Part shown: piece after piece, positions 1 to 38,057 of the stretch
Numbering within the stretch: the stretch's first letter is position 1
Layout: each line of letters begins with the position of its first letter
From: Lachnospiraceae bacterium
GTDB taxonomy: Bacteria; Bacillota; Clostridia; Lachnospirales; Lachnospiraceae
Assembly (NCBI GenBank): GCA_017428265.1
Contig: JAFRRD010000006.1
Location: 1-38,057 of the forward strand
DNA length: 38,057 bases
Direction of reading: 5' to 3'
The notes under the pieces: model-generated
What the model saw: only the letters and a program-made list of their open reading frames with translations
Database searches by the model: none
What the model was told of the DNA's origin: nothing
Translations under genes and position numbers: made by a program

Positions 1-78
1 ATCAAGAAGTTTGATTTTACCATCCGCTTCGGCGATGGGCAGTTAACCTGCTTTGACGAGGTCTATAAGAAGCTGTAA
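1..78 (+). CDS. C-terminal end of an unknown protein (partial)
   Basis: The frame is open from the first base of the window and ends at a TAA at 76-78, giving 25 residues that finish in DEVYKKL. The start lies outside the window. Too little remains to assign a family and I do not recognise it. A GC-rich hairpin begins 22 nt after the stop, as expected after a real gene end. Because the DNA that follows looks like an integration or rearrangement border, this could belong to a mobile element, but nothing in the 25 residues proves that. Confidence 0.5.
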   Translation: MKKFDFTIRFGDGQLTCFDEVYKKL

Positions 79-99
79 GCGGCAAAAGACAGATGAAAC

Positions 100-125
100 G
101 GCGGCGGGGATCGCTCTCCGCCGCC
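100..125 (+). terminator. GC-rich hairpin after the first gene
   Basis: Arms 100-110 and 115-125 pair over 11 positions (one G-T wobble) around the tetraloop TCGC. The position shortly downstream of the stop at 78 suggests transcription termination, but no T-run follows, so an RNA 3'-end stabiliser is equally possible. Confidence 0.35.
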
Positions 126-346
126 ATCAGAAGCCTTATGGGATTATCTTGCCCTTGCTTTTGCCCTTATGAACGGTGTGGGCGTTATAGAAACGGTGTG
201 ACAGTTAATAATGGGCTTCGGTAAGCAGACTGCGGATAATCCTTTATTTTCAGCGGTTTCAGAGGATTTCATTAAAGCCCTATAATTACCGGCGAATGCC
301 TATGATTTCGGGGATTTCAAATTCCCGTTTATCGATTTGTTTATCT

Positions 347-377
347 GAGCGTCTCCCATGACGGAGGCGCTCTCTTT
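347..377 (+). terminator. Rho-independent terminator-like hairpin
   Basis: Arms 347-356 and 363-372 pair over 10 positions (one G-T wobble) around a 6-nt loop and are followed by TCTTT. The T-rich side is on the plus strand, so it would stop transcription coming from the left edge. It is 270 nt past the only gene end seen there. Confidence 0.5.
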
Positions 378-408
378 ATGCCCGGTAACTCTTGATTATC
401 TATACTAT

Positions 409-461
409 CACACGATGCACCCAAGCCGCTCTTGCTGGGTGCATTTTGGGTGCATCGTGTG
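409..461. repeat. Inverted repeat with three TGGGTGCA boxes
   Basis: CACACGATGCACCCA at 409-423 is the exact reverse complement of 447-461. A third copy of the core, TGGGTGCA, sits at 436-443, 11 bp from the copy at 447-454. The left arm can therefore pair with either right copy (inner hairpin 416-423/436-443, or outer hairpin 409-423/447-461). One helical turn between the direct copies is typical of protein-binding boxes. A recombinase or regulator site at the edge of an integrated segment is possible but unproven. Confidence 0.5.
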
Positions 462-467
462 TTTGTA

Positions 468-1073
468 TCAATTTCTCTCGGAAGGGGGAAGTATTTCTTC
501 GGAATAGGATTGCATCTGCTCATATTGGTTTGATATTCGAGTTTGATACGCTGAAAGAGGCTGTGCAAACACTATATACCGTATCAGAGCAAAAAAGGAT
601 AAATAACAAACTTTGGTATATTCAAAGCTGTAATAGCTGTTGCCGATATACTTGGTCGACGGTTTCGTATACTTGAACGTATCGGTGTAGTAACCGTTAT
701 CGCCGTCGTAATGCTTGTAATTGTCAGCTTCCGGTTCGCCTGCATTGGCTTTCAGCTCATCCATCGTGAGGGTGAGCGGGAAGTCGAATTTCAGGATATC
801 CTGAGTCTCGCCCGGATGATTGGGCAGATAGATCTCGCTGATATAGCATTCGTTGGCAGGTTTGCCCGCATCCGTATCATTGAGAACGTAGACCTGTGCG
901 CTCCAGTATTTGTCAAGATCGATGCGGAAACCGCAGGACTGGGTGTTCTTTTTCAGGTTGTTCTTCGCGTCCTCAAGATCGCTTTCACGGAAAGGAACAA
1001 CGCCGGAATCGATCATGTCCTGAAGGGTCGATTCGCCGAGCACGAATTCAATGCCGTTGATCCAGAAATGCAT
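468..1073 (-). pseudogene. Detached C-terminal domain of the lipoprotein at 1110-1427
   Basis: The frame opening with MHFWINGIEFVLGESTLQ is in the same frame as the lipoprotein upstream; exactly 12 sense codons (1074-1109) lie between that gene's TAA and this ATG, and their translation (AAGDVSYVNFDR) joins smoothly. No ribosome site precedes the ATG. Residues 1-154 look like the compact C-terminal domain that follows a low-complexity linker in many Firmicute lipoproteins. From about residue 155 (base 611 leftwards) the sequence becomes A+T-rich and unlike the rest; I would expect the domain to finish within about ten residues of FEYTK. I infer a nonsense mutation plus a 3' truncation. A separately translated protein is the alternative. 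Confidence 0.55.
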
Positions 1074-1109
1074 CCTGTCAAAATTGACGTACGATACGTC
1101 GCCGGCGGC

Positions 1110-1427
1110 TTACTGCGACGACTCTTCAGCGGACGGCTCCTCGGTGGCAGGCTCTTCAGTGGCCGGCTCTTCGGTGGTCGGCTCTTCAGTAGCCGGCGCT
1201 TCGGTGGTGGGTTCCGCAGTAGTGGGCTCCGCAGTCGTCGGAGCCTCGGTGGCAGGTGCTTCAGTAGTTTTCGGTGCTTCCGTGGTTTCAGGCGCCTCAG
1301 TGGTCTTCGGCGCTTCCGTCGATGCCGGAGCGGTCGTCTCTTTCTCGGATGACTTGCTTTCAGAGCCGCAGGCGGTCATTGCGGCGGCCATGATCAGAGC
1401 CAGGACAAGAATTATCGCTTTTTTCAT
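1110..1427 (-). CDS. Lipoprotein N-terminus with Thr/Glu/Pro-rich linker (interrupted gene)
   Basis: The start is the ATG at 1427, which has AGGAGA seven bases upstream; a second ATG two codons earlier is closer to that site and less likely. Residues 1-19 are a lipoprotein signal peptide and Cys20 (AMTAC) is the lipidation site, so the product would be anchored to the outer face of the membrane. After a short charged stretch the protein is a repeat-like TEAP/TEEPA linker of about 70 residues and then stops at TAA. Without the next frame it carries no folded domain. The downstream frame continues without a shift, so this is most simply the front half of a broken lipoprotein gene, possibly still making a short cell-surface stalk. 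Confidence 0.7.
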   Translation of the reverse strand: MKKAIILVLALIMAAAMTACGSESKSSEKETTAPASTEAPKTTEAPETTEAPKTTEAPATEAPTTAEPTTAEPTTEAPATEEPTTEEPATEEPATEEPSAEESSQ

Positions 1428-1524
1428 TATCATTTCTCCTTTTGTCATTTTGGAAAACAACGGTCAACATAATAGCACCGCGGCAGGGAGGAGATTGCAA
1501 GCCTTATCTGCGGTATCGGAGGGT

Positions 1525-1562
1525 AAAAAACGCAGCCCCTGTACGGGGCTGCGGCGTTTTTT
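1525..1562 (-). terminator. Bidirectional-looking terminator after pepT
   Basis: Arms 1531-1539 and 1545-1553 form a perfect 9-bp stem around a 5-nt loop. On the minus strand it is followed by six T (1530-1525), so it ends the pepT operon; a T-run at 1557-1562 follows on the plus strand. Confidence 0.8.
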
Positions 1563-1583
1563 GCCTTATGGAACTGCGCGCGT

Positions 1584-2789
1584 TTACACGCGGACGATGT
1601 TCACCAGGACTTCGACCATCTTCTCCATGGCGGGGACGGAGACGAACTCGTGGATGCCGTGGAAGTTCTCGCCGCCCGTCGAAAGATTCGGACAGGGCAG
1701 GCCCATGAAGGAGAGCTGCGCGCCGTCGGTGCCGCCGCGGATCGGAACGGTCTTCGGCTCCACGCCGGCCTTTCTCATGGCGGCTTCGGCCCGCTCGATG
1801 ATGTACATCACCGGCAGAATCTTTTCCTTCATGTTGCGGTACTGGTCGCGGATCGCGACCTCGACGGTACCCTCGCCGTATCTGGCGTTCAGGAAGGCGG
1901 CGCTGCGCTCGATCGTGGCCTTGCGGGCTTCGAGCTTACCGAGGTCGTGGTCACGCAGGATGTATCGGATCTCGGTCGTCGTTTCATCGCCGGCGATCGA
2001 ACCGGCGTGATAAAAGCCCTCGTAGCCTTCGGTGTGGGACGGGGTCTCAGCCGGCGGCAGGAGGCTCATGAACTCACCGGCGATCAGGACGGCATTTTTC
2101 ATCTTGTTCTTGGCGGAGCCGGGGTGGATGCTGACGCCGTGCACGGTCACGCGGGCCGCGGCGGCATTGAAGTTCTCGTATTCGAGTTCGCCGAGAGTCC
2201 CGCCGTCCACGGTATAGCCGTAGGCCGCGCCGAAGCCTTCGATGTCGAAATGCTCGGGCCCGCGGCCGACCTCTTCGTCGGGCGTGAAGGCCACGGCAAT
2301 GCGCCCGTGCCTGACCTCAGGGTGCGCGAGCAGATATTCGGCGGCGGTCATGATCTCAGCCACGCCGGCCTTGTCGTCGGCGCCGAGCAGGGTCGTCCCG
2401 TCGGTCACGATCAGTTCCTGACCCTCATAATTCTTCAGGAAGGGAAAATCTGCGACCCGCGTCACGACACCGTTTCCCAGTTCGATGTCACCGCCCTCAT
2501 AGACGACGCGGCGCGGTTTGATATCTTTGCCGGAGACCGCAGGGGAGGTGTCCATGTGGGCGATCAGGCCGATGGTCACGGCATCTTCGCAGCCGGGCGT
2601 CGCGGGCAGGAACCCGTAGACGCGGCCATATTCGTCGCGTTTTACGCCTTCCAGGCCGAGGCTCTGCAGTTCCTTGGCAAGGCAGTCGGCAAGAAGCAGC
2701 TGGCAGGCCGTCGAGGGCGTTGCGGTGCTGTCTTCGTCGGAAGTGGTCTCGTAGGCCACATAGCGCAGGAATCTTTCGTCAACTTTCAT
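1584..2789 (-). CDS. pepT: Peptidase T (tripeptide aminopeptidase)
   Basis: This 401-residue M20B zinc aminopeptidase removes the N-terminal residue of tripeptides in the cytoplasm. The length fits the family. Metal and catalytic signatures are present in order: HMDTSPAVSG (His78, Asp80), LGADDKAG (metal aspartate in 146-149), TPDEEVG (catalytic and metal glutamates 182-183), a YTVDGG motif, and near the C-terminus GGTDGAQLSFMG and NFHGIHEFV with the final histidine ligand. The ATG has AGGAG seven bases upstream and lies 2 nt after the stop of the amidohydrolase gene, so it is the last gene of the operon and is followed by a clear terminator. With its neighbours it suggests use of peptides and amides as nitrogen or carbon source. 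Confidence 0.95.
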   Translation of the reverse strand: MKVDERFLRYVAYETTSDEDSTATPSTACQLLLADCLAKELQSLGLEGVKRDEYGRVYGFLPATPGCEDAVTIGLIAHMDTSPAVSGKDIKPRRVVYEGGDIELGNGVVTRVADFPFLKNYEGQELIVTDGTTLLGADDKAGVAEIMTAAEYLLAHPEVRHGRIAVAFTPDEEVGRGPEHFDIEGFGAAYGYTVDGGTLGELEYENFNAAAARVTVHGVSIHPGSAKNKMKNAVLIAGEFMSLLPPAETPSHTEGYEGFYHAGSIAGDETTTEIRYILRDHDLGKLEARKATIERSAAFLNARYGEGTVEVAIRDQYRNMKEKILPVMYIIERAEAAMRKAGVEPKTVPIRGGTDGAQLSFMGLPCPNLSTGGENFHGIHEFVSVPAMEKMVEVLVNIVRV

Positions 2790-2791
2790 GT

Positions 2792-4033
2792 TCAGGCTCC
2801 TGTAGGATGATGGGCGAGCGTATCGCAGAGCACCATGGCCCCGGTGCAGATCGCTTCGTCCGTGGCAAATTCGGCCGTGTTGTGGCTGATGCCGCCGCGG
2901 CAGGGGATGAAGAGCATTGCAGTCGGAACAAGTTCGGCAAAGCTCAGGGCATCGTGGCCGGCACCGCTCATCATCTGGTGCGGCTGGGCGCCGAGGCTGC
3001 GGGCGGACTGCTCCAGCTCGGCCATCAGCTGCGGCGCCATGGAGCGCGGCAGGTCTTCATACTGCCGGGCCATCGTGATCTCCACGCCGCGCTCTTTCGC
3101 AATATCCTGCGCGGCGATGCGGATGCGCTGCTCCATGCGGCCGAAGCTGCCGGGCATGATGCCGCGCGTATCGACGCCGAGCTCCACCCAGCCCGGGATG
3201 ACGTTCATCACGTTGGGATAGTTCTTGATGATGCCGACGGTGGCAACGCTCCGGAAGCGCCCTTCCGACTGGCCGATCTTTTCGACGGCCAGGATCAGTT
3301 CGGCGGCGGCGCAGAGGGCGTCGCTGCGCATGTCCATGGGCGTCGCGCCGGAATGGTCCGCTTCGCCGTCAATGACGATGCGGAAGCGCCGCGGCCCGGC
3401 GATCGCTTCGACGATCCCGATATCTTTTCCAAGCGTCTCCAGCACCTTGCCCTGCTCGATGTGCAGTTCGAAATAGGCGCTCACGCCTTCGATCTTCTGC
3501 GGATGCAGGTCCAGGCCGCGTTCTTCGAAGGCTTCGCGGAGCGTGCGGCCTTCGGGATCGGCAAAGTCGGCCACGTCGTCGCCGTCGACGGCGCCGGTGA
3601 TGAGGGCGCTGCCGAGCGTCGAGCGGCCGAAGGCGGCGCTTTCCTCGCAGCGGAAGGCGGCGACGCGAAGCGGGATCTCCTTCCCCTCCTCCGCAAGCCA
3701 TTTCAGGCAGGCCATGCCGGCGGCAACGCCGGCCACGCCGTCATAGCGGCCGCCGCGTACGACGCTGTCGAGGTGCGAGCCGACCAGAACGGCAGCTTTG
3801 CCTTCCCCGGCTGCCGCGGTCGCGGCGTCATTTTCCAGATAGCTGTTGCCGACGGCGTCCGTGTAGGCAATGAAGCCGTTTTCCTCGCCCCAGTCCCGGA
3901 AGATGCGGTGCATCTCGTCTTCGACCGGGCTGTAGCCGAGGCGGGTCACCCCGCCGCCGTCCAGCGAACCGGGCGCTTCGAACAGCGCCATGAGCGTTTT
4001 GATCTCTTCGAGTTTTTCAGCAGGGATATTCAT
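2792..4033 (-). CDS. M20 family Zn-dependent amidohydrolase (carbamoylase/allantoate amidohydrolase type)
   Basis: This 413-residue cytoplasmic enzyme belongs to the hydantoinase/carbamoylase branch of M20, which hydrolyses N-carbamoyl-L-amino acids, allantoate or ureidoglycolate-type substrates. Motifs seen are GSHLDSV and GRYDGVAG (metal ligands), FRCEESAAFG (catalytic and metal glutamates), YFELHIEQG (metal histidine), GEADHSGATPM (dimerisation/substrate part) and GGISHNTAEF at the end. The ATG at 4033 is preferred over a TTG five codons upstream: it follows the previous stop by one base and has GGAG just before it. Substrate cannot be told from sequence. The purine phosphorylase at the head of the operon makes a purine-derived ureide worth considering, but no allantoinase or dihydropyrimidinase is present here. 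Confidence 0.88.
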   Translation of the reverse strand: MNIPAEKLEEIKTLMALFEAPGSLDGGGVTRLGYSPVEDEMHRIFRDWGEENGFIAYTDAVGNSYLENDAATAAAGEGKAAVLVGSHLDSVVRGGRYDGVAGVAAGMACLKWLAEEGKEIPLRVAAFRCEESAAFGRSTLGSALITGAVDGDDVADFADPEGRTLREAFEERGLDLHPQKIEGVSAYFELHIEQGKVLETLGKDIGIVEAIAGPRRFRIVIDGEADHSGATPMDMRSDALCAAAELILAVEKIGQSEGRFRSVATVGIIKNYPNVMNVIPGWVELGVDTRGIMPGSFGRMEQRIRIAAQDIAKERGVEITMARQYEDLPRSMAPQLMAELEQSARSLGAQPHQMMSGAGHDALSFAELVPTAMLFIPCRGGISHNTAEFATDEAICTGAMVLCDTLAHHPTGA

Positions 4034-4034
4034 C

Positions 4035-4916
4035 TTACTCCACTTCAACCAGTTCGTATTCGCGGGTCCCGAAGCCGAGTTTCGCGGCGGCTTCGAGGGT
4101 GTGTTCGCCGTGGCGGGAATGCACGCGCTCCAGGAAATGCTCGCGGCCGGGGTCGTCGGCGGCGTAGATCTTATCCATGCACGCCTGGTCGACCGCGATC
4201 GGGTCGAGGGAGGCCAGCACGCCGATGTCTGCCATGCAGGGATCCTCGGCTTCGTCGACGCAGTCGCAGTCCACGGAAAGGTTCTTCATGACGTTGATAT
4301 AGATCGCGCGGCCGCCGAAATAGTCCACGACGGACTTTGCGGCGTCGGCCATGCATTCGAGGAAACGGTCGCCGGCCATATGGCTCCAGACGATGTTTTG
4401 GTCGTCGGTGTAGCCCGCCGAATGGATGAGGCATTTGCCGGCCGTCGACGCGATGCCGATGGACAGCTGCTTCAGCGCGCCGCCGTAGCCGCCCGCCGGA
4501 TGGCCCTTGAAGTGGGAGAGGACGAGCAGGCTGTCGTAGTTCGCGAGGTTCTTCCCGACCAGGTTCTCCTTCAGGATCAGGCCGCCGTTAACGGGCAGGA
4601 CCATGTCGGGGCCTTCCGCGTCCATGAGGTCGAAGGGAAAGACCGTGTCCCAGCCGCGCCGGCGGATGAGCTCACGGTGCTTCGGTGTCGAATTGCGGGC
4701 GCCGGGATAGGCCGTGTTGCATTCGACGACGGTGCCGCCGGCTTCATCGATGACCGGCTTCCAGAATTCCGGCTTCAGGAAATTCTGGTTGCCCTCCTCG
4801 CCGGAGTGGATCTTGACGGCAAGTTTTTCGGAAGGGAGCGGGCCGAGCAGGCGGTAGAGCCTGAGCACGGCTTCGGGCGTGGCCGAGGGGATGAAATAGA
4901 CTTTTGCTTTTTCCAT
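4035..4916 (-). CDS. DUF362 domain protein
   Basis: 293 residues starting MEKAKVYFIPS; the ATG has AAGGA seven bases upstream, and a longer upstream extension of the frame is low-quality sequence. The DUF362 core is recognisable from SHFKGHPAGGYGGALKQL and from the C-terminal part with CDCVDEAEDPCMADIG and DPIAVDQACMDKIY. Many DUF362 proteins carry a 2[4Fe-4S] ferredoxin segment; none is seen here, only scattered cysteines. The biochemical role of the family is not established. The gene lies 94 nt after the P1 hydrolase gene and one base before the amidohydrolase gene. The 94-nt gap includes a 7-bp hairpin (arms 4971-4977 and 4984-4990) without a T-run, perhaps an mRNA processing or stability element. 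Confidence 0.85.
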   Translation of the reverse strand: MEKAKVYFIPSATPEAVLRLYRLLGPLPSEKLAVKIHSGEEGNQNFLKPEFWKPVIDEAGGTVVECNTAYPGARNSTPKHRELIRRRGWDTVFPFDLMDAEGPDMVLPVNGGLILKENLVGKNLANYDSLLVLSHFKGHPAGGYGGALKQLSIGIASTAGKCLIHSAGYTDDQNIVWSHMAGDRFLECMADAAKSVVDYFGGRAIYINVMKNLSVDCDCVDEAEDPCMADIGVLASLDPIAVDQACMDKIYAADDPGREHFLERVHSRHGEHTLEAAAKLGFGTREYELVEVE

Positions 4917-5010
4917 TGATGGATCCTTTCGTAAAAAGCACAGGGGGCCGTGCGAACGCAGCGTTTTGATGCCGGAATCGAGGTTCCGGCTGCCGGCGGC
5001 CGGTGCCGCG

Positions 5011-5988
5011 TCAGCGGGCTGCGATCTCTGCAGCCGAGGGATATCCGTAAGCGCTTTCCGCACTCATGACGGCGCGGAGAACGGCTTTTTCAAGGATCTC
5101 CGCGGCGAGCGTGCCGACGAGGTCCTGATCGGCTCTGACATCACCGACGGACAGGGCATAGATGCTGTCGCCGTCGGCCGAAGTGTGGACGGGGCGGATC
5201 GTGCGGGCGAAGCCGTCGTGGCCCATCCCCGCGATCTTGCAGAGGGCGGGTTTCTCGAAATACGCGTTCGTGACGACGACGCCGAGGGTGGTATTGCCGG
5301 TGAAGCGGTTCTCCGCAGGGGCCACGGACTCCCGCAGGACCTCGGAGGTGGAGCAAAGCTGCGTGCCGTCTTCGCTGAGGAGCCCCGCGATCTGCCGGCC
5401 CGTGTCCGGGTCGAAAATGTCGCCGAGCGCGTTGACGACAGCCACCGCGCCGACCTTCAGCTCACCGATTTCCAAAGCGCAGCTTCCGATGCCGCTTTTC
5501 ATGCAGCGGGCCATGCCGCGGATCTTCCCGACGGTCGCGCCGCAGCCGGCGCCGTAATTCCCGTCGCGGTAGTTCGGGGCTTCGAGGGCAAGCCGCGCGG
5601 CCTCATAGCCCATGGCGGCGTCCGGCCGCACGAAGGTATCGCCCACGGTCAGGTCAAAGAGGTCGGACTGCGCGACCAGCGGAACCTTCGTTACGCCGAC
5701 GTCGAAACCGATACCGCGCTCCTCGAGATACCGCATCACGCCGCCGGCCGCATCGAGACCGAAAGCGCTGCCGCCGCCGAGGACGACCGCGTGGATCGTC
5801 TGTGCCGCCGTGAGCGGGTCCAGCAGCTGGCTTTCCCGCGAGGCGGGGCCGCCGCCGCGCACGTCAAGACCCGCCCGCATGCCTTCCGGGCAGATAAATA
5901 CGGTCAGGCCGGTCCCGGCTGCCGCGTTTTCTGTCTGGCCGATCCGCAGGGGCGCAAGTTCACTGATCGGTATTTCCCGCGCTTCCAT
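5011..5988 (-). CDS. P1/S58 family self-processing hydrolase (NylC/DmpA-like)
   Basis: This 325-residue protein matches the P1 (DmpA/NylC) N-terminal-nucleophile family, whose members cut themselves into two chains and then hydrolyse short amides or peptides. Visible landmarks are the GGGSAFGLDAAGGV segment, GNYGAGCGATVGK, and GNTTLGVVVTNA, in which Asn232/Thr233 match the NylC-type cleavage and nucleophile position. The final conserved block is TIRPVHTSADGDSIYALS. The usual GAGTGA motif reads GAGCGA here. The start ATG abuts the stop of deoD with no gap, so the two are co-translated. Substrate is unknown; the PepT and carbamoylase neighbours favour peptide or amide degradation. Confidence 0.88.
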   Translation of the reverse strand: MEAREIPISELAPLRIGQTENAAAGTGLTVFICPEGMRAGLDVRGGGPASRESQLLDPLTAAQTIHAVVLGGGSAFGLDAAGGVMRYLEERGIGFDVGVTKVPLVAQSDLFDLTVGDTFVRPDAAMGYEAARLALEAPNYRDGNYGAGCGATVGKIRGMARCMKSGIGSCALEIGELKVGAVAVVNALGDIFDPDTGRQIAGLLSEDGTQLCSTSEVLRESVAPAENRFTGNTTLGVVVTNAYFEKPALCKIAGMGHDGFARTIRPVHTSADGDSIYALSVGDVRADQDLVGTLAAEILEKAVLRAVMSAESAYGYPSAAEIAAR

Positions 5989-6705
5989 TTACCGCACCGC
6001 GACTTCGAGGGCGATCTCCATCATCTGCGTGAAGGTGTTCTGACGCTCCTCGGCCGTGGTGATCTCGTTCAGGTAGATGTGGTCGGAGATCGTGAAGATG
6101 CCGAGCGCGTGCTTGTGAGCCCTGGCCGCGTTCACGTAGAGGGCCGCGGTCTCCATTTCCACGCAGAGCGCACCCATGCCGCGCCAGTTGTCGTTCTGCA
6201 GCTTGTCGGCGCTGTAGAAGGTGTCGGAGGAGAAGACGTTGCCCACGAAATGGCGCACGCCCATCTCTTCCGCGATGGCGTCGGCTTTCTTCAGCAGGCC
6301 GAAGTCCGCGATCGGCGCGTAGGTGCCGCGCAGGTCGAACTGGCTGCAGTAGTTGGAATTGGTGCAGGCGCCTTCGGCGATGACGACGTCGCGCAGGTGG
6401 ATGTGGTCCTGCAGCGAGCCGGCGGAACCGATGCGGATGATATTTTCCACACCGAAAAAGTTGAACAGTTCGTAGCTGTAGATGCCGATGGAAGGGATGC
6501 CCATGCCGCTGGCCATGACCGAGACGGGTTTGCCCTTATACAGGCCGGTGTAGCCCTGCACGCCGCGGACGTTGTTGACGAGCCTGGCGTCGGTCAGGAA
6601 ATTCTCCGCCACGAATTTGCTGCGGAGCGGATCGCCGGGCATGAGGACGGTCGGGGCGAAATCGTCGGGAGTTGCATTGATGTGAGGGGTGGGGTAAGCT
6701 GCCAT
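5989..6705 (-). CDS. deoD: Purine nucleoside phosphorylase, DeoD type
   Basis: This 238-residue enzyme catalyses phosphorolysis of purine (deoxy)ribonucleosides, including inosine and deoxyinosine, to free base and (deoxy)ribose 1-phosphate. The length and landmarks fit hexameric DeoD: the N-terminal phosphate loop VLMPGDPLRSKF, GMGIPSIGIYSYEL, RIGSAGSL, FSSDTFY and EMETAALY with the substrate-binding Glu-Met-Glu. It has a strong site AAGGAGG before the ATG and opens the minus operon that runs to pepT. A promoter with TATAAT at 6811-6806 faces the opposite promoter of the glycosylase operon. Confidence 0.95.
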   Translation of the reverse strand: MAAYPTPHINATPDDFAPTVLMPGDPLRSKFVAENFLTDARLVNNVRGVQGYTGLYKGKPVSVMASGMGIPSIGIYSYELFNFFGVENIIRIGSAGSLQDHIHLRDVVIAEGACTNSNYCSQFDLRGTYAPIADFGLLKKADAIAEEMGVRHFVGNVFSSDTFYSADKLQNDNWRGMGALCVEMETAALYVNAARAHKHALGIFTISDHIYLNEITTAEERQNTFTQMMEIALEVAVR

Positions 6706-6775
6706 GATAGCCTCCTTGGATGATTGATCGGCGGGACCCGTACAGCTTTGCCGGCTGTGGGGCGGGCCGTCTGCA

Positions 6776-6804
6776 TTGACACAAAACGATGCTTCTTTTA
6801 TACT
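6776..6804 (+). promoter_or_regulatory. Promoter of the glycosylase operon
   Basis: TTGACA (6776-6781), 17 bp, TATACT (6799-6804): near-perfect vegetative promoter. Its predicted start near 6811 falls inside the -10 box of the opposite promoter. Confidence 0.75.
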
Positions 6805-6830
6805 AATTATAGCCCAAAACGGGCGTTTTG
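6782..6830. promoter_or_regulatory. Possible shared operator with CAAAACG half-sites
   Basis: CAAAACGGGCGTTTTG at 6815-6830 is a perfect 7-2-7 inverted repeat. A third copy, CAAAACG, is at 6782-6788, 33 bp (about three turns) from the first. They sit in the spacers of the two facing promoters. The regulator is not encoded nearby. Confidence 0.4.
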
Positions 6831-6834
6831 CCTA
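6806..6834 (-). promoter_or_regulatory. Candidate promoter of deoD operon
   Basis: On the minus strand TAGGCA (6834-6829), 17 bp, TATAAT (6811-6806). The -10 is perfect and the -35 matches 4 of 6. It faces and overlaps the start region of the plus-strand promoter, so both are unlikely to be used at once. Confidence 0.5.
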
Positions 6835-6913
6835 CAGGAAAATGCGGAAATGCGGCGAAAAGCGACAGACCTGCGCTGCGGGAGCAGCCCTGCCGTGCGG
6901 AAAGGAGAGACGA

Positions 6914-7423
6914 ATGAGCGAGCATCTGGAACACCCTTTCGGACCCTTATATGACGCGTCCTCGCGGATCCTGATCCTCGGATCCTTTCCCTCCGTGAAA
7001 TCGCGCGAGCAGAATTTCTTCTACGGCCACCCGCAGAACCGCTTCTGGAGAGTCATGGCAGGGCTGCTCGGGGAGCCGGTCCCGCAGAACATCGAAGAGA
7101 AGAGGAAGATGATCCTCTCGCATCACATCGCGCTCTGGGACACGATCGCGTCCTGTACGGTGACGGGCTCGTCGGACGCCTCGATCAAAGACGTCGTGCC
7201 GAATGACCTGTCGCGGATCTTGGACGCGGCCGACATCCGGACGGTCTACTGCAACGGCGGGACATCCTGGTCGCTTTATGAGAAATACATCCGGCCGGTG
7301 ACGGGACGGCAGGCGGTGAAGCTTCCGTCCACGAGCCCGGCGAATGCGGCCTGGAGCCCGGAGCGGCTCGGCGAAGCGTGGAAGGTGATCCTGAAGGATC
7401 TGGAGGAGGAAGACCATGCCTGA
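6914..7423 (+). CDS. DNA-deoxyinosine (hypoxanthine) glycosylase, UDG superfamily
   Basis: This 169-residue protein starts at the ATG with AAAGGAGAG upstream; the longer frame is not needed. It has the UDG-superfamily layout with RILILGSFPSVKSRE (residues about 19-32, the motif-1 loop), FFYGHPQNRFWRVM, and a late LPSTSPANA loop in the position of the DNA-intercalating motif. This pattern matches the family typified by the methanogen HhUDG-like deoxyinosine glycosylase, which excises hypoxanthine from deaminated adenine and has no canonical UDG motif. It is the first gene of a plus operon and overlaps the radical SAM gene by 8 nt. The exact base specificity (hypoxanthine or uracil) is inferred from family resemblance. 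Confidence 0.85.
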   Translation: MSEHLEHPFGPLYDASSRILILGSFPSVKSREQNFFYGHPQNRFWRVMAGLLGEPVPQNIEEKRKMILSHHIALWDTIASCTVTGSSDASIKDVVPNDLSRILDAADIRTVYCNGGTSWSLYEKYIRPVTGRQAVKLPSTSPANAAWSPERLGEAWKVILKDLEEEDHA

Positions 7424-8465
7424 TCGGAATACGAAAACGGAAGGCAGGCTGCTGTCGCTCTGTGTGGATATGTTCGGCTGCCCGAACCGCTGCCTTCACT
7501 GCTGGCTCTCGCATATGCCGAACCGGCGGATGGAAGAAGGCGCGGACGAATGGATCGTGGATCTCTTCCGGCCGCACTTTGAGCGGATCGAATTCTACAG
7601 CTGGCTCAGGGAGCCGGACTACTGCGACGGGTACCGTGCGCGCTGGGAAAGGGATAAGGCCCTGTCCGTCGGCGCGGTGCCGGACCGTTTTGAACTGGGC
7701 AGTTTCTGGCGGCTCGTGCGGGACCCGGAGTACGTGAAATTCCTGAAGGAGGTCGGTGTGAAATGCGTGCAGCTGACCTTCTTCGGGCTCGAAGAGATGA
7801 CCGACCGCTATGTAGGGCGGAAAGGTGCATTTAGAGAACTCCTGCAGGCGACCGAGATCCTGCTTCGGCATGAGATCAGCCCCCGCTGGCAGACCTTCAT
7901 CAATGAGGAGAATAAAGACGAACTGGTAAAGCTGCTGGAACTGTCGGAAGAACGGGAACTGGCGCGGCGCTGCGAGGCCTTCGGCGGGCGTTTCCGCTTC
8001 TTCGTGCATCCCGGGAGCTGCGACGGAGAGAACCGGAAACTGTATCCGATCCGGATCGTGAAGGAGCACATCCCGGAAGCGCTGGTGCCGTATTTCCTGG
8101 GTTATGAGGACCTCAGGTCCGAGCGGGAACTGTGCGAAAAATGGCGGGACGACATTTCGCATTTCATCCCGCACAATGACGGCGGCATCGTGCTTTATGT
8201 CGCGAATAATTACGACCTCTTCTTCAATTTCACCCACATGCGGCCGGAGTGGCGCATCGGGAATTTGAAGAAAGACCCGATAGAAGAACTCGTGCGGCGG
8301 GTTACGGAGGAGGACATCCCCGCGCTGCGGGCGGCCCGTGCCGTCACCCTCGGCGAACTGGTGCGGCATTACGGCGACCCTGCCTCGGAGAAGGCCTTTG
8401 ATGAAGACGATTACAAAATGTACCTGCTGAACACGCATCTGGAACGGGAGAAAAACAATGGATAA
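7416..8465 (+). CDS. Radical SAM superfamily protein
   Basis: The 349-residue product carries the radical SAM cluster motif CPNRCLHC (Cys22, Cys26, Cys29; CX3CX2C), preceded by SLCVDMFG, so it should bind a [4Fe-4S] cluster and cleave S-adenosylmethionine. The rest resembles a partial TIM barrel (VKCVQLTFFGLEE, LLRHEISPRWQTFINEEN). The C-terminal part contains YVANNYDLFFNFTH and WRIGNLKKDPIEELVRR, reminiscent of SPASM-type C-terminal regions but without their cysteine clusters. It overlaps the upstream glycosylase gene and the downstream metallopeptidase gene by 8 nt each, so the three are tightly co-translated. The substrate is unknown. Confidence 0.85.
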   Translation: MPDRNTKTEGRLLSLCVDMFGCPNRCLHCWLSHMPNRRMEEGADEWIVDLFRPHFERIEFYSWLREPDYCDGYRARWERDKALSVGAVPDRFELGSFWRLVRDPEYVKFLKEVGVKCVQLTFFGLEEMTDRYVGRKGAFRELLQATEILLRHEISPRWQTFINEENKDELVKLLELSEERELARRCEAFGGRFRFFVHPGSCDGENRKLYPIRIVKEHIPEALVPYFLGYEDLRSERELCEKWRDDISHFIPHNDGGIVLYVANNYDLFFNFTHMRPEWRIGNLKKDPIEELVRRVTEEDIPALRAARAVTLGELVRHYGDPASEKAFDEDDYKMYLLNTHLEREKNNG

Positions 8466-8919
8466 GGATAAACTGCAGGAACTGTTTGACAAATATTGCC
8501 GGAAGCTCCGGATCACGCCGCAGTGGGACGTAAAGTTGGAACTCGTCGACGACCCGGCATGGACCAAGACCGGCGACTTCAAGATCGACTGCGACGACCG
8601 GAAGGCCGTCCTGATGCTGAACGTGAGGAACCCCCGGCAGGAGAATCCGGAGGAAGTTATCGTCCACGAGCTGATGCATCTGAAACTCTATCCCCTGGAC
8701 CAGGTGACGGAATCGCTGATCAGCAGCCAGTTTGAGGAGGGAACGCCGGCGTCTGATTTTGCGTATACGCAGTTCTTCACGGCGCTGGAGCAGACCGTGG
8801 AGGAACTCACGAAATGCTTCCTGCTGGAGTTCGGGGAGAATCGGGAGCTGTCCTACGGCCGCTGCCGGGGGATGAAGTCCTTCAACGAACTGTACGACGG
8901 ACTGAAAAGCATTGACTGA
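8458..8919 (+). CDS. Small HExxH metallopeptidase-like protein
   Basis: 153 residues with a zinc-protease helix VIVHELMHLKL (His70, Glu71, His74). A later helix with EQTVEEL offers a possible third ligand. There is no signal peptide or membrane segment, so it is cytoplasmic. The size and single domain recall SprT-like or ImmA-like minimal metalloproteases, but I cannot place it in either. It overlaps the radical SAM gene by 8 nt. Possible roles are processing a protein connected with the radical SAM enzyme, or removing protein from DNA beside the glycosylase; both are conjecture. Confidence 0.7.
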   Translation: MDKDKLQELFDKYCRKLRITPQWDVKLELVDDPAWTKTGDFKIDCDDRKAVLMLNVRNPRQENPEEVIVHELMHLKLYPLDQVTESLISSQFEEGTPASDFAYTQFFTALEQTVEELTKCFLLEFGENRELSYGRCRGMKSFNELYDGLKSID

Positions 8920-8966
8920 ACCCGGGCGGCGCGGTCCTCTTTGCCTTTATTTCCGTCTTCGGCATC

Positions 8967-9290
8967 ATGTACGCGAACTACCTGACCGGCCGCTGGGCCT
9001 TCGGCCAGGTGGAGAACTTCACGGAAGACTACCGTGTAAAACACTACAAAGAGCAGCTCTTCACCGGCTACGACGTCGTCGAATTCGAGCAGCTCTTTGA
9101 GGGAAAACCGGTCGAATACATCACGACGGCCACCGTGGACGGGCTCCTCGAGGCGGTCGAAGACCGCCCGGATTTCTGCATTCCGGACGAAGACTTCGAT
9201 GCCTTTGCCGACTGGCACCTGGCCTTCGCGGAGAAGCGGGAATTGCTTGGCCTGGCGACTCATCTCCTGTACATCTGCAGGAAAAGATAA
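8967..9290 (+). CDS. Hypothetical protein, start uncertain
   Basis: 107 residues from the first ATG (MYANYLTGRWAFG). There is no ribosome site before this ATG. The frame is open 17 codons further, to a CTG at 8916 that overlaps the stop of the previous gene. Those codons encode a hydrophobic stretch (GGAVLFAFISVFGIMYA) that would make an N-terminal membrane anchor running straight into the called start. Either the gene uses a CTG start coupled to the upstream stop, or the original start has been lost. The soluble part is acidic and unrecognised. It is the last gene of the operon, followed by a terminator. Confidence 0.55.
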   Translation: MYANYLTGRWAFGQVENFTEDYRVKHYKEQLFTGYDVVEFEQLFEGKPVEYITTATVDGLLEAVEDRPDFCIPDEDFDAFADWHLAFAEKRELLGLATHLLYICRKR

Positions 9291-9334
9291 AAAACTGACA
9301 GGCCGGACAGATGAAGATGTTCCGGCTCTGACAG

Positions 9335-9375
9335 AAAAAGGCTTCCCGCCGCGGTATGCGGCAGGAAGCCTTTTT
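9335..9375. terminator. Bidirectional terminator between convergent operons
   Basis: GGCTTCC (9340-9346) pairs with GGAAGCC (9364-9370), with an inner GC stem (9349-9352/9358-9361). A5 precedes and T5 follows, so it serves both the 8967-9290 gene and the minus gene ending at 9396. Confidence 0.85.
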
Positions 9376-9395
9376 GAATACCCAAAACCAATCGC

Positions 9396-10226
9396 TTACA
9401 GCTCTTTGATATAGCAGATGATCCTGGCGGTCTCGGCAAAGCCGGCAGTTTTTCGGAGCGCAGCGCCGGCGGCATCATCCAGCTCGCAGTCGGCGGCGAG
9501 TTCGCGGCAGCCCATTTCCTTCGCCCAGTCGCCGACGGCGGCGGCCAGCTTTCCGGCAAGCCCGTCGGCGGCGTCTTTCTTCAGGTAGATCCCCTCCAGA
9601 TAGGCGACGCCGTGTTCGCATTCCCGCGCACCTTCGACGTAGTCGCTGCGGATGCGGGCGTGTGCCAGGCCGATCAGCCCGTCTTCCCGGCGGCAGCCGA
9701 AAAGCGCGGCCTTCGGGTCGGCAAGCTGGCGGGCAAAGCTGCGGCTCACGGCTTCCCCGCTGCCGGGGCGCAGGCTATCGCTGAGCGCGGCGATCTCGGG
9801 CAGAGCCGCCTCGTCAAGGCGGCAGACCTTGCCTTCCCGGAGTTCTTTCTGCCGGCGGGAGAGGAGTTCGTCAACGAGGCGGTACAGCAGGCCGCTGCTC
9901 ATGCCGTAGAGCACGAAAGGACTGTCGCCGTCCATCAGGCCGGCCAGGCGGCCCTCCAGTTCGGCGTCGCTTATTTCCTTCAGATCTCCGCCTGCGGAAA
10001 GGCGGCAGATGCCTTTATCATCCAGACTGCCGAGCGCGTCCCGGCAGGCTTTTTCGGCACCGCTTTCCCGGTAGCCGAGCAGGAATTCCCCGACTTCGGC
10101 CTGGAAATCCTTCGGTACGCTGTCGCCGAATTCGCGGCACCAGGCGAGTTTTTCGGGGGAATCGAGAATATCCTTCAGGAATGTGAGCGATTTCTCCAGC
10201 CAGTCGAGGCGAATATTGCCTTCCAT
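9396..10226 (-). CDS. GNAT-type acetyltransferase with N-terminal extension
   Basis: 276 residues. From about residue 135 onwards it resembles chromosomal AAC(6')-like GNATs: DEAALPEIAALSDSL, GLIGLAHARIRSDYVEG, GVAYLEGIYLKK, GDWAKEMGCRELAADC and FAETARIICYIKEL. The acetyl-CoA loop, normally RxxGxG/A, reads DAADGLAGKL and lacks the arginine and first glycines, so cofactor binding may be weak. Residues 1-130 form a helical, acidic region I do not recognise. The ATG has GGGAGG upstream and lies 15 nt after the S66 peptidase stop. Aminoglycoside resistance should not be assumed; a cell-wall or peptide substrate fits the neighbours equally well. Confidence 0.72.
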   Translation of the reverse strand: MEGNIRLDWLEKSLTFLKDILDSPEKLAWCREFGDSVPKDFQAEVGEFLLGYRESGAEKACRDALGSLDDKGICRLSAGGDLKEISDAELEGRLAGLMDGDSPFVLYGMSSGLLYRLVDELLSRRQKELREGKVCRLDEAALPEIAALSDSLRPGSGEAVSRSFARQLADPKAALFGCRREDGLIGLAHARIRSDYVEGARECEHGVAYLEGIYLKKDAADGLAGKLAAAVGDWAKEMGCRELAADCELDDAAGAALRKTAGFAETARIICYIKEL

Positions 10227-10241
10227 AGTTCCTCCCCGTTC

Positions 10242-11264
10242 TCAGACAAAGAGTGTCTGCAGTTTCATTCTGCCGTCCTGCGCGTCGATCTTTGCGAGCG
10301 CGCCGGCAACAAACGGCATCATCGGCGGCAGATGACCGAGGTCCGCATTCAGCAGGACGGGAACGCCGAGCCCGCCCAGGATCTCCCGTGCGGCATCGTT
10401 GAAACTCATCCCCATGAAATCTTCGCCGAAATGATACGGCCGCCCGAGAATGAAGCCGCTTGCGTGCCGGAACCAGCCGGCTTCCCTGAGCTGCCAGAGC
10501 GCCCGGCGGACGTCCATGGCGGAAAGGTCGCAGGCCTCCGTGAACCAGATGATCCCGTCTTCCTTATAGCGTTCGGCAAACTCCGCTGCGCGGTCGAAAC
10601 GCGTCCCGCAGAGATTGACAAGGCAGTCCAGGCAGCCGCCGATCAGTCGTCCGGAAAAATGCGCTTCGCCCCCGCCGAGGACAGTCATCCCGTAAGGCTC
10701 GGTGATGTTGTACGGCTCGAACGGGTCCTCCTCTTTCTTCAGTGATTCTTTTTCCCAGCCCTCGTAGTTGGTGAATTCCGATTTCTTTCCGGTCAGCACG
10801 GCGAAGGCATCCTCCAGTGACGGATGCAGCGGCTGCATGCCGAAGGCCGGCGCGCAGGGGCCGTAGACCGCTGCCGTGTCGCAGAGCGTCGGCAGGGTAA
10901 AGGTCAGGTTCGTGTTGTCGGAATAGCCCATGTACCAGTGCGGCTTCGCCTGCGCGATCTTCTCGAAGTCCGTAAACGGCAGGTCCTCGCACATGGTCTC
11001 GCCGCCGCCGCAGGACAGGATCACGTCCGCGCGGTCATTCAGGAAGAAATCGTTGATCTCGGCGCCGCAGGCTTCGGGCGTATTGCTCTTGCCGAGACCT
11101 TTGTCTTCATAACAGTTCGGTCCGAGGACGGTCCGGTAACCGCGGCTTTGGAAAAGTTCGAGCGCCGCACCGAACGCGCTGGCGTAAGGCTCCGTGGAAC
11201 AGCCGAAGGACGGAGCGATAAAACCGATCCGTCCTCCGGGTGCCAGAAATTCTGGATAACGCAT
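10242..11264 (-). CDS. LD-carboxypeptidase (S66 family, LdcA/MccF-like)
   Basis: 340 residues of the S66 serine peptidase family, which cleaves the L,D bond of murein tetrapeptides (LdcA) or detoxifies microcin C-type compounds (MccF). The Ser-Glu-His triad is visible as GYSDNTN (Ser115, nucleophile elbow), WFTEACD (Glu243) and ADLGHLPP (His311). GRIGFIAPS at the N-terminus and GGCLDCL (210-215) are further family blocks. No signal peptide is seen, so it is cytoplasmic, as is usual. It starts 2 nt after the stop of the surface protein, with its GAGGAA site inside that gene's end, so expression is coupled. Sequence alone does not decide between murein recycling and immunity. Confidence 0.9.
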   Translation of the reverse strand: MRYPEFLAPGGRIGFIAPSFGCSTEPYASAFGAALELFQSRGYRTVLGPNCYEDKGLGKSNTPEACGAEINDFFLNDRADVILSCGGGETMCEDLPFTDFEKIAQAKPHWYMGYSDNTNLTFTLPTLCDTAAVYGPCAPAFGMQPLHPSLEDAFAVLTGKKSEFTNYEGWEKESLKKEEDPFEPYNITEPYGMTVLGGGEAHFSGRLIGGCLDCLVNLCGTRFDRAAEFAERYKEDGIIWFTEACDLSAMDVRRALWQLREAGWFRHASGFILGRPYHFGEDFMGMSFNDAAREILGGLGVPVLLNADLGHLPPMMPFVAGALAKIDAQDGRMKLQTLFV

Positions 11265-11266
11265 AT

Positions 11267-13783
11267 TTATTCCTCTTTAGCTTTGGCCTTCTCTGCTTCT
11301 TCCGCTTTCTTTCTGGCTTTTTCCTGAGCCTTGCGGGCTTCTTCTCCGGCCTTCTGCTTTTCTTCGAGCAGCTTCTTCGCGGCCTTTTCCGCTTTTTCCG
11401 CCTCACGCTGCTCTTTATTTCCTTTGCTGCCGTCGGCGATCCGCGCAATGATCAGATAGAGCGCGACCGCGGCGATCGCTGCGGAAAGGGCAATGACGGC
11501 CGTCTTCGGGAAGCGCTTCGTATACTGCGCCGTATAGGAACTGTCGCCGAGGACCGTATAGATCTCACCGTCCTGCGCGACGGTCCCGTCCGATTTGTAC
11601 CAGTTCACAAAGTCGTAATTCTTCTTTTCGGATGCAGCCGGAAGGGTGACCGGCGTGCCGTAAACCTGCTGAATGTCCTGCGTGCCGCCTTCGCTGGTAA
11701 AGTGCAGGGTGTAGGTGTTGGGCGTCATCACGGCATTGACCTGCACGGTCAGCGGCTGCGCCGCGGTAATGAAGCTGGCGCCTCCCGCATAAGTGCTGCC
11801 GTCGGTGGTCTGCCAGAGATCGAAACTGTAGCCTTCTTTCTCGGGAACAGGAAGGTCCGGTGTCACCGATTTGGCCTCGACGCTCCGCCAGACGGCATTG
11901 TCAACAAGAAGCTGATAAGTCAGGCTGCCGCCGAAATTATCGCCGATGGCGTAGTTCCCGAGAACCTTGTCATAATAGGGAGAGAAGATCTCTTCGGCCA
12001 TTCCGTCGGGAAGCGGGAAGGCTTCGCGGAATGCCTCTTCCGGGACAACATGGGTAAATACGGCGGAGGGAACGTTGGGCATGTAACCTTCGGCCCGGGC
12101 AACTTCCGGCGCGGCGTAATAAGAATAGTTGTTGGCTTCGTCGGGCATGTCGTGGCGCGGGAAGGACAGACTGTTGCGCCGCAGCGAGGAGAATCTGTCG
12201 TCGATGATCACGGATGCCTTGGCTTCCACGAAAGGTGCATTCCAGATATCGCCGGGGACCTCTGTCCATTCGACCTTCGCGAGGGCTTCCGCAACAGCCT
12301 TTTCATAGGCTTCGTCGGCTGCTTTCTGGGCTTCCTCGGCCTTCTTTGCGGCTTCTTCAGCCTTCTTTGCGGCTTCTTCGGCCTTCTCGCTGTCTTCGGT
12401 GTTCCCCGTTCCTTCAGGTTCCGCGGCTTCCTCAGTCTCTTCAGGTTCCGCGGCTTCCTCAGTCTGTTCAGGTTCTGCGGCTTCCTCAGTCTCCTCAGGC
12501 TCTTCGTTCTGCGGCGTTTCGGCGGGCTGTTCCGGCTGGTACTTGCTGCGGTCGACTTCGGGATTGCTGTACGCCGTAAGCGTAGAGTTGTCGGCATAGG
12601 TGCAGAGCATCAGGCGGACAGTGAACGGCATTTCGTTTCCGTCGGCGCCGTCGGCGCAGATGCCGCCGTAGCCGTTGTAGGCCGTATTGCCGTAGAAGGA
12701 ACTGTTGATGATGTCGGCAGCGACTTCGCGGTCGGCACCGATGAACAGGCCGCCGCCGAATCCGGTCTCTGCCTTCAGGCCTTCTTCAAGGCCTTTGCGG
12801 AAGACGGAGGATGCGGCGCGGTTGCGGGCGATGATCCCGTTCAGGAAAATGAAATCGGTATTTTCAAGCGCAAGGCCGCCGCCCAGGGAAGCACTGCACT
12901 GCGTGACGGTGCAGCCGGTCATGAAAAGATCGGATTCGATGGCATAAATGGCACCGCCTTTTGTGCGGTCAGCGTATTCGACATAGCCGGCGACTTCGGC
13001 CTGTGCTTCATCTTCGGGTTCCGGCAGAAGATACTGGTGGCTGGCTTCATTGGCGCTGAAGCCGCAGCCGCTCAGTTTCAGGACAGCCGCTTCGGCATAG
13101 ATGGCGCCGCCGCCCCGGGAATCTTCCCTGTTGCCGGAAAAGTTGCCGTTGAACGCGCAGTTGTCAGCTGTGAACGTCACATTGTTCTTATCCGCCTGAC
13201 CGACCAGCAGGACAGCGCCGCCGCGGTCGCGGACAGCATTGCCGAGGAAAGAACAGTCAGAGGCCTGAATGTTCAGCTGCGCATCGGACTCCGAATAATC
13301 GGCGAAAAGGTTGGCGCCGGCAACGCTGACATAGTTGCGGAAAACACAGCCGGTCAGGAGGACGTCGGCATCGCCGCGGAAAGTCACAGCGGGCGGAAGC
13401 TCCTTCTCCTCATCCCAGAAGCTGTCCTCAATATTGGCGGCATCACCCGTGGAATAGAAAATGATGTTGTCGAACTGTACCGAAACTTTTCCGGCACTGC
13501 CGTCGATGACAAAAGTGCTGTCGAAGAAGGTCACCGAGCCCAGCTCTTTCTGGCTGCGCAGGGTGATGCTCTTCGCAATGACGATCGGTTCCGACAATGC
13601 ACTGAAATCAATATCGCCCACCAGAAGTTCGGCACCTTCGGCGGCGCTGCCGATCGCTGCCTGCAACTCATCTGCCGCAGCGATCCCGGCGGCAGCATGC
13701 GCGGACGCCGGCGAAACAAGACACAGTACCAGCCAAGCAGCGACGAGGGCTGTCCATAACTTTCTCAAGGAACAGGATTTCAT
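11267..13783 (-). CDS. Large surface protein: beta-helix, linker, InlB-type repeat, TM, charged cytoplasmic tail
   Basis: 838 residues. A signal peptide (about 1-31, ending ASAHAA) is followed by a right-handed beta-helix-like region (about 35-400) of repeats such as GGAIYA, GGGLALEN and GGGLFIGA with NSSFYGN-type turns. Next come nine-residue EPEETEEAA repeats, an AEEAAKK coiled coil, a globular region, and one or two Listeria-Bacteroides (InlB B-repeat) units with FVNWYKSDGT. A single membrane helix (about 755-780, ALSAAIAAVALYLIIARI) is followed by about 55 residues of Lys/Glu/Ala coiled coil with no LPXTG motif. Topology therefore puts the helix outside and a long coiled coil in the cytoplasm. 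A promoter and a GGGAG site precede the ATG. The ligand is unknown. Confidence 0.85.
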   Translation of the reverse strand: MKSCSLRKLWTALVAAWLVLCLVSPASAHAAAGIAAADELQAAIGSAAEGAELLVGDIDFSALSEPIVIAKSITLRSQKELGSVTFFDSTFVIDGSAGKVSVQFDNIIFYSTGDAANIEDSFWDEEKELPPAVTFRGDADVLLTGCVFRNYVSVAGANLFADYSESDAQLNIQASDCSFLGNAVRDRGGAVLLVGQADKNNVTFTADNCAFNGNFSGNREDSRGGGAIYAEAAVLKLSGCGFSANEASHQYLLPEPEDEAQAEVAGYVEYADRTKGGAIYAIESDLFMTGCTVTQCSASLGGGLALENTDFIFLNGIIARNRAASSVFRKGLEEGLKAETGFGGGLFIGADREVAADIINSSFYGNTAYNGYGGICADGADGNEMPFTVRLMLCTYADNSTLTAYSNPEVDRSKYQPEQPAETPQNEEPEETEEAAEPEQTEEAAEPEETEEAAEPEGTGNTEDSEKAEEAAKKAEEAAKKAEEAQKAADEAYEKAVAEALAKVEWTEVPGDIWNAPFVEAKASVIIDDRFSSLRRNSLSFPRHDMPDEANNYSYYAAPEVARAEGYMPNVPSAVFTHVVPEEAFREAFPLPDGMAEEIFSPYYDKVLGNYAIGDNFGGSLTYQLLVDNAVWRSVEAKSVTPDLPVPEKEGYSFDLWQTTDGSTYAGGASFITAAQPLTVQVNAVMTPNTYTLHFTSEGGTQDIQQVYGTPVTLPAASEKKNYDFVNWYKSDGTVAQDGEIYTVLGDSSYTAQYTKRFPKTAVIALSAAIAAVALYLIIARIADGSKGNKEQREAEKAEKAAKKLLEEKQKAGEEARKAQEKARKKAEEAEKAKAKEE
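12413..12493 (-). repeat. Three 27-nt tandem repeats inside the surface-protein gene
   Basis: Units 12413-12439, 12440-12466 and 12467-12493 are nearly identical and encode EPEETEEAA-type nonapeptides; a decayed fourth follows. 21-nt repeats encoding AEEAAKK lie just to the left. Such tracts readily change copy number by slippage, which would alter stalk length without breaking the frame. Confidence 0.8.
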
Positions 13784-13822
13784 AGGATTACTCCCTTCCT
13801 ACTTTTTTACATAGGTGGAAAA

Positions 13823-13851
13823 ATTATAGCAAATCTTTCGGGAAAATACAA
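13823..13851 (-). promoter_or_regulatory. Promoter of the surface-protein operon
   Basis: On the minus strand TTGTAT (13851-13846), 17 bp, TATAAT (13828-13823), about 40 nt before the ATG at 13783. Confidence 0.7.
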
Positions 13852-13877
13852 GCAAAACCGCTTGGAAACGGGCTTTT

Positions 13878-14447
13878 TCAGGCTTTCGGGCCGAGCCGGA
13901 GCTCTTCCGCGCGGGCTTTCATGCCGCGGATGGCGATCTCCGAGACGGTACGGATGTCCATGCCCAGCATTTCACAGCCTTGCAGGATCAGTTCGCGATT
14001 GCATTTGGCCGCAAATTTTTTGTCCTTGAACTTCTTCATGAAGCTGGGGACTTCGAGGTCCGTGATGCCGAGAGGCCGCATGCGGGCGGCCGCCTGGATG
14101 ATGCCGGACAGCTCGTCCACGGTAAAGAGGGTCTTTTCCATGGGGGTCTCCGGCCGGATGTCGTTGTGCAGGGTGTAGCCGTGGCAGAGGATGGCACGGA
14201 TGTCCTTTTCGGGCACGCCGGCAGCGCGGAGCGGCTCTTCGGTGTGAGCCAGATGGTCGTCCGGGTACTTTTCGAAATCGTAATCGTGCAGCCAGCCGAC
14301 GGCTTCCCACTCCTCGGGATCCTCCCCGAAATGTTCGGCGAAGGCGCCCATGCAGGCGGAGACGTTCGCGGCGTGCAGGAGAAGATGATCTTCCGTGACC
14401 ATCGTCGCATTCAGGCGTTTTGCCTCTTCAAGGGTCAGCTTTTCCAT
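13878..14447 (-). CDS. HD-domain hydrolase-like protein
   Basis: 189 residues with an HD-type metal phosphohydrolase core: HLLLHAANVSAC (His25), the HD pair in VGWLHDYDFEKYP (His54, Asp55), then DDHLAHTEE, AILCHGYTLH and a later acidic helix (FTVDELSGII). The pattern follows the HDIG-like proteins of about 185-195 residues common in Clostridia, whose substrate is unknown; nucleotide or cyclic nucleotide hydrolysis is the family expectation. It lies 7 nt after trpS and is probably co-transcribed with it. No clear terminator is seen before the next promoter at 13851. Confidence 0.8.
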   Translation of the reverse strand: MEKLTLEEAKRLNATMVTEDHLLLHAANVSACMGAFAEHFGEDPEEWEAVGWLHDYDFEKYPDDHLAHTEEPLRAAGVPEKDIRAILCHGYTLHNDIRPETPMEKTLFTVDELSGIIQAAARMRPLGITDLEVPSFMKKFKDKKFAAKCNRELILQGCEMLGMDIRTVSEIAIRGMKARAEELRLGPKA

Positions 14448-14454
14448 AGGGGCC

Positions 14455-15552
14455 TCATTTCTTCAGCAGGGCTTCCCACTCCCTGACGATGGAGCGGTCG
14501 TCGAAATAGTCGATGCGCATGGCCTTCCGCACGCGCGCCAGGGTCGCATTGGTCACTTCCTGCGCCCGCGCGGTGCCTTCGCGGAGGATGTCGTAGACCG
14601 CACCGATGTCGGCCTCCCATTTTGCGCGCTCTTCGCGGATGGGCTGCAGGGTCTCCTCGAGGATATTGATCAGGAACTTCTTGCAGGTGCCGTCGCCCAG
14701 GCCGCCGCGGCGGTAGTGGGCCTTCATTTCCTCAAGGTTCGCGTAGTCCGGAAGGTAGCGGCCGAAGTGCTCGTCGCGGCAGAAAGCGTCCAGGTAGGTG
14801 AAGACCACGTTGCCCTCGGTGTGGCCGGGGTCGCTGATCTGCAGGTGCTGCGGGTCGGTGAACATCTTGCCGTTCACCTGCTTTTTCACGGTCTTCGCGT
14901 CGTCGGAAATGTAAATGCAGTTGCCGAGGGACTTGCTCATCTTGGCCTTGCCGTCGACGCCGGGCAGGCGCCGCTGGATGGCATTTTCGGGGATGACGGC
15001 TTTCGGCATGACCAGGGTCTCGCCGTAGATGCGGTTGAATTTCTCAACGATCTCGCGGGCCTGCTCGAGCATGGGCAGCTGGTCCTCGCCCACCGGGACG
15101 ATGTTGGCGTCGAAGGCGGTGATGTCCGCGGTCTGCGAGACCGGATAGGTGAAGAAGCCGGCCGGCAGGCCTTCGTCGGCAAAGCCGCGCATCTGGATCT
15201 CCGCCTTGACGGTGGGGTTGCGGGACAGGCGCGCCGTCGTCACTAGGTTCATGTAATAGAAGGTCAGGGCGTGCAGCGCGGGCAGGGCCGACTGCACGCA
15301 GATGGTGCATTTGGCGGGATCGATGCCCACGGACAGGTAGTCCAGCGCGACCTGGATGACGTTGTCGCGGATCTTGCCGGGGTTGTCGGCGTTGTCCGTG
15401 AGGGCCTGGTCGTCCGCGATCAGGATGTTGATCGCATCGAATTTCCCGGAGTTCTGCAGCTCGACGCGGCGCTTCAGGGACCCGACGTAGTGGCCCAGGT
15501 GCAGGCGGCCCGTCGGCCGGTCGCCGGTCAGAATGATATTTTTCTCAGGCAT
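14455..15552 (-). CDS. trpS: Tryptophanyl-tRNA synthetase
   Basis: 365 residues. This class I synthetase charges tRNA-Trp. The HIGH-type motif appears as HLGH (residues 18-21, in [17 protein letters not shown]) and KMSKS at 204-208 ([11 protein letters not shown]). Other landmarks are [14 protein letters not shown] and the C-terminal anticodon-binding helices. It is somewhat longer than the common 330-residue form and belongs to the [15 protein letters not shown] subtype. The ATG has GAGGG upstream; a much longer upstream opening of the frame is shadow of the neighbouring gene. No T-box leader fits in the short space before the gene. It is transcribed divergently from the GTPase-nuclease gene and is followed by the HD gene. 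Confidence 0.95.
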
Positions 15553-15589
15553 GGAATTCCCTCCCGAAATCTTCAGTGTGGTAACTTTC

Positions 15590-15618
15590 ATCTTATCACG
15601 GGGCGCTTTTTTAGGCAA
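15590..15618 (-). promoter_or_regulatory. Promoter of trpS
   Basis: On the minus strand TTGCCT (15618-15613), 17 bp, TAAGAT (15595-15590), leaving a leader of only about 35 nt. Confidence 0.6.
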
Positions 15619-15651
15619 GCGGCAAATCTGTACGCAAAGCGGCGCGATCCG

Positions 15652-15660
15652 TGTTATAAT
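15652..15660 (+). promoter_or_regulatory. Extended -10 promoter of the GTPase-nuclease gene
   Basis: TGTTATAAT is a full extended -10 element; there is no good -35 at the usual distance. It gives a leader of about 25 nt before the ATG at 15692, too short for the attenuator leaders found before some tet ribosomal protection genes. Confidence 0.6.
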
Positions 15661-15691
15661 CGTGCTGAAATAAACCGAAGGAGGGGGGCCG

Positions 15692-18310
15692 ATGAAGAAA
15701 CTGACCGCTGCGCTGACGGCGCATGTCGACGCGGGCAAGACGACGCTGGCCGAGGCGCTGCTGCATGCCTGCGGCGCGGTCCGCAGCCCCGGCCGGGTGG
15801 ACCGGCAGACGGCGGCGATGGACCACGGCGCGCAGGAGAAAAAGCGCGGCATCACGATCTTTGCCGGCGAAGCCTCCCTGACGTGGAAAGGCGCCGGACT
15901 GGACCTTCTCGATACCCCCGGCCACGTCGATTTTTCCCCGGAAACGGAACGGGTGCTGGCGGCTGCGGACGCTGCGGTCCTGGTCATCAGCGGCCTGGAC
16001 GGCGTGCAGGCGCATACGCTTTCGCTGTGGAAACTGCTGGAAAAACGCGGCCTGCCGGTCATCCTTTTCGTGTCGAAGATGGACGCGGGGAGACGGAGCA
16101 AAGAGGAACTTCTCGAAGGGATCCGGCGCTCGCTTTCCGATACCTGCCTGCCGGCGGAGAGCATGCTTTCACCGGGCGAGGACGCCGCGATGCTCGACGA
16201 GGCGCTGCTGGAGCGCTATCTTGCCGGGGAGGCGCTGACGGAAGAAGACGGCCTCGACCTGATCCGGCGGCGGAGGGCGTTCCCGGTCATTTTCGGGAGC
16301 GGCCTTAAGGAAGAGGGCATCGGCACGCTGCTGGACCTTCTGGAAAAGCTCGCGCAGGAAACGGACGGCCTGCTTGACGGACCCTTCGCGGCGCGGGTCT
16401 ACAAGATCAGTTACGACGAAAAGGGAAACCGCCTGACGCATATGAAGTGCCTGTCCGGACGGCTCGCCCCGAGGGATGAGATCACGTATCCGGACGGCCG
16501 TCCGGCAGAGAAGGTCACACAGCTGCGGCGCTATACCGGCGGCCGCTTTGCGCAGGCGGATGAGCTTTCGGCGGGCGGCGTCGCCGTTGCCGCAGGCCTT
16601 GCGTACAGCCGCTGCGGCGATGCGTTCGGGACGGCTGTGAAAGCCGCCGCGGGCTTCTTTGAACCGGTCATGAGCTTCCATCTGGTCCTGCCGGAGGGAC
16701 TGGAGCCGGATCAGGCCATGCCTTCCCTGAAAAAACTGGAGGAAGAGGACCCGTCGCTGCATCTTCGCTACGATGCGGGGCTCGGCCTCATTTTTGCGGA
16801 CCTGATGGGGACCGTACAGGCCGAGGTGCTAACGGAAACGGTCCGGGAACGCTTCGGCTGGAGCATTTCGCTCGGAAAGGGCCGGATCCTGTATAAGGAA
16901 ACGCTGGCTGCGCCCGTCGAGGGCGTAGGCCACTACGAGCCGCTCCGCCACTATGCGGAGGTGCACCTCGCGCTCCGGCCCCTGCCGCGCGGCAGCGGGA
17001 TCGTGTATGCGGATGCGGATCGCGGGCAGTATCTGGCCGGCGACATGCGGCGGCTTATCCTCGGCCAGTTGGAGCAGATCCGGCACAGGGGCGTGCTGGC
17101 GGGGGGCGAACTGACGGACGTGCAGATCGTGCTCCTGGGCGGCCGCTATCACGAAAAGCACACGGAGGGCGGCGACTTCCGCGAGGCGGCAAGGCGGGCA
17201 GTCCGCCAGGGCCTCATGGAGGCCAAAAAGCAGGGCGCTGCCGTGCTCCTCGAACCCTATGTTTCCTTTGCGATCGCGGTGCCGCCGGAGAAGGCCGGAC
17301 GGGTCTTTGCCGATGTCCGCGCACGCGCCGGCGAAGCCGAGCCGGCCGGAGATGAAGAGGGCATGAACCTGATCCGGGGCCGTGCGCCGCTCGCCCTGAT
17401 GCAGGATTATGCGGCCGAACTGAGCGCTTTTACCGGCGGCCGGGGCCGCATGCGGAGCGCGGCGGACGGCTACGACCTCTGCCATGATACGGAGGCGGCC
17501 GTTGCCGAGGCCGCCTACGATCCGGTGGCCGACCGGGATAACCCGCCGGATTCCGTCTTCTGCCGGAACGGCGGAGGCTTCTCCGTCCCCTGGGACGAGG
17601 TCCCCGCATACATGCATCTGTCCTATCTGGCCTATCCGCCCGCGGGAAGACGAAGGGGAAATGCTGCCCCGGCGCCCGTCCCGCGCGGTGCGGCCAGCAG
17701 CGGGAAGGCAGTCGACGACGAACTGGAAGCCATCATGCTGCGCGAATTCGGCCCGATCAAGCGCCCGGTGCTGAGCACGGGAACGCAGGTGTGGAACGAA
17801 ACGGAATGGAAAGAACCGGTCGCCCTGGAGGGCCCGGCCGAATACATCGTCGACGGCTACAACCTCATTTTCGCCTGGCCGGAACTGAAAGAACTGTCGG
17901 AAAAGAGCCTGGACCTGGCCCGGGAACGCCTGGAGGGGTGGCTGCAGAGCTTTGCGGCCTTCACCGGGAGCCGCATCCTGCTGGTCTTCGACGGCTGGCG
18001 GGTCGCCGGCGGCACGGGCTCGGCCGAGGAGCGACTGCCCCTGTCCGTCGTCTATACCGCGGAAAACGAGACCGCGGACATGTACATCGAGCGGGAACTC
18101 GGCGAGCGCCTGGAAAAAGAACGGAAAAACATGCCGGCCGTGGTCTCGAACGACAACCTGATCCGCCTGTGCACGATCCGCCTCGGCGGGCTCCGCATCG
18201 ACTGCGAGAGTTTCGTAAAGATTTACGAAGAGGCGGCGGAGCGCCTGCGGAAGTTGAGCGGAGAGGAAAGAAGGCGGCTCGGCGCCCCGGTATTGCAGGA
18301 GGAACAATAA
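15692..18310 (+). CDS. TetM-like translation GTPase fused to a Rae1/YacP-type NYN nuclease domain
   Basis: 872 residues. The first 630 or so follow the EF-G/ribosomal-protection plan: P-loop AHVDAGKTT (10-18), switch RGITI, G3 DTPGHVDF, G4 SKMD (for NKxD), then domains II-V ([11 protein letters not shown] is in the domain IV region). After a Pro/Ala-rich linker comes an NYN (PF05991, YacP/Rae1) domain: [19 protein letters not shown] (Asp721, Asn724), LLVFDGW (Asp767), [10 protein letters not shown] (Glu793, Asp796) and a later SNDN motif. These are the acidic residues of a PIN-like metal site. In Bacillus subtilis, Rae1 enters the ribosomal A site and cuts mRNA. A strong GGAGG site precedes the ATG. 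Tetracycline protection is possible, but a fusion acting on stalled ribosomes is the more natural reading. Confidence 0.88.
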
Positions 18311-18445
18311 AAAAAGAGGCTGTCGGAACCCTTCATTTCCGTCATCCTGAGCGCAGCGAAGGATCCTCAAACAAAGGATCCTTCGGTTCAGGAGGCGCTG
18401 CCTCCTTCCCTCAGGATGACAGGCTTGCGGGTCCGCAGCCTTTTT
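18311..18445. repeat. Y-shaped REP-like repeat, also acting as terminator
   Basis: The middle stem GTCATCCTGA/TCAGGATGAC (18341-18350/18411-18420) encloses two perfect hairpins: GAAGGATCC/GGATCCTTC (18358-18366/18376-18384) and GGAGGC/GCCTCC (18391-18396/18400-18405). Outer arms 18318-18331 and 18429-18440 pair imperfectly, with A5 to the left and T5 to the right. From memory, the core GTCATCCTGAGCGCAGCGAA is a very widespread bacterial dispersed repeat. It sits between convergent genes, where it would terminate both. Confidence 0.7.
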
Positions 18446-18474
18446 CTTAATGCATTTTCGGCGTCGGGATCTTC

Positions 18475-19746
18475 CTACGCCAGGCCGGGCGGGCAGGGCT
18501 CGCCCTTCTTTTCGCAGTGGTCGAAATACAATTCCTCGGTCGCGAGCGCCATTTTCGTCACGGCAAAGTCCTCGCACTCGGGGTAGATGTACCAGGTATC
18601 CTCCAGGGTGTTCAGGTCGACACAGTCGCCGAACCTGCCCAGATATTCGTATTCGATGTGGCAGGAATACAGGGAAGGCACGGGTTTGACCATCTCGAAC
18701 GGGTCGCCGTCGGCATCGGTCCCGCGGCAGACGAAGCCGTTCATGTCATGCACGAGAGTGCCGTTTCCGAGGCGGATGAAGCGCTTTGCGTTCGGGAGCG
18801 TGTCCACGTGGACCGGCAGTTCGCCGCTCGAATACGTCCCTGCCTTCACCTCGCGGCGGACGTTTTCGCGCTCCCACTCGTACCAGTCGGGGACATGGGT
18901 GAATTCGGTTTCTCCGCTCAGCGCCCGCAGTTCGCCGAGTTCGGTCAGCTCCCAGCGCTTCCCGCAGGTGCGGCAGAAGATTTCGCTCCCTTCAGAGGCC
19001 ATGCGGAATTCCTTTCCGCAGGCGGCGCACTGATACAGTACCTTGTGCAGGCCCTCGGCCCGCTTTTTGTATGTGATTCGGATACCATGCTCCTTCTGCC
19101 AGCGGTGGTCGTCGTACTGAAATGCCTCGACCAGGCGGCGGTTCAGTTCCTCCGGCGGCGTGGTCTTCAGTTCTTCCGGCGTGAAGAGAAGCTTCATTTC
19201 CGCTTCGACGGGCCTGACGCCCCGGTCGTGCAGGTTCCAGAAGGGTGAATTGACGTGGTGGCCGTGGCAGATGAGCGTCACGACGGGCACGCCGAGCAGC
19301 CGGCACAGCCGCCCGAGCGAGCGCGGCAGGACCGCAGTCGTCCCGCAGAGCGAGTAGCGCGCCTCGGGATAAATGACGGCGATGTCGCCGTTTCTCACGA
19401 TCCGGACCAGCTGGCGGATCAGCCGCGGGTCGGAGGTGAATTTCCGCTTGCAGATGCAGCCGACGTCGCGCAGGAGCTTTTCACGCCCGATGAAGCCGTC
19501 GATCGCGACGACGTAATTCGCCCGCTGCGGCCAGAAGGCCTTCGTTGCGACTTTGAAATCCAGGAAGGCGTTATGGTTGCAGAGCAGGACATAGGGCGGC
19601 TTGATCCCTTCCATCCCGGTCTTCGTGATCTTTGCGCGGTGCTTGATGACATCGGGAAGGCTGATCAGGATCGAGAGCGGCATCAGGTACCATTTGGTGC
19701 GGCGGGGCGGCGCCGTCATGTCAAAGCGTTCGAATTCGGTCTTCAT
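18475..19746 (-). CDS. PlsC-type acyltransferase with C-terminal zinc ribbon
   Basis: 423 residues. The N-terminal half is a 1-acyl-glycerol-3-phosphate acyltransferase-like domain: catalytic HX4D as NHNAFLD (His58, Asp63) and the phosphate-binding block IYPEARYS (Pro127-Arg130, in place of FPEGTRS). A hydrophobic stretch near 20-35 would attach it to the membrane. After residue 235 there is a CX2C-X14-CX2C zinc ribbon (Cys240, 243, 258, 261), then about 150 residues of mainly beta character with no family I know. This tail is unusual for PlsC enzymes and suggests either nucleic acid or protein binding, or a bound metal for structure. The ATG has GGAGA upstream and is convergent with the GTPase gene. 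Confidence 0.82.
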   Translation of the reverse strand: MKTEFERFDMTAPPRRTKWYLMPLSILISLPDVIKHRAKITKTGMEGIKPPYVLLCNHNAFLDFKVATKAFWPQRANYVVAIDGFIGREKLLRDVGCICKRKFTSDPRLIRQLVRIVRNGDIAVIYPEARYSLCGTTAVLPRSLGRLCRLLGVPVVTLICHGHHVNSPFWNLHDRGVRPVEAEMKLLFTPEELKTTPPEELNRRLVEAFQYDDHRWQKEHGIRITYKKRAEGLHKVLYQCAACGKEFRMASEGSEIFCRTCGKRWELTELGELRALSGETEFTHVPDWYEWERENVRREVKAGTYSSGELPVHVDTLPNAKRFIRLGNGTLVHDMNGFVCRGTDADGDPFEMVKPVPSLYSCHIEYEYLGRFGDCVDLNTLEDTWYIYPECEDFAVTKMALATEELYFDHCEKKGEPCPPGLA

Positions 19747-19775
19747 GGGTCTCTCCGGTTCTGTGGGCTGAAATC

Positions 19776-19804
19776 ATTATACAGGAGGAAGGGCAAGGGG
19801 AAAA
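19776..19804 (-). promoter_or_regulatory. Candidate promoter of the acyltransferase gene
   Basis: On the minus strand TATAAT (19781-19776) with a weak -35 TTTTCC (19804-19799) at 17 bp. Confidence 0.4.
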
Positions 19805-19838
19805 GCATTTTTTGATTCGGCACCGCAGATGCTGCGGC

Positions 19839-19867
19839 TTGCATTTCGGGCGTCGGCAGGCTATACT
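19839..19867 (+). promoter_or_regulatory. Promoter of the RraA-like gene
   Basis: TTGCAT (19839-19844), 17 bp, TATACT (19862-19867), about 50 nt before the ATG at 19917. Confidence 0.65.
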
Positions 19868-19916
19868 GAAAACGGACCGGAACATGGCCGGGAACCGAAA
19901 CGGAAGGGGACAGATA

Positions 19917-20573
19917 ATGGACAGACAGGAACTGATCAGGGCATTCGAACAGGTCCCGACCTCGAATGCCGCAGATGCGCTGGCAAAGCTGGGAATTCCC
20001 GGCTGTGTCATCGATGCCGGCCTGCATCCGCTTTCCGCGCCGCAGCGGCGCGCCGCAGGTTTTGCCGTGACCCTGAGGCAGATGAGCCGTTCACGGAATG
20101 CGGAAGGCGCGGCGCCTGCCAGACACGGGCAGGTGATCGACGAAATACTGGGCGAAGGCGACATGCTCGTCATCGATGCCGGGGGACGCACGGACGCATG
20201 TACCGGCGGCGGACTCATGGCGCTGCGCGCAAAGATCCGCGGCGCTTCCGGCTGGGTCGTCAACGGCGCCGTGCGGGATATCGAGGACATTCGCGCGCTT
20301 GGTTTTCCCGTGCATCTTAAAGGCAGTTCTCCGGCGGCAAGCACTCCGCTGCAGACTGTCGGCATCAACATTCCGGTCGAGATCGGCGGCGTACAGATTT
20401 GCCCGGGGGACATCGTGCTGACGGATGAGACCGGGATCGTCGTGATCCCTCCCATACAGGCCGAAGCCGTACTGCTCAAAGCACAGGAGATCGGCAGAGC
20501 TGAAGCTGAGGCGGAAAGGCTGCTGCGCGAAGGGCTGAGCATAGCGCAGGTAAAAAAAGAAGCAAAACTTTAA
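19917..20573 (+). CDS. RraA / HMG aldolase-like family protein
   Basis: 218 residues starting MDRQELIRAFEQVPTSNAAD; AAGGGGA lies seven bases upstream. The RraA-like (formerly MenG-like) fold is recognised from PTSNAADAL, GDMLVIDAGG, ACTGGGLMALRAKIRGA and GWVVNGAVRDIED. The last contains the Arg-Asp pair that binds substrate carboxylate and metal in 4-hydroxy-4-methyl-2-oxoglutarate/oxaloacetate lyases, and GDIVLTDETGIVVIP completes the core. Family members are either metal-dependent aldolase/decarboxylases or regulators of RNase E. This one keeps the enzyme-type residues, and Firmicutes usually lack RNase E, so an aldolase or decarboxylase is more likely. It has its own promoter, and the fhs promoter overlaps its stop. 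Confidence 0.82.
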   Translation: MDRQELIRAFEQVPTSNAADALAKLGIPGCVIDAGLHPLSAPQRRAAGFAVTLRQMSRSRNAEGAAPARHGQVIDEILGEGDMLVIDAGGRTDACTGGGLMALRAKIRGASGWVVNGAVRDIEDIRALGFPVHLKGSSPAASTPLQTVGINIPVEIGGVQICPGDIVLTDETGIVVIPPIQAEAVLLKAQEIGRAEAEAERLLREGLSIAQVKKEAKL

Positions 20574-20597
20574 AAATCCGGAAAGATATCCTATAAT
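20569..20597 (+). promoter_or_regulatory. Promoter of the one-carbon operon
   Basis: TTTAAA (20569-20574, overlapping the stop of the previous gene), 17 bp, TATAAT (20592-20597). The leader before fhs is about 30 nt, with no room for a folate-type riboswitch. Confidence 0.6.
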
Positions 20598-20635
20598 GGA
20601 AAGCGGAATAAAAACAGATAAACAAGGAGACTGCC

Positions 20636-22312
20636 ATGGCTTACAAGTCCGACATCGAGATCGCACAGGCGTGCGAAAAGAAGAAGATCACCGAGATCGC
20701 GAAGATCGCAGGTGTTGACGAAAAGTACCTGGAACAGTACGGCAATTACAAGGCAAAAGTGGATTACCGCATGCTGAAGGATCTGGCGGACAGGCCGGAC
20801 GGCAAGCTGATCCTGGTCACGGCGATCACCCCGACCCCTGCCGGCGAGGGCAAGACCACGACGAGCGTGGGCCTGACCGACGGTCTCCGGAAGATCGGAA
20901 AGAACGCGGTCGTCGCGCTGCGCGAACCGTCTCTCGGCCCGGTGTTCGGGATCAAGGGCGGCGCGGCCGGCGGCGGTTATGCACAGGTCGTCCCGATGGA
21001 GGACATCAACCTGCATTTCACCGGTGACTTCCACGCGATCGGCGCGGCGAACAACCTGCTTGCCGCGATGCTGGACAACCACATCCAGCAGGGCAATGAG
21101 CTCGGCATCGACCCGAAGCGCATCACCTGGAAACGTGCGGTCGACATGAACGACCGGCAGCTGCGTCAGATCGTCGACGGCCTCGGCGGCCGGATGCAGG
21201 GCGTTCCGCGTGAGGACGGCTTCGAAATCACCGTGGCGAGCGAGGTCATGGCGGTGCTGTGCCTGGCGAGCGACATCCCGGATCTGAAGAAACGGCTCGG
21301 CAGCATCATCGTCGGCTACACCTACCAGGGTAAGCCGGTGACGGCACACGACCTGAAGGCCGAAGGCGCCATGGCGGCCCTGCTGAAGGATGCCCTGAAG
21401 CCCAACCTGGTCCAGACCCTGGAGGGCACGCCCGCGTTCATCCACGGCGGTCCCTTTGCCAATATCGCGCACGGCTGCAACTCCGTGACGGCCACCCGCA
21501 TGGCAATGAAGCTGGCGGATTACGCCGTGACCGAGGCCGGCTTCGCCGCCGACCTGGGCGCCGAGAAATTCTTCGACATCAAGTGCCGCCTGGCGGGGCT
21601 TACCCCCTCCGCGGTGGTCGTCGTGGCCACGGTCCGCGCCCTGAAATACCACGGCGGCGTGCCGAAGGCCGAGCTGAACAATGAGAACCTGGAAGCCCTG
21701 GAAAAGGGCCTGCCGAACCTGCTGCAGCACGTCGGCAACATCAAAAACGTCTACGGCCTGCCCTGCGTGGTCGCGATCAACGCCTTCCCGACCGATACGA
21801 AGGCCGAACTGGACCTGGTCGAAGAAAAGTGCAAAGAACTCGGCGTCAACGTGGCCCTGTCCGAAGTCTGGGCGAAGGGCGGCGAGGGCGGCATGGCCCT
21901 GGCCGAAGAGGTCGTCCGTCTCTGCGAGCAGCCGGGACATTTCACCCCGTCCTACGAACTGGATCTGCCGATCCGCGACAAGCTGAACGCGATCGCGACG
22001 AGGATCTACCACGCGGACGGCGTCGACCTGGTCGGCAATGCGATCAAGCAGGAAAAGGAGATCGAAGCCATGGGCTGCGGCGGCCTGCCGATCTGCATGG
22101 CGAAGACACAATACAGCTTCTCGGACGATCCGGCCAAACTGGGCGCGCCGAAGGGCTTCCGCGTCACGGTCCGCAACCTCAAGGTCTGCGGCGGCGCCGG
22201 TTTCATCGTGGCCCTGACCGGTGACATCATGACCATGCCGGGCCTGCCGAAGGTCCCGGCTGCCGAGAAGATCGACGTCGACGAAAACGGCGTGATCTCC
22301 GGCCTGTTCTGA
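20636..22312 (+). CDS. fhs: Formate--tetrahydrofolate ligase
   Basis: 558 residues, the usual length. It makes 10-formyl-THF from formate, ATP and THF, the entry step of the folate one-carbon (methyl) branch. Landmarks: P-loop [14 protein letters not shown] (residues 64-77), [32 protein letters not shown], the [10 protein letters not shown] block, [17 protein letters not shown], and [18 protein letters not shown] at the end. A good AAGGAG site precedes the ATG. It heads the operon with fchA, folD, the 5-formyl-THF cyclo-ligase gene and an iron-sulfur flavoprotein gene. No methylene-THF reductase or CO dehydrogenase is seen in this window, so the operon supports folate one-carbon flow without proving acetogenesis. 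Confidence 0.97.
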
Positions 22313-22321
22313 GGAAGGAAA

Positions 22322-22939
22322 ATGGAACTGTTAAACAGCACTGTTGCTGAATTTACCGAGTCGCTTGCTTCCAAGGCCCCCGTTCCCGGGGGCGGCGGGG
22401 CAAGCGCTCTTGTTGGAGCGGTCGGCATCGCGCTCGGCGATATGGTCGGCGAGTTTACGGTCGGCAAGAAGCGCTATGCGGACGTGGAAGAGGAGATGAA
22501 GGCGCTGATGGAGAAGGCGCAGGACCTGCGCGTGAAGCTCCTTGCCTGCATCGAAAAGGACGCGGCGGCCTTTGAGCCGCTGTCCCGCGCCTACGCGATC
22601 CCGAAGGACGCGCCGGAGCGGGAGAAGGTCATGGAGGAATGCCTGCGGGCCGCCGCAGCGCCGCCGTTCGAGATCCTGGGCCTTTGCGGCGAAGCGATCG
22701 ACCTGCTGCAGGCATTTGCCGAAAAAGGCAGCGTGATCGTGCTGTCCGACGCAGCCTGCGGCGCGGCCTTCTGCCGGAGCGCCATGCAGGGCGCCGCGGT
22801 GAACATCCTCATCAATACGAAATCGATGCGCGACCGTGACTATGCCGGGGCGCTGGACGCGAAGACCGAAGAACTGCTCGCGCAATATCTTCCGCTGGCG
22901 GAAGAGATCTACAATAAAGTGACGGAGAGGATCGGCTGA
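22322..22939 (+). CDS. fchA: Methenyl-THF cyclohydrolase (FchA family)
   Basis: 205 residues of the cyclodeaminase/cyclohydrolase family (FchA, and the C-terminal domain of FTCD). The signature ASKAPVPGGGGASALVGAVGIAL (here residues about 16-38) is the glycine-rich folate-binding segment, followed by the long helices typical of the family. It converts 5,10-methenyl-THF and 10-formyl-THF into each other; deaminase activity on formimino-THF is possible but no histidine-degradation gene is nearby. It lies 9 nt after fhs with AGGAAGG at the junction, and its TGA overlaps the folD ATG by one base. Its presence explains the altered FolD next door. Confidence 0.9.
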   Translation: MELLNSTVAEFTESLASKAPVPGGGGASALVGAVGIALGDMVGEFTVGKKRYADVEEEMKALMEKAQDLRVKLLACIEKDAAAFEPLSRAYAIPKDAPEREKVMEECLRAAAAPPFEILGLCGEAIDLLQAFAEKGSVIVLSDAACGAAFCRSAMQGAAVNILINTKSMRDRDYAGALDAKTEELLAQYLPLAEEIYNKVTERIG

Positions 22940-23799
22940 TGGCAATACTTCTGAAGGGGGCGCCGGCTGCGGCTGTCCTGAACGAACAGACTGCGGCGAA
23001 ATGCGCCGCACTGAAGGAAAAAGGAATCGTTCCCACACTGGCCATCCTGCGCGTCGGCGCGCGGGACGGGGATCTGAGTTACGAACGCGGCGCGATGAAG
23101 CGCTGTGACCAGCTCGGCGTGGAGGTAAAGCGCATCGTTCTGCCGGCGGACGTGGAGAGAGACGTCTTCTTCGCGACGCTCGAATCGCTGAACCGCGACG
23201 AAACGCTCCACGGGATCCTCATGCTCCGGCCGCTGCCGAAGCATCTGGACGGTGAGAGAGCGCGGAAGATGCTCGCACCGGAAAAGGACGTCGACGGCTG
23301 CACGGACGGCTCGCTTGCCGGCGTGTTCACCAACACGGCGCTCGGTTTTCCGCCTTGCACCGCCCAGGCCGCGATGGAGATCCTGAAATACTACAAAATC
23401 CCGCTGTCCGGAAAGCGTGCCGCCGTGATCGGCCGGAGCCTCGTAGTCGGCCGGCCTGCCGCGATGATGCTGATGCATGAAAATGCGACCGTGACGGTCT
23501 GCCATACCAGGACCGTCGACCTTCCGTCCGTCGTCCGCGAAGCCGATATCGTGATCGCAGCCTCCGGGCAGATGGAAAGCCTCGGCGTAGAGTGCCTGCG
23601 CGAAGGCCAGACCGTGGTCGACGTCGGCATCAGCTGGAATGAGGCGAAGCAGAAACTCTGCGGCGACGTCCTCTTTGAGGAGGCGGAGCCGCTTGTCGCG
23701 GCGATCACGCCCGTCCCCGGCGGCGTCGGCGCCGTGACGACGAGCGTGCTGGTTTCCCACGTTGTTGAGGCGGCGAAGCGGGCCGCGGAGTGCACATGA
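22939..23799 (+). CDS. folD: Methylene-THF dehydrogenase, FolD family, probably without cyclohydrolase activity
   Basis: 286 residues with the FolD fold: LRVGARDGDLSYERGAMKRC, HGILMLRPLPKHLD, EKDVDGCTDG, PPCTAQAAMEIL, the NAD(P) loop VIGRSLVVGRPAAMML, and the C-terminal ITPVPGGVGAVTTSVL. It oxidises 5,10-methylene-THF to methenyl-THF. In bifunctional FolD the cyclohydrolase step uses the Lys of a YVxxK motif (Lys56 in the human enzyme). Here Tyr48 is kept, but the aligned position four residues on is Ala52 (YERGA). This matches loss of cyclohydrolase activity, with FchA taking over. A lysine two residues later (Lys54) cannot be wholly excluded as a substitute. It overlaps fchA and the following gene in TGATG/ATGA fashion. 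Confidence 0.93.
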   Translation: MAILLKGAPAAAVLNEQTAAKCAALKEKGIVPTLAILRVGARDGDLSYERGAMKRCDQLGVEVKRIVLPADVERDVFFATLESLNRDETLHGILMLRPLPKHLDGERARKMLAPEKDVDGCTDGSLAGVFTNTALGFPPCTAQAAMEILKYYKIPLSGKRAAVIGRSLVVGRPAAMMLMHENATVTVCHTRTVDLPSVVREADIVIAASGQMESLGVECLREGQTVVDVGISWNEAKQKLCGDVLFEEAEPLVAAITPVPGGVGAVTTSVLVSHVVEAAKRAAECT

Positions 23800-24389
23800 T
23801 CGCGCTTCCGGAGGGGCTCCGGGAGGATGAAGCGGTCGCCTATCTGCGCCGGGCCGGCATCGCGGAGCGAAACAGCCTGAGCCCCGAACTCCGCCGTGCC
23901 AAATCGGCGGCTGCCTGCGAACGCATCGCGAACAGCCTTGCTTTTGCCGGTGCGGAGACGGTGATGGTCTACAGCAGCGTGCGCGGGGAACTCTCGCTTG
24001 ATGCACTCGTGACGCATCCGGCAGCGGAAGGCAAGCGCTTCGTTTATCCGGTGTGCGTAAGCCGCACGGAGATGACAGCCTATGCGCCGGACGCCTGGCA
24101 GATCGGCGTGCTCGGGATCCGTGAGCCGATGCCTGCCCGTTCCCGCAGGATCGATCCGGAGCGGATCGACCTCGTCATCTGCCCCTGCACGGTGTTTGAC
24201 GCCCTGTGCAGCCGCATCGGCATGGGGGCAGGCTATTACGACCGCTTCCTGCCGCTCTGCACCCGGGCCGGCGTCATTGCCGCCGCGTTCGAGGTCCAGA
24301 AGGCCGAACGCATCCCCGCGAGGCCGTGGGACTGCCCGGTGGACGCCGTCTTTACGGAAAGATACGTTTACATGATAAAGAAAGGATAA
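23796..24389 (+). CDS. 5-formyltetrahydrofolate cyclo-ligase
   Basis: 197 residues from the ATG that overlaps the folD stop (ATGA); a GTG two codons earlier is the alternative. The enzyme uses ATP to turn 5-formyl-THF (folinate) back to 5,10-methenyl-THF, a salvage step that feeds FchA/FolD. Family marks are VMVYSSVRGELSLDAL, KRFVYPVCVSRTEM, GIREPMP, DLVICPCTVFD and the signature GMGAGYYDRFL (residues 142-152). The N-terminal ATP-binding arginine/lysine region is present as LSPELRRAKS. It is the fourth gene of the operon. Confidence 0.93.
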   Translation: MIALPEGLREDEAVAYLRRAGIAERNSLSPELRRAKSAAACERIANSLAFAGAETVMVYSSVRGELSLDALVTHPAAEGKRFVYPVCVSRTEMTAYAPDAWQIGVLGIREPMPARSRRIDPERIDLVICPCTVFDALCSRIGMGAGYYDRFLPLCTRAGVIAAAFEVQKAERIPARPWDCPVDAVFTERYVYMIKKG

Positions 24390-24395
24390 GACGCC

Positions 24396-25025
24396 ATGAA
24401 GATCATGCTGCTTTGCGGCAGCCCGCACGAGAAGGGCTGCTCGGCCGAGGTCCTGAAGATCCTTCAGGAGAAATTCAAGACCGCAGACATTGAAACGGAA
24501 GTCTTCTGGATCGGCACGGAACCGATCAGCGGCTGCACCGCGTGCATGGCCTGCGGCAAACTGGGAAGATGCCGGATCGATGACGGCGTCAATGCCTTTA
24601 GCGAACGGATGAAGGCCTGCGACGCACTCGTGATCGCGGCGCCCGTTCATTTTGCTTCCGCGCCCGGCGCGCTGATCTCCTTCCTCGACCGGGTCTTCTA
24701 CACGGCGCGCTTCAGTCGCGAAGCCTTTGCCGGTAAGCCCGCTGCCGTGATCGTGTCGGCGCGGCGCATGGGCACCACGAGCGCCATCGACGTGCTGAAC
24801 AAGTACGTGACCTACATGGAAATGCCGCTCGTGTCCGGCCGCTACTGGGCCGCCGTCCACGGCAGGACGCCCGAGGAGGTCCGCCGCGACGAAGAGGGCG
24901 TGCAGACCGTGAAGGATATCGCCGACAACATGGTCTGGCTCCTTCGCTGCCTCGAGGCAGGCCGGAAAGCCGGTATCGAAATGCCGGAAAAAGGACCGCT
25001 CCCGAAGACCCATTTCATCCGCTGA
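24396..25025 (+). CDS. Iron-sulfur flavoprotein (NADPH-dependent FMN reductase family)
   Basis: 209 residues with a flavodoxin-like fold: FMN phosphate loop MLLCGSPHEKGCSAEVL and AAPVHFASAPGALISFLDR. The compact cluster motif CTACMACGKLGRC (Cys47, 50, 53, 59; CX2CX2CX5C) is that of archaeal and clostridial Isf proteins, which bind one [4Fe-4S] cluster next to FMN and carry electrons. It follows the cyclo-ligase gene by 6 nt and ends the one-carbon operon, so a redox role linked to folate one-carbon flow is possible, but the family is also common alone. A terminator follows 20 nt downstream. Confidence 0.88.
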   Translation: MKIMLLCGSPHEKGCSAEVLKILQEKFKTADIETEVFWIGTEPISGCTACMACGKLGRCRIDDGVNAFSERMKACDALVIAAPVHFASAPGALISFLDRVFYTARFSREAFAGKPAAVIVSARRMGTTSAIDVLNKYVTYMEMPLVSGRYWAAVHGRTPEEVRRDEEGVQTVKDIADNMVWLLRCLEAGRKAGIEMPEKGPLPKTHFIR

Positions 25026-25044
25026 CATCAGTTCGCAGCAATAT

Positions 25045-25071
25045 AAAAGCGCCGCAGCCGCGGCGCTTTTT
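25045..25071. terminator. Bidirectional terminator
   Basis: GCGCCGC (25049-25055) pairs with GCGGCGC (25060-25066) around a 4-nt loop, with A4 before and T5 after. It lies between the convergent flavoprotein and ICMT-like genes. Confidence 0.85.
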
Positions 25072-25120
25072 CATGTCCGGGAACATTCCTGGGGCGTTTC
25101 CGGAATATTTCCCCGGAGCC

Positions 25121-25792
25121 TTACCAGATATGCGGAATCAGCCGGCTTCTGACCTTCTGTTTGTATTCCGCGTAGCCCTCGAGCTCTTTTTCCAGCACTT
25201 TCTCCTCGCCGCGGATGCGCTTGGCGATGATCGGCAGGTAGAGCAGCATGACCGCGAAGGAAAGGATGCTCCCGAGGACGAGCGGCATGCTCAGAAAGAG
25301 GAAAACGGTGGCGGAATACATGGGGTGGCGGACGATGCCGTAGAGGCCGGTATCCACGACCTTCTGGCCCTCCCGGACCTCGATCGTGCGGGAGAGGTAT
25401 TCATTTTCCCGCAGCACTTCGCCGAACATCGCATAGGCCAGCAGGAAAATGACCGCGCCGAGAACGACCGCCCAGCGGGGCATCCGGATCCAGCCGAAAC
25501 GGTAGTTCAGCCCGGCCAGTACGAAGGCGGCAATGAACATCAGGCCGCTCCAGCGGATCACGTCCTTCTGGTCGGACTGCGTTTCCTTGGCTTTCAGGCG
25601 GCTCCGGAGCAGTTCCGGAGCCTTGAAATACATGACGATCCCCGCAATGAACATGGGAACGAAGAGCAGGACCATCAGCATCCAGCCGTTCGGCCAGGCG
25701 AGGGTCCCCGCAGGCAGGAAAAGAAGAACGCCGAGCAGGACGATGCCTGCGGCGATCTTGATCAGACCGTCTTTCAGCAAGCCTTTGTTCAT
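25121..25792 (-). CDS. ICMT-like integral membrane methyltransferase
   Basis: 223 residues with about five hydrophobic helices and the isoprenylcysteine carboxyl methyltransferase/PEMT-type C-terminal signature: DTGLYGIVRHPMYSA, where the RHP block binds S-adenosylmethionine, then EEKVLEKELEGYAEYKQKVR and a final RLIPHIW. Bacterial members are mostly uncharacterised and methylate small molecules or lipids rather than prenylated proteins. Its ATG overlaps the stop of the alpha/beta hydrolase gene by 4 nt (ATGA), so the two form a two-gene operon. Confidence 0.85.
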   Translation of the reverse strand: MNKGLLKDGLIKIAAGIVLLGVLLFLPAGTLAWPNGWMLMVLLFVPMFIAGIVMYFKAPELLRSRLKAKETQSDQKDVIRWSGLMFIAAFVLAGLNYRFGWIRMPRWAVVLGAVIFLLAYAMFGEVLRENEYLSRTIEVREGQKVVDTGLYGIVRHPMYSATVFLFLSMPLVLGSILSFAVMLLYLPIIAKRIRGEEKVLEKELEGYAEYKQKVRSRLIPHIW

Positions 25793-26595
25793 GACAGACA
25801 GAACTCCTTTACGATTTTCAGATAATCTTTTGCTTCCTCGTAGAGGCCGTGGCTGAGCCCCTCGTACATGTGCAGGCGGCAGCCGTGGATCCGTTCGGCG
25901 ATCTCGACCGAGGCCTGCCCGGTCACGATCTTATCCTCCGTCCCGCCGATCACAAGTGTCGGGCAGGCGATACGGCCGAGCTCTTCGTATGTGTCGTGGG
26001 TGAGGCAGGACTCCGCCTGGGTGAGGAAGCGGTCAAAGCTTTTCGGCTTGCCGAAGTTGCCGAGAAGGCCGTATTCCAACTTCGCCGCCTTCAGCTTTTT
26101 CGGGGAATAGGAGCGCTCCGCCGTGTCGAGCATGATGCCGCGGTAATCGCCGCGTCTTGCCATGTCCGTCCAGACGCCGATCGCTTCGCGGACGGTATCG
26201 TTCGGACGGGAAAGCGTGACCGTCAGGACCAGCTTTTCCACCTTCTCCGGGTGGTCGAGGGCGAGCCACTGCGCGACCATCCCGCCCTGCGAGACGCCGT
26301 CGACGGCAGCGCTTCCGATCCCGAGCCGGTCCATGACGAGGGCCAGGTCCGCTGCCATTTCCCGTGTCGTCATGTGCGCCGGCAGCTCCGCCCGGCGGCT
26401 GAAGACCCAGACCGTAAAGTCCTTCGCGAGTTCGCGGTAGAGCAGGGCGAAGGGGAGCGCTATGCCCTTTACGGTCTTCAGGCCGTCGCCGACGCCCGGG
26501 ATCATGATGAGCGTGCGCGCACCGCTGCCGAAACGGATGCAGTCCGTTCCGCCGGCGGGCAGGTCAAGATGTATGTTCTTCGCGTTCAGGATCAT
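25789..26595 (-). CDS. Alpha/beta hydrolase
   Basis: 268 residues with a complete triad: nucleophile elbow GVSQGG (Ser102), acid IGGTEDKIV (Asp221) and base GLSHGLY (His249). The oxyanion region is MIPGVGDG. Such enzymes cleave esters, lactones, amides or peptides, and the sequence gives no substrate. There is no signal peptide. It is the first gene of a pair with the ICMT-like methyltransferase, so a methyl ester of the same compound could be a shared substrate, though this is only a suggestion from context. Confidence 0.88.
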   Translation of the reverse strand: MILNAKNIHLDLPAGGTDCIRFGSGARTLIMIPGVGDGLKTVKGIALPFALLYRELAKDFTVWVFSRRAELPAHMTTREMAADLALVMDRLGIGSAAVDGVSQGGMVAQWLALDHPEKVEKLVLTVTLSRPNDTVREAIGVWTDMARRGDYRGIMLDTAERSYSPKKLKAAKLEYGLLGNFGKPKSFDRFLTQAESCLTHDTYEELGRIACPTLVIGGTEDKIVTGQASVEIAERIHGCRLHMYEGLSHGLYEEAKDYLKIVKEFCLS

Positions 26596-26623
26596 GTCTC
26601 TGCCTCCTGCACTTGCTGCCTAT

Positions 26624-26653
26624 ACCATAGCATATTTTCGACGGCAGGGTCAA
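26624..26653 (-). promoter_or_regulatory. Promoter of the alpha/beta hydrolase gene
   Basis: On the minus strand TTGACC (26653-26648), 18 bp, TATGGT (26629-26624), about 30 nt before the ATG at 26595. Confidence 0.55.
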
Positions 26654-26695
26654 TTGCGAAAAGTCCGGGCAGATGCCGGCGGAAATGCTGAAACG

Positions 26696-26743
26696 GCCTG
26701 AAATACAGGCGTTCCGGCATACGAAAAGGCTGGACATACAGCC
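26696..26743. promoter_or_regulatory. Two similar dyads upstream of the MATE gene
   Basis: GCCTG-AAATA-CAGGC (26696-26710) and GGCTG-GACATA-CAGCC (26728-26743) are separate inverted repeats of the same style, with centres about 32 bp (three turns) apart. The second covers the -35 box of the MATE promoter. They may be operator sites; no regulator gene is adjacent. Confidence 0.4.
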
Positions 26744-26759
26744 GTCTGCCCGCTATAAT
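26731..26759 (+). promoter_or_regulatory. Promoter of the MATE-STAS operon
   Basis: TGGACA (26731-26736), 17 bp, TATAAT (26754-26759), with the ATG at 26788. Confidence 0.7.
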
Positions 26760-26787
26760 TCATAGTGTTTTACGAAAGGAAACGCTT

Positions 26788-28539
26788 ATGATACGAAAGA
26801 TCTTCCGGCAGATGCTGGTAGCACAAATACTGTCCGCGATGACGGTCATGCTCTGCATGCTGGTCGACAGCATTATGATCGGCCGTTTTCTCGGCGTGGA
26901 TTCGATGAGTGCCTACGGGCTGGCGAACCCGATCCTTCTGGCGTTCGCGGCGTACGGCACCATGCTTTCCGCTGGCATCCAGGTGATGTGCGGCAAAACG
27001 ATGGGCGCGGGCGATCGTGAAGGGACCGATGCGTGCTTTTCCGCTTCGGCGGTGATGGCGCTTTCGGTGGCTCTCGCGGGAACGCTGCTGATCCTTTTGT
27101 TCCTGACGCCCGTCTGCACCCTGCTCGGCGCCGGTACGCCCGGCACGGCCGACCCGGTCTTTGACCTCACCCGCGATTATCTGAAGGGCTTCATCATCGG
27201 TGCGCCGGCCTTCATCACGGCGCAGATCATGGTGCCTTTCCTGCAGATCTCCGGCAACCGCCTGCGTCTGGCTCTGGCTGTTGTGCTGATGACCGTCAGC
27301 GACATCATTTTCGATCTGCTCAACGTCTTCGTCTTCCGCGGCGGGACCCTGGGCATGGGCCTTGCCTCGAGCCTCAGCTACTACATCGCCCTGGCGGTGG
27401 CCCTACCGTATTTCTTCAAAAAGGACTGCATGTTCAAGCTGAAGCTGAAGGCGGCGACCGGCAGGGTCTGCGGCGCGATCGTCAAATACGGCGTGCCGAC
27501 CGTGATCAATGCGCTCGCGATGGTCGTCCTGGTCTTCACGCTGAACAAGGTCCTGCTGTCCGTGGGCGGCAAGGGCGCCGTCGCGTCCTACTCCGTGATC
27601 TCCACGGTGGGCAATATCTGCTATTCCTTCAGTTCCGGCGCGGGCTCGGTGGCTCTGCTCCTGGCGGCCATTTTCTACAGTGACGAGGACAGGAGCGCCA
27701 TCCATACCCTGGTCCGGACCATGAGCACGCACGCCATCGTGATGGATATCGCCGTGATCGCGGCCGTGCTGATCGCGGCGCCGGCGCTGGTGGGCCTTTT
27801 CCTGGAAGACCCTTCGGCGACGGACATGGCCGTGCGCGGGCTGCGGCTCTTTTCCCTTTCGCTGCTTCCCTGCTCGCTGAACAGCACGCTGAAGAATTAC
27901 TACCAGGGGATCAGCCGCGTCAAACTCACCGAGGTCATTTCGGTGCTGCAGAACATGGCCTTCCCGGTGCTGGCGGCGCTCATTTTCAGCCGTTTCATGG
28001 GCACCGACGGCGTGTGGATCTGCTTCCTCTTCGGGGAAACGATGACGCTCATCGTCATCTGCCTCATCGTCTGGAAAAAGACCGGTAAGGTCTCGGCCTC
28101 CGCGGAGGCCTTTGCCCTGCTGCCCGATGACTTCGGCGTGCCGGCTGCGGATACGCTGGAAATGTCGGTGAGGTCGGCTGAAGAAGCGGCGGATGCGTCC
28201 CTGAAGGCGGCGGATTTCTGCAGGGCGCACGGCGAAAGCGCGCGCAGCAGCACATTCATTTCGCTCTGCGTGGAAGAGATGGTCAACAACATCGTGACGC
28301 ACGGCTTCCGCGAAGGGAAGGACTACCAGAGCGTAGACATCCGCATCCTGTTCAAGAAGGACGAAAAGATCATCCGTATCCGCGACAACTGCATCGGTTT
28401 CGACCCTGTTGAATACCTGAAGATCCACGAGACGGACGATCCGCTCGCCCACATCGGCATCCGAATGGTCATGAAAATGGTCAAACGCGCCAATTACGTC
28501 AATTCCCTCGGCCTGAACAACCTGACCCTGGTCCTGTAG
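26788..28539 (+). CDS. MATE family transporter with C-terminal SpoIIAB/RsbW-like ATPase domain
   Basis: 583 residues. Residues 1 to about 445 are a full MATE transporter of about 12 membrane helices, with the family pattern MLVDSIMIGRFLGVDSMSAYGLANPI near the N-terminus split over helices 1-2 and a repeat half starting near VKYGVPTVINAL. Residues about 455-583 are a cytoplasmic GHKL ATPase domain of the anti-sigma kinase type: N-box EEMVNNIVTHGF (Glu497, Asn501), G1 box IRDNCIGFDP (Asp533, Gly537) and G2 box HIGIRMV (555-561). The spacing of Glu and Asn matches SpoIIAB Glu46/Asn50. This joins drug/metabolite export to a partner-switching kinase. The STAS gene that follows is the obvious partner. 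Confidence 0.9.
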   Translation: MIRKIFRQMLVAQILSAMTVMLCMLVDSIMIGRFLGVDSMSAYGLANPILLAFAAYGTMLSAGIQVMCGKTMGAGDREGTDACFSASAVMALSVALAGTLLILLFLTPVCTLLGAGTPGTADPVFDLTRDYLKGFIIGAPAFITAQIMVPFLQISGNRLRLALAVVLMTVSDIIFDLLNVFVFRGGTLGMGLASSLSYYIALAVALPYFFKKDCMFKLKLKAATGRVCGAIVKYGVPTVINALAMVVLVFTLNKVLLSVGGKGAVASYSVISTVGNICYSFSSGAGSVALLLAAIFYSDEDRSAIHTLVRTMSTHAIVMDIAVIAAVLIAAPALVGLFLEDPSATDMAVRGLRLFSLSLLPCSLNSTLKNYYQGISRVKLTEVISVLQNMAFPVLAALIFSRFMGTDGVWICFLFGETMTLIVICLIVWKKTGKVSASAEAFALLPDDFGVPAADTLEMSVRSAEEAADASLKAADFCRAHGESARSSTFISLCVEEMVNNIVTHGFREGKDYQSVDIRILFKKDEKIIRIRDNCIGFDPVEYLKIHETDDPLAHIGIRMVMKMVKRANYVNSLGLNNLTLVL

Positions 28540-28574
28540 GCCCGCCTGAAATGTTTTGAAAGGAGACTTGGCTG

Positions 28575-28886
28575 ATGCTGAAGATCGATCTGAAAAAAGA
28601 AGAAAAAGACCTGACGGTGGTCCTGGACGGCCGTCTGGACACGACGGCCGCGCCTGAGGCGGAAGAGATGCTGCGCAGGGAACTTCCGGACTGTGAGTCA
28701 CTGACCGTCGACATGGAGAACCTGGAGTATATCTCGTCGGCCGGCCTCAGGGTGCTGATGTTTGCCAAGCGGGAACTGAAAAAGCAGGGCTGCGATGAGA
28801 TGAAACTGATCCATGTGAATGAGATCATCATGGAGATCTTCGAGATCACCGGTTTTTCGGATATCTTCGAGATCGAGACGGAATAA
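28575..28886 (+). CDS. STAS-domain anti-anti-sigma-like protein
   Basis: 103 residues forming a single STAS domain: VVLDGRLDTTAAPEAEEML, LTVDMENLEYISSAGLRVL and a C-terminal helix ending in FSDIFEIETE. The SSAGL segment (Ser54, Ser55) is the loop that carries the phosphorylatable serine in SpoIIAA/RsbV proteins; which serine is used depends on the alignment. AAGGAG precedes the ATG. It begins 35 nt after the MATE-kinase gene, with the terminator just downstream, so they form a two-gene operon. I infer that the kinase domain of the transporter binds and phosphorylates this protein. No sigma factor or PP2C phosphatase is in the window. Confidence 0.9.
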   Translation: MLKIDLKKEEKDLTVVLDGRLDTTAAPEAEEMLRRELPDCESLTVDMENLEYISSAGLRVLMFAKRELKKQGCDEMKLIHVNEIIMEIFEITGFSDIFEIETE

Positions 28887-28932
28887 AAAAAGCGGCGGAG
28901 GGGCACTGCGCCGCGTCCGCCGGAACCGATAT

Positions 28933-28963
28933 AAAAAAAGAGCGGCACCGCCGCTCTTTTTTT
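28933..28963. terminator. Bidirectional terminator
   Basis: GAGCGGC (28940-28946) pairs with GCCGCTC (28950-28956) around a 3-nt loop, flanked by A7 and T7. It ends the MATE-STAS operon and overlaps the stop of the minus-strand gene, whose long operon it also ends. Confidence 0.9.
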
Positions 28964-29369
28964 ATTCCTTCAGGGACCGCATCATGAGCATCGTAGGGAC
29001 GTTCAGCTCGTGGAGGCGCCCCTCGCCGTTCGTGTCCTCGCGAAGGTCAAGGAGGCGGAAGCCGGCTTCGAGCTGCCCGCCGATCTGCTCCTCCAGCGTG
29101 TGCGAGAACTGTACGCCGCAGTCATCTTCCGCGAGCTGCTTCATCTGCTCCGGATCCGTGAGCGGGTCGAAGAGGAGTTTTTTGCCGCGAAGGTCCCCGA
29201 ACCATTCGTGCGGCACCGGCCGGGTCGGCGTCAGGCCCACGTCCCATTCGCCCTGCAGGGCTTTTTCGTATACTTCGTGGGAGATGGGCGTTCCCCATTC
29301 CCAGCCTTCCTCGATCCAGCGGTCGATGGTCTCGGCATTGATCTTCTGATAATCGATCGTTTCGTTCAT
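28962..29369 (-). pseudogene. SAM methyltransferase with the SAM-binding core deleted in frame
   Basis: 135 residues starting MNETIDYQKI; AAAGG lies upstream. From memory of the family, the N-terminal part (RWIEEGWEWGTPISHEVYE through HEWFGDLRGKKLL) and the C-terminal part (DPEQMKQL, then CGVQFSHTLEEQIGGQL, GRLHELNVPT) match the two ends of a class I methyltransferase of about 240-250 residues. The segment that should follow GKKLL, which carries the glycine-rich SAM loop and the Rossmann core, is absent; the text jumps to FDPLTDPEQM at about base 29171 without a frameshift. It should not bind SAM. It is either a decaying gene or a small remnant kept for another role. It is the last gene of the long minus operon. 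Confidence 0.75.
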
Positions 29370-29406
29370 GAATGAATTCCTTTCTGTATCCTGCGCTGCC
29401 GGCGGC

Positions 29407-30198
29407 TCAGCCGATCGTGCAGAGTTTGCCTCGTAAAATGTAGCCGATCTTTTCGTAGCAGGCGTTTGACGGTACATAGTCGGCATTGGTATAGAGCATC
29501 GGCAGGCAGCCTTCCGCCTGCGCGAGGCAGCTGACCTGATACACCATGTTTTCGGCATAGTGCATCCGGCGGTATTCGGGGTGCGTGAAGACATAGTTTA
29601 CCGCGGCCATATTGCCGTTCGGCCCGTATTTGCAGCAGGCGACGTTCCGGCCCGCGGCATTCTGCCAGAAGAACATTCGGCCGCTTTCAATGGCGGCGCG
29701 GGCATCGGTGCGGTAGCCTTCGCGGTCCTTTTTGTCGATTCCGATGGCTTCATGGAAGAGGTCGAAACATTCAACAAGTTCTTCGAGATCCTCATCCGTG
29801 CAGCGGCGGAGCTGTCCGTCCGCTTTATCAGTCGGTTCGATGGGCTTCGGGCAGTCGTAGGCGAACATGTTCCGCTCAAGGCTTAAAGCGAGGCCGTCTG
29901 CCGCCGCCCGCCGGAGGAAGTATTCCGCAAGTTCGTATTTGAGGTTGAAGGTATGTGTCCCGTCCAGGAGGCCGTTATCCGCACTGAGACGGTACGCGCG
30001 CTCGAATTCCTCCTCCGAGGCGCCGTCCGGCGTCCAGATCCACACGGGATACGGGTGCGCGGAAAAGCAGATGATCAGCCGCTCGTGATCGGTCAGAAGC
30101 AGCGTGCAGTCCCCGCCCAGGATTCGGCGCAGGACAAAGAAAGTATAACGATCGCCCTCGAGCAGGGCAAAGTCTCTTTCATCGGCAAAATGGTCCAT
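29407..30198 (-). CDS. GNAT family N-acetyltransferase
   Basis: 263 residues. The C-terminal half is a GNAT fold: RRCTDEDLEELVECFDLFHEAIG, FFWQNAAGRNVACCKYG, MAAVNYVFTHPEYRRMHYAENMVYQV (the acetyl-CoA loop, with RRMHYA in place of RxxGxG/A) and PSNACYEKIGYILRGK at the end. The N-terminal 120 residues are the kind of beta-rich preamble seen in FR47-like or two-domain GNATs. AAGGAG precedes the ATG. The substrate is unknown. It sits 30 nt after the YdeI-like gene in a run of same-strand accessory enzymes. Confidence 0.82.
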   Translation of the reverse strand: MDHFADERDFALLEGDRYTFFVLRRILGGDCTLLLTDHERLIICFSAHPYPVWIWTPDGASEEEFERAYRLSADNGLLDGTHTFNLKYELAEYFLRRAAADGLALSLERNMFAYDCPKPIEPTDKADGQLRRCTDEDLEELVECFDLFHEAIGIDKKDREGYRTDARAAIESGRMFFWQNAAGRNVACCKYGPNGNMAAVNYVFTHPEYRRMHYAENMVYQVSCLAQAEGCLPMLYTNADYVPSNACYEKIGYILRGKLCTIG

Positions 30199-30228
30199 AA
30201 AATACTCCTTGTAAGGGCTGTTGGGCCG

Positions 30229-30789
30229 TTACTGATAGTATTTCTCTACCCCGCCGTAGCCGGTGATGAGCTTGTTGCGGCGGGTCTTTTCGATGAAGCT
30301 CGCAAGGCGCTTTTGAAACTCTTCGGAGCGCTTCCGCGCAGCTTCGATGTAGGCGATGCGGATGCGTTTGTAGGGCTTGGAAAACTTCTGATAGTTCTCC
30401 CACACTGTTTCATCCTGCCGCAGTGCTTCCATGATGTCTTCCGGCCAGACAAAGGGCGCCCGGATGACGGGCAGGACGCTGTCCCTGACCTTCGGATGGA
30501 TGAGGCCCTGCTCCTCCAGCCAGATGAGCCTCTCGATGTTCGGTTGGGAGTAGGGGCTGCCTTTTTTGCGCGGCGTAAAGCGGCGGATGCAGTGCAGTTC
30601 GTCCGGACGGCGGTTGGTGCTGTCAATCCAGCCGAAGCACAGCGCCTCCTCGACGGCGTCGTTGTAGGAAAGAGCCGGCTCGCCGGAAGCCTTCACGGGA
30701 AAGACGAACCAGACCTCATCGGTGGTCTCGAAATGTTCTTCGAGGTACTTGCGCCACTCGTTTCGGTCGGCGGTATAAAAGGTCTCCAT
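30229..30789 (-). CDS. YdeI/OmpD-associated family protein (bacteriocin-protection type)
   Basis: 186 residues. Family marks are an N-terminal EWRKYLEEHFETTDEVWFVF, then SYNDAVEEALCFGWIDS and RRFTPRKKGSPYSQPNIERL, and a C-terminal helix-rich part with KRIRIAYIEAARKRSEEF. Members have been linked to protection against antimicrobial peptides in some bacteria, but the mechanism is not known. There is no signal peptide. The gene starts 2 nt after the HD gene stop, so translation is coupled. Confidence 0.87.
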   Translation of the reverse strand: METFYTADRNEWRKYLEEHFETTDEVWFVFPVKASGEPALSYNDAVEEALCFGWIDSTNRRPDELHCIRRFTPRKKGSPYSQPNIERLIWLEEQGLIHPKVRDSVLPVIRAPFVWPEDIMEALRQDETVWENYQKFSKPYKRIRIAYIEAARKRSEEFQKRLASFIEKTRRNKLITGYGGVEKYYQ

Positions 30790-30791
30790 GA

Positions 30792-31415
30792 CTATGTTGC
30801 CTCCCCGCCTGTTCCGGGCGCAGGCTCCGTGTCCCGCACTTCTCCCAACTCTTCCTCCAGTTCATTCAGGAACGCCTCCAGGAAGGCGTGCCGGCCTTCA
30901 GCCAGTTGCTTTCCGCTTTCCGTATTCATCAGATCCTTAAGCAGCAGGAGCTTGTCGTAAAAATGCTGCACCGAGCCTTCGAGCGGGCGGCCGTGCTTCC
31001 CGCCGTAGGCGAAGGTCCTCGCGATGCCGACGGCGCCGAGTGCGTCCTGCCGGTCCGCATCCTGCACGATCTTTCCCTCAAGCGTCTCCGGGATGTGCCC
31101 GCGGTTCTGGCTGAAAGAGACCGTATTGACCACTTCGCAGATCCGGTCCGCGCGTTCTTCGGGAACACCGTTTTCAGCGAGGAAAGCACGCGCATTGGTG
31201 TTGTTTTCCGTGCGGAACAGCTTGTGATCGTCCGCGTCGTGAAGAAGCGCAGCCAGGGCAATCAGTTCCCGGTCGCAGTGAGGCTCATTTTCCGCGATCT
31301 TCATTGCGTTCCGGTACACGCGGAGCGTGTGGTCCGCGCCGTGGCCGTCCGCGTTATCCCGGAAGAGGGCGGTGATATATTCGATTGCCTTTTCGGAAAG
31401 ATTCTCGCCTGCCAT
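30792..31415 (-). CDS. HD-domain phosphohydrolase (YedJ-like)
   Basis: 207 residues from the ATG at 31415 (MAGENLSEKA), which lies 4 nt after the previous stop with GGAG before it; a frame start eight codons upstream would overlap that gene. The HD metal motif is complete: DGHGADHTLRVYRNA, LAALLHDADDHKLF (His-Asp) and VQDADRQDALGAVG (final Asp). This arrangement is that of the YedJ/HD-superfamily hydrolases of about 200-230 residues, probably acting on nucleotides or small phosphate esters. Confidence 0.87.
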   Translation of the reverse strand: MAGENLSEKAIEYITALFRDNADGHGADHTLRVYRNAMKIAENEPHCDRELIALAALLHDADDHKLFRTENNTNARAFLAENGVPEERADRICEVVNTVSFSQNRGHIPETLEGKIVQDADRQDALGAVGIARTFAYGGKHGRPLEGSVQHFYDKLLLLKDLMNTESGKQLAEGRHAFLEAFLNELEEELGEVRDTEPAPGTGGEAT

Positions 31416-31419
31416 TGCT

Positions 31420-32184
31420 TTACTCCGCGGAAAAATCAAAGAATTCCATCACATATTTGTTTGCCAGGCTCATCAGGACCGGATCCTGAAAGCGGTGGTC
31501 CGCCTTTTCGATGGGGATGAATTCGATCAGCTGGTCGTCAGCAAACTTCCGGCTGTCCTCGAAGGGGACGACCTCGTCCTTCGTCCCGTGCAGGATCAGC
31601 ATGTCCTCCGCCCAGTCCAGATAATCACGCTCCCGGATGTCGTTCGCTGCGAGCTCCTCCAGGAAGGCGCGGGTCACGAGGATATTCCGGTCGAAGCCGA
31701 CCTGCACGTCCTTTCCTTTCATGATCCGCTCCAGCTGCTCGGGGCCGATGATGGTATGCGTCAGGACGTCGTACATGCTGACCGCAGGGCAGCGGAGCGC
31801 AATCTTCTTGAACGGGCTGCCGTGCTCCGAGATGTACCTGAGCAGCAGATACCCGCCGAAGCTGGTCGCATAGGCGTAAAGCGTGGCGATGCCGAAGCCT
31901 TCACGGACTTCGCGGATCACGAGGTCCAGATAGGTCATGCAGTCGCCGAGCGTGATTTTTTTCTTCACGTCGTCGCCGTGGGACGGCCAGTTGAACACGA
32001 CCACGCACACGTCCCGATGCTTCGACAGGACCTTCTCCGCGAATTTATTTGCCGCGTTGTTGTCCTTGTGCCCCGCAAAACCCGTGCAGAAAATGACGGC
32101 TTTGGAGGCCGTCCCTTTTTCGGCGGAATAGAGCTTGCAGCGGATGTTGTGCCCTTGCGCATTGATCTCAAAGTATTTAAACAT
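31420..32184 (-). CDS. Alpha/beta hydrolase (S33-like)
   Basis: 254 residues. Nucleophile elbow YATSFGGY (Ser in the TSFGG motif), acid ILHGTKDEVVP and base KADHRFQ are all in place, and FCTGFAGHKD forms the oxyanion region. The fold resembles serine aminopeptidase S33/acyl esterase-type enzymes in which a cap domain (here about residues 130-190) sets specificity. The substrate is unknown. The stop is 4 nt before the HD gene, so they are co-transcribed. Confidence 0.87.
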   Translation of the reverse strand: MFKYFEINAQGHNIRCKLYSAEKGTASKAVIFCTGFAGHKDNNAANKFAEKVLSKHRDVCVVVFNWPSHGDDVKKKITLGDCMTYLDLVIREVREGFGIATLYAYATSFGGYLLLRYISEHGSPFKKIALRCPAVSMYDVLTHTIIGPEQLERIMKGKDVQVGFDRNILVTRAFLEELAANDIRERDYLDWAEDMLILHGTKDEVVPFEDSRKFADDQLIEFIPIEKADHRFQDPVLMSLANKYVMEFFDFSAE

Positions 32185-32235
32185 CAGTGTTCTCCGTATC
32201 AGCCCGTGCCGGCTGCCCCTGCTTACTGCAGGCGT

Positions 32236-33045
32236 TTACAGCTTTTCGGCAAATGCTTCGATCAGGCGGTTGACCGTTTCCGGCGCGTCGGTGTTGGAGT
32301 TGTGGCCGGCGCCTTTGATCCATTCGATCGGGATCCCGGTCTCCTTGTGCCACGCCTTGTTGTAGCGGATGCAGGAACCCGCGCGGTCTTTCTCGCCGCA
32401 GATAAGAAGGGCGGGACATTTCAGTTCATAGGGCAGGTCGGCCTCCATCGCTTCCGCGAGGATCTTCATGCCGTGCCCGGACAGCTTTGCATAGCGGTCC
32501 TTGTCGCCGTCGTAGGTCATCATGATGTCATGCATCAGCTTCCGGCCGTACTCCGATGTCGCAACGCCGTTCGTCCCGGTCTTCAGGAGCGATTTCCACG
32601 GGTACCAGCGGTAGACCGGCTCCATCTTTTTCAGCAGGCTGATCTCCGCGGCGGTGACGTATTTTCGCTGCAGCGGTGCGGAATCGACGGAAATAAAGCC
32701 CTTCATCTTCCCGGGGAAGAGTTGGGCGTACATCTGCCCGACGTAGCCGCCCATGGACTGGCCGATGATCAGCGGGGCGTCGATGCCTTCCTGCGCGAGG
32801 ATCGCATCCAGCCAGCGCGCCTTATCGGCAAGGTCGAAATCAAAGGAAAACGGCCAGGAGGCGGCGTGCCCGGGAGCATCCCAGACAAAGACGCGGTATT
32901 TGTCCTCAAAATATTCGATCTGTTTTTCGAACAGGCGGTGGTCGGCGGTCAGGCCGGGCAGGAAGACGAGGGTGAGAGGAGAGTCTTTCTCATTGATCCA
33001 ATAGTGGATCGTCCCGCAGGGCGTTGTATAGGTCTTTTCCGTCAT
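32236..33045 (-). CDS. Alpha/beta hydrolase
   Basis: 269 residues from the ATG at 33045 (MTEKTYTTPCG); AAAGG lies 11 bases upstream, while a GTG at 33054 would be too close to that site. Triad positions: VFLPGLTADH oxyanion block, nucleophile elbow IGQSMGGYVG, acid LICGEKDRAG and base GAGHNSN. It resembles general AB-hydrolase 1 family esterases. It begins inside the last codons of the APH-GNAT gene (overlap about GTGA/ATG) and is separated by 51 nt from the next hydrolase, with which it shares little beyond the fold. Confidence 0.85.
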   Translation of the reverse strand: MTEKTYTTPCGTIHYWINEKDSPLTLVFLPGLTADHRLFEKQIEYFEDKYRVFVWDAPGHAASWPFSFDFDLADKARWLDAILAQEGIDAPLIIGQSMGGYVGQMYAQLFPGKMKGFISVDSAPLQRKYVTAAEISLLKKMEPVYRWYPWKSLLKTGTNGVATSEYGRKLMHDIMMTYDGDKDRYAKLSGHGMKILAEAMEADLPYELKCPALLICGEKDRAGSCIRYNKAWHKETGIPIEWIKGAGHNSNTDAPETVNRLIEAFAEKL

Positions 33046-33050
33046 GTGCG

Positions 33051-34625
33051 TCACATCCTTTCCGAACGGAGTGTGTCAGGGAGATCTTCCCGGGATCGCA
33101 TTGCTTCCCATTCCTCCCGGGTCATGAGGTTGACGTGGCCGGTGCGTGTCTCGCCGAGTTGCGAAACGGGGACGTTCTCCGACTTCCATTGATAGCGAAA
33201 ACCGAGCTTTTCCTGAACGCGCTTCGACTTCTCGTTGCCGTCATAATAGCCGCACCAGACCCGGGCAAGATGCAGGTCTTCAAAGGCGTGGCGGAGCATC
33301 TCCCGCGCCGCCTCCGGGACGAGCCCGCGGCCCCAGTAGGGCACGCCGATCCAGTAGCCGAGTTCCATCTCGTCGTCCTTTTCGGCCAGGTCGTTCCGGT
33401 GCAGGCCGATGCTGCCGACGGGCAGCCCGGTCTCTTTCAGCACGATGGCATAGGTCTCCGGTGCCGACAAAACGCCGCGGATGACCTCCCGGCTGTTTTC
33501 AACGCTCGTGTGCACCGGCCAGCCGGCGGCCGGACCGACGCGCGGGTCGCTCGCATAGCGGAAGCATTCTTCCGCGTCCGCCTCCGTCCAGGGGCGGAGG
33601 AAGAGTCTTTCGGTTTCAAGGGTCATGGTGTTGTCACTTCCTGTGCGGTGGACTTCTGCCGCCGGGATCCGGCGCTCGGCGTACCACTTCGGGATGATCT
33701 GCCGGAAGGAATCAAAGTCCGCGAAGGCTCTTTCGGCCCTTTTGACCATGCCGTTGATCTCGGCCTGCCCGAAGGGCTCGGCCCACTTGATGGAATAGAG
33801 GGACGCGTGCGCCACATAGACCGCGTTGGCGGCCCAGAAATCGGACGGCACGGCATCATCGAAGTACGCATCGATCTGGCCGAGGCAGTAAGGAATACTG
33901 ACCTCCGTCCCGAAGCTTTCCAGCTTGTAGAATTCCTCGTACGGGTCGCCGACCTCCCAACGGTTGAAATCGATCACGCCGACCGAGCCGTCATTCATGA
34001 AGATCAGGTTTCCCGGGTGAAAATCCCCGTGCTGATAGACCGGCGGCTGTTGCCAGATCCGGTCGATGTTCTTCCGGACATAGCGAATCGCGGTCTCGTC
34101 GTCCGGGAGCCGGAGAGCCGATGCTTCATAGCGGGCAAGCTGCAACAGCTTTTTCTCTTTCTTCGTCTTCCGGGGGATGTCGCACTCTTCGAGCGGGACG
34201 GAATGGATCTCCCTCAAAATGGCGCCGGCTTCGCGGCCGAGCCGGTACTGCTCCGCCTCGGAAAGCTTAGGCAGTGCCTCCTCCAGATCGCAGCCGTCGA
34301 CCCAGGAAAGAAGCATATAGACGTTCCTGCCGTCATTGCACACGCCGAATTCAAGCGGCATGGACATGGGAAAGCCGAGCTTCGCATATTTTTCGATGAT
34401 CCCGAATTCTTTCTTCTTGTCCTCGTACTGTGCGATATCGGCGGCACGCAAAAGCAGCTGCCCGCCCGAGACGGTGCGGATGACGTATTTGACATCACTG
34501 GACCAGCCCTTGTTCAGCGGCTCAATCGATGCCCAGTCTTTGCCTGATGCGATATCGGAAAACATGTCCATTTCTTTGCCTTGTTCTTCCTGCCCAGACT
34601 GTATGCCGGCGTTGGCTTTTATCAT
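33051..34625 (-). CDS. APH-like phosphotransferase fused to RimJ/RimL-type GNAT
   Basis: 524 residues. Residues about 20-325 are an aminoglycoside phosphotransferase-family kinase: HGDFHPGN (199-206, catalytic Asp201 and metal-binding Asn206) and VIDFNRW (Asp219, metal site). Residues 334-524 are a RimJ/RimL-type acetyltransferase: MTLETERLFLRPWTEADA, ELGYWIGVPYWGRGLVPEA (acetyl-CoA loop) and VQEKLGF. The GNAT part opens with a normal Met (base 33626) that has AGGAAG about ten bases upstream, as if it were once a separate gene and could still be translated alone. The order is the reverse of the known AAC(6')-APH(2'') enzyme and the GNAT type differs, so aminoglycoside resistance is only a possibility. 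Confidence 0.85.
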   Translation of the reverse strand: MIKANAGIQSGQEEQGKEMDMFSDIASGKDWASIEPLNKGWSSDVKYVIRTVSGGQLLLRAADIAQYEDKKKEFGIIEKYAKLGFPMSMPLEFGVCNDGRNVYMLLSWVDGCDLEEALPKLSEAEQYRLGREAGAILREIHSVPLEECDIPRKTKKEKKLLQLARYEASALRLPDDETAIRYVRKNIDRIWQQPPVYQHGDFHPGNLIFMNDGSVGVIDFNRWEVGDPYEEFYKLESFGTEVSIPYCLGQIDAYFDDAVPSDFWAANAVYVAHASLYSIKWAEPFGQAEINGMVKRAERAFADFDSFRQIIPKWYAERRIPAAEVHRTGSDNTMTLETERLFLRPWTEADAEECFRYASDPRVGPAAGWPVHTSVENSREVIRGVLSAPETYAIVLKETGLPVGSIGLHRNDLAEKDDEMELGYWIGVPYWGRGLVPEAAREMLRHAFEDLHLARVWCGYYDGNEKSKRVQEKLGFRYQWKSENVPVSQLGETRTGHVNLMTREEWEAMRSREDLPDTLRSERM

Positions 34626-34631
34626 TGCTGT

Positions 34632-34946
34632 TTACTTCTGTTTCTTCGGCGCGGGCAGCTCGTCGACCATCGCTTCCAGGAGCCTCTCCAGAAACTCCCG
34701 GTTTTCCACGTCGTCCACGAGCAGCATTTCCTTTGCACCTTCATACGGCAGCTCGCGGTCAGCGTCCGGCATCATGGTCTCGGCGGCTTTCACCGGCTTT
34801 ACCAGGAAGCGGTCATCGTAAATGCCCCCGACTGCCTTCCCGCGATAATAGATGATGTATTCGCCCATCATCGCGCGGTAAGTGACGCCGTCCAGCCCCG
34901 AAAGCTGGTCCAGGATGAATTCCAGATATTCTTTGCTGGATGCCAT
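34632..34946 (-). CDS. TfoX N-terminal domain protein
   Basis: 104 residues from the ATG at 34946 with GGAGGG upstream. The TfoX-N fold is recognised from FILDQLSGLDGVTYRAMMGEYI, YYRGKAVGGIYDDRFLVK and the C-terminal EFLERLLEAMVDELPAPK. Stand-alone TfoX-N proteins of about 100 residues are common in Firmicutes and lack the second domain found in the competence regulator Sxy/TfoX of gamma-proteobacteria, so a competence role is not supported. It lies 6 nt before the APH-GNAT gene. Confidence 0.88.
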   Translation of the reverse strand: MASSKEYLEFILDQLSGLDGVTYRAMMGEYIIYYRGKAVGGIYDDRFLVKPVKAAETMMPDADRELPYEGAKEMLLVDDVENREFLERLLEAMVDELPAPKKQK

Positions 34947-34956
34947 GGTCCCTCCG

Positions 34957-35355
34957 TCAGCTGTACATCGCCAGTTCAGCCGAATCCAGGTACTGGCACA
35001 TGGACAGATTGAATTTCTCATAGTCGGCTTCGGCAAATTCTTCGGTTGCGCAGGCGACCGTCACTCGGACGAGATCCAACTGGTTGAAAAAGGTGATCAT
35101 GATCGGAACGCCGATGAGCCCCGAAACGCCGCGCACCGTCAGATGCCCGGATTCTTCGAGGGAAAGGATCTCCTCCTCGTCGTTTACGGATATTTTGGCG
35201 TCGTCTCCCGCATTTCCGCTGAGGATCTCGGGATCTTTCATGTCGTGGTAGATCAGCTGCACCGCCTTGCATATTCGGCTCCAACCGACCCGGTAGGTCA
35301 GATTCCATTCGGAATACAGCCAGCCGCCGCCTTTTTTAACACCCACAAGTTTCAT
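34957..35355 (-). CDS. Hypothetical protein
   Basis: 132 residues, starting at the ATG with GGAGG seven bases upstream. I do not recognise the family. It begins MKLVGVKKGGGWLYSEW and has a hydrophobic patch (SGLIGVPIMITFF) that is too short and polar-flanked to be a clear membrane helix, and an acidic C-terminus. It is 10 nt upstream of the TfoX-N gene and clearly part of the same operon, possibly its first full-size gene. Confidence 0.65.
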   Translation of the reverse strand: MKLVGVKKGGGWLYSEWNLTYRVGWSRICKAVQLIYHDMKDPEILSGNAGDDAKISVNDEEEILSLEESGHLTVRGVSGLIGVPIMITFFNQLDLVRVTVACATEEFAEADYEKFNLSMCQYLDSAELAMYS

Positions 35356-35410
35356 CACACACCTCCGTAAAGCTGTCCGCGCCGCCGTCCGGTGGCCCGC
35401 TTCAAATGCC

Positions 35411-35476
35411 TCAGATCATCTTGTATAGCTCGTAGCAGTTATGCTCTTTGAGGACGTCTTTCAGTTCATAGATCAT
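35411..35476 (-). CDS. Possible 21-residue small protein or gene remnant
   Basis: An ATG frame encoding MIYELKDVLKEHNCYELYKM plus a final Ile, with AAAGGAG at an ideal six bases before the start. It lies 55 nt before the 132-residue hypothetical gene, on the same strand. The sequence reads like the first helix of a longer protein, so it may be a truncated gene, a leader peptide for the operon, or a real small protein. Confidence 0.35.
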   Translation of the reverse strand: MIYELKDVLKEHNCYELYKMI

Positions 35477-35628
35477 ATCGGGCTCCTTTGTTCCATCTGT
35501 CTCTATTTGGCCCGCGTGGTCACTGCGGCGCATTCGCAGTGCCTTGGAATGATTAGAATAATAGTATAATCTTCTTGTCTCGACCGGGCCTGAAAACTAT
35601 GCCGCTTCCCCCCTGTCAGGTAATAAAG

Positions 35629-36480
35629 CTAAGGGTTTAGCGCGAAACCAAAGATTGCGTTTAGTTTCTCGGCATTGATACCATCTCTTGCATGCCATCT
35701 GTTGACGGGATATGCAAAGTCATTTTTGTATTCTACCGGATCCCTTTCATATTCATTCGCAAAGTACGTATCATAAGCTGGGAAATCATTGCTTGCAAGA
35801 ATGCCGCAGATTCCCAACTCACCCAACAAAACCGATAATTCATCTTTATTGCTCTTCAATATTTTTGCTTTTGTAATCGTGTCTCTCAGCCTGCCTGCTT
35901 TGTCTGAACTGTTCAAACGGTTAACGCAGGATAGTATTTCCATAAAGATTCGTTTATCTTCTTCAGTGGGCATAACTTTCGGAAGGTCTATAAAACGCTC
36001 CAAATCAAAAAGCGCGTAATTGATATCGATGTCACCGATAGGACTGCCGCCGTATTTGTACCGCAGCCAATTATCAAAGTTATATCCGAATCTTATATTT
36101 GATCGCCTCGGTATCGTATCAAACGCTGACCATCCGCAAAGATAACAGTGGTCACCAGCCGTTGCAAGCGTTTCATTATAACTCTTCATAAAATCATGTT
36201 CAGGAACAGCGCTCAAGTAATAATAACTCCCCAGGGCTGATCGGTATTCAAGTTTTCGTGTAGATAAACTGAAAAGAAAAGCATTCGCTATGTCGTGAGG
36301 ATCAATCTGCGAGAGAAGATAGTGCCTTCTGTTTAAAGCTTCTGAATGAGATTCATATTTGGGATAATCAAAGAGATAACCTTGTTTCTTTGCAACAGAT
36401 AATTCTTCTTCGGATATGTTTATTTCACTCCAATTTGTTCCCTTGAACAAAGCAAATAATGTTTTCAAACCCTCATCCAT
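35629..36480 (-). CDS. Hypothetical protein
   Basis: 283 residues from the ATG at 36480 (MDEGLKTLFALFKG), which has AAGGTGAG upstream; ten extra codons before it are not needed. I do not recognise the family. The protein is mostly helical and acidic, without signal peptide or membrane helix; HCYLCGWSAFD holds a lone CX2C. The DNA is clearly more A+T-rich than the genes to the left, which suggests later acquisition. It lies 7 nt after the CDP-alcohol phosphatidyltransferase gene, so the two are probably transcribed together. Confidence 0.7.
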   Translation of the reverse strand: MDEGLKTLFALFKGTNWSEINISEEELSVAKKQGYLFDYPKYESHSEALNRRHYLLSQIDPHDIANAFLFSLSTRKLEYRSALGSYYYLSAVPEHDFMKSYNETLATAGDHCYLCGWSAFDTIPRRSNIRFGYNFDNWLRYKYGGSPIGDIDINYALFDLERFIDLPKVMPTEEDKRIFMEILSCVNRLNSSDKAGRLRDTITKAKILKSNKDELSVLLGELGICGILASNDFPAYDTYFANEYERDPVEYKNDFAYPVNRWHARDGINAEKLNAIFGFALNP

Positions 36481-36487
36481 TATCTTC

Positions 36488-37021
36488 TCACCTTCTTGTA
36501 TGGCAGTCATTCAATGCATAACCAGCATTGCTTTCTCCTGTTTTACATCTGATCAGGTGTCCTTCCTGTACCGCTGCAAATGTTGCCGCGGCGCTGACGG
36601 CAGCTCCGCTGTATTTCAGATCAATGAATGTCAGCGTCAGCGGGAGCACAAAAAGCAGTATTCCCGTCAGCTTATTCATCATTGTATGCAGGACAACGAT
36701 TTCCTTACGCATGACATATCCGGAGATCAGGTTGAGCGCCCTGATCACGGCGATTACGATGATCCAGATGATCAGCCAGGCCGGCACGTGAATGACCGGG
36801 ATCAGCTTGATCAGACACACAGCGACCAGGACGAAATCAGCCGCTGTATCAAACTTCGATCCGAACGCGCTGACAGTGCTCGTTTTCCGTGCAATAGCCC
36901 CGTCTGCCATGTCGCTGAGCCCGGCAGTGATGTACAGGACATAAAACGCCGGTGAAAACACAGGGCAGAAGAGCAAAGCGATACTGCAGACGATCCGGAT
37001 GCCGGTGATAAGGTTGGCCAT
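36488..37021 (-). CDS. CDP-alcohol phosphatidyltransferase family protein
   Basis: 177 residues with the full CDP-OH-P motif: D37-x2-D40-G41-x2-A44-R45-x8-G54-x3-D58-x3-D62 (SDMADGAIARK through FDTAADF), the metal site that transfers a phosphatidyl or other phospho-alcohol group from a CDP carrier. Five to six hydrophobic helices place it in the membrane. It is a small relative of PgsA-type enzymes. The acceptor alcohol is not predictable. The C-terminus (about 25 residues, GHLIRCKTGESNAGY onward) is hydrophilic and unlike the family. It follows the VOC gene by one base. Confidence 0.88.
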   Translation of the reverse strand: MANLITGIRIVCSIALLFCPVFSPAFYVLYITAGLSDMADGAIARKTSTVSAFGSKFDTAADFVLVAVCLIKLIPVIHVPAWLIIWIIVIAVIRALNLISGYVMRKEIVVLHTMMNKLTGILLFVLPLTLTFIDLKYSGAAVSAAATFAAVQEGHLIRCKTGESNAGYALNDCHTRR

Positions 37022-37022
37022 G

Positions 37023-37385
37023 CTAAACCGGTGTCCCCACTTCGATCAGGTTGCCGTCCGGATCGTAGAAACGTATGACTTTCTGCCCCCAGCTGTGGGT
37101 CATCAGTCTGTTGACGTATTTTACTTCCGGATAATATTTCTCAAGTTTCTCCGCAAAACCTTCTATGTCACGTTCTTCAAAATAGAGCTCGCTGGCATTG
37201 TTCTCCGGAATGATTTCTTGCCCGAGAAACTCTTTCCAGTATTTCTCCTCCTGCAGGACCAATCCTTCTGTCAGGATCATATTTCCGTCATTGTCAACGA
37301 TCGTCTCAAGACCGAACAGATAATGGTAGAACTGCCGGGATCTTTCAATGTCCTTTACAACGATCAGTACATTTTTTAACCTCAT
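37023..37385 (-). CDS. VOC family protein (glyoxalase/bleomycin-resistance/dioxygenase fold)
   Basis: 120 residues, one VOC unit of paired beta-alpha-beta-beta-beta modules: MRLKNVLIVVKDIERSRQFYHYLFGLE at the N-terminus and VIRFYDPDGNLIEVGTP at the C-terminus (with the metal-ligand Glu). VOC proteins bind metals and bleomycin-type or small electrophilic ligands, and single-unit members act as dimers. The substrate is unknown. The ATG has AAAGG about 11 bases upstream. It leads the three-gene group VOC, CDP-alcohol phosphatidyltransferase, hypothetical. Confidence 0.85.
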   Translation of the reverse strand: MRLKNVLIVVKDIERSRQFYHYLFGLETIVDNDGNMILTEGLVLQEEKYWKEFLGQEIIPENNASELYFEERDIEGFAEKLEKYYPEVKYVNRLMTHSWGQKVIRFYDPDGNLIEVGTPV

Positions 37386-37518
37386 TTCAGATCATCCTTT
37401 CTGAAAATGATTCTGTTGTTTTGACCCGACACGGGTGTCATGGTCTCGGAAAACTGGAATTTGTCAGTATCCCTTATAAATCCTTCCCATGCTTCATTTG
37501 GAATTCATTTAGTTTTTA

Positions 37519-38034
37519 TTATAATTCCAGGATAGCGGGCATCTCTTCTCCGGGTTTATCCTTAAAGCATTGAGGCTGTTCGACAAAACCAAATGAAGCA
37601 TACAGCTTCTTTGCTGTTTCATTTTCAGGCTCATAACTCAGCCAGCAATACTTCTTTTTACCGCTTGGCCAGGTTCGAATGAACTCTAAAGCCAGCTCCA
37701 TTGCTTTTCTTCCGTATCCTCTGCCCTGATATCTTTTATCGATCATCAGTCTCCAGATGCAATAATTGTCAAAAATGAAATCCGGATTTCCTTCTTCTCT
37801 TTCTTCTTCAGAGGCCCCGCAGCCGATCATCAAAAAGCCAACAGGTTTGCCGTTACGGCATATGGCGAAAGGATAAGGAGGATAACCGTTCGTCAAAGCG
37901 ACATATGCTTCCGCTAAAGAGCACATATTGGATGCTACGAATTCCTTTTGTTTCCTGTTTACATTCAACCCAAATAGTACTTTCACATAATTTTTATAAG
38001 TGATCTTTTCTAACGTGATAACATCTTTTTTCAT
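37519..38034 (-). CDS. GNAT acetyltransferase, polyamine-acetyltransferase-like
   Basis: 171 residues, complete within the window with GGAGG before the ATG. The acetyl-CoA loop is intact: RLMIDKRYQGRGYGRKAMELAL, followed by CWLSYEPENETAKKLYASFGF, a block typical of the spermine/spermidine acetyltransferase group (BltD/PaiA type). Residues 1-60 (KNYVKVLFGLNVNRKQKEFV) also fit that group. The likely role is acetylating a polyamine or related amine in the cytoplasm. The gene is A+T-rich like its neighbours at this end. The 133 nt between it and the VOC gene hold no gene and no clear terminator. Confidence 0.85.
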   Translation of the reverse strand: MKKDVITLEKITYKNYVKVLFGLNVNRKQKEFVASNMCSLAEAYVALTNGYPPYPFAICRNGKPVGFLMIGCGASEEEREEGNPDFIFDNYCIWRLMIDKRYQGRGYGRKAMELALEFIRTWPSGKKKYCWLSYEPENETAKKLYASFGFVEQPQCFKDKPGEEMPAILEL

Positions 38035-38057
38035 TCGCTGAACACCTCCGCAGATCC

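Follow-up and report, generated by a model that had tools for sequence, protein, structure and literature searches.

A fusion of a translational GTPase with a Rae1-like nuclease appears to have repeatedly replaced separate rae1 in related bacteria

What does a protein do that joins, in one reading frame, a GTPase built like those that enter the ribosome and a nuclease related to Rae1? The question is raised by a gene of a Lachnospiraceae bacterium (assembly GCA_017428265.1), which lies in a stretch of 38,057 nucleotides that we analyzed whole and call the window (contig JAFRRD010000006.1, positions 1 to 38,057). The first-pass annotation had described a TetM-type GTPase with a C-terminal NYN domain closest to Rae1/YacP and had proposed a ribosome rescue or drug-response factor. 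For the Rae1 of Bacillus subtilis, cleavage of mRNA within the A site has been reported (cited in PMC12320835 and PMC6613710). The reading that we favor, with a probability of about 0.6, is that the fusion does the job of Rae1 and that the tethered GTPase delivers the mRNA cutter to paused ribosomes in a GTP-dependent manner.

Both domains were recovered by Pfam within a single frame, as had been described (Table 1). The GTPase half has the G1, G3, and G4 motifs and the domains IV and V that mark an EF-G-like GTPase. Domain IV is the part of EF-G and Tet proteins that enters the decoding center. The nuclease half scored 107.2 bits with the NYN_YacP profile (PF05991), against a curated cutoff of 24.6 bits, and belongs to that family; by sequence it matched YacP/Rae1 alone in the PDB (5mq8 and 5mq9, E value = 2e-15; next match, E value = 0.3), so that its kinship with Rae1/YacP held. 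The fusion is no assembly artifact, since the NYN domain lies within a frame of >750 aa in 39/39 loci of one set and in 75/80 of another; the five remaining frames of the 80-locus set are 232 to 619 aa long and are cut or broken.

Table 1. Features of the fused gene, in window coordinates
Feature	Coordinates	Strand	Evidence or remark
Whole fused gene: translational GTPase, linker, Rae1-like NYN nuclease	15692..18310	+	872-aa ORF, ATG start; homologous fusions
G domain, residues 6-222, P-loop AHVDAGKT, G4 SKMD	15707..16357	+	Pfam GTP_EFTU, 1.3e-45
EF-G-like domains II and III, residues 231-395	16382..16876	+	Weak Pfam matches below cutoff; high model confidence
Domain IV, residues 397-512	16880..17227	+	Pfam EFG_IV, 2.5e-16
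Domain IV tip loop KHTEGGDFR, residues 489-497, subfamily signature	17156..17182	+	Common to unfused relatives with small changes
Domain V, residues 518-599	17243..17488	+	Pfam EFG_C, 2.3e-14
GTPase C-terminal extension, residues 600-645	17489..17626	+	End point of unfused relatives
Linker, residues 646-717, one predicted helix (672-686)	17627..17842	+	AlphaFold2 model
NYN_YacP (Rae1-like) nuclease domain, residues 719-859	17846..18268	+	Pfam, 1.2e-30; PDB 5mq8 by sequence; pLDDT 76-96 (blocks of ten)
Asp721, Rae1 D7 in alignment	17852..17854	+	119/119 loci
Asp767, Rae1 D53	17990..17992	+	119/119 loci
Asp796, Rae1 D81	18077..18079	+	119/119 loci; one of two search patterns for the 80-locus set included Asp796
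Asp821, Rae1 D104	18152..18154	+	119/119 loci; absent from the first-pass residue list

An AlphaFold2 model of the fusion, made from 64 aligned sequences (the window protein and 63 relatives, with the overlong L162 omitted), had a mean pLDDT of 85 and a pTM of 0.64 and predicted two modules with high confidence, connected by a linker for which confidence was lower. Confidence was low at residues 654 to 673 and 690 to 712, on either side of the predicted helix. Our assignment of the folds draws on sequence and on model confidence; for domains II and III it draws on the weak Pfam matches and on model confidence. By our own estimate the linker, if stretched, could span well over 100 Angstrom, and reach to the A site therefore need not be limiting.

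We next looked at how well the two active sites are kept across the fused loci, which were the best matches of a genome search and not a random draw. Asp721, Asp767, Glu793, Asp796, and the P-loop, all named as intact in the first-pass annotation, are present in the window protein, but as a description of the nuclease site that list stood only in part. D721, N724, D767, D796, and D821 were present in all 119 loci of the 39-locus and 80-locus sets, with no filter on these residues, though of the two patterns by which the 80-locus set was found (GH[FY]EPLRH or A[EQ]TADx[YF]IE) the second favors D796. Y723 was present in 117 loci and position 791 was E in 100, and position 793 varied (E in 96 and Q in 23; E 22 and Q 17 in the 39-locus set, E 74 and Q 6 in the 80-locus set). 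N724 and D821 are thus also invariant, residue 793 is not, and the core catalytic residues, far from being commonly lost, are kept throughout.

A stricter filter for full-length ORFs was passed by 34/39 and 64/80 loci; it used a P-loop pattern with a start nearby in the 39-locus set and a P-loop pattern plus the letters DGYN in the 80-locus set, and the selection itself accounts in part for the presence of D721, Y723, N724, H11, and K16 among the 99 filtered full-length proteins. Within these, T17, K129, and D131 occurred in 99/99 and the switch-II residue H78 in 98/99; H11 and K16 also occurred in 99/99, but in rows that had been selected with the P-loop pattern. The first position of G4 was N in 70 proteins, T in 26, and S, as in the window, in 3, and the tip pattern KHT[ESP]GGDFR was found in 87/99. 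The window protein is itself diverged (37 to 44% identity to other members of alignment A2), its nearest relative being that of an uncultured Lachnospiraceae MAG (L132; 73% identity over the whole protein). Between these two, dN/dS was 0.18 for the entire protein and 0.25 for the NYN part, which evolves under purifying selection. Because dN/dS is low and the active-site residues are kept, both halves look maintained by selection.

The GTPase also exists without the nuclease. Fifteen unfused relatives of 639 to 672 aa (L242 to L256), from the same order with one from elsewhere in the phylum, belong to the same subfamily and stop where the linker of the fusion begins, 0 to 4 residues beyond window residue 645 in 15/15 cases. 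In those compared at the two loops, the domain IV tip reads KHT[ES]GGDFR, or HTHGGDFR in the most distant of them (L255), and the loop I sequence GHFEPL..HYAEV is common, with small changes, to unfused and fused proteins. A more distant unfused relative, LSL_RS10690 of Ligilactobacillus salivarius pMP118, is ~40% identical to the window protein and has the tip VHTVGGDFR. In contrast, loop I of TetM, TetW, and TetO reads PPNPFWAS, and the Tet M, O, and W proteins compared have the tip SPVSTPADFR; EF-G differs from the fusion at these places as well. In a tree of 60 GTPases (a quick method, with the window protein on a long branch, with Tet(Q), OtrA, and others not included, and with pae_L126 dropped as a duplicate of pae_L257), the 37 fused proteins formed one clade (SH-aLRT, 100) nested among the unfused relatives, and Tet M, W, and O formed a clade of their own. 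By sequence, then, the GTPase is a sister subfamily to Tet(M/O/W) with its own predicted decoding-center tip.

We then asked where the fused and separate forms of Rae1 occur. In the host genome (2.16 Mb, 95% complete), the fused Rae1 domain is the only one. In a family sample of 145 genomes (one per genus), 131 have a Rae1 domain, which by frame length alone lies in frames of at least 800 aa in 115 genomes, of 174 to 214 aa in 10, and of 260 to 735 aa in 6, these last being left unclassified. In an order sample of 147 genomes searched with both profiles, 52 have the fusion (3 of them cut or partial: G039, with a 523-aa frame alone and no GTPase match, G148, with two frames, and G171, at a contig end), 19 have the unfused GTPase together with a separate Rae1, 61 have a separate Rae1 without a GTPase match, 14 have neither, and in 1 (G084) the GTPase is cut by a contig end. 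GTPase searches were limited to the 6 or 8 top-ranked candidates of each genome, at an E value of ≤1e-110, so that the GTPase counts are lower bounds. A separate intact rae1 was missing in 50/52 fused genomes of the order sample (Fisher test, P value = 1e-23, kinship ignored), and the two that retain one, of the same genus, show that the exclusion is not absolute. The unfused GTPase came with a separate Rae1 in 19/19 genomes against a background of 61/75, a difference not significant alone (P value = 0.065). Among 199 genomes of a phylum sample, 12 have the fusion, with no further Rae1 match in any of the 12; the only close unfused orthologue is that of G604, which also has a separate Rae1. 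The 14 order-level genomes that lack any Rae1 indicate that its function is dispensable.

The chromosomal place of the separate gene allowed us to look for what the fused genomes had lost. Separate rae1 was flanked by rlmB and sigH in 26/37 loci, and the other 11 had sigH only (5), rlmB only (2), or neither (4), two of the 11 stretches being short; within the family, rlmB adjoins separate rae1 in 6/8 genes examined (7 of the 10 small frames plus that of G093). Loss of either rae1 or yacO, an rlmB homologue, is reported to suppress an efp defect (PMC6613710). The fused gene of the window lies beside trpS and not in this slot, which is usual for Rae1 but not strictly defining. Around rlmB in 20 fused genomes, eight Rae1 queries detected neither rae1 nor a remnant of it at an E value of ≤0.01, although 6 of the 20 rlmB-sigH intervals, at 177 to 345 bp, are long enough to hide a short unrecognizable remnant. 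SigH lay within 350 bp of rlmB in 16/20 of these genomes and was not found within the stretch in the other four (G000, G026, G001, and G080).

Intermediate states were seen among close relatives. In genus g68, G171 and G197 carry the fusion and, in the order cysS-mrnC-rlmB-rae1-sigH, an intact rae1 of 177 codons, and G050 carries the fusion and a broken rae1 in the same slot, the DNA of the region being ~81% identical. In G021, a fused genome of another family, ~30 codons of the first part of rae1 are left. In genus g109, the rlmB and sigH matches are 36 bp apart in the fused genome G153, and G161 and G285 keep rae1 there. Since 50/52 fused genomes are without an intact rae1 and two genomes hold decayed remnants, the fusion most likely does the job of Rae1, and it appears to have repeatedly replaced the ordinary separate gene in related bacteria.

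In an RlmB tree of 57 loci, the fused and separate states needed 12 switches (shuffled mean, 18.5), at least 6 of them on strongly supported branches; RlmB is a single gene and no species tree, long branches meet in it, and weak branches may inflate the 12. In the NYN tree the fused and separate forms were not cleanly parted, and a single origin of the fused NYN domain was not rejected (p-AU = 0.51; test run without five long rows, the window, L089, L090, L091, and L098). Because the fused GTPases form one clade, yet the RlmB tree needs many switches, the simplest reading of the sequences is that the fusion arose once and spread horizontally, and that the free rae1, being redundant, was lost repeatedly. 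We rejected an origin by fission: separate rae1 lies outside its slot in G093 and G348, and the stretches of 9.5 to 10 kb around it gave no GTPase match at an E value of ≤1e-3.

The surroundings of the fused gene vary. In the window it is divergent from trpS, followed by an acyltransferase-like gene on the opposite strand and, beyond this, by an RraA-like gene and a folate/one-carbon cluster. No Rfam match to an RNA leader or attenuator was found in the window, and a consensus search of positions 15500 to 18600 gave no promoter-like site. A fixed neighborhood was rejected, no neighbor cluster being common to more than 8/64 loci. A role as a mobile phage gene was rejected as well: the two records labeled “Bacteriophage sp.” that contain the fusion (H26 and H27) are UNVERIFIED scaffolds that look bacterial. 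On scaffold L300, five of the 21 ORFs listed were scanned and gave rsmH/MraW, a glutamyl-tRNA-synthetase-type protein, a Csp-type protease, a sugar kinase, and a ZIP transporter, and on scaffold L301 the five scanned of 16 gave a solute-binding protein, a peptidoglycan-binding protein, an HTH protein, and two without a match. A part in antiphage defense was set aside too, as PADLOC returned only a weak LeoA match (7e-06) for the window protein, and L054 had no match.

A ylmH-like gene lies directly downstream of the fusion in 7/64 loci, all in MAGs labeled Oscillospiraceae or Ruminococcaceae, overlapping it in five and lying 70 and 123 bases away in two; this window has none downstream of the fusion. 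One of the seven proteins, compared with Pfam, matched YlmH_RBD above the cutoff and S4 just below it. In B. subtilis, YlmH is reported as a ribosome-associated quality control factor (PMC11317155).

Functional replacement of Rae1 by the fusion, with lasting selection on both active sites, is what the sequences support; by analogy with the known families, the protein would bind ribosomes, hydrolyze GTP, and cleave RNA. We propose that a non-Tet EF-G-like GTPase subfamily once acquired the Rae1 nuclease at its C-terminus and that the fused gene then spread and took on what the separate chromosomal rae1 had done. The GTP form would bind at the factor site of a ribosome that is paused or stalled, probably with an idle A site, and place domain IV, with its KHTEGGDFR tip, in the decoding center, where the A site would be inspected or cleared. 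After GTP hydrolysis, domain IV would withdraw or the A site would be remodeled, and the NYN domain, kept near by the flexible linker of ~70 residues, would enter the freed A site and cut the mRNA, preparing the ribosome for rescue. Sequential steps are to be expected because the A site should not have room for domain IV and the nuclease together; the order of these steps and the role of the unfused GTPase are purely what we infer. The A-site nucleases of the RelE type and the collision nucleases SmrB and MutS2 also act on stalled ribosomes or cut mRNA there; they are of other families than Rae1 and are not known to include a translational GTPase.

A bolder version of the same idea, which we put forward tentatively and hold somewhat less probable than its opposite, is a dedicated, GTP-driven surveillance of the A site of paused ribosomes that couples hydrolysis to mRNA cutting by the tethered Rae1 domain, feeding into rescue and quality control, in some species with YlmH. 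The fusion would then be a mobile upgrade that made free Rae1 redundant, and Rae1 elsewhere may use an unlinked GTPase of the subfamily.

The best-surviving alternative grants the replacement without the mechanistic coupling: the NYN domain would be an ordinary Rae1, the GTPase would have a separate job on the ribosome, and the gain would lie in coexpression and local concentration. The long linker of low model confidence fits this account, as does the existence of the unfused GTPase as a free protein, and Rae1 does not need the GTPase, given that 61/80 genomes with a separate Rae1 have no GTPase match. We nevertheless think it unlikely, if still to be reckoned with, because in many lineages a single fused clade occurs where separate rae1 would be expected, so that the tether seems to bring an advantage, and because linker positions E677 (94/99) and I681 (92/99) are conserved.

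A second alternative, that the fusion is a ribosome protection protein for drug resistance with an added RNase, has a precedent in print, so that the fusion was, as expected, already known as sequence. Atkinson 2015 (PMC4342817) reports that Tet proteins of ten Clostridiales species acquired a YacP-like NYN RNase domain, perhaps as a new resistance mechanism, and these are almost surely the same proteins as ours. Among the literature matches listed, all from outside subscription journals, there was no other paper on the fusion. The GTPase is indeed kin to Tet/OtrA proteins: it has an EF-G-like build and ~27 to 30% identity to Tet(M), Tet(O), and Tet(W), its best NCBIfam match is tet_protect (NF012153), and public annotation names some homologues TetM or TetW, resistance labels of the predicted kind being found on Agathobacter rectalis and Ligilactobacillus entries. 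Yet that match, at 353.8 bits, stays below the cutoff of 775 bits, which Tet(M) L264 (868 bits) and Tet(W) L265 (852 bits) exceed, and the fusion departs from Tet(M), Tet(O), and Tet(W) in tip loop, loop I, C-terminal end, and clade. As a strict description “TetM-type” therefore fails; judged by sequence features, the protein has the build of an EF-G/Tet-class ribosome factor but lacks the hallmarks of the Tet family that we compared. Moreover, a Tet-type gene with the SPVSTPADFR tip (L130) shares genome G493 with the fusion, and Tet-type genes, judged by length and score alone, occur in the fused genomes G005 and G153; the long frame with the Rae1 domain is found in most sampled genera of the family, and the loci share no common neighbor. 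A resistance function is thus very improbable, and the first-pass proposal divides: drug response found no support, and rescue or mRNA surveillance is favored indirectly, by the replacement of Rae1 and by the ylmH-like gene. The available text of Atkinson 2015 gives the Tet reading, with the Rae1 replacement, the unfused orthologues, and the non-Tet signature absent from it; what our sequences would add is the non-Tet subfamily, one clade with many switches, and the missing separate rae1.

In known relatives, EF-G-like domains IV and V act on assembled ribosomes. That the nuclease instead acts in the maturation or decay of stable RNA (rRNA or tRNA), with the GTPase serving as a ribosome assembly factor, is, if anything, a shade less credible still: rRNA or tRNA maturation was an early proposal for the NYN domain (cited in PMC4342817), and separate rae1 lies beside rlmB and near mrnC, both rRNA related, but the GTPase keeps its domains IV and V, and the reported A-site cutting by B. 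subtilis Rae1 (PMC12320835 and PMC6613710) speaks against it.

The preferred reading, a GTPase-tethered Rae1, joins two known lines. With Rae1/YacP of B. subtilis the fusion shares the NYN domain, the active-site residues, a usual single copy per genome, and apparently the role in the cell; Rae1 occurs free, as a protein of ~170 to 200 aa usually encoded between rlmB and sigH, whereas the nuclease of the fusion is the C-terminus of a GTPase encoded elsewhere. A natural fusion that would stand in for free Rae1 in many lineages points to a translational GTPase as a fitting partner for Rae1, and it would allow GTP dependence, ribosome binding, and cutting to be studied jointly on one polypeptide. 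It also suggests that some gut-bacterial proteins filed as tetracycline resistance may be housekeeping proteins, which would bear on the counting of resistance genes in metagenomes.

A separate rae1 gene lies distant from rlmB in two of the genomes searched, G093 and G348 (see the table). In the tree of fused and separate Rae1 NYN domains, L016, L019 and L042, which are the rae1 genes of these two genomes or their close kin, were placed near the fused domains. These genes might thus derive either from a fused copy or from the fusion's donor. In genome G415, the fused frame (L110/L105, contig C47) reaches 1095 aa and its NYN domain match is split into two pieces, which overlap in the profile (positions 1-65 and 51-146), as if the domain were partly duplicated.

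The fusion was also present in two records labelled Bacteriophage sp., L300 (MT835514) and L301 (MT835563). Both scaffolds are flagged UNVERIFIED, and the five ORFs scanned in each looked bacterial, so these records are probably misfiled.

Features of the window and separate rae1 genes
Feature	Sequence	Position	Strand
838-aa ORF, perhaps a surface protein; Listeria-Bacteroides repeat (Flg_new) close to C-terminus	window	11267-13783	-
One-carbon gene cluster: formate-tetrahydrofolate ligase, FTCD_C-type cyclodeaminase, FolD-type protein	window	20636-23799	+
Separate rae1, distant from rlmB	L292 (G093)	4790-5308	
Separate rae1, distant from rlmB	L293 (G348)	4734-5249	

Opposite the 838-aa ORF, the other strand holds an open 839-aa ORF of almost the same extent.

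The GTPases without the fusion L257/L126 (G448) and L127 (G490) are 659 to 662 aa long and closer to Tet by score, with L126 reaching 602 bits versus the cut-off of 775; their domain IV tip loop is a different one (HTHPLDFA in L257). Together, they perhaps constitute a third, unnamed GTPase subfamily. Two members of the non-Tet group, the subfamily comprising the fusion and its unfused relatives, are publicly annotated as TetM/TetW/TetO/TetS family tetracycline resistance (L263, from an Agathobacter rectalis plasmid record, and L262, from Ligilactobacillus salivarius pMP118), and such labels could inflate resistance counts.
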